From Phycisphaerales bacterium (lineage in GTDB: Bacteria > Planctomycetota > Phycisphaerae > SM23-33 > FEN-1343): DNA of 64,000 bases. The stretch covers positions 1-64,000 of the forward strand of contig PMYD01000082.1 of NCBI GenBank assembly GCA_003171335.1, read 5' to 3'. The notes under the pieces were generated by a model, which saw only the letters and a program-made list of their open reading frames with translations, did no database searches and had not been told where the DNA came from. Positions 1-64,000 of this stretch are shown here, one piece after another (positions within the stretch are counted from its first letter, which is position 1; each line of letters starts with the position of its first letter). The position numbers and the translations under genes are program-made.

Positions 1-9
1 GCACAGGCC

Positions 10-33
10 ACAGGCTAAAAGCCTGTGCCACCA
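10..33. repeat. CACAGGCTAAAAGCCTGTG palindromic repeat
   Basis: CACAGGCTAAAAGCCTGTGCCACC. Confidence 0.85.
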
Positions 34-45
34 TCCCTCCGGCCG

Positions 46-80
46 TTAAATTTGAAATTTGAAATTTGCAATTTGAAATT
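46..80. repeat. Heptamer tandem repeat (AAATTTG)n
   Basis: TTAAATTTGAAATTTGAAATTTGCAATTTGAAATT. Confidence 0.8.
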
Positions 81-276
81 CCCCCGACCCCGACCGGAGT
101 TGCGTCCGGCCGGCGACTGTACTCTTGAAAAATGAATAGCGACCTCAAGCGCCACCTTACGCCCCGTACAGGGTTGCGGATAGGCCCAAACAGGGGTATA
201 AGTGGGTGGGTAAATCCTATCGAGCGGGCATGGGGACAGGTGTCCGGCGGTTCCCCACACTGGGCAGGAGAACTGA

Positions 277-2205
277 ATGGTTCAGCGCGCGGCAGTGGGA
301 TTCCTGGTGGCCAGTTGGCTGCTGGGCATGGCCTATGCCGCGCCACCCCTGGCCGACCGCCTGCCGGCCGAGTCGATTTTGTATGTCGGCTGGGCGGGCA
401 GGAACATGGCCTTTGACGGCTCGACTCTGGGCCAACTCCTTGCCGAGCCGAGCGTTACAAGCTCCATCGCCGCCTGGGGCCAGGCCCTCACCGCCGGGGC
501 CAGGCCGGCGATTCGCCAGCAGGTTTTAGAACACGAGTTGACGATGCTGTCCATCGGCTGGAAGCACCGCATGGCCTTTTGCCTGCTGGGGGCCGCCCCC
601 GGCGCAGTCGCCGCAAGAGAGGGCTCGGCCGGGATGATCCTGCTGATCGACCTGGGCAAGGACCAGCCGGCCTTCGCCGAACACTTCGAGGCGCTGCTGC
701 GGCTCGGGGGCGAGAAGCTGGCGATCAGCGAGGCCACGGCCGCCGGCGTGACGTATCGCACGTTTCACCTGCCGCAACTGGCCTGGCCTGTGGCCTACGG
801 GTACGCCGGCGACATGCTCTTCATCACCGCGGGTGAGGATACGCCGGCCCGGCTGATCGCGGTCATGGCCGCGGCGGCGGCGAACCTCACGGGCGCAGGG
901 GCCTTCGCCACCGCGTATGCCGAGGTATCGGGCGAGAACGAGCAGTGGGTGCTTTACGCGGATATGCCCCGGGTGTTGGGCGTGCTGCCCGGCGCGCCGG
1001 CGGAAGCGGCCCAAAGCGGCCCGGCCGCCGGCCCGGCGGAGAAGCTTTTGGAGGCCCTTGGGCTTGACAAGGTAACGCAGGTAGTTGCATCCACGAGAGT
1101 TATAGACCGCGGCATGTACACGCGCATGCGTATCGCCATGCCGCCAGCGCACCGGGGGCTGGCGCTGCTACTGGAGGGCCCGCCACTGGCGGCCGCCACA
1201 GACCTGGCGGGTGCACCCGCTGACACCCAGGCCGTCCTGGCCTGCCGGTTTTCCATCGCGGCGGCGTGGACGCAGGTCCGCCAGGTGCTCTTGGCGCTGG
1301 GGGAACACAGGAGCGATCGGCTCGACTTGTCGCTGGCGGCACTGGATGAGCGGCTGGGTTTGTCCCTTCAGGATGATGTGCTGGCGAATCTGTCGCAACC
1401 GTGGATGATTGTCTCGGCGCCCTCGCTGGGGGGAATGGGCACCGGCACGGCATTCATCGCCACGGTGAAGAGCCCCGACAAGCTGCGCGAGCAACTGGCC
1501 TATCTGCGGGCCTCCTTCGCCCCGGCCAGCCAGCCCAGCACACGCGAACGGGAGCGGCGGGGTGTGCCGGGGGCGCCGTCGATCGTGTCGCAGCCGGCGG
1601 GCAGGACGATGATCACGTACCTGCAGTTGCCCGGCGCGTGGTCGATCGCACCGGCCTGTGCGGTTTACGAGAACCAGCTCATCGGGGCCGGCTGGCCCCA
1701 GGTCGTGCAGGACCTGATCGAGCGCGATGCCAATACGTCCCTGGCCGCACAGCCGGCCCTGGCGGCCGCCTTGCACTACGTTACCGACAAGCCCGTCCTG
1801 CTGGCGTACCTGGACACGCCGCGGATCGCCCCGCTGGCCTACGGCTGGCTCCTGTCGCACTGGACCGATGTCGCCAATCGCCAGTCGCGGGAGGGGACCT
1901 TCCTGCGGCCCGGCTGGCTGCCCAGCCTGAGCCTCCTGACGAGGTTCATCACGCCCAGCGTGCTGGCCGTCAGCGTGGATGATCGCGGCATCCTGATCGA
2001 GGATTACGGCTGGATCGCGGCCATTCCCACGGCGGCGGCGGGCGTTTTCGCGGGGGACTACATGGCGCCGCTGCTGGGCGAGTCGGCGGGGCGGCCGCGC
2101 TCGTTCGGGCCGGTGCTCGAGGAGTTCCTCTCGGACCTGTCGCGCCTGCCGCATCGCCGTCCGCCGGCCTCGCGACCCGCGACGGCGGCCAGCCAGCCGC
2201 ATTGA
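277..2205 (+). CDS. Secreted hypothetical protein (DUF3352-like at most)
   Basis: 642-aa ORF with an N-terminal signal-peptide-like stretch (MVQRAAVGFLVASWLLGMAYA); good coding texture, opposite-strand ORFs are shorter. Confidence 0.7.
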   Translation: MVQRAAVGFLVASWLLGMAYAAPPLADRLPAESILYVGWAGRNMAFDGSTLGQLLAEPSVTSSIAAWGQALTAGARPAIRQQVLEHELTMLSIGWKHRMAFCLLGAAPGAVAAREGSAGMILLIDLGKDQPAFAEHFEALLRLGGEKLAISEATAAGVTYRTFHLPQLAWPVAYGYAGDMLFITAGEDTPARLIAVMAAAAANLTGAGAFATAYAEVSGENEQWVLYADMPRVLGVLPGAPAEAAQSGPAAGPAEKLLEALGLDKVTQVVASTRVIDRGMYTRMRIAMPPAHRGLALLLEGPPLAAATDLAGAPADTQAVLACRFSIAAAWTQVRQVLLALGEHRSDRLDLSLAALDERLGLSLQDDVLANLSQPWMIVSAPSLGGMGTGTAFIATVKSPDKLREQLAYLRASFAPASQPSTRERERRGVPGAPSIVSQPAGRTMITYLQLPGAWSIAPACAVYENQLIGAGWPQVVQDLIERDANTSLAAQPALAAALHYVTDKPVLLAYLDTPRIAPLAYGWLLSHWTDVANRQSREGTFLRPGWLPSLSLLTRFITPSVLAVSVDDRGILIEDYGWIAAIPTAAAGVFAGDYMAPLLGESAGRPRSFGPVLEEFLSDLSRLPHRRPPASRPATAASQPH

Positions 2206-2215
2206 ACGCGACAGA

Positions 2216-3949
2216 TCACGGAGCCGACGAGGAGGCCGGGGCCTGTTCGCTGGGCGGCAGGGCGCCCTCCGGCAGGGGCAACGTCTGCGGATTGGCCGCG
2301 AAGGGGTTATAGAGCGGATCGGCCAGCAGCATCATGCGCCAGCTCACGTGCGGCACCGTCCGCCAGTACGCCTCGGCGATGGTCACCTTGCCGGTGAGCA
2401 GCAGCGAGAAGAAGTCTTCCGCCAGCGGGAAGGCGTGCAGGAACGGCTCATCGCAGGCGCCGATGGTCGCGGCCACGTGATGGGCGATCATCTGCGGCAC
2501 CCATTCCTGGCAGTTGGGGTCGCGCAGGTGCACCGCCTCCCAACTGGCCACGTGGAAGCCCACGGCCCCTTTGACAAAGGTGAAGGCCGGCACGTACTTC
2601 TGGAGGCTGTACCAGCCGATGTACAGCGCCGTGTCGGGGCACTCGTTGGGCTCGAACACCTCCGGTCGGTTGTCGACCTTCACGGGGATATTCGTATGCC
2701 GGCGGACCATATCGGCGATGCTCTGGAAGTGCTGGTTGTACTCGCTGGCGCCGTTGGGGCTGGCGCCGGCATCAATGTAGAACGTGCCGGCCATCTGGCC
2801 GCCGCCCGGCAGGCGGCCGCACAGCCCGGTCTTCTCGGTGGCTATGGAGTCCAGGATCATCCGCATGACGTACTCGACCTTGGGCCCATCCAGCCGGCTG
2901 ACCATGAGCGTCCGCCCGCCGCCGGCCTGTTCCATGGCGGCGCGATTCTTCCGCTCCTGCCAGAACAGCGGGTTGCGCAGGTAGCCGTCGTAGTTATAGG
3001 GTTTCCACAGCAGCAGCGCCAGCTCGCTATCCACGGCGGCCCGGCTGGTGGCGATGTTCTGGTTGCTGATCTGCGCGCTCACCTGCTGATTGAGGCCCCA
3101 GGCGCCTTTGACGGCCCGGAAGGCCACCTCGAGGTCGGCCAGCGATTTAGGGGTGGGCGTGGCCCTCACCAGCATCTCGATCCGCCCGGCCTGATCCTTG
3201 AGCCGGCTTTCGATTTCCGACGTGGGAGGATTGTCTTGGGCCGACGCCATGCGCATGGCGTCGGGCATGCCCTCCAGCCCAAAGGCGTCGTAGGCCAGGG
3301 CCAGCCACTGCCGGTGCGCGAGGGTGGCTTCGGGGCCGGCGCCCAGGTGATGGATTTCCAGCAGCTTATTTTTGGCCAGCACCCAGAAGCGCTCCTGGTC
3401 GGCCGCATCGGCGGTGGCCGGCGCGGTCGTCGGCGCCGGCGCGTCGAACCAGCGGCTGCGGTCGTACAGGTCGCCCGTGCTGGTGACCCGGGCGGGCGCC
3501 GGCTTGGTCACCAGTTCCATCAGCCGCAGGTCTTCCTGGAAGCGCGCGGCGCTGCGGGCGGCGGCGGCCTGGTACCAGTCCAGCAGGATCTGCGAATTGG
3601 GGTCGCGCGGCCGCTCCAGCACGCGGAAGGGCACGCCGCGAATGGTCAGCAGGCAGCGGACGTCGTCCCGGAGCTTGCGCTCCAGCAGCGCCTGGCGCAG
3701 CGGTTTGACCAGCAGGTTGTCGTATTCCTCGGGCGAAATGTCATCGGTGGTGGGCAGACTCAGGGCGACCAGGTTGTTTTCGGGCACGTGGCGCTTCGCG
3801 CAGTAAAACCGGCCCAGGGCCACGGATTCATCCAAGTTGCGATTCACCAGCACGACCACCTGGTTGGGCTCCAGCGCCCAGGCACAGGGGGCCAGTGTCA
3901 GCAGGAGCGCCGCGATGAGAATGACGGGAAGTCTGGACATTTGACTCAC
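2216..3949 (-). CDS. TIGR03790 family protein
   Basis: Signal peptide, then NQVVVLVNRNLDESVALGRFYCAKRHVPENNLVAL...YLLTIRGVPFRV-type N-terminus typical of TIGR03790. Confidence 0.75.
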   Translation of the reverse strand: MSQMSRLPVILIAALLLTLAPCAWALEPNQVVVLVNRNLDESVALGRFYCAKRHVPENNLVALSLPTTDDISPEEYDNLLVKPLRQALLERKLRDDVRCLLTIRGVPFRVLERPRDPNSQILLDWYQAAAARSAARFQEDLRLMELVTKPAPARVTSTGDLYDRSRWFDAPAPTTAPATADAADQERFWVLAKNKLLEIHHLGAGPEATLAHRQWLALAYDAFGLEGMPDAMRMASAQDNPPTSEIESRLKDQAGRIEMLVRATPTPKSLADLEVAFRAVKGAWGLNQQVSAQISNQNIATSRAAVDSELALLLWKPYNYDGYLRNPLFWQERKNRAAMEQAGGGRTLMVSRLDGPKVEYVMRMILDSIATEKTGLCGRLPGGGQMAGTFYIDAGASPNGASEYNQHFQSIADMVRRHTNIPVKVDNRPEVFEPNECPDTALYIGWYSLQKYVPAFTFVKGAVGFHVASWEAVHLRDPNCQEWVPQMIAHHVAATIGACDEPFLHAFPLAEDFFSLLLTGKVTIAEAYWRTVPHVSWRMMLLADPLYNPFAANPQTLPLPEGALPPSEQAPASSSAP

Positions 3950-4086
3950 TATTGTAAGGGTGCGTGGACTACATTCTTATCTTCGTCGGGCCCGGCAAAG
4001 GCGTTCACTATAAATTAGCCGCCGGGGGCTATCCGGGTACACAAAGAAAAGTGGAGGCGGGCGTTATCGCCGCGAAGAGCGAAGAC

Positions 4087-4815
4087 ATGTTCTGCCTGGG
4101 CATCGTGCCGGCGCGCGGCGGGTCCAAGGGCCTGCCGGGCAAGAACTTGATGCGCGTGGGCGGCAAAACGCTGGTCCGCCGGGCCGTCCAGGCCGGCCTG
4201 GCCAGCGGCTGCTGCTCGCTGCTGGTGTGCAGCACGGATGACCCGGCCATCGCCGCCGAGGCCCGCGCCGCCGGGGCCGAGGCGCCGTTTCTGCGGCCGG
4301 CAACCTTGTCCGGCGATGAGGTGGGGGCGATCGACGTGATCCTGCACGCGCTGGAGCAGGTCGAGGCCCAGCGCGGCCGCCCGGTGGATGGGGTGATCCT
4401 GCTCCAGCCGACCAGCCCCCTGCGGACGGCGGCGGATGTGCGGGCGACAGTCGAGGCGATGCTCGCGGCCGACCCGCCCGCCGACAGCGCCGTCAGCCTG
4501 GTGGAGGCGACCGAGGCCCACCCCCTGTGGCTGCGCCGGGTCGAAGCGGGAATGGCCGTCCCTTATTTCGAATCGCCCGGCGAGCCGGCCCGGCGGCAGG
4601 ACCTCGCCCTGCACGGCCGGCCGTACCGCCGCAACGGCGCGGTGTTCATCACCCGCCGCCAGGTGCTGCTGACCGAGCGGCAGGTCTTCGGCCGCCGCTG
4701 CGCCGCCTACATCATGCCGCCGCAGCGCAGCATCGATATCGACAGCCCCTTCGACCTGGTGTGCGCCCAGGCGCTCTGGGAGCACCTGACCCAAAGCGGC
4801 CAGCCCACGGAATGA
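4087..4815 (+). CDS. Acylneuraminate cytidylyltransferase family protein
   Basis: MFCLGIVPARGGSKGLPGKNLMRVGGKTLV nucleotide-binding motif, LLQPTSPLRTAADV; ORF extends upstream to 3964 but homology starts near 4087-4099. Confidence 0.85.
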   Translation: MFCLGIVPARGGSKGLPGKNLMRVGGKTLVRRAVQAGLASGCCSLLVCSTDDPAIAAEARAAGAEAPFLRPATLSGDEVGAIDVILHALEQVEAQRGRPVDGVILLQPTSPLRTAADVRATVEAMLAADPPADSAVSLVEATEAHPLWLRRVEAGMAVPYFESPGEPARRQDLALHGRPYRRNGAVFITRRQVLLTERQVFGRRCAAYIMPPQRSIDIDSPFDLVCAQALWEHLTQSGQPTE

Positions 4816-4910
4816 AGGTCGCGGCTGAATGAGAGCGCGGCGGGCGGAAAATCGGCATCAATAGCTCGTCAATGGGGGGTTTCTAACATCTTTTCCCGCC
4901 GCTGGCTATC

Positions 4911-4938
4911 TTGCTCATCCGGGCGTCCACCGTATAAT
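4911..4938 (+). promoter_or_regulatory. Putative sigma70-type promoter for the NifU-like gene
   Basis: TTGCTC (4911-4916), 16-bp spacer, TATAAT (4933-4938), about 50 bp upstream of the ATG at 4988. Confidence 0.45.
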
Positions 4939-4987
4939 TGATTTGAGGTGATTGAAGAGCACGTGAAGAACTGTTTGGGAGAGTGAA

Positions 4988-5242
4988 ATGTCCGAGCCGT
5001 CAACAACTCCTTCGCTGACCGAACGCATTACTGGACACGTTGAGACGTTGCGCCGCTACGTGCAGGCTGACGGCGGAGACATTGAGTTGGTCAAGGTGGA
5101 CGAAGGCACCGGGGTCGTGAGCATCCGCCTCCAAGGCGCGTGCCGCGGCTGCCCCGGTGCGGCCATGACGTTGAAGATGGGCATCGAGCGGGCCCTGCGG
5201 GAACGCGAGCCCGCCGTGAAGGAAGTGGTCGCCGTCAGGTAA
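4988..5242 (+). CDS. NifU C-terminal domain Fe-S scaffold protein
   Basis: VETLRRYVQADGGDIELVKVDEG..VSIRLQGACRGCPGAAMTLKMGIERALRE, CxxC of the NifU C-terminal domain. Confidence 0.9.
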   Translation: MSEPSTTPSLTERITGHVETLRRYVQADGGDIELVKVDEGTGVVSIRLQGACRGCPGAAMTLKMGIERALREREPAVKEVVAVR

Positions 5243-5351
5243 CGCAATCGCGATAAGCTCAGCGGAGACTGACCCCGCCTCGAAGGCCAGGTCGGCCTTA
5301 ACTCTGAAGATCAAAGTCGCGGTGGGCCGTCTCTGCTGAGCGTGATTCGAA

Positions 5352-5390
5352 GAGGACGAATGGCGAAATGCCATTCGTCCTCGCTTTTTT
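5352..5390 (+). terminator. Rho-independent terminator
   Basis: GAGGACGAATGGC-gaaat-GCCATTCGTCCTC followed by GCTTTTTT. Confidence 0.85.
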
Positions 5391-5416
5391 GCCCTCTGTC
5401 CTTTCTTACTCCCACC

Positions 5417-5521
5417 AAGACGAACACAAAGAGCACAAAGACCACAAAGATCACGAAGCAAGAGACAAAGTATTTCTTGCCTTCTTTGTGCCCTTCGTGA
5501 TCTTTGTGCTCTTTGTGACCT
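5417..5521. repeat. Nonamer-arm inverted repeat element, CACAAAGAN family (R1 copy a)
   Basis: 5' arm GAACACAAAGAGCACAAAGACCACAAAGATCACGAAG, 3' arm CTTCTTTGTGCCCTTCGTGATCTTTGTGCTCTTTGTG. Confidence 0.85.
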
Positions 5522-5545
5522 CTTGCGGCTCTGGAGAAAGCAAGC

Positions 5546-7378
5546 ATGTCCAATCCGCTGGCGCTGATGATCCCCCCGCGAAAGCGGCGCCAAACCCCGG
5601 GCCGATGGCGGCTGCCCGCCGACATCCGGGTGGCCTGCGAAGAGCCCCAGGACCGGCTGGGCGCTGAGAAGACGGCTGCCCTGCTGCGGCAGATGGGACA
5701 TCGCGTGCGGCTGACGGCCGGCGACGCCGCGGAGATACAGATCCGGCGCAACATGGGAGTTTCCCACGCCGAAGGCTATCGCCTCACCGTCAATCCGGCC
5801 GGCGTCCATATCGCCGCCCGCACCGCCGCCGGTGCATTTTACGGATTGGCCACGCTGCGCGAGCTGCTGCGGTTGCATGGTGCGGCCCTCCCCTGCTGCC
5901 GGATCGAGGATGAGCCGTTCTTCGCCCGCCGCGGCGTGTACCACGACTGCTCGCGCGGCAAGGTGCCGCGGCTCTCGACGCTCAAGGAGTTGGTCGACCG
6001 CCTGGCCGAGTGGAAGATCAACGAGCTCCAGCTTTATATCGAAAACACCTTCCGCTTCGCCCGCCACCCGGCGGTGTGGGCGGGCCAGTCGCCGCTGACG
6101 CCGGCGGAGATTTCCTCGCTCCAGGAGTACTGCCGCGGCCGGCATATCCGGCTGGTCGGCAGCCTGGCGAGCTTTGGCCACATGGAACATATTCTCGCCC
6201 TGGAGGCCTACGCCCACCTGGCGGAGCTGCCGCACGGCTCCACGCTGTGCCCGCTGCTGCCGGAGAGTTTGGCGCTGGTGGCCGAGTTGTTCGCGGAATT
6301 CGTGCCGCTTTTCGAGGCCCGCGATTTCAACATCTGCGGCGATGAGACCGTCGACCTGGGGGCCGGCCGCTCGGCCAAAACCTGCCGCCGCCGCGGCACC
6401 GGGCGGGTGTACCTGGAGTTCCTGCTCAAGCTCGATCGGCTCTGCCGCCGGCACGCCAAGCGCACCAACGCCTGGGCGGATATCGTGCTCAAGCACCCCG
6501 AGCTGCTGAAGGAGTTGCCGCACGATTTGGTAATGCTCCACTGGGGCTACGAGGCCGGCGGCAAGCAGGTGGGCCAGACGCGGGCCATCGCCGAATCGGG
6601 CCTGCCGTTTGTCATGTGCCCGGGCACCAGCACCTGGCAGACGTTGGGCGGCCGCTGGCCCAACGCGCGCCAGAACATTCGCGAATTCGCCCAGGCCGGC
6701 AAGCAATTGGGCGCCGAAGGGCTGCTCAATACCGACTGGGGCGATTACGGACACCGGCAGTTCCTGGCCATCAGCCTGCTGCCCCTGGCCTTCGGCGCGG
6801 CCGAAAGCTGGAACCCCGGTGCGGCGGATGGCGCGGCCTTCCCGCGCTCGTTCGCGGCCGCCTTTTTCGGGGAGCGCTCGGGCCGGCTGGCCCGGGCGAT
6901 TGAGGCCCTGGGGCAAGCGTATCTCCGGCACGGAATTATTCAGTCCAACCGCGACCCGCTGTACCACAACATCGCCGAGCGGCTGGGCGGGCAGGAGGTT
7001 TATCCCACCTGGCGGACCATCGATCGCATCACCCCCGAAGGCCAGGCGGCCCTGCTCGACAGCCTGCCGGCCCCGGCCACCTGGCGCCAGCCGGCGGATG
7101 GGTCCTTTGAGGCCCTGGCGCTGGAGGAGTACGCCGCCTCGGGGCGGCTCATCGAGCTGTACTGCCGGCGCGCCGCCGCCGGCTGGAAACTGGGCCTGGG
7201 ACAGCCGGTTCCCAAGGCGGAGCTTCTTGCCCTGGCGGATCAGACTGACGACATGGCCGGTGAATTTGCCCGCCTGTGGCACGCCCGCAACAAACCCTCG
7301 CGGCTGGCCGACAACCTGCGGCTCTTCCGGCGTGCGGCGGCCCAGGCCCGCCACCTGGCGCGCGGCCGGAGCAGATAG
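5546..7378 (+). CDS. Glycoside hydrolase family 20 (beta-N-acetylhexosaminidase-like)
   Basis: GAFYGLATLRELL, DEPFFARRGVYHDCSRGKVP, FNICGDETVDLG (GH20 Asp-Glu dyad). Confidence 0.8.
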   Translation: MSNPLALMIPPRKRRQTPGRWRLPADIRVACEEPQDRLGAEKTAALLRQMGHRVRLTAGDAAEIQIRRNMGVSHAEGYRLTVNPAGVHIAARTAAGAFYGLATLRELLRLHGAALPCCRIEDEPFFARRGVYHDCSRGKVPRLSTLKELVDRLAEWKINELQLYIENTFRFARHPAVWAGQSPLTPAEISSLQEYCRGRHIRLVGSLASFGHMEHILALEAYAHLAELPHGSTLCPLLPESLALVAELFAEFVPLFEARDFNICGDETVDLGAGRSAKTCRRRGTGRVYLEFLLKLDRLCRRHAKRTNAWADIVLKHPELLKELPHDLVMLHWGYEAGGKQVGQTRAIAESGLPFVMCPGTSTWQTLGGRWPNARQNIREFAQAGKQLGAEGLLNTDWGDYGHRQFLAISLLPLAFGAAESWNPGAADGAAFPRSFAAAFFGERSGRLARAIEALGQAYLRHGIIQSNRDPLYHNIAERLGGQEVYPTWRTIDRITPEGQAALLDSLPAPATWRQPADGSFEALALEEYAASGRLIELYCRRAAAGWKLGLGQPVPKAELLALADQTDDMAGEFARLWHARNKPSRLADNLRLFRRAAAQARHLARGRSR

Positions 7379-7408
7379 TGGCTTAGTGGTGGCTCCCGCT
7401 TTGGGTGC

Positions 7409-7522
7409 CACGGGTGTCCGCACCCGTGCGCTGTGCACTGCGCCAAAGATTATGGTCCCGCGGGTTCCACCGAACCTTCGTTCCGCCCGGGCAGCTCCAG
7501 CGCACGGCTGCAGACAGCCGTG
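7409..7522. repeat. Two short palindromes of the CACGG...CCGTG type
   Basis: CACGGGTGTCCGCACCCGTG at 7409-7428 and CACGGCTGCAGACAGCCGTG at 7503-7522. Confidence 0.7.
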
Positions 7523-7612
7523 GCACCGGGAATGCTGTCGCACCAGCCGACTTTCGCCCGCTTTTCGATTTGCCGCTTGCCGCGCGGCCGGCGGGTGGCA
7601 ATCATTCTGCAG

Positions 7613-8299
7613 ATGCTTTCTCGACCCGTATCCATCGCGCTGGAGACCACGTGCCGCGAGGGCGGCGTGGCCCTGGGTAGCGGCGATGAATTGGTGACCG
7701 TGCTGCCGTTCGACGCCGCCCGGCGCGCCGCCACGCAGGTCGTGGCGCGGCTGGATGAGTTGATGCGCAGCGCGGGTCTGCGCCCGGTGGACATCGACGA
7801 AATCTACATCTCCTGCGGCCCGGGCAGTTACACGGGCACGCGCGTGGGCGTCACCGCCGCCCGCACGCTGGTGCAGGCCGTCGGCTGCAAGTGCATCGGC
7901 GTGCCGACCGTCGAGGCCGTGGCGGCCAATGTCTCCGCCGACGGCATTGAGCATCTGGCCGTGGTCCTCGATGCCCGCCGCGGCCTGATCTACACCGCCC
8001 GCTTCCAGCCGGCCGCCGAGGGCTGGCTGCAGGTCACCGCCGGCCAGACGGTGATGCCCCAGGTGCTGCTGGCCGAGGCGCCGCGCCCGCTGCACGTGGT
8101 GGGCGAGGGTTTGGGCTACTGTCCCGTTGAAGGGCCAGGGGTCGTCGCGGTGGATCGCGCGCTGTGGCTGCCGACGGCGCAGGGCGTCTGGGCCATCGGC
8201 CGCCGGCTGTCGCGCCGGAGGCAATTCACCGAGCCGATGCAGCTTCGGCCCATCTACACGGGTCTGCCCGAGGCCGTGCGCAAGTGGGATAAGGCGTAG
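7613..8299 (+). CDS. tsaB: tRNA threonylcarbamoyladenosine biosynthesis protein TsaB
   Basis: SIALETTCREGGVALG, YISCGPGSYTGTRVGVTAARTLVQAVGCKCIGVPTVEAVA; the ORF start at 7433 is probably too far upstream. Confidence 0.88.
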   Translation: MLSRPVSIALETTCREGGVALGSGDELVTVLPFDAARRAATQVVARLDELMRSAGLRPVDIDEIYISCGPGSYTGTRVGVTAARTLVQAVGCKCIGVPTVEAVAANVSADGIEHLAVVLDARRGLIYTARFQPAAEGWLQVTAGQTVMPQVLLAEAPRPLHVVGEGLGYCPVEGPGVVAVDRALWLPTAQGVWAIGRRLSRRRQFTEPMQLRPIYTGLPEAVRKWDKA

Positions 8300-8340
8300 C
8301 GAAGGTTATTGCTGGGTGCCATGGAGGATTTTGCCTGGGT

Positions 8341-8465
8341 GCCGTGGCTGCGTTCTTCTGCAGCCACGTGTCACCGAAAAGATGCACCCGCTGCACCCGA
8401 CTTGGCAAGCTCGTTCCGATAACGCGTGGCTGCGAAAAGATGCAGCCACGGCACCCGGCTTTTCT
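8341..8465. repeat. GCCGTGGCTGC...GCAGCCACG paired-hairpin element (copy 1)
   Basis: GCCGTGGCTGC-gttcttct-GCAGCCACGTG at 8341-8370 and GCGTGGCTGC-gaaaagat-GCAGCCACGGC near 8424-8452; related element at 39841-39985. Confidence 0.75.
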
Positions 8466-8484
8466 CCACGGCACCGGGTTCTTT

Positions 8485-9201
8485 CTACCGCAGCAGCCGC
8501 CACGCCACCGCGGGTATAAGCCCCAGCGCCCCCAGCACGATGCCCAGGATCGGCTGCCAGCGCGTGGGCGAGGTGGGAGGCGCCGGCTGGCGGAAGGACA
8601 GGATGCCGAAGATGATCGCCAGCACCGGCGGCACCACCGTGATGCCGGCCGGCACGCTGATGATGCCCAGGACCAGGCTGGCCAGGCCGAAGTTGCCGGT
8701 GGATTGCGGCGGCGGCCCCTGCTCGGCCCCTTCCAGCGTGAAGGGGGCAGCGCACCGGGCGCAGTTGTTGCGCGTCACCTCGTTGACATGCCCGCAGCGC
8801 GGGCACTGGATCGCCTGCCGGTCATCCGCGAGGCGCAGGATCTTGGGCGCCCGCTGGCCGGCCGCGGCGTAGGCGTGCACCGGCTGGGCGTACTCCTCTT
8901 CCGGCGGCGTGCCGCCGGTGCGGACGGTCTGGGCGTTGGGCGGCGGCACGTGGAACTCGGCCGCACACGTGGGGCACTGGCCCACCTGGCCCACCATGCC
9001 CGTATAGGCCTCCAGCCGGCAGTTGCACTGGCTGCAGCGGAAGGAGAAGACCTTGCCTAGCGGGATCGAGGTGTCGCGCTCGGCGGGGTTGGCCACGGAA
9101 AAGCTGGTCTGGCAATGCGGGCAGCGGGTGGGATGGCCCACCTGCACGGCCATGATGCCGATATTTGCCCGGCACTTGGGGCAAGTGACCTGGTAATCCA
9201 T
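8485..9201 (-). CDS. Multi zinc-ribbon, DUF4190-like membrane protein
   Basis: CPKCRANIG..CPHC, FRCSQCNCRL..CPTC, CPRCGHVN..CARC motifs, then two hydrophobic segments. Confidence 0.75.
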   Translation of the reverse strand: MDYQVTCPKCRANIGIMAVQVGHPTRCPHCQTSFSVANPAERDTSIPLGKVFSFRCSQCNCRLEAYTGMVGQVGQCPTCAAEFHVPPPNAQTVRTGGTPPEEEYAQPVHAYAAAGQRAPKILRLADDRQAIQCPRCGHVNEVTRNNCARCAAPFTLEGAEQGPPPQSTGNFGLASLVLGIISVPAGITVVPPVLAIIFGILSFRQPAPPTSPTRWQPILGIVLGALGLIPAVAWRLLR

Positions 9202-9290
9202 GCCCGCCGCTCCCTGCCATTTTCACGTTGCTGGAAGATAGCACACCGGCCCAGTCGCGTAAAGGAACCGGCCGTCGGGCGGCGGCGTGG

Positions 9291-9419
9291 CACGGGCGTC
9301 TCGCCCGTGAGTGGCACGGCCATCTTGGCCGTGATCCGGCCGTTTCTTGCGGCGTGGCACGGGCGTCTCGCCCGTGATCCGGGCGTTTCTTGCTGCGCGC
9401 CACGGGCGAGACGCCCATG
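9291..9419. repeat. Cluster of four CACGGSC-type palindromes
   Basis: CACGGGCGTCTCGCCCGTG (9291, 9358), CACGGCCATCTTGGCCGTG (9315), CACGGGCGAGACGCCCATG (9401). Confidence 0.85.
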
Positions 9420-9472
9420 CCACGTTTTCATACACGTTCTTACACTTATTTCGCACGCCCAAAATGCGAGCC

Positions 9473-9501
9473 TTGTCAATTCTCCCACCCTGGGCCATAA
9501 T
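9473..9501 (+). promoter_or_regulatory. Putative sigma70-type promoter for the MTAP-family gene
   Basis: TTGTCA (9473-9478), 17-bp spacer, CATAAT (9496-9501). Confidence 0.45.
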
Positions 9502-9538
9502 GCACTTGCCGATCCGCAGGACCCTCATCTCGAAAAGG

Positions 9539-10492
9539 ATGACCGACATGACGGCACGCATGGGTTGCTTGGCTGGGCCGGCCGTGTACCGCCTCCGGCA
9601 GCAGGGCACGTTCCGCACGCGGCCGCTGGGCCCGCGGCAAACGCCCTTTGGGCCCAGCGAGATGGTCTTTGAGGTCCACGATGAGGTCTCGCCCTTCTAT
9701 CTCATCTGCCCGCACGGGACCGAGGGCTACCAGCGCTCCGACAGCTTCGTCAACCACCGCGCCAACCTGTACGCCTTCAAGGATCTAGGCATCGAGACCG
9801 TGCTGGGCTTCACCGCCGCCGGCGCGGTCAGCCATAACTACGACATCGGCGACCTGGTGCTGCTGTCCGACGTGATCGACCAGACGACCCGCCGCGCCAA
9901 CACCTTCTTCGAGGGCCAGGGCGTGGGCGTGCTGCGCCAGTTCCCCGTGTTTTGCCCCGACATGCAGAAGCTCATGGCCGAAAACCTCGCCGAGATGCGC
10001 TGCCGGCATCACGAGGGCGGCACGCTGGTGGTTACCGAGGGCCCGCGCCTGGAGACGGCGGCCGAGGTGCGCTTCTTCGCCGCCGCCGGGGGCCAGTTGG
10101 TCTCGCACGCCCTGGCGCCGGATGTCTTTCTGGCCAAGGAGCTGGAGCTGTGCTTCGGCGGCATCGTGTATGTCGCCAACTTCGCCGAGACCGGCAGCAG
10201 CTATCGGCCGTACTCGGCCGAAAACCTTTTTGGCGGCGCCCCGGTGAGCGATCAGAGCCGCCTGGAGCGCGCGGTGGACCTGCTGGGCGAGCTGATCCGG
10301 CGGGTGAGCCGGCTGCTGCCGCGGGAAAACGCCGATTGCCCCTGCAGCCTGCCCATGCGCGACCGGGCCCAGCGCTTCGACCTGCCGGCCGACTGGCGGC
10401 TGCGCTTTGGCAGCCGCCCCCACCCGCCGATGATGGGCGGCTGGTGCCCCACCTGCGAGGTCAATATTCCGCGGCCCAGCGTGAAAGCGTAA
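9539..10492 (+). CDS. S-methyl-5'-thioadenosine phosphorylase / purine nucleoside phosphorylase (MTAP family)
   Basis: TPFGPSE, YLICPHGTEGYQRSDSFVNHRANLYAFKDLGIETVLGFTAAGAVS, GTLVVTEGPRLETAAEVRFF. Confidence 0.82.
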   Translation: MTDMTARMGCLAGPAVYRLRQQGTFRTRPLGPRQTPFGPSEMVFEVHDEVSPFYLICPHGTEGYQRSDSFVNHRANLYAFKDLGIETVLGFTAAGAVSHNYDIGDLVLLSDVIDQTTRRANTFFEGQGVGVLRQFPVFCPDMQKLMAENLAEMRCRHHEGGTLVVTEGPRLETAAEVRFFAAAGGQLVSHALAPDVFLAKELELCFGGIVYVANFAETGSSYRPYSAENLFGGAPVSDQSRLERAVDLLGELIRRVSRLLPRENADCPCSLPMRDRAQRFDLPADWRLRFGSRPHPPMMGGWCPTCEVNIPRPSVKA

Positions 10493-10495
10493 AGG

Positions 10496-10520
10496 CCACA
10501 GGCTGAAAGCCTGTGCCACC
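10496..10520. repeat. CACAGGCTGAAAGCCTGTG palindromic repeat
   Basis: CCACAGGCTGAAAGCCTGTGCCACC; same unit at 10-33, 13336-13359, 19841-19865 (inverted), 19886-19910 and 19922-19946. Confidence 0.9.
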
Positions 10521-10524
10521 TGGT

Positions 10525-11298
10525 TCACGCCGGGCCGCCCAGGCCCAGGATCTCCCCGTCGTTGCGCGGGGCGATGGTGGCGCCGGGCGGGACGATCAGA
10601 AAATCCTCATCCCACGGGCCTTCGAAGAGCTTGCGCAATAGCGACCAGTCCCCGCGGCGGCGCTCGAATTCCCAGCCGCGCTCGGCCGCACGGGCCTGGG
10701 AAGTGCGGATCAGTTCCGACTCATCCAGGGTGCCCATCTCGATGTAGCACACGCGGCGGTAGTTCTGCAGCCCATCGCCCAGCGTCTCCAGGATGAACTG
10801 GGCGTTCTCCGCGCCGTACTGCTCGGTCAGCTCCGCCAGGCTGCGGCCCAGGCCCAGGCGGTCGTTGACGCCCTGGCGGCCGGGGATGCGCGGGTTGTTC
10901 CGCTCCACCCAGCCGGAGGTGTGGAAATAGGTGCCCACGTGGGCGTCGAAATACTCCTGGTATGCCCGCCGGCTGCCGAAGAACAGCGTGATGCAGTCGT
11001 GCGCCTTGGGGATGACCAGCGGAATGGACCGGGCCTGTAAACCCACCACGCCATCGCTGCACCGGGCGTAGCCCAGCAGGATGGCCTTATAGGGCCGGTC
11101 GCCCTGGGCGCCGGCGGCGACGTCGATCACACGCTGCAGGTCGGCCCGCATTTCGGCGGTGGGCAGGTCGTGCAGGCCTTTTTGGAGGAATTCCACATCC
11201 ACCTGGTGGCGGCTGGCCGCCGCCAGCGAGCAGGCCTCGCGATACAGCACCTCGCAGCCGATGAACTTCAGCTTGTCGCCGGGGGTCACTTCAATCAT
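10525..11298 (-). CDS. DUF1638 domain-containing protein
   Basis: KFIGCEVLYREACSLAA...YKAILLGYARCSDGVVGLQARSIPLVIPKAHDCITLFFGSRRAYQEYF. Confidence 0.8.
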   Translation of the reverse strand: MIEVTPGDKLKFIGCEVLYREACSLAAASRHQVDVEFLQKGLHDLPTAEMRADLQRVIDVAAGAQGDRPYKAILLGYARCSDGVVGLQARSIPLVIPKAHDCITLFFGSRRAYQEYFDAHVGTYFHTSGWVERNNPRIPGRQGVNDRLGLGRSLAELTEQYGAENAQFILETLGDGLQNYRRVCYIEMGTLDESELIRTSQARAAERGWEFERRRGDWSLLRKLFEGPWDEDFLIVPPGATIAPRNDGEILGLGGPA

Positions 11299-11310
11299 CA
11301 GTTTCTGGCT

Positions 11311-11485
11311 TTAAACGAAGAGGACACGAAGAGCACAAAGACCACAAAGATCACAAAGGAAACAAAGCGTGAAGAATGCAGAGCCAAAACGAGAATATAA
11401 GCTGCTGTTTTCCCCGCCTTTTACTTTTCCTTCTTCTTCCCTTCGTGTTCTTCGTGATCTTTGTGGTCTTTGTGTTCTGCCTTGT
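11311..11485. repeat. Nonamer-arm inverted repeat element (R1 copy b)
   Basis: GAAGAGCACAAAGACCACAAAGATCACAAAGG ... CCTTCGTGTTCTTCGTGATCTTTGTGGTCTTTGTGTTC. Confidence 0.85.
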
Positions 11486-11497
11486 GTCAAACTTGAC

Positions 11498-13273
11498 CTA
11501 CATTTCCGCGGTGGGAAGATAGACGCTGAAGGTGGCGCCGCGGCCGGCGGCGGATTCGACGTCGATCCACCCGCCGTGCTGGGCGACCACTTCATAGACG
11601 AAGGTCAGGCCCTTGCCCGCCGCACCGGACTTGGTCGTGTAGCCCGCCTGGAAGATCTTCTGCACCAGCGCCGGCTCGATGCCGCAGCCGGTGTCGCGGA
11701 CGCTCAAGGCCACGTACTTGCGGCTGGCATAGGCCCCGTTGGGCGGTTTTTCGTTGGGGTTCTGCGGCCGCGTGGCCACCCAGACGCGCTCGGGGAAGCC
11801 GCGCTCCGTGCGGCGGCGCGCGTGGATCGCATCGCGCGAGTTGGCGCACAACTGCAGCAGCAACTGGCGCAGCCGCTCCGACTGCCCCAGCACGGGCGGC
11901 AGGTTCTGCCCCAGCGCCACGTGCAGGCGGATCTCCGGTCCGACCGCCTCTTCCAGCTCCTTCACGCTACCGCGGATCAGTTCGTTCAGTTCCAGCGGCG
12001 TCGCGCCGGCCCTGGCCTCGGCGCGCGTCTCGGAGTTGAGCCTGGGTCCGGCCACGGAGACCACCGTGGGCCCCTGCGACGATGTGGCCGGCGGGTCAAA
12101 CGCCTCGGCCGCCTCGGAGTCCCCTTCCGCCGGATCGAGTTCCTCGCCGACGGGCATAGCCATCGCGTGGGGCACGTGTTCCAGGCGGGCGCGCAGGTCT
12201 ACTACCTGGCGGCGCAAGCCCTCGGCCTCGGTGTGCAGCCGGCGGGTCCGCCGTTCCACCGCCACCAAAAGCCCGCGCCGCCAGCCGTAAACGCCGACCA
12301 CCAGCACCGCGGCCACGCCCGCGGCAAGGAGCACGGTAGTGAACCCGCTTTCCTGCCAGAAATATCGCAGGCCCAGCTTGTGGGCGAACCACTGCTTGCG
12401 CAGCGATTCCAGTTGCCCGCCCGGGCCGTCCATGGCGGCGATGGCGGTCTGGATCTTCTTGGCCAGCGCTTCGGCGGCCGCGGCGTTGCCGCTGGGCAGG
12501 CCGTTGGCATCCGCCGGCAACGCGATGGCCGGACCCCACTGCCTGATTTCGTAGATGGGCGCGCCGACGAACCGGCCCTCGGTCATGGAGCCCTGGCGGG
12601 CCCCGTAGCGGATGACGTTCTCGTCGGCGATAAACGCCGTGAAGTGCCGGTTGATGACGTACGTGCAGCCGTCGCGACTGCGCCGGACGCTCTCCAGCCC
12701 CAGCGCACGCTCGTTGCCAAGAAATGCCACGACCGGGTCATCGGCCAGTACCGCCACGCGCGTGCCCGCCAGGTTGCGCGGCGTGGCATGCGGGCCAAGC
12801 CAGTCGTTGTCCCGGCTGATGAAGATGCGGTAGATGCGCGGCACCGTGGGCCCGCACAGCTTCCACTGGCTGCGCGGATCGGGCTGGTCGGGCAGCAGCC
12901 CCATGCCGACCACGCCATCGGCCCGGCCCTCGCGGGCGGCGGCCAGCGCCTGTGCGGCGGGCAGGAGTTCCACGTTCACCGGAATGCCCAGCTTCTCGCA
13001 GGCCGCCCGCAGCACGTCCACGTCAAAGCCGGCAGGTTTGCCCTCGCGGTTGAGGAAGCTGAAGGGCTCGTTGTCGCGGTTGCCGACAAACAGCAGCCCG
13101 CCCGCCGGCCGCGTCAGACTCCCCGATGCGGCCGGCTCGGAGGCCGCCGCACTGGCGGCCGGCTGCCCGTAGGCCGCAGCGCCAGCGGCCAGGAAGAGGA
13201 CGGCGACGGCGATCGGGAGTTTGACGTTCTGGCTCACGTGCAACAGTATCGCTTCTGACCCGTCAAGCATCAA
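11498..13273 (-). CDS. Sensor histidine kinase with periplasmic solute-binding (SBP family 3) input domain
   Basis: GLLFVGNRDNEPFSFLNREGKPAGFDVDVLRAACEKLGI (SBP_bac_3); one TM; HATPase_c region VALSVRDTGCGIEPALVQKIFQAGYTTKSGAAGKGLTFVYEVV; exact start uncertain. Confidence 0.82.
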   Translation of the reverse strand: MMLDGSEAILLHVSQNVKLPIAVAVLFLAAGAAAYGQPAASAAASEPAASGSLTRPAGGLLFVGNRDNEPFSFLNREGKPAGFDVDVLRAACEKLGIPVNVELLPAAQALAAAREGRADGVVGMGLLPDQPDPRSQWKLCGPTVPRIYRIFISRDNDWLGPHATPRNLAGTRVAVLADDPVVAFLGNERALGLESVRRSRDGCTYVINRHFTAFIADENVIRYGARQGSMTEGRFVGAPIYEIRQWGPAIALPADANGLPSGNAAAAEALAKKIQTAIAAMDGPGGQLESLRKQWFAHKLGLRYFWQESGFTTVLLAAGVAAVLVVGVYGWRRGLLVAVERRTRRLHTEAEGLRRQVVDLRARLEHVPHAMAMPVGEELDPAEGDSEAAEAFDPPATSSQGPTVVSVAGPRLNSETRAEARAGATPLELNELIRGSVKELEEAVGPEIRLHVALGQNLPPVLGQSERLRQLLLQLCANSRDAIHARRRTERGFPERVWVATRPQNPNEKPPNGAYASRKYVALSVRDTGCGIEPALVQKIFQAGYTTKSGAAGKGLTFVYEVVAQHGGWIDVESAAGRGATFSVYLPTAEM

Positions 13274-13371
13274 GGCTGTAGCTCAAGAGTGGAAACCGGA
13301 ACTGGGGAATGGGAGCACATCCGGAATCAGGAAGACACAGGCTGAAAGCTTGTGCCACCTTGTCGGCTGCT

Positions 13372-14025
13372 TCACGCCTTCAGTTTGCCCGGCTCGCCCA
13401 CCTGAGGCCCCAGCAGTTTGTTGGCGCCCAGCTCGGCGGTGGCGGCCAGCTTGAGGACTTCCTCGACAGACAGGTTGACGGGCTCGAGCGTCTGGACCGG
13501 CACGTACAGCATGAAGCCGCCCAGGTTGTAGCTCATGGGCAGCCAGATGGCGACCATGCCGGCCGCTTGATCTTCCCGCAGCGCCATGGGCCGATCATTG
13601 GTGACGATGGCCAGCATGCGGAAATCCGAGCCGCTGGGGCGGTACAGGGCCACCCGCCCGCGCGACTGCTCGGCGCCGCCGAAGAATCGCAGCACGTCCC
13701 GGATGGACGTGTACACGGTTTTCACCAGCGGCACGCGTTCCAGCAGGTGTTCCAGGCGGGCCAGCAGGCGCGCGGTAAACCAGAAGCGCGCCGCCAGGCC
13801 GATCAGCAGGATGACCACGACGAAGGCCACCACGATGATCACCAGCCCCAGGCCCGTCGTGAGCAGATCGGCGGCGCGGGGCCAAACCAGGCCCACCGCC
13901 CGCACCGCCAGGCCGTTGAGCCACGCCCCGGCCTGCACCACGATCCAGAGCGTCATGATCAGCGGAATGCCCACAGCCAGGCCGGCCAGGAACGTCTTGG
14001 ACAGTTGCTTCATGGGCAGTTTCAT
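13372..14025 (-). CDS. DUF502 family membrane protein
   Basis: MKQLSKTFLAGLAVGIPLIMTLWIVVQ...VPLVKTVYTSIRDVLRFF; ATG overlaps the stop of the upstream STAS gene (ATGA). Confidence 0.82.
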   Translation of the reverse strand: MKLPMKQLSKTFLAGLAVGIPLIMTLWIVVQAGAWLNGLAVRAVGLVWPRAADLLTTGLGLVIIVVAFVVVILLIGLAARFWFTARLLARLEHLLERVPLVKTVYTSIRDVLRFFGGAEQSRGRVALYRPSGSDFRMLAIVTNDRPMALREDQAAGMVAIWLPMSYNLGGFMLYVPVQTLEPVNLSVEEVLKLAATAELGANKLLGPQVGEPGKLKA

Positions 14026-14387
14026 GCCGTGTAGATATCCCAGGCCGCCAGGGCCTCTTTCTCGCCGTCGTAAAAGCGGAACAGCCGCTCCAGGTTCATG
14101 ATCTTGAACACGCGCCTCAGTTCCGCGCGCAGGGCGCAGATGGCCAGCTCGGCGCCGATGGCGTCGGCCTTCTTCTTGAGCGTCAGCAGCACGCTGACGG
14201 CCTGGCTGGCCAGGAACCGCACGTTCGCGAAATCCAGCACAATGCGCTTGGCCGCCTTCTGATCCACCAGCGCGTACAGCTCCTGCCCCACCTGCTCGAT
14301 CACGCCCGAATCGAGCATCGTCGAGGCACCGAAACTCACCACCGTCACACCCTGCATCGTCTGCACCATCAGGTGCGAATGGCTCAT
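14022..14387 (-). CDS. STAS domain anti-sigma factor antagonist
   Basis: VTVVSFGASTMLDSGVIEQVGQELYALVDQKAAKRIVLDFANVRFLASQAVSVLLTLKKKA; GGAGGAG Shine-Dalgarno upstream of the ATG at 14387. Confidence 0.82.
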   Translation of the reverse strand: MSHSHLMVQTMQGVTVVSFGASTMLDSGVIEQVGQELYALVDQKAAKRIVLDFANVRFLASQAVSVLLTLKKKADAIGAELAICALRAELRRVFKIMNLERLFRFYDGEKEALAAWDIYTA

Positions 14388-14579
14388 GGCACTCCTCCAT
14401 CGTCGGCGCGGCCGGCTGCGCGGCCGCATTGTAAACAAATCGGCATCCGCGGGGCACAGGAATAGCCCGCAAAACGCCAACGGCCGTTTCCGCCTGCCGC
14501 GGCCGCGGTGCGGCTCGGGGGGGGGTGTCAGCTTCAGTGGCACTGGGCTAACGCCCGCCTGAGGCAAATGCCGATGAAC

Positions 14580-14599
14580 CCCAGTAGCTTACTACTGGG
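14580..14599. repeat. Short hairpin CCCAGTAG-CTTA-CTACTGGG
   Basis: Perfect 8-bp arms in the intergenic region. Confidence 0.6.
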
Positions 14600-15038
14600 C
14601 GCCCGCACCTCAAGTCGCCTTTTTTGTGTTGTGGCAAACGAGGTGCGAAGCACCGCGATGTCTGCCCCTTGTGCCCCAGCAGTTTGGGAGCGGTCGCCTG
14701 CCAGCGGCCCTGATGACAATTTGGTGAGAACCGTAATATCGCGGATTATCTGGAATTTCTCTAGACGCGGCGATTCGAAACCATTGCAATAGTGGCGCTT
14801 GCGTGGACAAGCGGATTCTCAGCGACGTTGCCGTGCAGTTCAAGGGCCCGCGGGGGGAGCTGCCGTTCCTTGATTCGGCGATTTTTGACGGATTCAAGTT
14901 GTCGACCTGTCCCAGCCAACGTTGTAAAAGTTGTGTATGATGCGTCATCGTCGCTCCGTGTCGCGGGAATGATTACGAATGTCATGAGGGATGTGCCGGA
15001 AGGCCGTTGGGGCGTGGGGAGATTAAGGACGCAGACAA

Positions 15039-15599
15039 ATGGCCCGCAGTCTGTCGACGTTTAAGATAGCGCACCTACTGGATGTGAATCCAAGTTCCGT
15101 GGCCAACTGGGTCGACCAGGGCCTGTTGGCGGCGCACCGGACGCCCGGCGGCCACCGCCGCGTGGCGCTGGAAGACCTGGTGAGCTTCCTGAAAGAGCAC
15201 CGCATGCCGGTGCCCAAGGACCTGGAAGTGCCGCCCACGCGGATCCTGGTCGTCGACGATGAGCCGGCCCTGTGCCAGATGATCGCCCGCACGCTCCGCT
15301 CCTCCAATTCCGAATATGAGGTGATCGAGGCCCGCGACGGTTTTCGCGCCGGCCAGATCGTGGCCACGCTGCGGCCCGACGTGGTGATTCTCGATCTGCG
15401 CATGCCCGGCATGGACGGCTTTGAAGTGTGCCGGCAGATCAAGAGCCAGGATCAGACCAAGCGGTCCGTCGTCATCGCCATGACCGCCTTCCCCTCGCCG
15501 GAAAACGAGCAGCGCATCCGCGACTGCGGCGCCGACGCGTTCTTCCCCAAGCCGCTGGATATGGACGCCCTGCTTGGCAAGATCAAAGAGGTGGTGTAG
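15039..15599 (+). CDS. N-terminal HTH (MerR/excisionase-like) fused to a response-regulator receiver domain
   Basis: IAHLLDVNPSSVANWVDQGLLAAHRTPGGHRRVALEDLVSFL, then ILVVDDEPALCQMIARTL...VVILDLRMPGMDGFEVC...KPLD. Confidence 0.85.
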   Translation: MARSLSTFKIAHLLDVNPSSVANWVDQGLLAAHRTPGGHRRVALEDLVSFLKEHRMPVPKDLEVPPTRILVVDDEPALCQMIARTLRSSNSEYEVIEARDGFRAGQIVATLRPDVVILDLRMPGMDGFEVCRQIKSQDQTKRSVVIAMTAFPSPENEQRIRDCGADAFFPKPLDMDALLGKIKEVV

Positions 15600-15661
15600 C
15601 GGAGGAGGGCGTTTGCCCAGGAGATCAGGTCGCGCTGCTAAGCGTTCCTTGGGCAACCTTC

Positions 15662-16948
15662 CTACCGGGTCAGCCGCCCATCTTCCCAGCGCAGCGTGAG
15701 TGATGACTTGCCTTGCAGAAATTCGGCCACGAACCGCCCCACCAGTTGCTCGCGCCATCCCTGGAAAAGCGAAACGCCTTCCATCTTTTTCCCTTCCCGC
15801 GCGCTTTCCAGCACGCGGTGGATCTCATTCCGCGTGGCCACCAGCGCCGGATCGACGCCCTGGCTGTGGCACAGCCCCTGCACCAGCGCCCACAGGCTGT
15901 CAACCGCCACGCGCTGGGAAGGCGGCTCGGGCCGCCGTGGCGAGGCAGACTCCAGGGCCGGCGATTGCTGGCCCTGCCGCACCGCCTCCAGCAGCGCAGC
16001 GCCGTACGCCTGCTCCACGGGGCGCGGCAGCCCGGTGAATGTCTTCAGTTGGGCGATGTCGGTCGGCTGGCGCTTGGCCAGGCCCACGAGCACCTCATCA
16101 CGCAGCAGCGAACGAGCCGGCACATCCTGCTGCCGGGCCGCCTGGTCGCGCACCGACACCAGCTCGCGCAGCACCGCCAGCTTCCTGCCTGATAGCGCCG
16201 AGCCGCCCTTGACCCGCCCTACCTGGGCCTCCAGGTCGAAGGCGTAGCTCTCCAGCCGGCAGAGTTTCTCGCATTCGGCCGTGACCCACGCCCCATGGCC
16301 CCCCGCCTCCAGCCGCCGGCGGATTTCCTCCCACACGGCCGGCAGGTACCGCACATCGTCGGCGGCGTATTCCAGTTGCATGGCCTCCAGCGGCCGGCGG
16401 TCCCATTCCGTGAAGGTGGCCCCCTTATTCACGTTGGCCCCGGCCAGCTCGCGAACCAGCTCGCGCAGCGACAGCGGGTATGGCAGGCCGATAAACCCGG
16501 CGGCGATCTGCGTATCCACCACATTTTGCGGCGGCTGGCCGAGCTGCCGCGCCACGGGCTCCAGGTCCTGCTGGCCCGCGTGGACGATCGTCTGCACCTG
16601 GGGCTCGGCAATGGCCCCCCACAGGCCGCTCAAATCCAGCCCCGCCAAGGGATCGACCACCATCACCCGCTGCGTCGTGGCCAACTGCACCACGCACAGC
16701 CGCGGGTAGTAGGTCCGTTCACCAATGAATTCGGTGTCGTACGCAAAGCGGCCCACCTGGCGAATATGCGCCACCGCCTCATCCAAAGCCTCCTGCGTCT
16801 CAACCAGTTGCGGCGACTGCGCGGGGATCAACGGATGGCTGGGCACCGGCGATCGCGCCAAACCTTCATGCTCGAGCTGGGCCGCCGAATGCTGCTGGCG
16901 GCGCATCCGCCCGTGGTAGGCGTGCAGCCCGCGCGTGAAGCGGCTCAT
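15662..16948 (-). CDS. rnd: Ribonuclease D-like 3'-5' exonuclease with HRDC domain
   Basis: FAYDTEFIGERTYYPRLCVVQLAT, VHAGQQDLEPVARQLGQPPQNVVDTQIAAGFIGLPYPLSLRELVREL; start between 16948 and 17011. Confidence 0.85.
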   Translation of the reverse strand: MSRFTRGLHAYHGRMRRQQHSAAQLEHEGLARSPVPSHPLIPAQSPQLVETQEALDEAVAHIRQVGRFAYDTEFIGERTYYPRLCVVQLATTQRVMVVDPLAGLDLSGLWGAIAEPQVQTIVHAGQQDLEPVARQLGQPPQNVVDTQIAAGFIGLPYPLSLRELVRELAGANVNKGATFTEWDRRPLEAMQLEYAADDVRYLPAVWEEIRRRLEAGGHGAWVTAECEKLCRLESYAFDLEAQVGRVKGGSALSGRKLAVLRELVSVRDQAARQQDVPARSLLRDEVLVGLAKRQPTDIAQLKTFTGLPRPVEQAYGAALLEAVRQGQQSPALESASPRRPEPPSQRVAVDSLWALVQGLCHSQGVDPALVATRNEIHRVLESAREGKKMEGVSLFQGWREQLVGRFVAEFLQGKSSLTLRWEDGRLTR

Positions 16949-17039
16949 GGCGGAGGCCGGCTGGTCCTCTTCCCGCTTTTGCTGGTCTGATGCTCGCTTT
17001 GAACACATCACCTGCTATTATAAGCCCCTTACTCCGCAG

Positions 17040-17155
17040 GCCGCCAGTAAACAGAAAGGACTAACGCCAAAACAGAGAGTGCGGCCACGAGCGGTTCTGG
17101 CCACTAGTTGATCTTCTGTGCTCTGTTTTCTACTCTCTGTTCTCTTTCTTGTGCC
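17040..17155. repeat. Imperfect inverted pair related to the R2 (ACAGAG) family
   Basis: AAAACAGAGAGTGCGGCC ... TCTGTGCTCTGTTTTCTACTCTCTGTTCTC. Confidence 0.5.
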
Positions 17156-17713
17156 ATGCCGCCCAAACCGAGCGATAAAACGACGCCGCCCAAGGCCAAC
17201 CCGGCGCTGGCAGGCCTGTTGGCCTGGCTGGTCCCGGGCGCGGGCCACTTGTACCTCGACCGCCCCGTGCGGGCGGCGGTGCTGTTTATCGTGATTCAGG
17301 GCCTGTTCTGGTCCGGCGTGGCCGTCGGCGGCGTCTTTACGATCAATCCCCGCCAGGAAGTCTGGTGGACCCGCGCGCAGTTGCTCACCGGCCTGGGCGG
17401 CGTGGTGAGTTACCAGCGGCAAAAGACGAGATACAACGAATACTTCCGCGCCATCCTCCACGATGAGCCGCGGCTCACCCAGCCGCAGCGCGATGCCGCC
17501 GTGGATGAGCTCCTGGCCAGGGACCACCTGGCGCTGGTGCAGCCCACCAGCGGCGTGGCGTACGTGCTGTCGGGCGTGGCGGGCATGCTCAACCTCATGT
17601 GCATCTTCGACGCCGTGATGCTGGCCCTGCTGGGCCAGATGGGTGAGCCGGCCGAGGCGGCCCAGGAGGGGCAGGCCAGCGCCACCCCGGCGGCCCCAAA
17701 GGGTGTGTCATGA
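17156..17713 (+). CDS. DUF6677-like membrane protein
   Basis: NPALAGLLAWLVPGAGHLYLDRPVRAAVLFIVIQGLFWSGVAVGG; TM segments. Confidence 0.65.
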   Translation: MPPKPSDKTTPPKANPALAGLLAWLVPGAGHLYLDRPVRAAVLFIVIQGLFWSGVAVGGVFTINPRQEVWWTRAQLLTGLGGVVSYQRQKTRYNEYFRAILHDEPRLTQPQRDAAVDELLARDHLALVQPTSGVAYVLSGVAGMLNLMCIFDAVMLALLGQMGEPAEAAQEGQASATPAAPKGVS

Positions 17714-17931
17714 ACCTGCTGGCCACGCTGTTTATACATCCCCAGCACATCGCCGACAACGGCCTGTGGATCGTCGTGCCGCTCAGTATCGCCGTGGCCG
17801 CCGCGTACAAGGCCATCCGCACCGAATCCATCCGCCAACTGCCGCGCGAGATCTTCATGCTCACGCTCTACATCCTGGGCGGAGTCGTCGCCCTGATGAT
17901 CGCGGGATGGGTGATTGTCTCGCTGAAGTAA
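17710..17931 (+). CDS. Small hypothetical membrane protein
   Basis: 73 aa with two hydrophobic segments; ATGA overlap with the upstream gene. Confidence 0.65.
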   Translation: MNLLATLFIHPQHIADNGLWIVVPLSIAVAAAYKAIRTESIRQLPREIFMLTLYILGGVVALMIAGWVIVSLK

Positions 17932-17949
17932 CTCGCAAGCGGCTGCGCC

Positions 17950-18115
17950 GAAATCCCAAATCCCAAATTCCAAATCCCAAACAAATTCCAAATTCCAAGC
18001 TCCAAACTCCTATTTGATCAATTTCTTCGAAACGGATCGTGCTCTATTCTTCTTTGGAATTTGGTGCTTGGGATTTGTTTGGAATTTGGGATTTGGGATT
18101 TGGGATTTCGTTGGC
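17950..18115. repeat. Heptamer-arm inverted repeat element, AAATCCC family (R5 copy)
   Basis: AAATCCCAAATCCCAAATTCCAAATCCCAAACAAATTCC ... GGAATTTGGTGCTTGGGATTTGTTTGGAATTTGGGATTTGGGATTTGGGATTT. Confidence 0.85.
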
Positions 18116-18196
18116 GACGAGGCTTCCGGCTTTTCGGGAAAATTCTCGACCCCGAACCCCGCCTCTGCCCTGCCGTAGAATATCTTGGGTGTAAGT

Positions 18197-18853
18197 ATGG
18201 AAAAACAACCCATCTTGATGGACATTCAGGTGCAGCGGGACATCTTCGTCCCCGGCGGGTCGCTCTATCGCCCCGAGCACCGCAAAGCGGCGGCCAACAT
18301 TTACCGGCTGTTCGACTGGGCCAAGGCGGGGGGCGTACCCGTCATCAGCTCGGTGCTGCTGGTTCGCCTGGGCCGGCGCGGGCCGCTTTCGGACAAACCC
18401 CACTGCGTGGAAGGCACGCCCGGCGAGCAGAAACTCGCCCGCACGCTGCTGCCGCGGCGGGTGAACCTGGGCTTCTCGCACAACGCCGACCTGCCACGCG
18501 ATGTCTTCTCGCAGATGCAGCAGGTCATCTTCGAGAGCCGCGATGTGGACCTCTTCAACCACGCCCGCTTCGAGCGGCTGATCACCGAGTTGCCCGAGCC
18601 CTTCGAGTTCGTATTGTGCGGGGCCTCCATCCCCCTGGGCATCAAGCAGGCGGTGCTGGGCCTGCGCAACCGCCACCACGGCGTGGTCATCGCCGAGGAT
18701 GCCGTCGTCGACCTGGGCCACCCGCTGGCCGAAATGAGCTGGCTGCAAATCCTGGCCAAGAGCTCGCGACCGCTGCCCACCGTGCAGATCATCCACGAGC
18801 TGCCGCTGCCGCGCAGGAAGGTGTCGTTCGTGCAGCACGCGACCAGTGAATGA
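18197..18853 (+). CDS. Isochorismatase/cysteine hydrolase-like protein
   Basis: LMDIQVQRDIFVPGGSLY, VPVISSVLLVRLG, FEFVLCGASIPLGIKQAVLGLRNRHHGVVIAEDAV. Confidence 0.6.
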   Translation: MEKQPILMDIQVQRDIFVPGGSLYRPEHRKAAANIYRLFDWAKAGGVPVISSVLLVRLGRRGPLSDKPHCVEGTPGEQKLARTLLPRRVNLGFSHNADLPRDVFSQMQQVIFESRDVDLFNHARFERLITELPEPFEFVLCGASIPLGIKQAVLGLRNRHHGVVIAEDAVVDLGHPLAEMSWLQILAKSSRPLPTVQIIHELPLPRRKVSFVQHATSE

Positions 18854-18869
18854 GGGCCTTCTCGAAAAC

Positions 18870-19042
18870 AAGGCTGAACACAAAGATCACGAAGACCACA
18901 AAGAGCACGAAGTAAAGACGAGAGAGAGCAACGGCCGGATGTTTTCCTGCTTTTGCTCTCTCTTTTTCCTGGTCTTTCTTAGCTCTACTTTTCTTCTTCC
19001 TTCGTGTCCTTTGTGATCTTTGTGGTCTTTGTGTTCGCTGTT
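18870..19042. repeat. Nonamer-arm inverted repeat element (R1 copy c)
   Basis: GAACACAAAGATCACGAAGACCACAAAGAGCACGAAG ... CTTCGTGTCCTTTGTGATCTTTGTGGTCTTTGTGTTC; contains AACGGCCGGA at 18930-18939. Confidence 0.85.
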
Positions 19043-19075
19043 TTCTTCAGACCGACCACCCATTACGCTACCCGC

Positions 19076-20722
19076 ATGGCAAACCCCACATTAGCCATCC
19101 TCAACGGCCGTATCTGGTCCAACGGGCCGGCCACCGCCATCGCCCTCGCGGGCGATCGAATAGTCGCCGTCGGCAGCGATCGCGAGATCCGCTCGCTGTG
19201 CAGCGCCGAAACCCGCATCCTCGACGCCGCCGGCGGCAGCGTTCTGCCCGGTTTCAACGATGCCCACGTGCACCTGGAATCTTCCGGCGGCAACCTGCTT
19301 GGGATCGACCTGCGCGAGGCCCGCGATGAGGCCGATTTCGCCCGCCGGCTGGGCCGCTACCTGGCCGACCAGCCCGCCGGCCGCTGGATCCGGCGGGGAA
19401 TCTGGGACCACGAAAACTGGCCTTCGCACCGCCTGCCCACACGGCAAGTGCTCGATCCGGTCAGTCCTCGCCACCCCGTCTTCCTCAGCCGGCTGGATGG
19501 CCACGTGGCCGTGGCCAACAGCCTAGCCCTGGCAGCGGCGAAGATCGACCGCCATACCGCCGACCCGGCCGGCGGCCGCATCGGCCGCGAGTCCGACGGC
19601 ACGCCCAACGGCCTGTTCTTCGACACCGCCTTGGCGCTGATCCGCCAGGCAATGCCGGCGGCGACGGAATCCGACCGGCTGGAGGCGATCGAAACCGGCC
19701 TGCGGCACGCCGCCGCACACGGCCTGACCAGCCTCCAGGCGATGTGCGGCACCGGCGAATACGACCTGCTGCGCCGGCTGGAACAATCCGGCCGCCTGCC
19801 CATCCGCGTGAGGGCGATCTTGCCGCCGGAGGTCCTGGATGGTGGCACAGGCTTTCAGCCTGTGGCCGGCCGGCAGGAAGAGAATCCACAGGCTGAAAGC
19901 CTGTGCCACCTCAAAAAAAGCCCACAGGCTGAAAGCCTGTGCCACCAGGGATTTCTTCGCACCGGGGCGATCAAGCTCTTCGCCGATGGCTCCTTCGGCG
20001 CCGCCACGGCGCTCCTCTTTGAGCCCTACGACGACCGCCCCGACTCTTCGGGCCTGGCCATTTACGAGCCGGGCCAGCTCGAGGAGTTGATTGGCCGCAT
20101 CGACGCCGCCGGCCTCCAGGCGGCGGTGCACGCCATCGGCGACCGCGCCGTGGACAGGGTGCTGACCGCCTTCGAGCGTGTGCTCGCCGCCGGCGGCCGC
20201 CGGCAGGCCCGCCACCGCATCGAGCACGCGCAGATGGTTCGCCCGGCAGACCGCGCCCGCTTCGGAGCCGCCGGCCTGATCGCCTCGATCCAGCCCTCGC
20301 ACTGCATTGACGACCTGCGCTGGATTTCCAACCGCCTCGGCGGCCGCTGCCGCATGGCCTACCCCTACCGGTCGCTAGCGGCCGCCGGCGCGCCCATCGC
20401 CTTGGGCACCGATTGGGACGTCGAACCTCTAAACCCGATGCTCACGCTCTACGCCGCCATCACCCGCCAAACCACCGCCGGCGACCCGCCGGCCGGCTGG
20501 TTTGCCGATGAAACGGTGACACTCGCCCAAGCCATCCGCGACTACACCTTCGGCTCGGCCTACGCCGAATTCGCCGAGGCCGACAAGGGCACGCTCGAGC
20601 CCGGCAAGCTCGCCGACCTGGTCATCCTCTCACGCGACATCGCCGCCTGTGCGCCCGCCGAATTGCTCGCCACCCGCCCGCGCGCGACCATCGCCGGCGG
20701 GCGCGTGGTGTTTGAGGCGTAG
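19076..20722 (+). CDS. Amidohydrolase family protein (YtcJ-like)
   Basis: ILNGRIWSNG, GGSVLPGFNDAHVHLESSG, KLFADGSFGAATALLFEPY, LGTDWDVEPLNPM; start after the repeat-encoded MSFVIFVVFVFAV leader. Confidence 0.88.
   Translation: MANPTLAILNGRIWSNGPATAIALAGDRIVAVGSDREIRSLCSAETRILDAAGGSVLPGFNDAHVHLESSGGNLLGIDLREARDEADFARRLGRYLADQPAGRWIRRGIWDHENWPSHRLPTRQVLDPVSPRHPVFLSRLDGHVAVANSLALAAAKIDRHTADPAGGRIGRESDGTPNGLFFDTALALIRQAMPAATESDRLEAIETGLRHAAAHGLTSLQAMCGTGEYDLLRRLEQSGRLPIRVRAILPPEVLDGGTGFQPVAGRQEENPQAESLCHLKKSPQAESLCHQGFLRTGAIKLFADGSFGAATALLFEPYDDRPDSSGLAIYEPGQLEELIGRIDAAGLQAAVHAIGDRAVDRVLTAFERVLAAGGRRQARHRIEHAQMVRPADRARFGAAGLIASIQPSHCIDDLRWISNRLGGRCRMAYPYRSLAAAGAPIALGTDWDVEPLNPMLTLYAAITRQTTAGDPPAGWFADETVTLAQAIRDYTFGSAYAEFAEADKGTLEPGKLADLVILSRDIAACAPAELLATRPRATIAGGRVVFEA
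19841..19950. repeat. Three palindromic repeat units in frame inside the amidohydrolase gene
   Basis: GGTGGCACAGGCTTTCAGCCTGTGG, CCACAGGCTGAAAGCCTGTGCCACC twice; translated as GGTGFQPVAGRQEENPQAESLCHLKKSPQAESLCHQG. Confidence 0.9.
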
Positions 20723-20814
20723 CATGGGCCGCGTCTTTTCGGAAGCCCGCAGGGCATAACGATATGCCGAGCTATTGACGTGCCGTGCTTCTTATGATCC
20801 GTCCCTGCATTTTC

Positions 20815-20885
20815 CGGGAGCCCGCAGGGCGACTGAAAGTAGCCCCTGGCGCTGGCCGACGCGCAGCGCCGGCCGAGCCTGGGGA
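20815..20885 (+). repeat. REP element (RAYT-associated), copy 1
   Basis: CGGGAGCCCGCAGGGCGACTGAAAGTAGCCCCTGGCGCTGGCC-gacgcgca-GCGCCGGCCGAGCCTGGGG; GTAG tetranucleotide followed by an imperfect hairpin. Confidence 0.85.
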
Positions 20886-20917
20886 AACGCGGGACGGATT
20901 GATCATCCCGTCTTTTT

Positions 20918-20987
20918 CGGGAGCCCGCAGGGCGACTGATAGTAGCCCCTGGCGCTGGCCGACGCGCAGCGCCGGCCGAGCCTGGGG
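20918..20987 (+). repeat. REP element (RAYT-associated), copy 2
   Basis: Near-identical to copy 1; a partial copy follows at about 21020-21042. Confidence 0.85.
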
Positions 20988-21047
20988 AACGCTAGACGGA
21001 TTCATCTTCCCCATCTCTTCCGGGAGCCCGCAGGGCGACTGAGCCGC

Positions 21048-21500
21048 TCAACCCCACATCGTCTCGGGATCAAACGGAATGTGGTGCCGTTTCAGGAACG
21101 CAATGAATTCCTCTTCATACGTCACCTTACGGTGATGCTCCGCCTGGCCGGCAATGTATGATTCCACATCCGGCCGAATGGAATCCGCCACCGTGAACGC
21201 GGCGTAACCCTGTTGCCACTTGAAACGATCCTTGGGCTTGAGCGTTCGATTCACCCATCCGGTCGTGAGGCTCTTGAGCTTCCCCACCGCCGTCGGAACG
21301 CCTATCGGCGGCCTCAACGAGATCAGCGCGTGCAGGTGGTTTTCCGTGCCGCCCAGGGCCAGGGCGCAGCCGAGTTCCTTCTTGGCAACGCCGCCGGCAT
21401 ATTCGTACAGGCGGTGCTGAAAATCCCGCGTAATGAGCGGCCGGCGGTCCTTCGTGCTGAAGATGACGTGATAGAGCAGGTGCGTGAATGTGTGGCTCAT
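21048..21500 (-). CDS. REP-associated tyrosine transposase / IS200-like Y1 transposase (RAYT)
   Basis: MSHTFTHLLYHVIFSTKDRRPLIT, GGTENHLHALISL (HUH-type HxH), C-terminal SYIAGQAEHHRKVTYEEEF; flanked on both sides by REPs. Confidence 0.85.
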   Translation of the reverse strand: MSHTFTHLLYHVIFSTKDRRPLITRDFQHRLYEYAGGVAKKELGCALALGGTENHLHALISLRPPIGVPTAVGKLKSLTTGWVNRTLKPKDRFKWQQGYAAFTVADSIRPDVESYIAGQAEHHRKVTYEEEFIAFLKRHHIPFDPETMWG

Positions 21501-21617
21501 GGGGACTCCCGTAAACAGAGTTTGGAACCGGGAGGTTAGCGGGGCGGTCGCGAGGTGTCCACAGAATTGGGGGACTCAATCGCCCTACCGGGCTCCGACC
21601 TCTGGGGGCCTCGGTTT

Positions 21618-21687
21618 CCCCAGGCTCGGCCGGCGCTGCGCTTCGGCCAGCGCCAGGGGCTACTTTCAATCGCCCTGCGGGCTCCCG
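21618..21687 (-). repeat. REP element (RAYT-associated), inverted copy upstream of the RAYT gene
   Basis: CCCCAGGCTCGGCCGGCGCTGCGCTTCGGCCAGCGCCAGGGGCTACTTTCAATCGCCCTGCGGGCTCCCG, reverse complement of copies 1 and 2. Confidence 0.85.
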
Positions 21688-21750
21688 GAAGAACGCCCGA
21701 AGAACATAGTTCCTCAACCTCCGCCATTCTCCAGGTTTTCATTTCTTGCT

Positions 21751-23124
21751 CTACCTCTGCCCGATCAACTTCTTCCATCCATCGCCAACAAATTGCATCG
21801 AGCCGTATTCGTCAGTCACAACTGCAAAACCTGTACTTGCAAATATCATCATTGTGACCGGGCGTCTCTTCTCCTGGCCTGTCGGGTTTGGCATCTCAAT
21901 CCGCAATACGTGTGGCGCTAAGCCAGGAAAAGGTTTTCCTAACCCCCCAATTGCAACAGAAGACGATTCGAGCGCTTCAATCAGCAAAGACACATCGCCT
22001 TTCCATACTGCATCGTAAGCCTGATCAATCACCAGAGCAGAATGAGAATCGAGCATGCTCACTATCGCTGTGACTCGGCTTTGCAAAGAAGGAGATGAGA
22101 ATGCTGGATTACTAGCCGGCTGCGATGTGATATGCCGGGCCGGCGCGGAGGCCGCCGCGGCAGGCAGGAAGGTCAGCTCCAGCCGCAGCGTGTCGGCGGG
22201 AAATGCGCCGGGCGGGCTGGGCGGGGTTTGGAGCGTGGCGCAGATCGGCGTGGTCCGCTGGTAGAGGAAGGCCTTGTGCGTGGCGGGGTCCACATCAAGC
22301 GGCGAGAGCTTGGCCCCCTCCAGCGATTCAGGCAACTGGCCCGTGGCGGCCACGCGGCTGTGCAGGGCCTCGGCCACGGCGAGCAGGCGGGCAAGCTGGG
22401 ATGCCCCGATGCTGAAACGCAAGGGCGATTCGAGCGTCGCCTTGGGCGCGGCCGGCTCGGCCTTGATCCCCGCGGAGATATCCGCCAGGGGTGCGGGCAA
22501 TTCCTCCAGCGCGGCCCCAAGGGATGGACAGCCGGGGGTCTGCATCATGGGTTCAACCGTTTCTAGAGCCAGAAGCAGCAGCCGCACGCCCACCACGGCC
22601 TCGATCAGCCGGTCGGATCGCGCCACGTTACAGCCCATGGCCATCACCGCGCCAATGGAGGTGGCGGCGGGGCCGAACTGCCCGCGGGCGATCTGCAGCC
22701 GCGCCCGTAGCACCTCCAGCCGGGCCAGCGTGCGGCCGGCGTCGATGAAATTGGAATCCAGTTGCGTCAAGTCGCACTTGCCGCAGTGCGCGGACTCTTC
22801 CAGCAGTTTTAGCGCGCTAGCGTACTTCGCCAGCACGGTCTCCAGCTCCTGCACCGGCAGCTTTTCCAGTGGCATGCCCAGCCACGCGTAGACCCGCGGA
22901 TCGATCTCCTTGGGCAGCGCATCGGTCGCCTGCGTGTACAGCCGGGCGGCATCGGCGTTGGGGTCGGTCTTGGCCGGCAGGAAATGGATGCCTTCCTTGG
23001 GCGCCGGCCCCGGCGGCGGCAAGGTCAGCCGCATCACCCGCGGCTCTTGGCCCTGGGCGGCTGCAGCCCCGCAGACGAATAGAAGAACGCCCATCACGCC
23101 CGCGAAAGAAAGAGTTGTCCGCAT
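21751..23124 (-). CDS. Secreted hypothetical protein
   Basis: 457-aa ORF with signal peptide MRTTLSFAGVMGVLLFVCGAAAAQ. Confidence 0.7.
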   Translation of the reverse strand: MRTTLSFAGVMGVLLFVCGAAAAQGQEPRVMRLTLPPPGPAPKEGIHFLPAKTDPNADAARLYTQATDALPKEIDPRVYAWLGMPLEKLPVQELETVLAKYASALKLLEESAHCGKCDLTQLDSNFIDAGRTLARLEVLRARLQIARGQFGPAATSIGAVMAMGCNVARSDRLIEAVVGVRLLLLALETVEPMMQTPGCPSLGAALEELPAPLADISAGIKAEPAAPKATLESPLRFSIGASQLARLLAVAEALHSRVAATGQLPESLEGAKLSPLDVDPATHKAFLYQRTTPICATLQTPPSPPGAFPADTLRLELTFLPAAAASAPARHITSQPASNPAFSSPSLQSRVTAIVSMLDSHSALVIDQAYDAVWKGDVSLLIEALESSSVAIGGLGKPFPGLAPHVLRIEMPNPTGQEKRRPVTMMIFASTGFAVVTDEYGSMQFVGDGWKKLIGQR

Positions 23125-23404
23125 TGTTTTCTCCTGATGAAACGCCCCGCCCGCACCGGCGGCCGTACATCAAGGATGCGCCGAGCGCGGGAGAGTTGCA
23201 AACTCGGGACAAAAAAATCCCGGAATTCCTCTAGGCGCCGACCGGAAAGCGCTGTAGGATAGCCACGGTCATTTAATGAAGTATACGGAGTTCTATTCGT
23301 GGCTATGAAGCGTATGGTTCGTTTCTTTGTAACATAAAGACAGTGAAGCCTTGGGAGCAGCGTGCGCCCAGAGGAAAAGAGGCATTGGAAGGGAGAAAAC
23401 TCAT

Positions 23405-24673
23405 ATGTCATTAGAATCGCTGATGTTAAAGCACATTCGCCTGGATGGCGACACGCAGACGCGTGTGAAGATGTCGGACAAGCTGATTGATGAATACGCC
23501 CGCCAGATGGCGGAAGGGGACGACTTTCCGCCCCTGGCGGTCATGTTCGATGGTGTGGACCACTGGCTGTACGACGGTTTTCACCGGTACTACGCCGCCG
23601 TGCAGCTTGGCCGCGAGCGATTGCCGGTCGAGGTGAAGGAGGGCACGCGGGAGGATGCCATCTGGGAGTCGCTGGGGGCAAATAAGACACACGGACTGAG
23701 GTTCACCTCAAAGGACAAGGCCAAGGCGATACGTAAGGCCTTGGAAAATTGGACAGATAGGACGGATGGCTACATCGCCAAGCACATAGGAGTTGACGAG
23801 AAGACCGTGAAGAAATATCATCTGGAGCGGATTTCACGTCCGGAAATTCCGGACGTGAACCCCCGCCCAGATGCCTCAACTGAGGAATTTCCGCAGTTCG
23901 AGTTCGATGGAAGGCCCTCACGTCCGGGAATTCCGGACGTGAACCGCCGGCCAAATGCCTCAACTGAGGAATTTCCGCAGTTCGCGGTCGATGGAAGGCC
24001 TTCACGTCCGGAAATTCCGGACGTGGACCCCCGCCCAAGTACCTCAACTGAGGAATTTCCGCAGTTGGCGGTCGATGGAAGGCCTTCACGTCCGGAATTT
24101 CCGGACGTGACTCACGCGGAGAAATCCCCAACTGCGGAAATTCCGCAGTTGACCCGGCGTCTTGGGGCTGACGGCAAGTGGTACAAGCCTCGAAACAAAC
24201 CCATCATCGGCCCGGATCGCCGGCCGGCGCCGCCCGAGCCGGGGGCTCTGGCCAAGGAGCCGCCCGAGCGGGACATGCTTGGCCGGCCGTTTGAAGGCCC
24301 GCACGCCGAGCGGATGCGGCAGGTGTTCTCGTTTCAGCCGCGGATTGCCCAGCAGGTGCATCTCTTGGGCAGCCTGGGCGGTTTCATGCGCGACATGGCC
24401 GGCGATGGGCACCTAGTGTACGGGAAGATCGACCTGCCGCGTTTTCACGCTGGGCTCCGCCGGGCCATGAGCGCCCTCATGCGGATCTGCCCGCACATCA
24501 TCTGCCCGCGCTGCCGCGGAGCCGGCTGCCAAGTCTGCCGCGGCTGGGGCTGGATTGATCAATGGGGCTGGCTCTCCTACGGCCGGCGGGGGCGAGTTGG
24601 TCCAGCTCAAGAAAACGGCGAACACGAAGACCACGAAGATCACAAAGAGCACAAAGAAAGGCCAAGAGAATGA
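23405..24673 (+). CDS. ParB/sulfiredoxin-like nuclease-domain protein with HTH and palindrome-encoded linker
   Basis: RLDGDTQTRVKMSDKLIDEYARQMAEGDDFPPLAVMFDGVDHWLYDGFHRYYAAVQLGRERLPVEVKEGTREDAIWESLGAN (ParB-N like); HIGVDEKTVKKYHL (HTH). Confidence 0.8.
   Translation: MSLESLMLKHIRLDGDTQTRVKMSDKLIDEYARQMAEGDDFPPLAVMFDGVDHWLYDGFHRYYAAVQLGRERLPVEVKEGTREDAIWESLGANKTHGLRFTSKDKAKAIRKALENWTDRTDGYIAKHIGVDEKTVKKYHLERISRPEIPDVNPRPDASTEEFPQFEFDGRPSRPGIPDVNRRPNASTEEFPQFAVDGRPSRPEIPDVDPRPSTSTEEFPQLAVDGRPSRPEFPDVTHAEKSPTAEIPQLTRRLGADGKWYKPRNKPIIGPDRRPAPPEPGALAKEPPERDMLGRPFEGPHAERMRQVFSFQPRIAQQVHLLGSLGGFMRDMAGDGHLVYGKIDLPRFHAGLRRAMSALMRICPHIICPRCRGAGCQVCRGWGWIDQWGWLSYGRRGRVGPAQENGEHEDHEDHKEHKERPRE
23833..24151. 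repeat. 84-bp-period array of eight alternating palindromes inside the ParB-like gene
   Basis: A type TTCACGTCCGGAA-a-TTCCGGACGTGAA near 23833, 23918, 24003, 24086; B type CAACTGNGGAA-n-TTCCGCAGTTG near 23878, 23962, 24045, 24129. Confidence 0.92.
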
Positions 24674-24760
24674 GGTTTTTTGGCATTCTCTTATCCCTGC
24701 CCTTGTTTTTCTTCCTTCGTGCCCTTCGTGATCTTTGTGGTCTTTGTGGTTGGCCTTTCT
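24608..24760. repeat. Nonamer-arm inverted repeat element (R1 copy d)
   Basis: GAACACGAAGACCACGAAGATCACAAAGAGCACAAAG ... CTTCGTGCCCTTCGTGATCTTTGTGGTCTTTGTGGTT; encodes the C-terminus of the ParB-like ORF. Confidence 0.85.
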
Positions 24761-24815
24761 TTGCGGCGGCGGCTGCCATGACGAACAGGCCTTGGGTTTT
24801 CGACCCGAATCGTCC

Positions 24816-25649
24816 ATGATATTCATCATGCAATACCTGTGGCTGGTACCCCTGGGCGTCTTCATCGGCGCGTTCGGCACGCTGATTGGCGCTGGCGGCG
24901 GGTTTATGCTCGTGCCGATCCTGCTGCTGGTGTACCCGCAGGAGCAGCCCGCCACGCTGACGGCCATCTCGCTGGGCGTGGTGTGCTTCAACGCCACCAG
25001 CGGGTCCATCTCGTACGCGCGGATGGGGCGGGTGGATTTTCGCTCGGGCCTGTTGTTCCTGCTGACGGGCATTCCCGGGGCGATCGCCGGTGCGTATCTC
25101 GTGCACTACATCCCCCGGCACACGTTTGAAGTGGTTTTCGGCTGCCTGATGGTGGCGGCCGGGGCGTTCATTTTCTTCCGCAGCTATGGGCCGCACGAGC
25201 GAACCCGGGCCGGGCAGATGGGGTTTCATCGCGAGCTGATCGACGCCGAGGGCCATAGGCACGAGTGGTCGTACAACCTGGCGGCGGGCATGACGCTCAG
25301 CGCGTTTGTGGGCCTGGCCTCCAGCATCCTGGGCATCGGCGGGGGCATCATTCACGTGCCGGCGATGGTGAGCCTGCTGAATTTCCCCGTGCATTTCGCC
25401 ACGGCCACCAGCCATTTCATCCTGGCGGCCATGTCGCTGGCCGGCACCATCGAGCACATCGCCGATGGCACGTTGGGCCGGCCGCAGGCGGCCCGCCTCG
25501 TGGCGATAGGCCTGGGTGCGATGGTCGGGGCGCAAATCGGGGCGCGGCTGTCGCGGCGGATTCACGGCCGCTGGATCATGAAGAGCCTGGCCGTGGCGCT
25601 GGGTCTGGTCGGCGTGCGGATTCTCGTGGCGGCGGCGATGAGCCGCTAG
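24816..25649 (+). CDS. Sulfite exporter TauE/SafE family protein
   Basis: GVFIGAFGTLIGAGGGFMLVPILLLVYPQEQPATLTAISLGVVCFNATSGSISYARMGRVDFRSGL; polytopic. Confidence 0.88.
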   Translation: MIFIMQYLWLVPLGVFIGAFGTLIGAGGGFMLVPILLLVYPQEQPATLTAISLGVVCFNATSGSISYARMGRVDFRSGLLFLLTGIPGAIAGAYLVHYIPRHTFEVVFGCLMVAAGAFIFFRSYGPHERTRAGQMGFHRELIDAEGHRHEWSYNLAAGMTLSAFVGLASSILGIGGGIIHVPAMVSLLNFPVHFATATSHFILAAMSLAGTIEHIADGTLGRPQAARLVAIGLGAMVGAQIGARLSRRIHGRWIMKSLAVALGLVGVRILVAAAMSR

Positions 25650-25755
25650 GCTGTAGACTATAGACTGTAGGCTGTAGGCTGTAGGAACGACCGGAGCGAG
25701 CGGACTTGCTTCTTCCGCAGTGCCTCCGCCTAAAGCCTACAGCCTATAGCCTGCC
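25648..25755. repeat. Heptamer-arm inverted repeat element, GGCTGTA family (R4 copy)
   Basis: AGGCTGTAGACTATAGACTGTAGGCTGTAGGCTGTAGG ... CCTAAAGCCTACAGCCTATAGCCT. Confidence 0.85.
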
Positions 25756-26099
25756 TAGTAGTTGTAATTAAACGGCTCGGGCTCGCTGTTGGACTCCACG
25801 ACGGCGCGTTCCAGCCACATGCGGGCGCGGTCGTGGGCCGGGTCGGAGTCCAGGCAGGAGCGGTAGTAGAAGATGGCCTGCGGCAGGTTGCCTTCCTTGT
25901 GGGCGATGCGGCCCATGGCGTAGAACGCCTCGGCCTCATCGGGGTAATAGTACAGCGTGCGCTGGAAGGTGGCCTTGGCCTGCTCGGCGCGGCCGGCGAT
26001 GAACTGATTCTTGCCCGTTTCGAGCAGTTCCTGGCGCGAAGGCGCGCAGCCCATCATCAGACCGGCCAGCACAGCCGCGGCGAGTATCGCTTTGCCCAT
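25755..26099 (-). CDS. Tetratricopeptide-repeat lipoprotein
   Basis: MGKAILAAAVLAGLMMGCAPS lipobox; TPR-like AEQAKATFQRTLYYYPDEAEAFYAMGRIAHKEGNLPQAIFYYRSCLDSDP. Confidence 0.75.
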   Translation of the reverse strand: MGKAILAAAVLAGLMMGCAPSRQELLETGKNQFIAGRAEQAKATFQRTLYYYPDEAEAFYAMGRIAHKEGNLPQAIFYYRSCLDSDPAHDRARMWLERAVVESNSEPEPFNYNY

Positions 26100-26120
26100 T
26101 GATGCATCCTTTCCTGCCTC

Positions 26121-26141
26121 CAGGAGGCCTGAGGCCTCCTG
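26121..26141. repeat. Palindrome CAGGAGGCCTGAGGCCTCCTG
   Basis: 9-bp perfect arms. Confidence 0.6.
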
Positions 26142-26333
26142 TGTCCCTTTTGCTCTGCCTTCCGATTGGCGAGAACGTCTTGCCTCAGGCCAGAAAGTAG
26201 AAAGTAGACCGCAGGAGGCAACTGCACTATTGCGGCGCCGGCGGCGGGGCAATTCCGGCCGTCTGCTCTACTCTCTCCTTTCCGCTTTCTCCTGCTCTAG
26301 CTCGCTGCCGAGCAGCGAGCTAACATAGTACCG

Positions 26334-26750
26334 ATGGAATGTCCGTTTGTCATCCAATTCCACGCCAGCCCGCGCGGAGATCATTTTGACCTGATGATCG
26401 CCCAAGGCAAGACCCTGGCCACGTTTGAATTGCCCTGCCCGCCGGCCAAGCTGGCGCGGGGTGAGCCGCTGCTCATCCGCCGGCTGGCCGATCACCGGAT
26501 GGACTATCTCACCTACGAGGGCGAAATCTCCGGCGGCCGGGGAAGCTGCCGCATCGTCGATCGCGGGCTGGCCGTGGGCGAATTTGAGGGGCCGCGCTGG
26601 CAGTTCGAGCTGCGCGGGCAGGGGGAAAGTTCAAGCTTCAGCCTGGAATCGCTGGCCGATGGGCAGTGGCGGCTGGTCAAGCTCAAAGAATCAACCACAG
26701 AGGACACAGAGGAAGAAGAGAGTAACGGCCAAAGAAAAAGCGCGGACTGA
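26334..26750 (+). CDS. Stand-alone LigD 3'-phosphoesterase-like domain protein
   Basis: FVIQFHASPRGDHFDLMIAQG...LATFELP, RLADHRMDYLTYEGEISGGRGSCRIVDRG, resembling the LigD PE fold; C-terminus runs into repeat. Confidence 0.6.
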   Translation: MECPFVIQFHASPRGDHFDLMIAQGKTLATFELPCPPAKLARGEPLLIRRLADHRMDYLTYEGEISGGRGSCRIVDRGLAVGEFEGPRWQFELRGQGESSSFSLESLADGQWRLVKLKESTTEDTEEEESNGQRKSAD

Positions 26751-27060
26751 GAGACCACAGAGCCTGGGGAGAGAACGCAGAGAGGAAAAGCACGGTGACG
26801 GCCGAACGCAGGGTGCAAAGGCACGGTGACGGCCAAAAGAGCCGGCTGCCGCCATGACGACAACGCTCTTGACGACCCTCCGAAGCCGCCATGTCCTCCT
26901 CTGGGGCCGTTTCTTTTCCAGCCGTTCCTCTCTCTTTACCCCGTGTCCTCTGGCTGCCTTTTCTTCCTCCGTGCTCTCTCTATCCGGCCGTTTCTTCTCC
27001 GGCCGTCACTCTCTTTTCCTCTGTGTCCTCTGTGGTTGCCTTTTCTTCGTTTTTCATTCT
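26690..27060. repeat. Nonamer-arm inverted repeat region, CCACAGAGGACACAGAGG family (R2 copy)
   Basis: AACCACAGAGGACACAGAGGAAGAAGAGAGTAACGGCC ... CCGGCCGTCACTCTCTTTTCCTCTGTGTCCTCTGTGGTT. Confidence 0.8.
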
Positions 27061-27983
27061 GTCGCGCCCGGTCTATCCAACGCCGCCAGCTCCAGCGTGC
27101 AGCGGCCCTCTTCCAGCGTGATGCGGCGGATGCGGACGTTGCCGAAATGCTGGCGGATATCGAGCGAGACGGGTTTGCCATCCAGGGCGGCGGCGATGCC
27201 GGTGGCGGCGCGGCCAAAGATGGCGATCGCCTCCTGGCCGCCGCTGGCAGGCGCGGCGCTCAGGCGGCCGGCCTGGTCCCGGAGGCGGCGGATGAGCTGG
27301 GCCTTGTACTGCCGCAGCGCGGCCTCGGGCAGGGGAATGCGGCCGATGCGGGCGGAATCGATCTGCACGGTCATCTGCCCCATGTCATCGAAATTCAGCG
27401 ACACATCCACGCCCACCACCGCGGCCAGCCGGTCCAGCCGGCCGTAGAAGGTCAGCCGGCCGGGGCCAAAGGCGATCGCCGGCTGGCTGAGCCCCTGGGC
27501 CGCCAGCGGGCCGGCCACCTGGCCGGAGGCGGCCGAAAGCCACTGGTTCACTTCCTCCTGGGTAATCGTAAACGTGCCGGCGACCGGCGCGGCCGGATCG
27601 GGTGCGGCATCGACGGCGGAGGTGGATACGGTCGAGCCATTCGCGGCCGATGTGGCACGGCCGCCCTCGGCCGTGGAGCTCAAATTGGCCTCGGCACAGC
27701 CGGGGTCGGCTGTGCCACTCCCGGAGGCGGCGTGCGGGTGGTGCGCGCGGCCGGCCTGGCGCGGGTCCCAGCTACCCACCTCGCCAGCCAGCGAGCCGAA
27801 TTGGAACAGCCGCTGGTTCATCGCCTGTCGCACCAGGTCGCGGTCTTCCAGGCTCAGCAGGATGGGCGTGTAGTCGTGCGGCTGGCCGCTGGCCTCCAGG
27901 TACAGCAGCACGCCGGCCACCACGAGCGCTGTCAGCAGGCCGGCGGTGGACCACAGGATGATGCGTCGGGTTCGTTTTTCCAT
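27054..27983 (-). CDS. Membrane-anchored hypothetical protein
   Basis: N-terminal TM MEKRTRRIILWSTAGLLTALVVAGVLLYL; contains an in-frame palindrome insert. Confidence 0.7.
   Translation of the reverse strand: MEKRTRRIILWSTAGLLTALVVAGVLLYLEASGQPHDYTPILLSLEDRDLVRQAMNQRLFQFGSLAGEVGSWDPRQAGRAHHPHAASGSGTADPGCAEANLSSTAEGGRATSAANGSTVSTSAVDAAPDPAAPVAGTFTITQEEVNQWLSAASGQVAGPLAAQGLSQPAIAFGPGRLTFYGRLDRLAAVVGVDVSLNFDDMGQMTVQIDSARIGRIPLPEAALRQYKAQLIRRLRDQAGRLSAAPASGGQEAIAIFGRAATGIAAALDGKPVSLDIRQHFGNVRIRRITLEEGRCTLELAALDRPGATE
27656..27717. repeat. Two palindromes in frame inside the 27054..27983 CDS
   Basis: CACGGCC-gccctc-GGCCGTG (27656-27675) and GGCACAGCC-ggggtc-GGCTGTGCC (about 27693-27716). Confidence 0.8.
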
Positions 27984-28017
27984 GAGGTACCGGCCGGCGA
28001 TTGTACCGCGGCGGAGG

Positions 28018-28310
28018 GGGATAAGAAAAAGCAACCACAGAGCTCACAAAGAGAAAAAGAGAGTAACGGCCGGAAGAAAGACCGGAGTGAGAGAACACAG
28101 AGAAAAAGGGGAAAGGCAACCACTGAGTTCACAAAGTGAGAAGAGAGCAAGAGGCCGCAAAAAAAGACCGGATTGGGAGAACATAGAGACCGAAGGAGCA
28201 AGCCTCCGCGTTCTCATGCTGGCCTCCGTGTGCTCCTAGTCCGGCAGTTTGCTTTTCCGGCCGTTACTCTCTTCCTCCTCCGTGTCCTCTGTGGTTGCTT
28301 TTCTTTCGTG
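28018..28310. repeat. Nonamer-arm inverted repeat region (R2 copy) with core
   Basis: GCAACCACAGAGCTCACAAAG...GAGAGTAACGGCCGGA ... TCCGGCCGTTACTCTCTTCC...CCGTGTCCTCTGTGGTTGC. Confidence 0.8.
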
Positions 28311-28433
28311 CCGAACCGGAACGGCCCTTACAGCCGGCAAAGCCGGCATAAACGGACCACAAGGTGTCTGGCCGACCGGAATCGCCGGCCCGGATCGGCT
28401 GGCCAGGGGTAAAATCACACCAGAGGACGAGAG

Positions 28434-29075
28434 ATGGAGTCGGACTTTTTCGCCATCCTGCAGTTGCGCCCAGGCCGCTACCAGAGGGACGCAATCGATC
28501 GGCAGTACCGGTCGGTGAAGCGGCAAATCCTGCGCCTCGGCGGCCCGGAGCGCCAGCGGCGGCTGGATGATGCCTTAATCGCCCGGTGCGTGCTGGCCAA
28601 CAGCGGCCAGCAGGCGGCGCTGCTGCGCCGGCACATTGTTGCCATCCGCCGCCAGATACCGCGCGGGCCGGCCGCGATTGCGGTGCCCCGGCGCCGGCCA
28701 GTCCGACCAGCGATGGCGCCGCCGATCGGTGCGGCTGTCGGCGACGTTCATGCCCAATTCGCCCAGCGCGTAGCCGGGCAAATGGAGGATGGGCTGCTGC
28801 GCTTCACCGCCCGGCGGAGATTGCTGGAAGCGGCTGGCGAGTTGGGAATCGCGCCCTTTAAGGCGAACTTGATCATTGCCGAAGTCATTCATGAACGGCA
28901 AATTCCAAATCCCAAATCCCAAATCCCAAACAAATTCCAAGCACCAAATTCCAAAACTCGGAATGAAGAACTCGCGGGTCGGCCGCACGGCGAGCATTAC
29001 GGCCTGCGCCTCTTGATCGCGCTGGTGCTTGCCACGGCCGGTGGCCTCGCGCTGACGGTCTGGTTGGTTCGATAA
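28434..29075 (+). CDS. Hypothetical protein (J-domain-like N-terminus, C-terminal TM)
   Basis: DFFAILQLRPGRYQRDAIDRQYRSVKRQILRLGGPERQRRLDDALIAR; TM LLIALVLATAGGLALTVWLV; heptamer repeat in frame. Confidence 0.6.
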   Translation: MESDFFAILQLRPGRYQRDAIDRQYRSVKRQILRLGGPERQRRLDDALIARCVLANSGQQAALLRRHIVAIRRQIPRGPAAIAVPRRRPVRPAMAPPIGAAVGDVHAQFAQRVAGQMEDGLLRFTARRRLLEAAGELGIAPFKANLIIAEVIHERQIPNPKSQIPNKFQAPNSKTRNEELAGRPHGEHYGLRLLIALVLATAGGLALTVWLVR

Positions 29076-29185
29076 ACGTCCCTTCTGCGGCAAGACCTGG
29101 ATCTTTCCATGTGCGCGCTTCCTCGTTTGGTGCTTGGTGCTTGGGATTTGTTTGGGATTTGGAATTTGGGATTTGGGATTTCTTC
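28896..29185. repeat. Heptamer-arm inverted pair, AAATCCC family (R5 copy)
   Basis: CAAATTCCAAATCCCAAATCCCAAATCCCAAACAAATTCC (about 28899-28960) and GGTGCTTGGGATTTGTTTGGGATTTGGAATTTGGGATTTGGGATTT (about 29128-29182). Confidence 0.85.
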
Positions 29186-29238
29186 TTCTCCCGCCCGCAT
29201 TGACTCTGCTGGCGCAAGGCAGGTAGCATCTGGGCACC

Positions 29239-29814
29239 ATGATTGTCCTGATCGACAATTACGACAGCTTCACGTACAACCTGGTGCAGCGGATCGGCGA
29301 GCTGGAGGGCAGCCCCCCGGTGCAGGTTTTCCGCAACGATGCGGCCACGCCGCAGCAGGTCGAACAGGAATGCCAGCCGACGCACCTGATCATCTCGCCG
29401 GGGCCCTGCACGCCCAATGAAGCCGGGCAGAGCATGGCGTTCATCCGCCATTTTCACGGCAAGATTCCCATCTTGGGCGTATGCCTGGGCCACCAGTGCA
29501 TGGGCCAGGTCTTCGGCGGCAAGGTGGTGCGGGCCGGCCGGCTGATGCACGGCAAGACCAGCGAGATCCGCCACGACGGCAAGGGCGTGCTGGCGGACCT
29601 GCCCAACCCGTTCACCGCCACGCGCTATCACAGCCTGGTGGTGGACCCGGAAGGCCTGTCGGCGGACTTCGAGCAGACCGCTTGGACCACGGACCAGAAC
29701 GAGCTGATGGGCATTCGCAGCCGCACATGCCCCACCGAAGGGGTGCAATTTCACCCTGAGAGCTTTCTGACCGATGTGGGCCCGCGGCTGTTGATGAATT
29801 TCATCCGGCAGTAG
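29239..29814 (+). CDS. pabA: Aminodeoxychorismate/anthranilate synthase glutamine amidotransferase component II
   Basis: MIVLIDNYDSFTYNLVQ, ISPGPCTPNEAG, GVCLGHQCMGQVFGG, GVQFHPESFLT. Confidence 0.9.
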   Translation: MIVLIDNYDSFTYNLVQRIGELEGSPPVQVFRNDAATPQQVEQECQPTHLIISPGPCTPNEAGQSMAFIRHFHGKIPILGVCLGHQCMGQVFGGKVVRAGRLMHGKTSEIRHDGKGVLADLPNPFTATRYHSLVVDPEGLSADFEQTAWTTDQNELMGIRSRTCPTEGVQFHPESFLTDVGPRLLMNFIRQ

Positions 29815-29876
29815 GCTGGGAATGCCGGCCGGGCAGAAGCGGCCCCAAACGAAAGCACGTGGTGATGTCCAAAAAC

Positions 29877-29925
29877 AGCTTCCCGGCCGGGGCTTCAAGC
29901 GAAACCCCGGCCGGGAGCTTTTTTT
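29877..29925 (+). terminator. Rho-independent terminator
   Basis: AGCTTCCCGGCCGGGG-cttcaagcgaaa-CCCCGGCCGGGAGCTTTTTTT. Confidence 0.9.
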
Positions 29926-29940
29926 CAACTCCGATTCACC

Positions 29941-31764
29941 CTACCGGCGCCGACGCAGAGCGGCCAGGCCGCCCAGTACCAGCAGGCCAATTGTGGCCGG
30001 CTCGGGCACAGGGCCGTAGTTATTCGGATAGTACGTGTTGCTCAGAACCGGATAAGCCGACTGCCACTTCAGGAAGTCCACGCCGTCAATCTTGTTATCC
30101 CAAGTGCACTCGCCGTTGGAGTAGTTGATGTTGAACGGCGGATTGGTCTTGGGATAGCCAGACTGCCACGCCAGGAAGTCGACGCCATCAACCATGCCAT
30201 CCAGATTGAAGTCGCCCACCTTGGTGTGCAGGATCTTCGTAATCAGGTACACTTTGTCGTTGCTGTCGACGATGCCGTCACCGTTCCAGTCCGTCGTGTT
30301 GTTGGAGACGTCGTAGCCGTCGATCTTGCCATCGCCGTTCACGTCGCCATAGGCGGTGATCCCGGTAATGTTGGCCAAGCCGGCGCTCTTGACGATCACG
30401 TTGGGGAAGTTGACCTGCGTGGCGGGGACACCGATAATGCTTACCCCGTTGGCGTCCACGCCGGTCTTGGTCCAGTTGACCGCGCGGATCGCCTTGTCGA
30501 CCAACCCGGTGTAGGTGTTGTCGCCAACCACGAAGTTGTTCAGCGTGCCGTACGTGCCGGTGAAGCTGGGCGTCGTGGTCAGGTCGTACGTGGCGCCATC
30601 GCTGGTGACGATGTTGACCGCACGCTTCATGGTGCCGCCGTTGCCGTCATTCGCAAAGGTGTTGTGGTTGATCCAGATATTGCTGGCGCTGGTGCCGGTG
30701 CACAGGGTCACGCCGATCCCGGCCTCACCCAGCAGCGTGTCGGCCCAGGGATGCGGGGTGGGGTCGCTTGGCTCCTGGGCCAGGTAGCCGCAGTCCTTGA
30801 ACGTGTTGGACATGATCAAGAAGTTGCTGACCGAGGCGTCGGCCGTGGCCGCCGTCCAGTGGCGGGGATAAAACTCAATGCCCACGTTGCCATAGCAGTT
30901 GTAGTTGTCGATGCCGGTGGCCTTGGACATGTTGACGAACACGTTGTTGGTGATGGTCCAGTTGTTGGCCTTGTAGGCATTGAAGACTATGCCGGACTTC
31001 ATGTTCTGGAAGGTGCAGCCATCCACCAGGCCGTTGTTGTTCACCGGCCCGGTGCCGGAGATGCGCAGGCCAAACATATCGCCGCCGGTCTGGGGCGTAT
31101 TGCCGCCGCCGTCAAACAGGCAGTTCTGGATGATCAGGGCGTTGGTGCTTTCCTTGGACGTGATGCCGTCGCCCCAGCCGGGTGTCGTCAGGCCCGTCGG
31201 TCCAATAAATAAGTTGCGAGAGGCAGCACGGACGAAAGCCATGTTGTTGAACGTGAAGCCGGGATGCACGGCCGAGCCGGCCACCCCGCCACTCACCTCA
31301 ATCATGTCGGCACCACTGTCCTGAACGCGGAAATTCTTCAACGTCATGTAGCCAGGGCCCTGGAGAGTGAGGAACTCGAGGGTGAAGCATTGGTTGTTCG
31401 CATCGCGCACGCCCTGCCAGACCGTGTTGGTGTTGGGGTCAGCGGCGCTGCCCGAACCGTACAGATTGATCGATTTGGTCCAACACCACTGGGGCGAGGC
31501 CGGGGAGTTCCCTTGGGCGGTGTTCCACTCCTGGTACAGGCCCGGACCCATCAGCAGGGTGTCGCCCTCGCTGGCCCAGCCATAGGCCTCGAGGACGGAG
31601 CCGTACTCAAGGCCCGTTGACGCAACGCACACCGCGTTTGGGCCCAGCGTGTCGAGCAGGATGGGGTTGACCACATCGGGCACATTGCCCACCCAGGCCG
31701 CCATGGCGCTGGTACTTACGATCAGCAACGCCGCTACTGCTCCGATTCCTCTCATCGCTCGCAT
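29941..31764 (-). CDS. PEP-CTERM sorting-domain protein with right-handed beta-helix-like region and dockerin-like repeats
   Basis: Signal peptide; GDVNGDGKIDGYDV, GDFNLDGMVDGVDFLAWQSGYP; C-term VPEPATIGLLVLGGLAALRRRR. Confidence 0.88.
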   Translation of the reverse strand: MRAMRGIGAVAALLIVSTSAMAAWVGNVPDVVNPILLDTLGPNAVCVASTGLEYGSVLEAYGWASEGDTLLMGPGLYQEWNTAQGNSPASPQWCWTKSINLYGSGSAADPNTNTVWQGVRDANNQCFTLEFLTLQGPGYMTLKNFRVQDSGADMIEVSGGVAGSAVHPGFTFNNMAFVRAASRNLFIGPTGLTTPGWGDGITSKESTNALIIQNCLFDGGGNTPQTGGDMFGLRISGTGPVNNNGLVDGCTFQNMKSGIVFNAYKANNWTITNNVFVNMSKATGIDNYNCYGNVGIEFYPRHWTAATADASVSNFLIMSNTFKDCGYLAQEPSDPTPHPWADTLLGEAGIGVTLCTGTSASNIWINHNTFANDGNGGTMKRAVNIVTSDGATYDLTTTPSFTGTYGTLNNFVVGDNTYTGLVDKAIRAVNWTKTGVDANGVSIIGVPATQVNFPNVIVKSAGLANITGITAYGDVNGDGKIDGYDVSNNTTDWNGDGIVDSNDKVYLITKILHTKVGDFNLDGMVDGVDFLAWQSGYPKTNPPFNINYSNGECTWDNKIDGVDFLKWQSAYPVLSNTYYPNNYGPVPEPATIGLLVLGGLAALRRRR

Positions 31765-32100
31765 AAATGCGCCTCCTTCCAAAGGTGTAAGAAAAACGCC
31801 GCAGCGGAAAAAAGGGGGCATGACAAGCACGTCGGGAGCCCTGCCGCTGCGAAACCTCAACTACAAAGCGATCACTGAGCTGATGGCAAGAGTGACCGAA
31901 AGACGTGTAAAGCGGATGCGCGATCTTTGGCTTCCTTCTCCTTTCCTCCGGCACGGCGCGAGCTTGCTGACCCAAAAGACGCTGATCACCCGCCCTTTGC
32001 AGACCAGGCTACTGAGGTGCAATCCAAAGTCCGCGCCTGAATCATATCCTATCACGGTTTGGGTTTTTGACAAGCCTTTTTTGCCCTGCCGCCCGCCCCA

Positions 32101-32128
32101 TTGACGCCCCGCCGGCCAGAGGTAGAAT
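32101..32128 (+). promoter_or_regulatory. Putative sigma70-type promoter
   Basis: TTGACG, 16-bp spacer, TAGAAT upstream of the CDS at 32184. Confidence 0.4.
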
Positions 32129-32183
32129 CGCTCCCTGCAATTGCGCCCTGCCCCGCACCTAACTGCAATTGAAGGGATGTACG

Positions 32184-34712
32184 ATGAAAGCCATCCGCCT
32201 TGCCGGATCCCTCGCCGCCGCCTGCGTTCTCCTGGTTCTCACCGCCGGTCGCTGTCTCGGCGATGCCGGCCGGGAGATTCCCGTTCCCGCCGGCGGCTAT
32301 CCGAAAATCCAACCGGTCAAGGCGGGCGATGCCCAGCCGCGGATCAAGAGCGGCCAGCCGGTGAAGGTGCCCACGTACACGGTGGCCGACGCGGGCTCAT
32401 TTGACGCCGACGCCAGCGTGGTGCTCAACTCCTTCGATTCGGTCCGCGGCTTTGAGACGGTGTATATGGGCATCTCCTCCAGCGATCCCAAGCGCGGCGC
32501 CCGCGTGGCGGTGTATTCGTTCGCCTCGCGCAAGGTCGTCACGCTGCTGGCGGATGTAAACACGCTGATCGAGGGCGCCGCCGGCAACGAGCGGCTCAGT
32601 CAGAGCACCATCGCCGGCGATTTCTGCCGCTTCCAGAACGGCCAGAAGGTGTACTTCGCCACCGGGCAGACCAAACCCAAGCCGGAATTTGCCGGCGGGC
32701 ACCTGATCGAGTTTGACGTGGCCTTCAAGAGCTTCCGCGACCTGGGCATCCTTGCCCCCGGCGGGTCGGTGAAAAGCCTGGCGGGGCTGGACCGCACGCA
32801 CCTGCTGGCGGTGGTGGAGATGGCCGGCAGCGGCGAAACACGCGTGTACCAGGTCACGCTGGTCGGCGGGGTTCAGTCGCGCGGCGGGCGCAGCATGATC
32901 TACGAGCCGACGCCGCAGTCGCAGCCGGCGGCCACGATCGAGGTCGAGGACACCCAGGTCCGCGATGTGGTGGATTTCTGGCCGGCCGGGCAGAACGCCT
33001 GGTATCTCAGCGGCCGCCAGGCGCCGCTGCGGATCTGGCACACGGGCGAGGACCGGCCGGCGGAGAATCCCCAGCCGGTGGCGATCCACTCCGGCCCCGA
33101 TGGCCAGGACCCCGCCAAACTCGGCCCGGCCTACTGGATTACCGGCTTTGACCGCGGTTTTTTCCCCGGCCAGTCGGTGCTGCTGGAGGCCCAGGATGGA
33201 CCCTATTCGCTGGTGGCGGCGCCCAAGGAGCTGGCACCGCTGATCGCCGACACGCGCCCCGAATGTGTGGCCTGGATTCGCTGCCGCCACTGGGTCGGCC
33301 CGGCCTATCCGGATAGCCCGCAGCGCCAGGGCGTGCTGTACATGGCCCGCAGCGGCCAGGCCGGTGCGGCCGACCTGGCCGTGTACGCGGCGGCGGAAAA
33401 GACGCCGCGGCATTACCCCATCGTCGATGCCGCCAGCGGCAAGCCCATGCAAAAGCCGCTGGGCATGGTCTTGAATACGCTTAACGACCTGCTTGTCGTC
33501 GGCGAGGTCAACGGCCAATTGCGGGCGGCCGAGGTGGATGATGTGTTCCTGGATGAAGTGATCGCCATGGACGATGCCCTGGCCCAGAAACTGGCCGCGG
33601 CGGATGGCCGGCCCATCGTTAAGGTGACCGCCTACAGCCTCACCGCCCTGGATGTGGCGCAGGACCGGCCGTACGATGCGCTGACCGTCGCCTCCGACGG
33701 CACGGTGTACGGCGGCACGATGCCGCACCACCCCACCGCCAGCACGCTGATCGTCCGCTACGACCCCAAGGCGGAGGCGCTGGAGAACCTGGGCTACATC
33801 GATGCGCTGGCCGGCCAGAACAAGCCCACGGATGTGCCCAGCATGATGCACTCGGCGCCGGTGCAGGTCGGCCAGTACATGTGCTTCACGGGCCAGGACC
33901 CCTTCTACGGCTCCGCCTGGCGCTTCCCGGAACTGCCGGCCAAGAACGCCTACGCCGGCTCGCACGTCATCGGCTTTAACCTCAAGACACACGTCCTGCG
34001 CGACTTTGGCATTCCGGAGGCCGGCTTGTCCATGTTCTGGAACGGCGCCGACGCCAACAGCGACTGGCTGTACCTGCGATCGTTCTACGAACGCGGCCCG
34101 ATGTACCGCATTAACCTGGCGACGGGCAAGGTGGACGACCTGGAGCTGAATTGCCCATCGCACATCTTCATCATCGCACCCGATGGCACGTTGTATTACT
34201 CCGACCACGGCTCACTGATCGCCTTCGACCCGCAGACGCACCAGAAGGAACCGATCCTGGACTCGTGGGATGCGCAGTGGATGAAGGGCCAGGATGGCCA
34301 GGAGGAGGCCCTGGCCCTGGCAGGCGATCAGGTGGTCAGCTTCAACACGAAGACCCACGCGGTCCGCAAGCTCATGAAAATCGAGATGCCCAATGCCCTG
34401 GGCGGCGATCAGGCCAGCGGATACGGGGTGATCTGCCAGGCCCACATCATCCGTCCCCAAGGCATGCGGCTGACGCACCTGGTGACCGCCCGCCTGGAAG
34501 ACAAGGACAAGAAAGACCATGGTTTCCTGATGGACCAGAAGGGCCGCATCTGCAGCGAGATCAATGCCGTGGCCATTGGCAACGACAACACGATCTACGC
34601 CATCGGCCAGTTCTGGCCCAAAGTGGGCGACCCGGTGGCGCTGCGCGAGCGGCCGCCGTACCGCGATCTGGGCGATGATTGCTTCATCGTGGTCAAGGGG
34701 CTAAAGCCGTGA
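32184..34712 (+). CDS. Large secreted hypothetical protein (beta-propeller-like)
   Basis: Signal peptide MKAIRLAGSLAAACVLLVLTAGRCLG; repeated DG(T/K)-Y/SFDP-type segments. Confidence 0.7.
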   Translation: MKAIRLAGSLAAACVLLVLTAGRCLGDAGREIPVPAGGYPKIQPVKAGDAQPRIKSGQPVKVPTYTVADAGSFDADASVVLNSFDSVRGFETVYMGISSSDPKRGARVAVYSFASRKVVTLLADVNTLIEGAAGNERLSQSTIAGDFCRFQNGQKVYFATGQTKPKPEFAGGHLIEFDVAFKSFRDLGILAPGGSVKSLAGLDRTHLLAVVEMAGSGETRVYQVTLVGGVQSRGGRSMIYEPTPQSQPAATIEVEDTQVRDVVDFWPAGQNAWYLSGRQAPLRIWHTGEDRPAENPQPVAIHSGPDGQDPAKLGPAYWITGFDRGFFPGQSVLLEAQDGPYSLVAAPKELAPLIADTRPECVAWIRCRHWVGPAYPDSPQRQGVLYMARSGQAGAADLAVYAAAEKTPRHYPIVDAASGKPMQKPLGMVLNTLNDLLVVGEVNGQLRAAEVDDVFLDEVIAMDDALAQKLAAADGRPIVKVTAYSLTALDVAQDRPYDALTVASDGTVYGGTMPHHPTASTLIVRYDPKAEALENLGYIDALAGQNKPTDVPSMMHSAPVQVGQYMCFTGQDPFYGSAWRFPELPAKNAYAGSHVIGFNLKTHVLRDFGIPEAGLSMFWNGADANSDWLYLRSFYERGPMYRINLATGKVDDLELNCPSHIFIIAPDGTLYYSDHGSLIAFDPQTHQKEPILDSWDAQWMKGQDGQEEALALAGDQVVSFNTKTHAVRKLMKIEMPNALGGDQASGYGVICQAHIIRPQGMRLTHLVTARLEDKDKKDHGFLMDQKGRICSEINAVAIGNDNTIYAIGQFWPKVGDPVALRERPPYRDLGDDCFIVVKGLKP

Positions 34713-34721
34713 AAGCCGTAG

Positions 34722-34834
34722 CACGGGCGTCTCGCCCGTGAGTAGCACGGCCATCTTGGCCGTGTTTTCGGCAGTCTTTCTTCGATTCGCCACGGGCGAG
34801 ACGCCCGTGGAACTCATGGGCGAGACGCCCATGC
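34722..34834. repeat. Cluster of four CACGGSC-type palindromes (second locus)
   Basis: CACGGGCGTCTCGCCCGTG-agtag-CACGGCCATCTTGGCCGTG, CACGGGCGAGACGCCCGTG, CATGGGCGAGACGCCCATG. Confidence 0.85.
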
Positions 34835-34987
34835 TACGCCGCAATTCCGGCATCGGCCAGACCGGAAATTCCATTTTTTCTTAAGAAAAACTAACATTTT
34901 TGTTCTTCCTTCCGCCTCAGCCCAGTAACATGCAAAAGCCTACCTGCCATAGGAGCGGTTCCTAGGCGAAGGAAGTTTGGTGTTGCG

Positions 34988-36091
34988 ATGTCCGCTACAC
35001 GCATAGCCACGTTTTCCCTGATATCGCTGTTCGCGTTGCGGTTCTGCGCGTTGGCGCAGGGACCGGCGACGCCGCCGCCGGCCAGCACGCAGCCGGCGGA
35101 CCAGGTGAACCCGTGGGTGGCGGCGGCGCCGGCGCCGGGGCCGGAGCTGTGCCAGTGCGAATCCGCCGAGTGCACGTCGCTGTCGCAGATTTCGTCGGTG
35201 GCGCTGCATCCCTTCGCCAGCGAGCACTTCGTGGTCCTCCACGCCGCCCAGGATACCTGGGGCCGCCGCGTGGCCGGACTGCTGGAAAAAGCCAACACCG
35301 AGTTCTACGCCTCGATCCGCAAGGCGGGCTACGATGCCCAGCCGCTGCCCAACCGGCTCATTTGGGTCTGTTTCCGCGGCATGGACGATTTTGAGCAGTA
35401 CAGCCGGCAGAATGACCAGATCGATATGTCGTGGACGGATGGGTACTATTCCGCCCGCACCAACCGCGTGGCGCTGATGCTGCCGGCCGGTGCGGCTGTG
35501 CGCCAGGGCGACGGCGTCGAGGTGGCCGCCGCCGCCCGCGTGGCGCAATTCGGTCCCCAGCCCGACACGCGGCCGGCCGGCGAGGACCGGCTCGACCAGC
35601 GCTGGATCACGCATGAGCTGGCCCACCAGTTGTCCTTCAACTACGGCCTGCAGAAACGCGGCGTCATGTACCCGCTGTGGCTGTCGGAGGGGCTGGCCAC
35701 GAATTTCGAGGCCGACAACCAGGGCCGGTTTGGCTTTGGCCGCGACAACACCCCGCGCCGCCGCTCGCTGCTGAGCGCCTACACGCACGGCCGGCTGACC
35801 CCGCTGCGCCGCTTCGTCGCGATGGACCGGCTGGAGTCTTCCGGCGAGGCGCAGGCCCGCCAGGACTACGCCGAATGCTGGGGCCTGTACCGCTTCCTCA
35901 GCCAGCAGCGGCCCGACCAGTTGCGGCAGTACCTGCTGACGCTCAAGGCGCTCGACAGCGGCAACCGCGAGGGCGCCGTGCTGCGCCGCGAGTTCGTCGA
36001 GGCCTTCGGCCCCATCGAGCAGATGCAAAGCGATTGGGAAGACTGGCTGGATGGTTTAGTAGTCGCAGCGGCCAAGAACGCCAAGCCGTAA
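34988..36091 (+). CDS. DUF1570-like putative gluzincin metallopeptidase
   Basis: WITHELAHQLSFNYGLQKRGVMYPLWLSEGLATNFEAD (HExxH...E). Confidence 0.75.
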   Translation: MSATRIATFSLISLFALRFCALAQGPATPPPASTQPADQVNPWVAAAPAPGPELCQCESAECTSLSQISSVALHPFASEHFVVLHAAQDTWGRRVAGLLEKANTEFYASIRKAGYDAQPLPNRLIWVCFRGMDDFEQYSRQNDQIDMSWTDGYYSARTNRVALMLPAGAAVRQGDGVEVAAAARVAQFGPQPDTRPAGEDRLDQRWITHELAHQLSFNYGLQKRGVMYPLWLSEGLATNFEADNQGRFGFGRDNTPRRRSLLSAYTHGRLTPLRRFVAMDRLESSGEAQARQDYAECWGLYRFLSQQRPDQLRQYLLTLKALDSGNREGAVLRREFVEAFGPIEQMQSDWEDWLDGLVVAAAKNAKP

Positions 36092-36262
36092 CGGCAAATC
36101 CCAAATTCCAAATCCCAAATCCCAAACAAGCACCAAATCCCAAGCTCCAAACGCTGCGCCGATAGTCCTGCTTGATTCCAGCGGAACGCTCGCGGGCAAA
36201 GTTTGGAATTTGGTGCTTGGAATTTGTTTGGGATTTGGGATTTGGAATTTGGGATTTGCCTC
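36091..36262. repeat. Heptamer-arm inverted repeat element, AAATCCC family (R5 copy)
   Basis: CAAATCCCAAATTCCAAATCCCAAATCCCAAACAAGCACC ... GGAATTTGGTGCTTGGAATTTGTTTGGGATTTGGGATTTGGAATTTGGGATTTG. Confidence 0.85.
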
Positions 36263-36404
36263 TACGCGGCACCTTTCCGTTTGCCTGGCCCCTTCAGCGC
36301 TACACTTCCCTGATGGGAACGAGTCCCCCCTCAGACGGACCTATGAGGCGGCCGAGTGGCCGCCGTGGGGACAGGGGACGTTGTCTAACGAAAGGGAACA
36401 CGCC

Positions 36405-38294
36405 ATGCGTACGTGGAGCAAGAGGCCTGCCCGGTGGATGGTCATCTTCGGCTTGCTGATAGCCGCGATGGCCGCCTACACCGTGTACGGCCAGGAGACC
36501 GGCCGCCCAAGCGGCCAGATGTCGGGGCAGCCGGGCATGACTGGCCAGGCCGGCACGGCCGGACAGCCGGGCATGACCGGCCAGGCGATGCAGTACAGCC
36601 CCAAGCTCGTCAACGCCAATAAAGTCATTGGCAAGAGTGTGCAGGACAACAAGGGGCAGAAGATCGGGACCGTCGAGGATGTCGTGCTGGACAACAACCG
36701 GCAACGCGTCAACTTCGTGGTGCTCTCCACGGGCGGCGTTCTGGGCATGGGCGAGAAGTACTTCGCCGTGCCGTGGCATGCGGTAAGCATTCCGCAGGGC
36801 GATGGGCCGGTGGTGCTCAACGCCTCCAAGGACCAGGTGAATGGCGCCCCGCAGTTCGACAAGGGCCACTGGCCCGGCAGCGGCGACCCGCTGTGGCGCC
36901 AGTCCATGCAGTATTGGCACCAGCAGATGGGCATGACCGGCGGGATGACCGGCGGCAGGATGGGCGGGCGTGAATGGAAAGGCGGCCAAAGCAGCGGCGG
37001 CTCCTCCTCCGATTCCGGCTCCGGCGGCAGCGCGGGTGCTGCGGCTGGCGGAACAGCCGGCCAGAGTGGCATGGGCGCTGGCGGAACCACCGGTGACCAG
37101 AGCGGCATGGGAACTGCCGGAACCTCCGGCGGCCAGAGCGGCATGGGTACCGGCGGAACCTCCGGTGACCAGAGCGCCAAGGGCACCGGGGGAACCTCCG
37201 GCGACCAGAGCGGCGTGGGAAGCGCCGGAACCTCCGGCAGTCCCAGTGGCATGGCCGGCAAGTCGGGCACGTATGGCGACGTCAATCCGTCAGGCGATTC
37301 CAGCGGCATGTCCAATCGCGGCTGGAGCAGCGAAGATCAGATGGGTATGGAGCAGGGCAACCCAAGCCCGATGAAGTATCGCCGGCTCACCCAGATCATC
37401 GGCCTGAACGTCAAGGACTACCGCGGCGATCAGATCGGTGAGATCGAGAACGTCATGATCGATGCCGATCACGGCGTCGTGGCCTACGGCATCATCGGCC
37501 ACGGCGGCTTCCTGAAGATCGGCGAGAAGATCACCCCGGTGCCCTGGACGGCGGTGCAGGTGAATCCGCAGAACGAGGTGGCCCGCATCTCCACCGATCG
37601 TCAGACGATCGACCGCCTGGCGATCAGCGAAGATCAGCTCAGCCAGCTCTCCAACCCGGATTTCTCCAACAAGCTGGCCCGCGACTTCGGGCAGGAGCCT
37701 TATTGGGTGACCTACGGCTACGTCTCGCCCGAAGGCGGCGGTGCCCAGGGCTCGTTTGATGCCTGGCGCGCGGGTAGCGCCTACAACCGCAACTTCCAGG
37801 CCGGCAAGATCGAGCATTACACCGGCACCGTCGAAGGCGTAGGCACCTTTACGCCCGAGCGCGGAAGCGCCGAAGGCCTGCGCTTGCGCGTCCGCACGGA
37901 CCAGGGCCAGACCATCACGGTTCATGCCGGCCCCTGGGCCTATGCCCAGCAGCAGGGCTTCAGCAGCCTGTATGGCCAGAAGATCACCGTCACCGGCGCG
38001 CGCAGCACGGTCAACGGCCGCGATGTGCTGATGGCCACGAAGATCGAGGCCAGCGGCAAGACCTGGGAGCTGCGCGATGAAAGCGGCACGCCCAAGTGGA
38101 ACGTGGACCAGCTCCAGTCCCAGATGGGCGGGAAGATGGGCGAGCGCTACACCGGCGGCCGCACAGGGGAACAGATGACCCCTGGCGGCAGCGCCAAGCC
38201 CGGTGATCAGGCGGCGCCCGGTGGTTCGAGCGACCAGGGCACCGGCGGCAGCACCGGCAAGACCGGCAATGCCAGCCCCTGGAGCGCCGGCTGA
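36405..38294 (+). CDS. Secreted/anchored protein with two PRC-barrel-like domains and a Gly/Ser-rich repeat linker
   Basis: KVIGKSVQDNKGQKIGTVEDVVLDNNRQRVNFVVLS and QIIGLNVKDYRGDQIGEIENVMIDADHGVVAYGIIG. Confidence 0.82.
   Translation: MRTWSKRPARWMVIFGLLIAAMAAYTVYGQETGRPSGQMSGQPGMTGQAGTAGQPGMTGQAMQYSPKLVNANKVIGKSVQDNKGQKIGTVEDVVLDNNRQRVNFVVLSTGGVLGMGEKYFAVPWHAVSIPQGDGPVVLNASKDQVNGAPQFDKGHWPGSGDPLWRQSMQYWHQQMGMTGGMTGGRMGGREWKGGQSSGGSSSDSGSGGSAGAAAGGTAGQSGMGAGGTTGDQSGMGTAGTSGGQSGMGTGGTSGDQSAKGTGGTSGDQSGVGSAGTSGSPSGMAGKSGTYGDVNPSGDSSGMSNRGWSSEDQMGMEQGNPSPMKYRRLTQIIGLNVKDYRGDQIGEIENVMIDADHGVVAYGIIGHGGFLKIGEKITPVPWTAVQVNPQNEVARISTDRQTIDRLAISEDQLSQLSNPDFSNKLARDFGQEPYWVTYGYVSPEGGGAQGSFDAWRAGSAYNRNFQAGKIEHYTGTVEGVGTFTPERGSAEGLRLRVRTDQGQTITVHAGPWAYAQQQGFSSLYGQKITVTGARSTVNGRDVLMATKIEASGKTWELRDESGTPKWNVDQLQSQMGGKMGERYTGGRTGEQMTPGGSAKPGDQAAPGGSSDQGTGGSTGKTGNASPWSAG
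37066..37250 (+). repeat. In-frame 36-bp (12-aa) tandem repeats
   Basis: GMGAGGTTGDQS / GMGTAGTSGGQS / GMGTGGTSGDQS / AKGTGGTSGDQS / GVGSAGTSGSPS. Confidence 0.85.
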
Positions 38295-38360
38295 GTAAAT
38301 GGGCCTTGACTTGGATGGCGGTGACCGGAGCGGCTGCCTTTTTGCCCGCGACGATGCGGC

Positions 38361-38451
38361 GCAGGCTTGTGAGCCTGCGTTCCCGGGGGCAAGGCCTAGC
38401 GGCTCGAGGGACTCGTCCCTGGCGGGGAGGGCTTTACCCGCCCTCCCCGCC
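38361..38451. repeat. Two hairpins downstream of the PRC-barrel gene
   Basis: GCAGGCT-tgtg-AGCCTGC and GGCGGGGAGGGC-tttaccc-GCCCTCCCCGCC. Confidence 0.6.
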
Positions 38452-38485
38452 ACGTCGCTGCCAATAATATGAGCGAGTACGGTGG

Positions 38486-38836
38486 ATGGCCGCAAATGAC
38501 GGAGTGAACGAAATGGCCCAGACCGATGACAACGTCGAGGAGGAACTTCAGGCGGTTAAGGAAGACCTGAACTCTCTTCACAAAGATGTCCAGGCGCTAT
38601 TAGGCGCTCTTGGCAGTGAAAAGGAAACCACGATGCGTGACTTCAAAGAGAGATTGGCCGACCGGGCCCGCGTGCGTGCCGAACAGATCCGACGGTCCCT
38701 TGAACAGGCTGCCCGGCATTGCAGCCGGGTCGGCGAAAACATCCAGCGCCACATGAGCCAACATCCGGTGAAGTCGGTACTTATCGCCTTGGCGGCCGGG
38801 GCCTTGCTGGGCCGCCTGATCGGGAGAGAAAGATGA
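38486..38836 (+). CDS. DUF883/YqjD-like membrane-anchored protein
   Basis: LADRARVRAEQIRRSLEQAARHCSRVGENIQRHMSQHPVKSVLIALAAGALLGRLIGRER. Confidence 0.75.
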   Translation: MAANDGVNEMAQTDDNVEEELQAVKEDLNSLHKDVQALLGALGSEKETTMRDFKERLADRARVRAEQIRRSLEQAARHCSRVGENIQRHMSQHPVKSVLIALAAGALLGRLIGRER

Positions 38837-39108
38837 GGGCTGTTGCGGACTTGGTGATCCGCCTGGTGGACCTGATCGAGGCCCAGGCCTACAAGATACG
38901 CAAGGACCTGCTCAAGACCGCCTCGGCGCTTATCGCGGTCCGCATGGCCTTCTGGATGCTGTTCGTCAGCTTGAGTCTGGGATTGGCTGCGGCGTTTCTG
39001 GGAATGCTTACGGTGCTGTCGCCGCCCCTGGCGGCCCTGCTGACAGGGGCGGCGGCTTTGCTACTGGCGGGAATCCTGGCGGGAGTGGCCCGATGGCTCG
39101 AGCATTAG
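38833..39108 (+). CDS. YqjE/holin-superfamily-like membrane protein
   Basis: Two TM segments; ATGA overlap with the upstream YqjD-like gene. Confidence 0.65.
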   Translation: MRAVADLVIRLVDLIEAQAYKIRKDLLKTASALIAVRMAFWMLFVSLSLGLAAAFLGMLTVLSPPLAALLTGAAALLLAGILAGVARWLEH

Positions 39109-39359
39109 ACCTGGAGGAGGCCAAGGAGCGATTTCGCCAGGCCGCCGAGAAACTCGGCGACCAAACCCTGGGCGCGTTCCTGAACACGCCGGCGCGCAGC
39201 GCCGTCTGGGCCGCGGTCGGGGCCGCCGGACTGGGTGTGCTCCTGGGCCGCGGCGGCGGATTGCGAAAAACCTTACTGGCCGCCCTGCCCATGCTGCTGC
39301 AACTGGCGGGGCAATTGGAGACGAAGGAGAATGATGCCTCTTCCGAGCGTAACAGCTAA
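39093..39359 (+). CDS. Small hypothetical protein (third gene of the YqjD/YqjE-like operon)
   Basis: 88-aa ORF overlapping the upstream gene; AVGAAGLGVLLGRGGG. Confidence 0.6.
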   Translation: MARALDLEEAKERFRQAAEKLGDQTLGAFLNTPARSAVWAAVGAAGLGVLLGRGGGLRKTLLAALPMLLQLAGQLETKENDASSERNS

Positions 39360-39426
39360 TAGACATGGAAACAATTTCCATGTCATTTAGTCGTAACGGG
39401 GACTCCGCGGGCACAGCCGCGCAGAT

Positions 39427-39837
39427 CTATTCCCCCATCACGCGAACAATCGCCTTGCGATTCCTGGGCCCGTCGAATTCGCAGAAAAAAACGCCCTGCC
39501 AGGTGCCCAAGACCAGCCGGCCATCCTCCACCAGCAGCGTTTGAGTGCATCCAACCAGTGAGCTCTTGACATGGGCGGCGGAGTTGCCCTCGCCGTGGCG
39601 ATAGAACTCCTGCCGCCAGGGAATGGCCTCTTCCAGGGCCGCCAGAATATCGTGCGGCACATCCGCATCGGCATTCTCGTTGACGGTCACGCCGGCCGTC
39701 GTGTGCGGCACATGCACCACGGCCAGGCCCTGCCTGATGCCGCTGGCGACCACCACCTCGGCCACCTGCGCGGTGATATCGAGCATCTGGGAATGCTCGC
39801 TCGTCCTGACCGTGATCTCTTGCGTGTGCGTCTTCAT
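39427..39837 (-). CDS. Secondary thiamine-phosphate synthase enzyme / YjbQ (UPF0047) family
   Basis: VVHVPHTTAGVTVNENADADVPHDILAALEEAIP, AAHVKSSLVGCTQTLLVEDGRLVLGTWQGVFFCEFDGPRNRK. Confidence 0.9.
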   Translation of the reverse strand: MKTHTQEITVRTSEHSQMLDITAQVAEVVVASGIRQGLAVVHVPHTTAGVTVNENADADVPHDILAALEEAIPWRQEFYRHGEGNSAAHVKSSLVGCTQTLLVEDGRLVLGTWQGVFFCEFDGPRNRKAIVRVMGE

Positions 39838-39840
39838 GCC

Positions 39841-39985
39841 GGGTGCCGTGGCTGCATCTTTTTGCAGCCACGTGTTATGAGAACGAGCTTACGAATCCAG
39901 CGGCATCTTCTCGCAGCCGCGCTGACGCGCGAGAAGAGCAACCTTCGCCGACGCGTGGCTGCAAAAAAACGCAGCCACGGCACCC
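39841..39985. repeat. GCCGTGGCTGC...GCAGCCACG paired-hairpin element (copy 2)
   Basis: GGTGCCGTGGCTGC-atcttttt-GCAGCCACGTGTTATGAGAACGAGCTT resembles the reverse complement of 8409-8458. Confidence 0.75.
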
Positions 39986-40067
39986 AGCAATTCTCTTTTT
40001 ACCCAAGGGTGCTCGGCGTGGCGCGACCTTCGGCGCCTCCAGCCTCCAGCCTCCAGCCTCCAGCCTC

Positions 40068-40922
40068 TCACTTCCTCCATGTCGCCTTTTCCGGCTGCCA
40101 GTGATCTTCCAACTCGGCCGAGGGGCTGACGAGCCGGCCGGTTCGGTGCAGCCGCGCCAGCAAGGCCCGCCGCAGGTGCCGCAGCGGCGTGACCAGCCGG
40201 CGATGCAGCGCCGTCAGTACCCCGGGCCGGCGCGAGAGGAGCAGTTCCTCCGGCCGCAGTTCCGCCTTCGCCAGCCGCCGCTTGTGCTTGTACAGGTGGT
40301 ACAGGTCCATCCGCTGGAGGTAGCGGACGATCCAGTAGCTTACGGGCTCCCACGGCCAGAGGGCGTCGGGGTTGTGAACGACGGAGATCTGAAAATCGAT
40401 CAGCCCCGGCTGGCCGGACTCGGTAACCACGATGTTGCTGCGCTTGTTCAAATCGCAGTACGCCACGCCGCGGGCGTGCAGGCGGTCCAGCGTGACCCGC
40501 AGGGAGTCGAAAAACGCGCCCGGCGGCGGGTTTTTCGCCAGCGTGTCCAGCGTCTGGCCGGCCACGTATTCCAGGGCATACGCCGTGTCGGAGATCTTCG
40601 CGTGCCAGCGCTGAATGCCCGGCACGCCGTCGGCCCGCCGGTGGAAGCGTTCTTCCCGCCGCCGCAGCAGCCGGCCGATCCACTCGGTGGGCAGGCCGCA
40701 GTAACTCTGCGTGCGGCCGAATTTCACGACCAGCCGCGCCAGCTCGCCGCCCTCGCCCTGGAGGCGATATAACGCCGTGGCGGCGAAAAAGTCGTGCTTG
40801 AACACCCGCTCCAGCTCATACGGCTGGCCGCGCACGAGTAACCGCGCCGGCGGCGGGGCCGGCAGGGCGAAAAGCTCCGCGCTGGCGCGAGATCGGTTCT
40901 TCACGAAGAAACCTCTATCCAT
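40068..40922 (-). CDS. Protein-kinase-like fold protein (WaaP/RIO-like)
   Basis: YALEYVAGQTLDTL, LDRLHARGVAYCDLNKRSNIVVTESGQPGLIDFQIS (catalytic loop and DFG-like). Confidence 0.7.
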   Translation of the reverse strand: MDRGFFVKNRSRASAELFALPAPPPARLLVRGQPYELERVFKHDFFAATALYRLQGEGGELARLVVKFGRTQSYCGLPTEWIGRLLRRREERFHRRADGVPGIQRWHAKISDTAYALEYVAGQTLDTLAKNPPPGAFFDSLRVTLDRLHARGVAYCDLNKRSNIVVTESGQPGLIDFQISVVHNPDALWPWEPVSYWIVRYLQRMDLYHLYKHKRRLAKAELRPEELLLSRRPGVLTALHRRLVTPLRHLRRALLARLHRTGRLVSPSAELEDHWQPEKATWRK

Positions 40923-40925
40923 TCG

Positions 40926-40977
40926 CGTAACGGATCGCGGACCTCCGACTAAGTCGGAGGTCCATTATCCGTTACGG
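40926..40977. repeat. Nested two-tier palindrome
   Basis: CGTAACGGAT-cgc-GGACCTCCGACT-a-AGTCGGAGGTCC-att-ATCCGTTACG. Confidence 0.8.
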
Positions 40978-41019
40978 GCCGCGGCCATGTCCTTGGCGAA
41001 GGCGGCGGCCGCTCGCCGG

Positions 41020-41184
41020 TTACAGCTTGGCGATGATCGCCCCGCCAATGAACATGCCGGCGCCGCAGATCGCCAACGGCACAGGCAGCCGCGGATCGCC
41101 CGCAGTTAACGGGGATGCCAACAAAACGCCTACTACCATCAGGAGGATTCCGCAGATGAGGGCCATCTTGGCGAACGATTTCAT
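41020..41184 (-). CDS. Small hypothetical membrane protein
   Basis: MKSFAKMALICGILLMVVGVLLASPL...AICGAGMFIGGAIIAKL. Confidence 0.6.
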   Translation of the reverse strand: MKSFAKMALICGILLMVVGVLLASPLTAGDPRLPVPLAICGAGMFIGGAIIAKL

Positions 41185-41235
41185 TGGACCTGCTCCTTCT
41201 GCCAGGGGCGACGAAAGCCGGCGGCGCCGAGCCAC

Positions 41236-42147
41236 CTACCCTTTCACCGCGGCGGCGATGTCCTTCGCAAAAGCGGCCGCGGCCTGAGCGACGATCCCTT
41301 GCCAGGCCATGGACGGGCCATTCTTGAACGCGTAGATCACGCTGCGGCTGGCGTTGACAATGGCGCCGCGGCCCTCCGCGTCGAAGGCCGCCGCACAGTC
41401 GGCCGCCGAGGCGCCTTGGGCGCCGTAGCCGGGCACCAGGAAGATCTGCCGCCGCATCACCGCCCGCAGCCGGCGGGCCTCCTGGGGATAGGTCGCCCCC
41501 ACCACCGCCCCGACGCAGGAGTAGCCGCGCTGGCCGATCAGCTCGGGCCCATCGCCGATGCGGGCCACCTGTTCGGCCATGTGGACGAAGAACTCGCGGC
41601 CGTCGTGCCCGGGAAAATCCTGCACCGCCGCCCCGCCGGGATTGGACGTGCGCACCAGCACGAACAGACCCTTGCCCTGCTCGCGTGCGGCGGCAATGAA
41701 GGGCTCCAGCCCATCCTCGCCGAAGTAGCCGTTGACCGTGATGGCATCCGGCGTGCATGGCCGGCCTTTTTCATCCTGCCGGTTGCGCAAATGCGCCTGG
41801 GCGTACGCCTCGGCGGTCGAGCCGATGTCGCCGCGCTTCACATCGCCGATGACCGTCAGCCCCGCCGCCAGGGCCTCGGCCACAACGTCAAAGTACTCCC
41901 GCAAACCTTCATGGCCGTACTGCTCGAAATACGCGATCTGCGGCTTGACCGCCGGCACATACGGTGCCACGGCGGCGATGACCTGCCGGCAGAACTCCCC
42001 CACCGCCTGGGCCTGCCGGGCCAGCGAGGGCTCCTTTTCGCGCAGCTCCTCCGGCAGCCGTTCGTATGAGGGGTCCAGGCCCACGCACACGGGCGAGCCC
42101 TTGTCGGCGATGCGTTCCAGCAGCGTGTCGGCAAAATGCGGCGCCAT
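41236..42147 (-). CDS. pyrF: Orotidine 5'-phosphate decarboxylase (type 2)
   Basis: PVCVGLDPSYERLPEEL, VIGDVKRGDIGSTAEAYAQAHL, TVNGYFGEDGLEPFI, LVPGYGAQGASAADCAAAFDAEGRGAIVNASRSVIYAF. Confidence 0.92.
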   Translation of the reverse strand: MAPHFADTLLERIADKGSPVCVGLDPSYERLPEELREKEPSLARQAQAVGEFCRQVIAAVAPYVPAVKPQIAYFEQYGHEGLREYFDVVAEALAAGLTVIGDVKRGDIGSTAEAYAQAHLRNRQDEKGRPCTPDAITVNGYFGEDGLEPFIAAAREQGKGLFVLVRTSNPGGAAVQDFPGHDGREFFVHMAEQVARIGDGPELIGQRGYSCVGAVVGATYPQEARRLRAVMRRQIFLVPGYGAQGASAADCAAAFDAEGRGAIVNASRSVIYAFKNGPSMAWQGIVAQAAAAFAKDIAAAVKG

Positions 42148-42250
42148 GCGACGGATTCTCCTTCCACGAATTGTCCATCTGCCTTATACCGCTGCACGGA
42201 GTCTGCCGCAACCGCCCGTGTCGGGCGGGGAGTAGGGAAAGGTAACGCCT

Positions 42251-43483
42251 GTGAGTCTGCTGCGCCGGTTGTTGCTGTTCACGTTCATCGAAAGCGTCGG
42301 CACGATTTTCATCGAGCGCGGCGAGATGTTCCTGACGAAGGATGTGCTGCACTTCTCCGATACGACCAACCTGTGGCTGGCGCTGCTGTTCGGGGCGGGC
42401 TACGCCGCCGGCTCGCTTTCAAGCCACAAGGTGGCGCAGCGCGTGGGCGAGAAGCGCCTGGTGCAGGCCTGCCTGGCGGGGCAGATCGTGGTGTGTACGG
42501 CCATGGGCTTTCTACTGGACCCGGTCGTGATCTTCGTGGGCTCGGCCCTGCTGGCGGCGATGTACGGCCTGAAGTGGGCGGTCACGGAAAGCTACGTCAG
42601 CGCCGGGCTCGATTCGCGCCAGACGGCTAACGTCATCGGCATTTTCAACATCACCTGGTCGGGGGCCGTGCCGGTGGCGCTGCTGCCCTCAGGCATGATT
42701 ATCCGGCTGTGGCAGCCGGGCCTGTTTTATCTGCCGGTGTTCATCAGCCTGGTTTCCTGGTGGCTGATGCGGCCCGTGCCCGCCAGCCCTCTGCACCGCG
42801 AGTTGCCAGAGCCGAACGTCGAGTCCCGCGCTGTCGCCCGCCGCACCGCCGGCCTGCTCGCCTTCAGCCGCTGGCAACTGCTGGGCAGTTACGCGCTGCT
42901 GTGGATCCTGGCCGCCCTGACGCCGGGCGTATTCAAGCGCCTCGGCTATGACGTGCGGCTGCAAACCGTGCTGGCGGCGATTCTGGACACGATGCGCGTG
43001 GCCGGCTTTTATCTCCTGTATCGCACCATCCGCTGGCACGGGCGCTTTGGGCCGCTGTTTGCGGGAATGCTGCTGATGCCGCTGGGCTTTGCCCTGGTGC
43101 TGCTGGCCCCCAACGTGATGGCCATGCTTGGCGGCCAAGCGGCCGTCGGCACGGCGGTGGCCCTGGGCGGCGAGATGCTCTATGGCCTGGCGGCGGCCAT
43201 GGTGTATTACGCCGCGCTGTATTACGCCATGGTGCACACGAATGCCGCCGTGCACGGCGGCGGCTCGCATGAAGGCGTCATCGGCCTGGGCTTTACGCTG
43301 GGCCCGGCGGCCGGCCTGCTGGGTGCGGCCGTGGCCTCGGCGGTCGGCGGGCTGACCTACGGCACGCTGATCGTCGTAGCGCCGCTGGTGGCGGCCGGCA
43401 TGATCGGCTCGGTCCGCGCCTATCGCGCCACGCGCGCGGCGGCCGCCGGGCAACCTGTTGCTCGGTCAAGCGGCAACTGCTAG
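42251..43483 (+). CDS. Major facilitator superfamily transporter
   Basis: 410-aa polytopic ORF with MFS-like repeats. Confidence 0.75.
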   Translation: MSLLRRLLLFTFIESVGTIFIERGEMFLTKDVLHFSDTTNLWLALLFGAGYAAGSLSSHKVAQRVGEKRLVQACLAGQIVVCTAMGFLLDPVVIFVGSALLAAMYGLKWAVTESYVSAGLDSRQTANVIGIFNITWSGAVPVALLPSGMIIRLWQPGLFYLPVFISLVSWWLMRPVPASPLHRELPEPNVESRAVARRTAGLLAFSRWQLLGSYALLWILAALTPGVFKRLGYDVRLQTVLAAILDTMRVAGFYLLYRTIRWHGRFGPLFAGMLLMPLGFALVLLAPNVMAMLGGQAAVGTAVALGGEMLYGLAAAMVYYAALYYAMVHTNAAVHGGGSHEGVIGLGFTLGPAAGLLGAAVASAVGGLTYGTLIVVAPLVAAGMIGSVRAYRATRAAAAGQPVARSSGNC

Positions 43484-43492
43484 GATTGTGAT

Positions 43493-44627
43493 ATGTCACA
43501 AGAAAATCTTGCTGCCTTCATCGAGTCCCTCACGGCCCGGATCATCTCGATCCGGGACTCTCTTTGACCTGCCCGCACGCCAGGGCGAAATCACCGAGAT
43601 TGAAAAGCAGATGAGCCGCCAGGGCTTCTGGGATGACCCGGATTCCGCCCAGCAGGTGGTGGCGCGGCTAAAGGCCCTCAAGGCTATCGTCGTGCCGGTG
43701 ACCGCCGCACTGGCGGGGCTGGAAGATCTGCACGCGCTGTTCGAACTGGCCACCGAAGCTGACGACGCCGCCGCGCTGAACGAAGCCGAGGCCGAGGCCG
43801 CCAAGCTCACCGAGCAGGTGGACCGGCTGGAACTGGCCACGCTGCTGACGGGTCCGCACGACCGCGCGGCCTGCTACTTCTCCATCCAGGCCGGCGCCGG
43901 CGGCACCGACGCCCAGGACTGGGCCGAGATGCTGCTGCGGATGTACCTGCGCTACTTCGAGCGCAACGGCTACAGCGTCGAGCTGATCGACCGCGTGGAC
44001 GGCGAGGAGGCGGGCATCAAGTCGGCCTCGCTGCACGTCTCGGGCCCGTACGCCTACGGCTACCTCTCCTGCGAGCGCGGCGTGCACCGCCTGGTGCGCC
44101 CCAGCCCCTTCAACGCCGACAACAAGCGGCAGACCTCCTTCGCCGCCGTCACCGTGCTGCCCGAAATGGACGACATCGAGATCGAGGTGGACTGGGACAA
44201 GGATATCCGCGAAGACACCTACCGCGCCCAGGGTGCCGGCGGCCAGCACGTGAACAAAACCTCCTCCGCCGTGCGGCTGACGCACCTGCCCACGAACATC
44301 GTCGTGGCCTGCCAGAATGAGCGCTCGCAGCACCAGAACCGCGCCACCGCCCGCAAGGTGATGATGGCCCGCCTGTATGAGCAGGAGCAGCGCAAGCGCG
44401 ATGCCGACCTGGCCAAGCTCTACAGCGACAAGGGACAGATCGCCTGGGGAAACCAGAGCCGCTCGTACGTGCTGGATGACCGGCGGGTGAAGGACCACCG
44501 CACGGGGGTCGAGACGTTCAACCCCGACAAGGTGCTGGATGGGGATATCCAGATGTTCATCGACTCGTACCTGAGGAAGCGGGCGGAGAAGAATCAGGCG
44601 GCGGCGTCCAAGGCACCTACCGCCTGA
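43493..44627 (+). CDS. prfB: Peptide chain release factor 2, +1 programmed frameshift
   Basis: ORF1 MSQENLAAFIESLTARIISIRDSL, CTT TGA C at 43562-43568, continuing as DLPARQGEITEIEKQMSRQGFWDDP; GGQHVNKTSSAVRLTH GGQ motif. Confidence 0.95.
44572..44603 (+). repeat. 32-bp direct repeat, copy 1 (3' end of prfB)
   Basis: TGAGGAAGCGGGCGGAGAAGAATCAGGCGGCG. Confidence 0.97.
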
Positions 44628-44746
44628 GCCGCGCCGGCTGGCATTGTGCCATCACGTTCCTTTGCGAATGCCGGCAATCGTGTGCCTTTCCCGGCGTCTA
44701 TGACGAGAGCACGAAAAGCCGCCGTGCCTTTTTTGGGGAAACAAAG

Positions 44747-46294
44747 GTGGATTTGCATATGCAACAGCCGTTGCGTGCGCATCGCTCGGGTCGTAGCCGA
44801 ATCGTGGTATTCGCCCTGCTCGCCCTTGCAGCCGTGGCCACCGTAGCCTTCTGGTACCACTGGCGCCAAGGCGGCGGTCCGACCGACTCGGTCAGCTTTA
44901 CCCTGCAACGGAGTGACAACCAGCAGGTGCTGGACCTGCAGACGGGCCAGATGATTTCTCTGGTCGAAGCGTACAAAGAGGAGCGGCCGTTCCTGGGCTT
45001 CGGCAGCTCTGAGCTCACGGGCGTCCGAAGGCGGTTGTTCGGACTTGTCCCCCCAAAGCTCAAATGTAAGGCCCAGCTCAAAGTCTTCAATGCGGACCTG
45101 TGGTTCGCCCCCGACGCGAACAACGGGCGCAAGGGGGAGGATTTCTGGGCCGACACCGATGCGGCAAAGTGGCCTGGGTTGACCCCGCGGCAAACCTCTC
45201 ATTACCTATGGACAATCGCGCCGACAGACTACCTCCGCCCCATCCTGTTCAGGACGGCCGACGGCACGCAGGGACTGTTACGGGTAACCGGTGCGAACTT
45301 CAATGAGATTCTCCTGGAGCGGCGGCTCCTGCCGCCCGCCCCGGCACCCCGGAGCCAGCCGGCCACGCCGCGCACCTTCAGCGTGACGATGTCCGATGGC
45401 ACATACGTCGAAATCCTGGGCCTTTGCCACCATCCACTTTCCGGCCAAGCCTGGTGGAAGCCCGATGGCAGCCCCCTGGCCCGAGCGCCTTACTTGATTG
45501 ATCCCAAAGTAAGGCTAATGACTCTGAACGATGATCGCAAAACCATCGAGATGGCCTTCATCACCATCGCACCGCAGAAGGTGGTCAAAACCGTTACCGG
45601 GAATCGCACAACGGTCACTTTATCCCAAGGAAGCGTTACTCGCTTCGGGGTCGAAGGTAACAGCGGCGCAGGTTCACACTCCATTGTCGATGAGTTCGGA
45701 AACAGGTCCATGGTGCCGTTCAATACTGGGGAGATGTATGTCTTCGACAAGGACCGTATGACCACTTCCGTGCGCTTCGGCTTTGCTTGCGAACCCTGGA
45801 CCATGGTGCTGTCTTCCAGCGCTGGCAGCCAAAGCACCCAGGGCGCCGGAGGTCTGGTCAGCTTTGGCCCGCTGAACTGGGAGAATGGAAGGCCGGCCGT
45901 TGACGTGATTCTCTCCAATGGCTGGGGCAACTTCGCCGTCCGCGTCGTGGCACTCGACAGCGCCGGCAAGTCCTATAACCTGGATTTTAACCAAATAAAA
46001 GCCGTCGAGCCGTCCAGCCTGGAACAAACGCGATACCACTACACGGTATCGAGCGACCTGCGTCAGAATTGGCCGGCGGACATTGCGGAGCTGCGCCTCG
46101 AGGCGACCGGTTTTACGGATCTTGTATTCGAAAATGTTTCCCTGGAAGCAGGGCAGATCACGGATGTGAAGACCCGGCAGGAACCCCCGCCGCCGGTGGC
46201 GTTGCCGGCTAGTCAGCCCTCAAAGGGGGCTCTCATCATCAACCCCGCGATGAGGAAGCGGGCGGAGAAGAATCAGGCGGCGACAAAAGCATAG
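44747..46294 (+). CDS. Hypothetical protein with N-terminal TM anchor
   Basis: 515-aa ORF; TM IVVFALLALAAVATVAFWYHW; C-terminus RKRAEKNQAATKA mirrors PrfB. Confidence 0.75.
   Translation: MDLHMQQPLRAHRSGRSRIVVFALLALAAVATVAFWYHWRQGGGPTDSVSFTLQRSDNQQVLDLQTGQMISLVEAYKEERPFLGFGSSELTGVRRRLFGLVPPKLKCKAQLKVFNADLWFAPDANNGRKGEDFWADTDAAKWPGLTPRQTSHYLWTIAPTDYLRPILFRTADGTQGLLRVTGANFNEILLERRLLPPAPAPRSQPATPRTFSVTMSDGTYVEILGLCHHPLSGQAWWKPDGSPLARAPYLIDPKVRLMTLNDDRKTIEMAFITIAPQKVVKTVTGNRTTVTLSQGSVTRFGVEGNSGAGSHSIVDEFGNRSMVPFNTGEMYVFDKDRMTTSVRFGFACEPWTMVLSSSAGSQSTQGAGGLVSFGPLNWENGRPAVDVILSNGWGNFAVRVVALDSAGKSYNLDFNQIKAVEPSSLEQTRYHYTVSSDLRQNWPADIAELRLEATGFTDLVFENVSLEAGQITDVKTRQEPPPPVALPASQPSKGALIINPAMRKRAEKNQAATKA
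46251..46282 (+). repeat. 32-bp direct repeat, copy 2
   Basis: Identical to 44572-44603. Confidence 0.97.
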
Positions 46295-46308
46295 GCAGCC
46301 TCACGGAG

Positions 46309-46674
46309 ATGGTAGCCATGAAATGGGCCGACATGAAAGCTGCGGCTTTCTGGACAGGGGTCTCAGGTCTGGTGACATCGCTAATCGGCAATACTTACAT
46401 TGCTATTTCAATCGTTCGTTCAATTTCACGAGTTCCCCTCGGGACAACGGGCTATAGGCCGTATGGGCTCGAGCTGGCGGTTGCCATCATAGCGTTTGCC
46501 GTGGCGGGAATGGGAATCATGTGCGGGCTTTGGTGCGTTGCCTTGGGCTGGCGACGTCCGAGGAACTGGGTGATTGGATGCCTAAGCGTTGCAGCAGGTG
46601 CAGCAGCTTGTCCGCTCATGCGACTAGTTTTTCAGATGATGTGTGAGTCCCGGAATATCACCATGGGTGACTAG
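46309..46674 (+). CDS. Hypothetical membrane protein
   Basis: 121-aa ORF with about three hydrophobic segments. Confidence 0.6.
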   Translation: MVAMKWADMKAAAFWTGVSGLVTSLIGNTYIAISIVRSISRVPLGTTGYRPYGLELAVAIIAFAVAGMGIMCGLWCVALGWRRPRNWVIGCLSVAAGAAACPLMRLVFQMMCESRNITMGD

Positions 46675-46682
46675 CTGGCAGA

Positions 46683-47687
46683 TCAGGCCCACTCCGCATC
46701 TTCACCCTTGGGCGCCCGCATCATCAGCCCCGCAATGGCCTCTCTTGGCGACTGGCCTTCGAAGAGCACCGCATGCACGGCCTGCGTGATGGGCATTTCC
46801 ACGCCGTGGCGGCGGGCCAGGGCCAGGACGCTCTTTGTGGTGGCGACGCCCTCGACGACGCTGGCGGTGGCGGCCAGGGCCTCTGCAACGGAGCGGCCGC
46901 GGCCGACGGCCTCGCCGAAGGAGCGGTTGCGGCCGTGCGGGGAGACGCAGGTGGTCACCAGGTCCCCCAGGCCCGCAAGGCCCATGAAGGTCTCGCGCCG
47001 AGCCCCGAGGGCCACGCCCAGCCGCGCGATCTCCACCAGCCCGCGCGTCAGCAGCGCCGCCTTGGTGTTGTCGCCGGCCTCCATGCCGTCCAGAATGCCG
47101 GCGGCGATGGCCACAACATTCTTCAGCGCCCCGCCCAGCTCCACGCCGATCAAGTCGGGATTGGTGTACACGCGGAAATACGCGGTGGAGAAGAGCTTTT
47201 GCACCAGCTTGGCCAGCCCCGGATCAGCCGAGGCGACAGTGGCCGTGGCCACTTTGTGCTGGGCGATCTCTCGCGCGATATTCGGCCCCGAGAGCGCCGC
47301 CAGCGGGTTGCGGCCGCCGGTGACCTCCGCCAGCACCTCCGTGGGGCGCAGGCATGTGTCATTTTCGATGCCCTTGGCGGCGCTCACAATCGGCAGGCCC
47401 GCCGGGCAGTGCTTCCCCAACCGCCGCCAGCTCGGGCGGATGTACTGCGTGGGCATGCCGGCCAGGACCAGCTCGGCCCCGTCAAACGCCTCGGCGACAT
47501 CGGAGGTGAAGCGGACACTTTGGGGAAACGCCACGCCCGGCAAATACCGCGTGTTCTCGCGCCTGGCCGCCAGCTCGGCGATCTGCTCGGGGAAGAACCC
47601 CCACACGCGCACGCGATGGCCATTGTCGGTCAAGATGATCGACGAGACCGTGGGCATCGCGCCATCGCCGAGGATCGTTACGTTCAT
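46683..47687 (-). CDS. gpsA: Glycerol-3-phosphate dehydrogenase (NAD(P)+)
   Basis: VTILGDGAMPTVSSIILTDNGHRVRVWGF, AALSGPNIAREIAQHKV, GVELGGALKNVVAIAAGILDGMEAGDNTKAALLTRGL, GLGDLVTTC. Confidence 0.93.
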   Translation of the reverse strand: MNVTILGDGAMPTVSSIILTDNGHRVRVWGFFPEQIAELAARRENTRYLPGVAFPQSVRFTSDVAEAFDGAELVLAGMPTQYIRPSWRRLGKHCPAGLPIVSAAKGIENDTCLRPTEVLAEVTGGRNPLAALSGPNIAREIAQHKVATATVASADPGLAKLVQKLFSTAYFRVYTNPDLIGVELGGALKNVVAIAAGILDGMEAGDNTKAALLTRGLVEIARLGVALGARRETFMGLAGLGDLVTTCVSPHGRNRSFGEAVGRGRSVAEALAATASVVEGVATTKSVLALARRHGVEMPITQAVHAVLFEGQSPREAIAGLMMRAPKGEDAEWA

Positions 47688-47730
47688 GGCACATGCCAGA
47701 ATAGCCGGGCGGCCTGCGGCTGTCTATGCG

Positions 47731-47887
47731 CCTTGAGGCTGTAGGCTGTAGGCTGTAGGCTGTAGGCTGTAGGCTGTAGGGCTGTGGCCGACGGTCTTTC
47801 TGATAGCTTTCGGTTGGCAGCCTGAAAGATATGCCGTTTTGAGTTCTGGTCTTACCTATGGCCTACAGCCTATAGCCTAAAGCCTCT
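47731..47887. repeat. Heptamer-arm inverted repeat element, GGCTGTA family (R4 copy)
   Basis: (GGCTGTA)x5-6 at about 47735-47781 and CCTACAGCCTATAGCCTAAAGCC at about 47862-47884. Confidence 0.88.
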
Positions 47888-47888
47888 C

Positions 47889-48968
47889 ATGAGCACAAAA
47901 CCAATCACAATCACACCTCCCGCAACCGTTGTGGAATGGGTCGGCGGTGCGGCCGACGGGCACGTGCGCCTGCTGGATCAGACGGTGCTGCCGACCCAGG
48001 TGGGATATATCGACTGCCGCAGCACGGAAGAGCTGTGGGACGCGATCAAGCGGCTGGCCGTGCGCGGCGCGCCGGCGATCGGCGTGGCGGCGGCCTACGG
48101 CATGGTGCTGTCAGCGCGCGAGGCGGCCCATGAGGCCAAGATGTCCGGCCGGGCGTTCCGCGAGGTGCTCGCGGAGAAGGCCGAATACCTCAAGAGTTGT
48201 CGGCCCACGGCGGTGAATCTGGCCTGGGCGGTGGAGCGGGCCCGGCGCGCGGCCAAGGGCGTGGCCGCCGAGCGCGCGGCCGAGAAAATCCTTACGGAGG
48301 CGCGCGAGATTCACCGCGAGGATGCGGCCATGTGCCGGGCGATCGGCGAGCATGCCGCCGCACTGATTCGCCGCTGCTCGGGCGTGCTGACGCATTGCAA
48401 TGCCGGGGCCCTGGCCACGGCGGGCATCGGCACGGCCACGGCGGGCATGTACGTCGCCCATGCGGCGGGACATGCCTTCTGCGTGTACTGCGATGAGACG
48501 CGGCCGCTGCTCCAGGGCAGCCGGCTGACGGCGTGGGAATTGTCGCAGGCGGGGATCAACGCCGTGGTCATCACCGACAACGTGGCCGGCCAGGTGATGC
48601 GCGAAGGCCGCGTGCAACTGGTGATTACCGGGGCCGACCGCATCGCCGCCAACGGCGACACGGCCAATAAGATCGGCACGTACGGCCTGGCGATCCTGGC
48701 CCGCCATCACGGCATTCCCTTCTACGTGGCGGCGCCGGTCAGCACGTTTGACCTGTCGCTGGAGGATGGTTCAGGAATTCCCATCGAGCAACGCGATGCG
48801 GAGGAAATCACCGAGGGCCTGGGTCGACGCACCGCCCCCGACGGCATCGCCGTCTACGCCCCCGCCTTCGACGTGACGCCCGCCGGCCTGATCACCGGCA
48901 TCATCACCGACCGCGGAATCATCCAGCCGGTCACGGGGGACAAGATCCGGGAGAAGATCGGGCTGTAG
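47889..48968 (+). CDS. mtnA: S-methyl-5-thioribose-1-phosphate isomerase
   Basis: VRGAPAIGVAAAYGM, LTHCNAGALATAGIGTATAGMY, DETRPLLQGSRLTAWEL, VITGADRIAANGDTANKIGTYGLAILA. Confidence 0.95.
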   Translation: MSTKPITITPPATVVEWVGGAADGHVRLLDQTVLPTQVGYIDCRSTEELWDAIKRLAVRGAPAIGVAAAYGMVLSAREAAHEAKMSGRAFREVLAEKAEYLKSCRPTAVNLAWAVERARRAAKGVAAERAAEKILTEAREIHREDAAMCRAIGEHAAALIRRCSGVLTHCNAGALATAGIGTATAGMYVAHAAGHAFCVYCDETRPLLQGSRLTAWELSQAGINAVVITDNVAGQVMREGRVQLVITGADRIAANGDTANKIGTYGLAILARHHGIPFYVAAPVSTFDLSLEDGSGIPIEQRDAEEITEGLGRRTAPDGIAVYAPAFDVTPAGLITGIITDRGIIQPVTGDKIREKIGL

Positions 48969-49085
48969 GCTTTAGGCTGTAGGCTGTAGGCTGTAGGCTG
49001 TAGCAACGGCGGGAAAAGACGGGATGCGCCTGCGTGTCTCTCTCCGGCCGTTCCTACAGCCTACAGTCTACAGCCTAAAGCCTTC
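48963..49085. repeat. Heptamer-arm inverted repeat element, GGCTGTA family (R4 copy)
   Basis: GGCTGTAGGCTTTAGGCTGTAGGCTGTAGGCTGTAGGCTGTAGCAACGGC ... CCGGCCGTTCCTACAGCCTACAGTCTACAGCCTAAAGCC. Confidence 0.88.
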
Positions 49086-49090
49086 TCCCC

Positions 49091-49732
49091 TCACGCCGCC
49101 TCGCCCCAGACATCCAGCAGATTCGCCGCGCGGACCACGCGGCCGTCGAACTGCTCGCCCGCGCCGCGGGTCAACTCGGCCAGGGCCTCAGCCCGCGTGC
49201 GGGCACGGGCGTAGGGACGGTCGGAGGTCATGCTGACCAGGGCGTCGGCGGCCTGGACGATGGCGGCCTGGAGCGTGAGGGAGTCCTCCCCGGTGCGGCC
49301 GGCGGCGGCTTCCCAATGGTGGTGAAGCGCGACGATCCGGGCCAGGCCGGCATCGCCGGTGATCGCCAGCGTGTAGCGGGCGCCCAGGACGGCATGCTGG
49401 TTGATGATTCGCCGCTCGGTGGCCGTCAAGGGGCCGCACTTTGCCAGCAGGGCCTCGGGGATGGCGCATTTGCCGATATCGTGGAACAGCCCCGCAAGGC
49501 CAGCGCGCTGCACCGCCGTCGCCGGCAGCCGCATCGCTACGCACAGCCGAAAAGCCATCGTGCTGACGGCCTGGCAGTGAGTCGTCAGGTGCTCGCGCTG
49601 GGTCGGACCCAGGGTCCCCCAGCAAGCGCGGAGGAAATCCAGCCGCCGGGCCGCCGCATCATGCCGGCTGCGGGCAGGTTCGCGCGGCGTTAACTTCGGG
49701 AAGATCACATCCACATCCAGTCCCTCGATCAC
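49091..49732 (-). CDS. HD/HDIG-domain phosphohydrolase
   Basis: GLAGLFHDIGKCAIPEALLAKCGPLTATERRIINQHAVLGARYTL. Confidence 0.82.
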   Translation of the reverse strand: MIEGLDVDVIFPKLTPREPARSRHDAAARRLDFLRACWGTLGPTQREHLTTHCQAVSTMAFRLCVAMRLPATAVQRAGLAGLFHDIGKCAIPEALLAKCGPLTATERRIINQHAVLGARYTLAITGDAGLARIVALHHHWEAAAGRTGEDSLTLQAAIVQAADALVSMTSDRPYARARTRAEALAELTRGAGEQFDGRVVRAANLLDVWGEAA

Positions 49733-50182
49733 GATAAAACCCTCTTGAGGCTCGCGTCACATCCGCCGTATGGCCGCACGCGCTGGCGTGCCTGGCTATG
49801 GATTCGTCCTGCGAGGCAAGAGGCTTTATCGCCAGCCCTGTGAAAAGGACAAAATGACCGCCGGCAGCGCATGACATCCGCCACAGCCGACCCCGTCATC
49901 ACAGGCCGAACAACCCGTCAACTTTCGCTATGCCGCATGATCTTTCCAGTCGTGCCGCACAAACAATACAGGTGGCGCAACCGGCACGCTCAGCCTGCAT
50001 TGCGCCATCTGAGGCTCAAAGGCCAATCGTTGACGGCAGCAACGCCGGCCATCGCGCAAAGCGGAGGAAGTGCCACTATAATCAAGTTTGTGGACGGCGG
50101 CGCGGGCATGACGCCGCCCGCGGGTTACCGGCGAACTGATGCCAGGAAAATGAACTTCTACTGCATCGAAAGGAGCATCCTC

Positions 50183-50599
50183 ATGGCAACAAACGTTGCT
50201 GAGCCTATGGTCAGCGAGGCCATTCAAACGGCCGACTGGAAGAAAGAAAAACACGTGCCGATCATCGAATGCCCCGACACGTTCACCAAGGACCAGATGA
50301 CTGATGTGAAGGTGACCCTGGGCAAGGAGATCGCCCACCCCAACACCACCGAGCACCACATCCGGTGGATCGATCTGTACTTCCTGCCCGATGATGGCAG
50401 CAAATTCGCCTTCCAGATCGCCCACTTCGAGTTCACGGCCCACGGCGAATCGGTCAAAGGGCCAAACCAGGGGCCGGTTTACACCCACCACAGCGGGGCC
50501 ACCAGCATGAAAACCGCCGTCGGCGGTACGCTTCAGGCCCTGGCCTTCTGCAATATTCACGGCCTGTGGCAGTCGACCAAGAAGATCTCGGTGCAGTAG
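50183..50599 (+). CDS. Class II superoxide reductase / desulfoferrodoxin-family protein
   Basis: EKHVPIIECP, EHHIRWIDLYFLPD, FQIAHFEFTAHGES, CNIHGLWQ; AAAGGAG Shine-Dalgarno upstream. Confidence 0.85.
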   Translation: MATNVAEPMVSEAIQTADWKKEKHVPIIECPDTFTKDQMTDVKVTLGKEIAHPNTTEHHIRWIDLYFLPDDGSKFAFQIAHFEFTAHGESVKGPNQGPVYTHHSGATSMKTAVGGTLQALAFCNIHGLWQSTKKISVQ

Positions 50600-50629
50600 A
50601 TGGGCTGAGGCAGGCATCGCGTGTTGCTG

Positions 50630-50873
50630 TCAGGTGTCCGCGACGGACACCTGAGGCGGGGAATTCAACTGTCCGCGGCGGACAGTTGAACCGGGGCCAC
50701 GGAATCCGCATAAGTGTTACATTCTTCTTCATTTGCGGACGAGTGTAACACTTAAATCGAGAAGACCTCAGGTGTGCGCGGCGCACACCTCTGATTTTGG
50801 ATCGCACCTTTAAACCGTTTAAAGGTGAAAGCGCCTATTAGTAATGATAAGGGTCACGTGCGCAATTGCGCAC
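50630..50873. repeat. Cluster of six palindromes upstream of dnaK
   Basis: TCAGGTGTCCG-cga-CGGACACCTGA; TTCAACTGTCCG-cgg-CGGACAGTTGAA; TAAGTGTTACA-N22-TGTAACACTTA; AGGTGTGCG-cgg-CGCACACCT; CACCTTTAAAC-c-GTTTAAAGGTG; GTGCGCAATTGCGCAC. Confidence 0.92.
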
Positions 50874-51056
50874 CTGCCTTGACCCGACCTGTCAAAATGC
50901 GCGCGCGGGGCACTTGGACTGCCTAAACTGTCATTAGGGCGGATATGGGCTGATTTTGATAATGATAACATTAGCAATAACTTATGCTTTCCAGGCATGC
51001 TTATTGCATAATGCCATTAGCAAGAATTCATACGCGATACCAGGAGTTTAAGAACA

Positions 51057-52988
51057 ATGGCAAGCAAGAAGATCATCGGCATTGACCTTGGCACCACCAA
51101 CAGCGTCGTGGCCCTCATGGAAGGCAGTGCCCCCAAGGTACTTATCAACCAGCAGGGCAGCCGGCTGACCCCCAGCGTGGTGGCCCTCACGGATAAGGGC
51201 GAGTGGTTAGTAGGCCAGGCGGCCAAACACCAGCAGGTGACCAACCCGAAGAACACCGTCTTCTCGATCAAGCGCTTCATGGGCCGGCGGCACAATGAAG
51301 TGGCCACGGAAGAGAAGATGGTGCCCTACGAGATCGTCGGCGGGCCCGACGAGCTGGTGAAGGTCCGCATTCGCGGCAAGGATTACACGCCGCCGGAAAT
51401 CTCGGCGATGATTCTCCAGGATCTCAAGAAGACCGCCGAGGACTACCTGGGCGAGAAGGTGGAGCGCGCCGTCATCACGGTGCCGGCGTACTTCAACGAT
51501 GCCCAGCGCCAGGCCACCAAGGATGCCGGCGAGATCGCCGGGCTGAAGGTCGAGCGCATTATTAACGAACCCACCGCCGCAGCGCTGGCCTATGGGCTCG
51601 AGAAGAAGCGCAACGAGAAGGTGGCCGTTTTCGACTTCGGCGGCGGCACGTTCGACATCTCGAACATGGACATCGGCGACAACGTCTTTGAAGTGCTCTC
51701 CACCAACGGCGACACGCATCTTGGCGGCGATGACCTCGACGAGGTGCTCATCCACTACATCGCCGATGAGTTCAAGAAGCAGGAAGGCGTGGACCTGCGC
51801 ACGGACCCGATGGCCCTCCAGCGGCTCAAGGAAGCCGCCGAGAAGGCCAAGTGCGAGTTGTCCACGGCGATGGAGGCGAGCATCAACCTGCCCTTCATCA
51901 CCGCCACGCAGACCGGCCCCAAGCACCTGACGATGACGCTGACCCGGGCCAAGCTGGAGCAGCTCTGCGGGCCCGTCTTCGACCGGCTGGTGGGCCCGTG
52001 CAAGCAAGCCTTGGCCGATGCCAAGGTCACCCCCGAGGATGTGGACGAGGTGGTGCTGGTCGGCGGCTCGACACGCATTCCGCGCGTCCGCCAGATCGCC
52101 AAGGACATTTACCGCAAGGAGCCCAACAAGAGCATCAACCCCGACGAGGTGGTGGGCCTGGGCGCCGCCGTCCAGGGCGGCATCCTGGCGGGTGAAGTGG
52201 AAGAGCAGATGGTGCTGCTGGATGTCACGCCGCTGTCGCTGGGCGTGGAGACGCTTGGCGGCGTGATGACCAAGCTCATCGAACGCAACACCACCATTCC
52301 CACGGAGAAGAAGGAAACCTTCTCCACCGCCGCCGACAACCAGACCGAGGTGACCATCCACGTGCTCCAGGGCGAGCGCGATTTCGCCCGCGACAACCGC
52401 ACGCTGGGGCGCTTTAATCTGACCGGGCTGCCGCCGGCGCCGCGCGGGCTGCCGCAGATCGAGGTGACGTTCAATATCGACGCCAACGGCATCCTGAACG
52501 TTTCCGCCAAGGACCTGGCCACGAGCAAACAGCAGTCCATCGAGATCAAGGGCTCTTCCGGCCTCAACCAGGCCGAGATCGACCGCATGAAGAAGGATGC
52601 CGAGGAGCATGCCGCCGATGACAAGCAGCGGCACGAACTGATCGACCTGAAGAACCAGGCCGATCACCTGGCCTGGACGGCCGAGAAGACGCTCCGCGAG
52701 CAGGGCGAGAAGGTTTCCGCCTCCGATCGCTCGAATATCGAGTCGGCCATCACCGCCGTGCGCGAGGCCAACAAGGGCGATGACGCCGAGGCCATTCGCC
52801 GCGCCATGAGCCGCCTGGAGCAGGCCAGTCACAAGCTGGCCGAGGCCATGTACGAGCAGGTCAAGGGCCAAAAAGCCCAGCAGGCCCCGCCCGGCCCCCA
52901 GCCGCAGGGCGAACAACCCGGTGGCGAAGGCCCCAAGAAAGGCGGCGGCGACGACGTGATCGATGCGGAATATGAAGTGAAGGAATAG
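51057..52988 (+). CDS. dnaK: Molecular chaperone DnaK (Hsp70)
   Basis: [74 protein letters not shown]-terminus. Confidence 0.98.
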
Positions 52989-53006
52989 GGTTTTGTCGAA
53001 AACACC

Positions 53007-53039
53007 GCCCGCGCGCCAGGTGAATATTGGCGCGCGGGC
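53007..53039 (+). terminator. Stem-loop downstream of dnaK
   Basis: GCCCGCGCGCCA-ggtgaatat-TGGCGCGCGGGC, no clear T-run. Confidence 0.5.
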
Positions 53040-53106
53040 CTGCTTTCAGGCCGGCTTAAGAAGGTTCATCTCCGGCGTCTCTTCAACCCAGCCTCCAGCC
53101 TTCGTC

Positions 53107-56100
53107 TCACGGCGCCGTATTCCAGTCCGCGCTGAATTCATACCAGCGATTTGAACTCAGCGAGGCGGCAGCGCCGTCCAGCAGTGTGAAAAACAGGGAG
53201 CGGCCCCGCATAAACAGATGACAATCGGTTTCGCTGGGCATGTGCAGGTCCTGCAACACCAGCACGTCAGAGAATCGGATTTCCGCCGGCAAGTCCGGCC
53301 CATTCGTTTGGCCGATACGCAATTCGCCATCCTCAATCTCGCCGCTCAGCTTGCCGAAAGTGAATTTCTCGCCGCCGACGCGGCCTATGCAGAAGGCGAG
53401 AAGTGCATCCTGGTCGTGAAAATCCTGTTCGGTGCGGAACGCCCATCGCTCGGTGAAACGCGCTGAGTCGGTGAACGCAAACTCATTGCGATAGAACAAG
53501 GCGGGGCGTTTGAGGGCGAAACGATCGACGCCGCGAATCTGGCCGGTGAAGCTCAAGTGAAGGGCCTCGCCCTCGCGCCAGAGGCGGATTCCGCTTTCGA
53601 CGTCCTCCGAGGCGCGCATGCCCCCCCACGCCGGGAAATACGCGCGTTCGCCGTACAAATCCTGATTCTCCGCCACCACGCCATGCGCTGTGCGCAGTTG
53701 GCGAATCATGCCGCCCTGCCGGCGCAAGGTGACCGAGTAATGCCGGTTGGAGATGATGTACTCGGAGCCGACGCAGCGCGATGTCACACCGCCCATCGCC
53801 ACCGGCGCCGTGGGGTCGGGCGCGGGCGGCAACTCGGCAATTTCAACCGGACTTCCGCTTGCCCCGCTGATGCGGCCCGGCGCCAGCAGCCGCACATCAT
53901 CCGTTACAGGGCCGCTAAACCGTGTTATTTCCCAGCGGCCGTCCGCGCCTTTGGTGCCGAGCTGACCGGCGAGCGGCAGCATCTCATTTGACCACCAGGC
54001 GCCGCCGCATTGCGGGCGCCAATAGATGCCGCTGCGGTGCGGCCCCGAGATGATTTGGGGCGACACATCGAAGCGGTCGCACAGCCGGCCTTCTACGGTG
54101 TCGACGAACCATTCGGCATCGTTCCTCGCCGGGATGTCGGCCTCCGGCAGCAGGGTATAGCCCAGCGGGCCAAGTGTGACGGTTGCACGGCCCTGCGGCC
54201 AGGTGAGATTGGCCGTGATGGGCTGGCGATTGAAGTTGATGACCACGACGCTGGCCGCCTGGCCCAGTTGCCGCAGGCACGTGAACACGCCGGGAACATC
54301 GCACTCTACGGCGCGATAGTTCGCCAGACCGCGGCTCAGTTCCGGCCGGCGGCGGCGGATCTCGTTGATGCGGGCCAGCTCGGCGCTGTGCCCGATTTCC
54401 ATGCCGTGATAGATCATCGGAATGCCGTCGATCCAGGCGCTCAGGGCGTAGAACGTCTCCATGCCGCGCACGCCGTACCAGCCCTGGGCGCGCAGCGAGT
54501 CATGGCTCTCGATATGGCGCAGCCGCACCGTGCCGCGCGGTTCGCTGAGGCGCTGTTCTTCGAGGTAATCCTGTAAGGCCGTCACAAATTCCGCCGCCTC
54601 CATCTTCCGCCAGTTCTGGCAGACGGTGTAGCAGAAGCCATAATCGTAGATGGCGTCGGATTCGGCGGCGTGCCGCGCGCTTTCCACTTCCGCCAGGATC
54701 GCCCCGGCCGGCTTGAACTGGCGCACGGCCGCGCGAAGGGCGTGCAGCATGCCCAGGCCGCCGTTCAGATCCGCCAGGCTGGCCCGGGCGTAAGGAATCT
54801 TTTCATTCCAGTTGAACTCCTTGCTGCCGTACGCGGCGTCGACGCGGTAGCCGTCGATGTCGTACTGCCGCACATAGTGGCCGGCCACGTCGGCCAGATA
54901 CTGCTGCCACGCCGGCCAGGCGAAATCGTTGAGCCAGTATTTGAGCGTCGAGCCGTCCTCGCGGCGCAGCATGAATTCCGGATGCTGCTGGTTGTGAAGG
55001 GCCGAGGGAGCCCCGCCGTGCGGGACCAGGTCCTGCAATACCTTGAGCTTCAACTCGTGGGCCCGCGCGACCAGCCGCTTGTACTCATCGCCCGTGCCCA
55101 GGCCATCCATGAAGCGGTAGTAATCCAGGGGCCAGTACGGCTTTTGGTACTCGACCGGCAGGATCCAAATGGCATTGACGCCCAGTCGCGGTAGCGTCGG
55201 CAGCAGTTTCTCCGTAGCGGCCGCGAAGCCGCCAAGATCGGTAAAGTCGCTGGCGATGGTGCCGCCGGGATGAAAGGAGTACAGGATCGCCTCGCGAATC
55301 CAGGCAGGCTGATCCTCCGGCACCTTCAGGCCGACCGAATCCATCCAGTCCCACAATCTCGCCAGGGCCGCCCAGTAATCGCCGGGCAGGACCTCCAGGC
55401 TGACAAAACCGATTTCCTGCGGTTCATCGGGGCGCAGATAGCCGGCGGCCTGCACGGTCTGGCGCAAGTCGAACGTGCCGCTCGCCTCGGTGATCTGGCA
55501 GCCTGGCGTGTCTTGCGTATAACTGGCCCACAGCAAGGTGCAGTCGGCCGCCAACTGCGCCAGGCCCGGCGCGATCGAGCCGCGCCCGTACTGTTTTCGC
55601 CCCGGCTGCATTGCCGTGAAGTCGTGATTCCGGGGCGGCCACACCATGGGCAGCCGGTAAAACCCCTCCCCCTTGGCCATAATGCCCGACAGGCGGAAGG
55701 CCACTCTGCGCAACTTCACCGTTTCTGCGCCGCGGTTGATCAACCGCAAAGACCGGTCCAGTCGCGGCGGGCCATCGAGGAGCCGATGCGTTTCCACCCA
55801 TTCGAACTGGCCGGCGGCCAGAGTCAGTTCCAGCGTATCCGGCGCCGGGCGGGCCTGTTTGAGCAGCTTGGGCGCCGGCGTCATCTCTTCCAGCCAGGTG
55901 AGCTTATCCGGCGCCGGGCCGATGCCAAACGTGATCGAAGGCACGCTGGCCTGGCTGCGTGCAATTTCACGCAGGCCGGCTGTAAACCGGAGCAGCGCCC
56001 CGGTGTTCTCGTCAAACGTCAGGGTCAGCGCTCCGCGCTGAAACAGAATCGGCTCGCCGCGTGCCGGTGTGGACAGTGCCATAACGGATACCCCAAGCAA

Positions 56101-56157
56101 GAACAGGGATATTACGAATCTCATTGCGGCATTCCTGATACTCCCCCCGTAGGCCAC
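53107..56157 (-). CDS. Alpha-amylase-like (GH13) secreted glycoside hydrolase
   Basis: VNAIWILPVEYQKPYWPLDYYRFMDGLGT, DIDGYRVDAAYG, GAILAEVES, HIESHDSLRAQG (D, E, D triad pattern). Confidence 0.8.
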   Translation of the reverse strand: MAYGGSIRNAAMRFVISLFLLGVSVMALSTPARGEPILFQRGALTLTFDENTGALLRFTAGLREIARSQASVPSITFGIGPAPDKLTWLEEMTPAPKLLKQARPAPDTLELTLAAGQFEWVETHRLLDGPPRLDRSLRLINRGAETVKLRRVAFRLSGIMAKGEGFYRLPMVWPPRNHDFTAMQPGRKQYGRGSIAPGLAQLAADCTLLWASYTQDTPGCQITEASGTFDLRQTVQAAGYLRPDEPQEIGFVSLEVLPGDYWAALARLWDWMDSVGLKVPEDQPAWIREAILYSFHPGGTIASDFTDLGGFAAATEKLLPTLPRLGVNAIWILPVEYQKPYWPLDYYRFMDGLGTGDEYKRLVARAHELKLKVLQDLVPHGGAPSALHNQQHPEFMLRREDGSTLKYWLNDFAWPAWQQYLADVAGHYVRQYDIDGYRVDAAYGSKEFNWNEKIPYARASLADLNGGLGMLHALRAAVRQFKPAGAILAEVESARHAAESDAIYDYGFCYTVCQNWRKMEAAEFVTALQDYLEEQRLSEPRGTVRLRHIESHDSLRAQGWYGVRGMETFYALSAWIDGIPMIYHGMEIGHSAELARINEIRRRRPELSRGLANYRAVECDVPGVFTCLRQLGQAASVVVINFNRQPITANLTWPQGRATVTLGPLGYTLLPEADIPARNDAEWFVDTVEGRLCDRFDVSPQIISGPHRSGIYWRPQCGGAWWSNEMLPLAGQLGTKGADGRWEITRFSGPVTDDVRLLAPGRISGASGSPVEIAELPPAPDPTAPVAMGGVTSRCVGSEYIISNRHYSVTLRRQGGMIRQLRTAHGVVAENQDLYGERAYFPAWGGMRASEDVESGIRLWREGEALHLSFTGQIRGVDRFALKRPALFYRNEFAFTDSARFTERWAFRTEQDFHDQDALLAFCIGRVGGEKFTFGKLSGEIEDGELRIGQTNGPDLPAEIRFSDVLVLQDLHMPSETDCHLFMRGRSLFFTLLDGAAASLSSNRWYEFSADWNTAP

Positions 56158-56189
56158 TGGCGAAATGCCTGCGGCTTGGCCGGGCCAGC

Positions 56190-57506
56190 TTACTTCTTGC
56201 GGTGATCGATGACGCGCACCGCCTTGCCGGCCGAGCGATCCAGGGTCTGCGGTTCGACCAACTCGACGTTCACGCGGATGGTGGTGATGGAGTGGATCTC
56301 GCGCGAGATCTTCTCGCGCAGGGCCTCCATCTGGCTCATCCGGTCGGAGAAATCCTGCGCCCGCACCTCGACCTTGACGGTCACCTCGTCCATCTTGCCG
56401 GGTCGGTCCACCTCGATGAAGTAATGCGGCGCGGCGCCTTCGACGCGCAGCAGCGCCTCCTCGATCTGCGAAGGAAACACGTTGACGCCGCGGATGATGA
56501 GCATGTCATCCGTCCGGCCCACGATGCGGCTCATTCGCACGCCCGTGCGGCCGCACGGGCAGGGGCTGGGGTCCAGGTGGGCGATGTCGCGCGTGCGGTA
56601 GCGGAGGATCGGCATGGCCTGCTTGGTCAGCGTGGTGAGGACCAGCTCGCCGCGCTGGCCATCTTCAACCGGCTCCAGCGTGTCGGGGTCCAGGCATTCC
56701 ACCAGGAAATGGTCCTCGCTGATGTGCATGCCGTTGCGCGCCACGCACTCGCCGCTGACGCCCGGACCCATGACCTCGGACAACCCGTAATTGTTGAAGG
56801 CCATCAGCCCCAGGCCGGCCTCGATCTGGCGGCGCATGTCTTCCGTCCACGGCTCACCGCCGAAATGGGCGAATTTGAGCGAGAGGTCCTTCGGCTTGAC
56901 GCCCTGGCCTTGGGCCACCTCGGCGATGTTCAGGGCGTAGCTGGGGGTACAGACCAGCACATCGGCCCCCAGGTCCTTCAGCAGCATCACCTGCCGGGGC
57001 GTGTTGCCCGAGGCGGCCGGCAGCACGGCCGCCCCGACGCGCTCGCAACCGTAGTGCAGACCGAAGCCGCCGGTAAAGAGCCCGTAGCCGAAGGCGATGT
57101 GCACCGTATGTTCGCTGCGCAGGCCGCCGGCGGTGAGAAAGCGGGCGCACAGGTCGGCCCAGGTATTCAGGTCGTGGCGGTTATAGGCGACGAAGATGGG
57201 TTTGCCCGTCGTGCCCGAGGAGCAGTGAAATCGCGCCACTTGCGCGCGTGGAATCGCGAGGAAATCCAGCGGGTAGCCATCGCGCAGGTCCGCCTTGGTG
57301 GTGATGGGCAGCCGGCGGACATCCTCGAGCTTTCGAATGCTTTGGGCTGTGACTTTGGCCTTGGCCAGCGCCTTCTTGTAGAAAGGCACGCACGCCGCCC
57401 GGGCCACCGCCTCGCGCAGGCGCTGAAGCTGCAATGCCGCCAGCTCCTTGCGCGGCATGGCTTCGGCGGGATCGAATACCTTGTTTTCGAAAGGAAATGC
57501 GTTCAT
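56190..57506 (-). CDS. paaK: Phenylacetate--CoA ligase family (AMP-dependent)
   Basis: FHCSSGTTGKPIFVAYNRHDLNTWADL, NNYGLSEVMGPGVSGEC, YRTRDIAHLDPSPCPCGRTGVRMSRIVGRTDDMLIIRGVNVFPSQIE. Confidence 0.92.
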   Translation of the reverse strand: MNAFPFENKVFDPAEAMPRKELAALQLQRLREAVARAACVPFYKKALAKAKVTAQSIRKLEDVRRLPITTKADLRDGYPLDFLAIPRAQVARFHCSSGTTGKPIFVAYNRHDLNTWADLCARFLTAGGLRSEHTVHIAFGYGLFTGGFGLHYGCERVGAAVLPAASGNTPRQVMLLKDLGADVLVCTPSYALNIAEVAQGQGVKPKDLSLKFAHFGGEPWTEDMRRQIEAGLGLMAFNNYGLSEVMGPGVSGECVARNGMHISEDHFLVECLDPDTLEPVEDGQRGELVLTTLTKQAMPILRYRTRDIAHLDPSPCPCGRTGVRMSRIVGRTDDMLIIRGVNVFPSQIEEALLRVEGAAPHYFIEVDRPGKMDEVTVKVEVRAQDFSDRMSQMEALREKISREIHSITTIRVNVELVEPQTLDRSAGKAVRVIDHRKK

Positions 57507-57579
57507 ACGACTCCGTACCAGAGCGACCGGCAGATGGATGCCCTCTTGCTTCTCCCGTCTCCAGCCTACAGCCTAAAGC

Positions 57580-58020
57580 CTATTTCCCCGCCCGCTCATA
57601 CAGCTCCACGCTGCTGATCACATTCATGCCCTTGGCCTGAATGGCGCGGATGCCGGCGTCGGGGTCTTCGAAGCGGAAGACGATAATCGCCTTGTCTGCG
57701 CGGCGGAAGGTGAAGGCATACATGTATTCCACGTTCAGGGCCGACTTCTCGATGGCCATCAGCACATCGGCCAGCCCGCCGGGCCGGTCGGGCACCTCGA
57801 TGGCGATAACCTCCGTGAGGTTGACCACGCAGCCGGCCGCCTCCAGCGCCTTCTTGGCCTTCTGCGGCTCCTTGACGATCAGCCGCATGATGCCGAACTG
57901 ATGCGTGTCGGCCAGCGACAGCGTCAGGATGTTGATTCCCGCATCCGCCAGCGCCCGACACGGATGGCTCAGGCGGCCCGGCTTGTTCTCCAGGAACACA
58001 GACAATTGCGTGATCTTCAT
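57580..58020 (-). CDS. ACT domain protein (tandem ACT)
   Basis: ITQLSVFLENKPGRLSHPCRALADAGINILTLSLADT, VIAIEVPDRPGGLADVLMAI. Confidence 0.88.
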   Translation of the reverse strand: MKITQLSVFLENKPGRLSHPCRALADAGINILTLSLADTHQFGIMRLIVKEPQKAKKALEAAGCVVNLTEVIAIEVPDRPGGLADVLMAIEKSALNVEYMYAFTFRRADKAIIVFRFEDPDAGIRAIQAKGMNVISSVELYERAGK

Positions 58021-58481
58021 GGTTTTTCCCCGTGTTCGTCGAGAGGAAGGAGTTGCTCAAGGATCTCCACCGCATCGCGGACGAAGCCCGCGCAGCGGGT
58101 GCGAAAGACGCCCGCCTGGCGCGCTGCCTCATAGGCCTCGGCATCGTCAAAACTGAATCCCAGGAGCGACCGGCAATCCAGGTACTCATTTTTAGCCTTA
58201 AAGCGCCGGGCGAACTCGGCCACCAGTTCGTACGCCCGCTGCTTGGCGGCGTCCTGGTCTTTTTCCAGGCGGGCATGGACCAGGCCGATGGCCATGAACG
58301 CGCCGGTCACCGCCCCGCACGTGAGGCCCAGGTGGCCCATGCCGCCGCCCATGCCCTGGGCAATTTTGAGGGCCGCCTGGCGCGGCAGGCCCAGGGGCTC
58401 CCCCACCGCCGAGAGCACCGCCTGGCAGCAGTTGAAGCCGTCGGCGAAGGTGCGGCTGGCGCTGTCGGTGAGCTTGCTCAT
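58017..58481 (-). CDS. C_GCAxxG_C_C family protein
   Basis: FNCCQAVLSAVGEPLG...GMGGGMGHLGLTCGAVTGAFMAIGL...CRSLLG...RCAGFVRDAVEIL. Confidence 0.85.
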   Translation of the reverse strand: MSKLTDSASRTFADGFNCCQAVLSAVGEPLGLPRQAALKIAQGMGGGMGHLGLTCGAVTGAFMAIGLVHARLEKDQDAAKQRAYELVAEFARRFKAKNEYLDCRSLLGFSFDDAEAYEAARQAGVFRTRCAGFVRDAVEILEQLLPLDEHGEKP

Positions 58482-59821
58482 GCCTCGGTCTTCTCATTGC
58501 GGCGGTCGATGAGCCGCTTGGCCTTGCCCATGCTGCGCTCGATGGTGTGCGGCTCGACCAGACTCACCTTGACGCGCAGGCCCAGCGTGTGCTCGATGGC
58601 GCTGCTCAGCCGGTCGTGCAGCGACTCCAGCGCGCTGACCTTGTCGCTGAAGAACGCCGCCGTCACCTCGACCTGGACGTCCATCTCGTCCAGCCCTTTC
58701 TGGCGGGTTAAAACGATCTGGTAATGCGGCAGCGTGCCCTCCACGGCCAGCAGGGCCGCCTCCACCTGGGAGGGGAAGACGTTGATGCCGCGGATGATGA
58801 ACATGTCGTCGCTGCGCCGGCCGATCCGCCGGATCCGCCGAATCGTGCGGCCGCACGGGCACGGCTCGGTGATCAGGCTGGTGATGTCGCGCGTGCGGTA
58901 GCGGATCATGGGCATGGCCTTCTTGGCCAGCGTGGTGAGCACCAGTTCGCCTTCGCCGCCGTCGGGTACGGGTTCGAGCGTCTGCGGATTGACGATCTCG
59001 GGGTAGAAATAATCCTCGAACACGTGCAGGCCCGACTGCTCGCGGCACTCGCTGGCCACGCCGGGGCCGATGATCTCCGTCAGGCCGTAAATGTCGTACG
59101 CCTTGATGCCCGCGGCCTTCTCCATGTAGGCGCGCATGGCGTCGCTCCAGGGCTCAGCGCCGAAAACGCCCGCGCGGATCGGCAGTGCCTTCAGGTCCAC
59201 GCCCATCTCGCCGGCGCGCTCGACAATGTGCAGGAAATAGCTGGGCGTGCAGCAGATGGCCGTGACGCCGAAATCCTGCATCACCATGATCTGCCGATCC
59301 GTGTTGCCGCCGGAGATGGGAATCACGGTGGCCCCCAGGCCCTCGGCGCCGTAGTGGGCGCCCAGGCCGCCGGTGAACAGGCCGTAGCCGTAGGCGTTCT
59401 GGATGATATCGCCCTCGGCGCAGCCGCAGGCGGCCAGAGTGCGGACCATCACGTTGGTCCACACCTGTACATCCTCGGCCGTGTATGCCACGACGATGGG
59501 CTTGCCCGTGGTGCCGCTGGAGGCGTGCAGGCGGACCACATCGCGCATGTCGCTGGCGAACAGGCCGAAGGGATACGTGTCGCGCAGGTCGGCCTTGACG
59601 GTAAAGGGCAGCCGGGCCACGTCCGAAAGGCATTTCATATCCTGCGGCTTGCACTTGCGCTCATCCATGCGCTGACGGAAGAGGCTCACGTGGTTATACG
59701 CGCGGGCCACCATATTTTGCAGCCGCTCGAGCTGGAGGTGCTGCAACTGTTCGGCGGGCAGAAAGTCAGGCGTGCTTGCCGGGTGGAACACGCACGCCGC
59801 CGGTTTGACGTTGGTCGTCAT
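58478..59821 (-). CDS. paaK: Phenylacetate--CoA ligase family (second copy)
   Basis: LHASSGTTGKPIVVAYTAEDVQVWTNV, YDIYGLTEIIGPGVASECREQSGLHVFEDYFYPEI, SDDMFIIRGINVFPSQVE. Confidence 0.92.
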   Translation of the reverse strand: MTTNVKPAACVFHPASTPDFLPAEQLQHLQLERLQNMVARAYNHVSLFRQRMDERKCKPQDMKCLSDVARLPFTVKADLRDTYPFGLFASDMRDVVRLHASSGTTGKPIVVAYTAEDVQVWTNVMVRTLAACGCAEGDIIQNAYGYGLFTGGLGAHYGAEGLGATVIPISGGNTDRQIMVMQDFGVTAICCTPSYFLHIVERAGEMGVDLKALPIRAGVFGAEPWSDAMRAYMEKAAGIKAYDIYGLTEIIGPGVASECREQSGLHVFEDYFYPEIVNPQTLEPVPDGGEGELVLTTLAKKAMPMIRYRTRDITSLITEPCPCGRTIRRIRRIGRRSDDMFIIRGINVFPSQVEAALLAVEGTLPHYQIVLTRQKGLDEMDVQVEVTAAFFSDKVSALESLHDRLSSAIEHTLGLRVKVSLVEPHTIERSMGKAKRLIDRRNEKTEA

Positions 59822-59949
59822 AGATGCGCTCCTGCTGCCTTTGGCCTCACTGGCCGCGACAAAACCCAATGTGGCATGGATTGTCCGCGGACGGGCCGGC
59901 GAATTCAAGCTTTTGCAGCCAGCCACGCCCGAACCGGCGATGGCCCGCC

Positions 59950-60447
59950 TCACGCCACTCCATGCGCCGCCTTGTACAAGTTCCACGTCAAATGCATCTG
60001 CCCCTGGTGATGAGCCTCGTGGAACGTCAGCAGGACGCATGATTCGCCGATGGTGCGCTTGACGTTATTGGGGAAAACGATGGCGCGCTCGATCTCCGAA
60101 GGCGCCAGCGCGCGAAAATAGTCCCGGGCGTGGGTGTAGTGCTTCTCCAGGGTCCGGCGGATCGTTTCCAGGTCCGGCACGTTCTGGTCGGAAGGCGTGC
60201 TGCCGCCGCCGAAGCGCTGGTTCAGCTCCGGATCGCTCACGGGCTTCTGGCACAGCCGCTCGTTAATGTATCGATCGTGCGTGGCGGCCATGTGCATGGC
60301 CTGCCAGGCGATGTGCGCACGGCCGGAGCCGGGCCGCCAGGCCAAAACTTTCGAGGGGTTCTGCCCGCTCTTGGCGATCGTGTCCAGCGTGCCGATTACG
60401 CGTACGCGGGTGAATTCCATCGCGGCCAACAGGGTTTCTTTATCCAT
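59950..60447 (-). CDS. DinB-like protein
   Basis: Bundle-type ORF with W(R)PG..RAHIAWQAMHMAATHDRYINE and FHEAHHQGQMHLTWNLY. Confidence 0.75.
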   Translation of the reverse strand: MDKETLLAAMEFTRVRVIGTLDTIAKSGQNPSKVLAWRPGSGRAHIAWQAMHMAATHDRYINERLCQKPVSDPELNQRFGGGSTPSDQNVPDLETIRRTLEKHYTHARDYFRALAPSEIERAIVFPNNVKRTIGESCVLLTFHEAHHQGQMHLTWNLYKAAHGVA

Positions 60448-60476
60448 CGTTCGGTTCCTTTCCTTTGCGACGCCAG

Positions 60477-60953
60477 CTATTTAAGCGAACGCCCATATTC
60501 GAACGCCGCCAGATTCGCCCCGTGCGCCGCCGGCGGCAGATTGGCCCGCACGGCCGCCACAAAATGCTCCACCGGCAGGTCCAGGTGGGCGCTTAGAAGC
60601 CCCAACATGGCGATGTTGAGGCTGCGCGGGCTGTTCAGCTTGCTGATATCAATCTGCCCGGGCCTGAGCACGGCAGCGTCCTCGCCCAGGACCTCGCGGT
60701 TCACCTCCACCTGCGAGTCTTCCAGGGCCAGCAGGAAATGCGCCCTGCCGGCGGGCACCATGGGGCTGAGCACCTCGCGGCCAAAGCGCACATCGCTGCG
60801 GACGGAGCCGCCGCGCTGGCTCATGCCGTGCACCTCGGCCTTCTTCACATCGAGCCCCGCGGCAAACGCCGCCTCGGCCAGAATATCCGACGCCTTCAGC
60901 ACGCCCTGGCCGCCCAGGCCGACCACCACGATGTTCACCACGCCGTCAGGCAT
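60477..60953 (-). CDS. iorB: Indolepyruvate ferredoxin oxidoreductase beta subunit
   Basis: VNIVVVGLGGQGVLKASDILAEAAFAAGLDVKKAEVHGMSQRGGSVRSDVRFG. Confidence 0.92.
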   Translation of the reverse strand: MPDGVVNIVVVGLGGQGVLKASDILAEAAFAAGLDVKKAEVHGMSQRGGSVRSDVRFGREVLSPMVPAGRAHFLLALEDSQVEVNREVLGEDAAVLRPGQIDISKLNSPRSLNIAMLGLLSAHLDLPVEHFVAAVRANLPPAAHGANLAAFEYGRSLK

Positions 60954-60984
60954 TTGCGCTCGCTTTGCGGAAGGCACGTAACAA

Positions 60985-61130
60985 GAAAACGACAGACACA
61001 AAGATCACAAAGGCCACGAAGGTCACAAAGCAAGATCAGGGTAAAGGCAACACTGGCGTCCTTCTTCGTCTTTGCACTATTTGTCTCTCTTTGTGCCCTT
61101 TGTGATCTTTGTGGTCTTTGTGTTCCGCTT
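60985..61130. repeat. Nonamer-arm inverted repeat element (R1 copy e) between iorA and iorB
   Basis: GACACAAAGATCACAAAGGCCACGAAGGTCACAAAG ... CTCTTTGTGCCCTTTGTGATCTTTGTGGTCTTTGTGTTC. Confidence 0.85.
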
Positions 61131-61134
61131 TGGT

Positions 61135-62733
61135 CTAAGACTGTCCCGGCTGGACCTGCCGGATCCGCTTGGCCGCCAGCGGGCACGGCCGGCGGATGAT
61201 AATGACGTTGAGCCGGCCGTTGGCCAGGCTCTCCTCCAGCAGCCCCCGCAGGCGATCGCGCTGGCTGATCGGGTCGATCACGGCCACGCAGGGCACGCCT
61301 ACCGCCTTGGCCAGGGCCTCGATGGAAAGCTGCGCCGCCGGGCCATGGTCCAGGCGGCGGCCGGTGGCCGGATGCTCCTGCAAACCGGTCATGGCGGTTG
61401 TGCCATTATCGAGGATGATCACCACGTGCCCGGTGGCCGGCGGGTTATACACCATCTCCACCAGGCCGGTGATGCCGCTGTGCACAAACGTGCTGTCGCC
61501 AATGACGCTGACGACCCGCCGCGCCTGCTCCTCGCCCAGCACGTGCCGCAGGCCCAGCCCCACGCTGATGGAAGCGCCCATGCACACGCAGGTGTCCATC
61601 GCCTCAAAGGGCGGCAGCACGCCCAGCGTGTAGCAGCCGATGTCGCCGGCGACCACGCAGCCCAAGTCGCGCAGGGTCTCGAACGTCAGGCGATGCGGGC
61701 ACCCGACACACAGTTGCGGCGGCTTGCCCTTGGCCGGCTGGGGCTCCGCGCTGCGGTCGTTCGCCAGGATTCGCGCCACGCGCTCGACGGACAGTTCGCC
61801 AAAGCGGTACATCTCCGGCTGGGCATCCACCGCGATGCCGGCCGCACGAATCGATTCGGCCAGGTACGGATCGCCCTCCTCGATCACCAGGCAGCGTTTG
61901 ACCGAGCGGGCAAAGCGGGCGATCTTGCCCACGGCCAGCGGATACGTCATGCCCAACTTGAGCACGGCCGCCGCCGGCGCCGCCTCGCGGGCGTGCATCG
62001 TGCTGATGCCCGAGGTGATGATGCCCAGCTCGCCGCCGGGTGAGCCGGGCGAATAAACCTTGTTCAGCTCCGCGGTCTCGCTCCACTGGGCGATCGCCGC
62101 GAGCTTGGCCCGCAGCCGGCGGTGGGCCAGACGGGCATAGGTGGGGATCATGACGCGACCTTGAACATCCCGTTCATAATGCGGTGCGGCGGCGGGCCGA
62201 TTCAGCGTTCGGCGCTGCACGATGGTCTTGGAGTGGCACACCCGCGTGGTCACGCGCAGCAGCACCGGGATGGACCAGCGCTCGGAAATTTCGATGGCGG
62301 CGGCGGTGAAATCGTACGCCTCCTGCGAGTCGGCCGGCTCGAGCATGGGCAAACCCGCGGCGACGGCATAGCGGCGGTTGTCCTGCTCGTTCTGGCTGGA
62401 GGCCAGGCCCGGGTCATCCGCCGAGACGACCACCAGCGCACCCGTCACGCCCGTATAGGCCGCGGTGAATAGCGGGTCGGCGGCGACGTTGAGACCCACA
62501 TGCTTCATCGTCGCCACGGCCCGCGCGCCGGCGAACGCGGCCCCCAGCGCCACCTCCAGCGCCACCTTCTCATTGGGCGACCACTGGGCGTAACCACCCA
62601 GCGATGAGAAAACCTCCAAGATCTCCGTCGACGGCGTGCCCGGATAGCCCGCCCCCAGGGCCACGCCGGCGTCCAGGGCCGCGCAGGCGATGGCTTCGTT
62701 GCCACTCAAGAGTTTACGGTCAGGCTCACTCAT
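61135..62733 (-). CDS. iorA: Indolepyruvate ferredoxin oxidoreductase alpha subunit, apparently lacking the C-terminal ferredoxin domain
   Basis: LLSGNEAIACAALDAGVALGAGYPGTPSTEILEVF, QLCVGCPHRLTFETLRDLG, GDIGCYTLG, VVSVIGDSTFVHSGITGLVEMVYN; ends ...VIIIRRPCPLAAKRIRQVQPGQS. Confidence 0.92.
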   Translation of the reverse strand: MSEPDRKLLSGNEAIACAALDAGVALGAGYPGTPSTEILEVFSSLGGYAQWSPNEKVALEVALGAAFAGARAVATMKHVGLNVAADPLFTAAYTGVTGALVVVSADDPGLASSQNEQDNRRYAVAAGLPMLEPADSQEAYDFTAAAIEISERWSIPVLLRVTTRVCHSKTIVQRRTLNRPAAAPHYERDVQGRVMIPTYARLAHRRLRAKLAAIAQWSETAELNKVYSPGSPGGELGIITSGISTMHAREAAPAAAVLKLGMTYPLAVGKIARFARSVKRCLVIEEGDPYLAESIRAAGIAVDAQPEMYRFGELSVERVARILANDRSAEPQPAKGKPPQLCVGCPHRLTFETLRDLGCVVAGDIGCYTLGVLPPFEAMDTCVCMGASISVGLGLRHVLGEEQARRVVSVIGDSTFVHSGITGLVEMVYNPPATGHVVIILDNGTTAMTGLQEHPATGRRLDHGPAAQLSIEALAKAVGVPCVAVIDPISQRDRLRGLLEESLANGRLNVIIIRRPCPLAAKRIRQVQPGQS

Positions 62734-62749
62734 GCTTGAAAATGTAACG

Positions 62750-62812
62750 GGAAAAATCCCAAATCCCAAATCCCAAATCCCAAACAAATCCCAAGCTCCA
62801 AATTCCAAACGA
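62750..62812. repeat. Heptamer repeat arm, AAATCCC family, single arm
   Basis: AAAATCCCAAATCCCAAATCCCAAATCCCAAACAAATCCCAAGCTCCAAATTCCAAA; no facing arm nearby. Confidence 0.8.
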
Positions 62813-62814
62813 AA

Positions 62815-62856
62815 CAATAAAAAACAGCGGGCCGCCTTTTGAGGGGCGGCCCGCCG
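62815..62856 (-). terminator. Rho-independent terminator for the minus-strand porin-like gene
   Basis: Minus strand: GCGGGCCGCC-cctcaaaa-GGCGGCCCGC-TGTTTTTTATTG. Confidence 0.85.
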
Positions 62857-62881
62857 CGATGTTCGAACTACCGGCTTGGGC

Positions 62882-64000
62882 TTACCAGGTGAAGACCAAC
62901 TCGTAGCGGCCGAAGAAGGCCACGTCGTTGGCGGCATCAGAGTAGTAGTTGCCCGGGAGGAACACTTCGCCCTGCAGGTGGCCGGCGATGTGCTCGTTGA
63001 ACTGGTACTTCATCAACGCGGTGAGCAACTGGCCGCGGAAGTGGCCTTCCGAGGTCGTCGAGGCGTTGTCCACGTTGTTGTTATAGGCAAACAACAGGTG
63101 ATAGTTGGCCTGGAAGGTCAGCGGCTTACAGGGCGTGAAGCCGGCGCCGACGTACAGGCGGTGCAGGTCGGACGAGGCGGCCGGCCGGCCGTCGATCGTG
63201 TCCATGTAGCCGTTGTACAGATCGCTCCACTGCGGATAGCGGCCCCACAGGATGTTGAAGTCCTGGGCCGGATCCTTGCCGCCGGAACGAACTTCGTAGC
63301 CCGCCCAGGCGGCCGTGTCGTAGTCATCGTGGAAGTTGTAGGTCAGCCGGCTGTTGAGGCCCCAGGCGCCGCAAACGCTGTGCGAGGTGGCTTCCGGCGT
63401 GAACCCGGAACCGATCTGGCTGTTGCCGAACTGGAACGCGCCTTCCGCGCTGCCCTGGATGTTGTCCGTCATATCGCCCGCCACGCGGGTACCCAGCGTG
63501 TAGATGTCGGCGAAGCTGCCGTCTTCCTCCACGCCCGGGGCGCCTTCCAGCGCGCCGGCGTGGTAGTAGATGAAGTACGGTTCAATCGTGGTGCTCTGGA
63601 TCGACTTGTTCGAGGCATACAGGATGATGCCGCGCTCGTTGTTCTCGGCGATGTACCGGCCCTTGACGCCCGCCGCCATGGTATCGTTGAAGTTCGGGAT
63701 CATGCTGTCCTGGGAGTCGGCGCGATTCTCGATGTACACCGCGTCAAACGTGGTGTTCATCTCGTCGGCCTTGTACGTGCCACGGATGGCGTCGAAGTAC
63801 ACGGTCCGCGAGCCATCGCCCGGCGTGCCTTCGAAGACCAGCCAGCCATCGCCGAAGCGCATCTGCTGGCGGCCAACCGTCACGGCCAGCGGCATGTCCG
63901 CAATGTTCGCCCAGCGGACATTCAAATCATCCACCGTCACCACGGTATCCGGGGTACTGGGCCCGGTGTCCGGCCTGCAAATCTCCCACCATTCCCAGAC
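62882..64000 (-). CDS. Outer-membrane porin-like protein (alginate-export family-like), 5' end beyond window
   Basis: LAVTVGRQQMRFGDGWLVFEG, alternating beta-strand pattern, C-terminal aromatic ..YELVFTW; frame remains open to 64000. Confidence 0.65.
   Translation of the reverse strand, partial: VWEWWEICRPDTGPSTPDTVVTVDDLNVRWANIADMPLAVTVGRQQMRFGDGWLVFEGTPGDGSRTVYFDAIRGTYKADEMNTTFDAVYIENRADSQDSMIPNFNDTMAAGVKGRYIAENNERGIILYASNKSIQSTTIEPYFIYYHAGALEGAPGVEEDGSFADIYTLGTRVAGDMTDNIQGSAEGAFQFGNSQIGSGFTPEATSHSVCGAWGLNSRLTYNFHDDYDTAAWAGYEVRSGGKDPAQDFNILWGRYPQWSDLYNGYMDTIDGRPAASSDLHRLYVGAGFTPCKPLTFQANYHLLFAYNNNVDNASTTSEGHFRGQLLTALMKYQFNEHIAGHLQGEVFLPGNYYSDAANDVAFFGRYELVFTW

Follow-up and report, generated by a model that had tools for sequence, protein, structure and literature searches.

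REP palindromes translated in frame inside an amidohydrolase gene of a Phycisphaerales bacterium, with RAYT genes nested in host reading frames in its phylum and in Verrucomicrobiota

The amidohydrolase gene at positions 19076 to 20722 of the window, the 64,000-nt stretch of Phycisphaerales contig PMYD01000082.1 analysed here, carries a cluster of three REP palindromes that lie in frame. In the reading that we favour, with a probability of about 0.88, REPs that were probably placed by a RAYT took the place of some residues of a variable surface loop and have been retained as a frame-preserving, tolerated loop. The initial annotation had reported three copies of a palindromic unit in this gene, one of them inverted, and indeed CACAGGCTGAAAGCCTGTG occurs there in three perfect copies starting at 19846, 19887 and 19923 (19846-19864 inverted, 19887-19905 and 19923-19941); the peptide it had quoted, GGTGFQPVAGRQEENPQAESLCHLKKSPQAESLCHQG, is exact, and the ORF is open throughout. 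The features of the window are as follows.

19076..20722, plus strand: Amidohydro_3 enzyme gene of 548 aa, host of the REPs, open frame; PF07969 at residues 48-546 (E 3e-109)
19842..19864, plus strand: REP copy 1, read as GGTGFQPV; tag GTGG at 19842-19845, palindrome at 19846-19864, exact match to the genome-wide unit
19865..19886, plus strand: spacer between REP 1 and REP 2, read as AGRQEEN
19887..19909, minus strand: REP copy 2, inverted relative to copy 1, read as PQAESLCH; palindrome at 19887-19905
19910..19922, plus strand: spacer between REP 2 and REP 3, read as LKKS
19923..19945, minus strand: REP copy 3, oriented as copy 2, read as PQAESLCH; palindrome at 19923-19941
9..31, minus strand: intergenic REP with the loop variant TTT; 19-nt unit at 9-27, 1 mismatch
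10497..10519, minus strand: REP at a gene edge; 19-nt unit at 10497-10515
13336..13358, minus strand: REP at a gene edge; 19-nt unit at 13336-13354, 1 mismatch

The unit is palindromic as first described, with the refinement that its true length is 23 nt, a GTGG tag standing 5' of a 19-nt palindrome (GTGG-CACAGGCTTTYAGCCTGTG), and that it belongs, as a REP, to a RAYT system. It is of the GTRG type, since a GTGG tag, unpaired at one end of a short palindrome, is combined with many copies per genome, for the most part at intergenic sites: 114 exact tagged copies of GTGGCACAGGCTNNNAGCCTGTG were found genome-wide while the reversed control gave 0, and the majority of 75 REP clusters, classified over ~560 kb around the listed REPs (window included) with a codon model trained on that sequence, are extragenic, frequently directly after a stop codon. 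Within the window, CACAGGCTGAAAGCCTGTG scores 11 matches, one palindrome being able to score on both strands, against a mean of 0.04 in dinucleotide shuffles of the window. The further copies that had been called intergenic are real, one exact and two with 1 mismatch, but they are intergenic only in part, the others lying at gene edges. The loop of the palindrome is TTC or TTT in nearly all copies genome-wide, and among 294 sampled genomes of the phylum the tagged palindrome was met in one other genome only (G199), with different loops (TCC, once TCT). Neighbouring REPs face each other with the tags outward in 28 cases and in the opposite orientation in 2, which is the arrangement of REPINs, and copies 1 and 2 of the amidohydrolase form such a REPIN-like pair. 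A linked RAYT with this REP on either side is present at C118:1-780; it has intact HUH and Tyr motifs and is the only one of the 13 Y1_Tnp matches in the genome to be flanked in this way.

Alignment with orthologs, as had been suggested, showed that relatives have no repeat loop and possess instead a shorter, non-repeat one; a short loop of this kind stands at the REP position in aligned relatives from several phyla. Between shared anchors, 49 residues were counted from the sequences here and 26 in the nearest ortholog (G002, 55% identity). The repeat stretch is not the clean 110-nt insertion first proposed: the cluster spans 104 nt (19842-19945), yet compared with the nearest ortholog the protein is longer by only ~23 residues (69 nt), so that ~12 native loop residues were replaced, a partial loss that simple insertion leaves unexplained. 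In a 59-row alignment no invariant column falls within the replaced part and all invariant columns are kept, including H64/H66, K300, H352, H384 and D446. The AlphaFold2 model has an intact fold (mean pLDDT 92.2; closest solved folds 3icj and 3igh), and pLDDT drops below 50 only at residues 258-275, 277-279 and 281-288, which are REP-encoded. The earlier suggestion of an enzyme that may tolerate a loop encoded by repeats is thus well supported in silico by the kept invariant residues and the predicted fold.

We propose that the cluster is a REPIN-like pair plus one extra REP, probably put into the gene by the RAYT of the same REP family, and that these REPs displaced part of a variable surface loop in the Amidohydro_3 enzyme. 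The insertion would have been retained because its length keeps the frame, the frames used contain no stop and the loop accommodates the added residues, the repeats being read through as a disordered loop of ~35 residues. The protein is presumably produced and active. A recent pseudogene, in which enzyme activity was lost through the REPs and the frame is open by chance (1 in 3) before decay sets in, appears unlikely: ~12 native loop residues are gone and the REP loop precedes the strand that carries K300, yet no further damage is seen across 548 codons, every invariant residue is retained, the fold is predicted with high confidence and the remaining in-gene clusters of the genome are likewise in frame. 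We give slightly less credit still to the idea that the loop was selected for a new function, for example as a binding segment or as an expression-controlling hairpin in the mRNA. The transcript does show a strong predicted hairpin (z = -7.8), but such folding is expected of any inverted REP pair, and a role tied to one particular peptide is hard to reconcile with REP-encoded segments being present in unrelated proteins and read in every usable frame. An assembly artefact, with unrelated pieces joined at repeats, is highly improbable, for although contig ends in this draft often fall within or close to REPs, the gene is continuous inside a 73-kb contig, its protein halves match, and similar in-frame REPs and RAYTs recur across many assemblies made independently, some of which consist of very few contigs.

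Retention of a tolerated, frame-preserving insertion can be set beside the other genes of the genome with translated REPs. Six of the 75 clusters are in frame inside genes, the amidohydrolase among them, and leuS is a seventh gene; the amidohydrolase aside, at least six genes thus carry a REP in frame, leuS and the following included.

CN_hydrolase: four in-frame REPs, with VEVAQAFSLCPSSQESQAKSLCHT twice
squalene-hopene-cyclase-like protein: in-frame REP cluster
DUF4340 protein: three in-frame REPs
two large membrane proteins: in-frame REPs, five in one of them

No clear breakage of a frame by a REP was found among the inspected clusters, and this, together with the small number of in-gene clusters, points to strong purging of in-gene REPs. 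Seven of seven in frame at a 1-in-3 chance corresponds to ~0.0005, a figure to be taken as a guide only, the classification favouring in-frame cases. Besides, a REP supplies the final codons and the stop of genes whose protein sequences read as ruvA, xylA and a P-type ATPase (L157 3282-3344, L183 829-956 and L184 2522-2664), and the TTT loop variant reads TAG in the frame used at these ends.

The RAYT flanked by the amidohydrolase REP lies itself inside a gene. It is in frame with LeuRS residues 237-843 in an open stretch of 880 residues (L133 1-2640, contig C118), and this junction from RAYT to LeuRS is directly continuous. The RAYT and its REPs sit in a loop of the LeuRS editing domain, where native loop residues remain beside the REPs (EIEEWFAERAEMGFPA against VEDWFADRAETGFPA in the relative G002), and three REPs precede the RAYT in the leuS frame with a period of 27 nt, so that the number of REP copies leaves the frame unchanged. 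Against the model NF047646 (REP-associated tyrosine transposase) the RAYT scores 76.8 bits, under the cut-off of 80. LeuRS residues 1-234 are encoded on another contig, C144 (L132 3313-4266), which ends within the same REP and has 18 nt in common with the start of C118; a second leuS was not detected by TIGR00396 in this 90.9% complete genome, and in most relatives LeuRS is matched across the insertion point as a single piece. Joining of the N-terminal LeuRS across the break between C144 and C118 is thereby strongly indicated. The leuS RAYT would be made as an internal LeuRS domain, with no need of its own promoter, and it presumably made the amidohydrolase insertion. The REP/RAYT lineage of this genome seems to live partly within protein genes.

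With the leuS RAYT as query we searched 294 genomes of the phylum, reading the frames and checking with Pfam, and 26 named genomes were searched by their loci. RAYTs with host sequence on either side in one frame were found in several genomes of the phylum and in Verrucomicrobiota, the nested RAYTs being joined to core-gene hosts through palindrome-encoded linkers.

fabZ: nested RAYTs at L232, L234-L237, L239, L240, L220, L245 and L246 (10 of 16 genomes, one family; one cut by Ns)
alaS: nested RAYTs in frame in G104, G124 and G175 (loci L230, L233, L244)
alaS of G301: RAYT with broken frame
Eco57I-type and other DNA methylases: RAYTs in G126, G222, G091 and G310
DUF1156 methylase of G117: RAYT; downstream, the frame shifts at a poly-C run
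FAD/FMN oxidoreductase of G319: RAYT between the two domains
DnaE: RAYT at L256, TGS_VER2 (Verrucomicrobiota)
RecG: RAYT at L263, AV71 (Verrucomicrobiota)
AlaRS, second site: RAYT at L262, ADurb.Bin118 (Verrucomicrobiota)
DNA methylase: RAYT at L254, K_DeepCast (Verrucomicrobiota)

DNA methylases are a recurrent class of RAYT host (L209, L219, L228, L229, L231, L254). Both HUH histidines and the tyrosine are kept in 19 of 19 aligned nested RAYTs, and the nested transposase sequence is under selection, since the RAYTs of fabZ and alaS show dN/dS values of ~0.07-0.21 where synonymous sites are unsaturated, a rough estimate made near saturation. No Hint/intein splicing domain was found in the hosts scanned with Pfam.

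In the same fabZ family the RAYT is absent from G319, G280 and G124, and from G190 (L274, G190:C3), where a short palindrome-encoded peptide, NTGGAGVTPVPPGR, stands exactly at the RAYT site of the relatives, a REP-only state like that of the amidohydrolase. Between G301 and G175 the host parts of fabZ are nearly identical (pS 0.20) while the RAYTs have diverged (pS 0.59); fabZ is for this reason best read as a preferred site with re-occupation or exchange, and a single ancient insertion of the RAYT is unsupported by these values. In the RAYT tree the fabZ copies do not all group together, support being weak. The nested fabZ may not be the sole copy, the same genomes having in addition a more distant FabZ-like match.

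REPs are termed extragenic, and RAYTs are regarded as free-standing single-copy genes whose benefit is unknown. A RAYT in the frame of leuS, fabZ, alaS, dnaE or recG offers a testable answer to how RAYTs are expressed and persist, as it would be made together with the host protein and its loss by a frame break would cost the host protein too. We consider it somewhat probable that the RAYTs here and in Verrucomicrobiota are translated internal domains of LeuRS, AlaRS, FabZ, DnaE, RecG and DNA methylases, expressed by the host and protected by its frame, at sites that are emptied and re-occupied, with the amidohydrolase loop as a RAYT-less form. On this model the REP-encoded linkers would render nested RAYTs tolerable, expression would come from host promoters, the host reading frame would guard the RAYT against loss, and the sites would be emptied and then refilled, each time with another RAYT, much as homing elements do; a RAYT-less outcome of the same process would be seen in the amidohydrolase loop. 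The nested RAYTs also provide natural cases of core enzymes apparently bearing a loop insert of 230-300 residues.

Inteins with homing endonucleases likewise bring a mobility enzyme into the reading frame of core protein genes. The nested RAYT resembles them in being a mobility enzyme in core genes, with a fabZ site that is empty or differently filled, and differs from them in that no splicing domain was found in the hosts scanned with Pfam and the protein apparently keeps its insert. REPs in frame within ORFs have been known since 2013, Opitutus terrae included, where most GTAG-20 elements bear a GTGG tag (Di Nocera et al. 2013, PMC3733652). The present REPs share with the GTAG/GTRG REPs of that paper the tagged palindrome, the occurrence in pairs and clusters and the insertion of 20-30 aa into unrelated proteins without a change of frame, while palindrome sequence and organism differ; among the cases of REPs in genes seen there, a RAYT gene within a host gene does not figure. 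The same paper cites the Rickettsia palindromic elements, also translated in frame in many unrelated genes, and places RPE-4 and RPE-6 in the CGTC super-family, which it describes as having no dedicated transposase; the GTGG tag and the linked RAYT of our elements point elsewhere. With REPINs and RAYTs (Bertels and Rainey 2011, PMC3116915; PMC6006769) they share inverted REP pairs and a single-copy HUH/Tyr transposase flanked by its own REPs, but those REPs are mostly extragenic and their RAYTs free-standing. In-frame REPs within RAYT genes have been on record since 2018 (PMC6006769). That subclass survey excluded proteins that were longer than expected, regarding them as fusions or annotation errors, and RAYT-nested proteins may have been thrown out of family surveys as errors. 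Altogether, the amidohydrolase locus belongs to a known kind, that of in-frame intragenic REPs (PMC3733652). As the open literature searched, with few subscription journals covered, held no account of RAYT genes in frame within host genes, nested RAYTs are taken as a new variant.

Two further repeats border the amidohydrolase gene. Directly upstream (18876-19036) lies a 40-nt imperfect inverted repeat (CACAAAGATCACGAAGACCACAAAG...). On the other side, a Y1 gene on the minus strand (21048-21500) lies ~0.3 kb beyond the amidohydrolase gene; it was rejected as the cognate transposase, because the inverted repeat on its two sides is another one, of 77 nt, and because it shares only 20% identity with the leuS RAYT. 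The two arms of this inverted repeat, at 20812-20888 and 21614-21690, match at 97% and carry a different repeat, GGGAGCCCGCAGGGCGACTGA, unrelated to the REP in the amidohydrolase gene.
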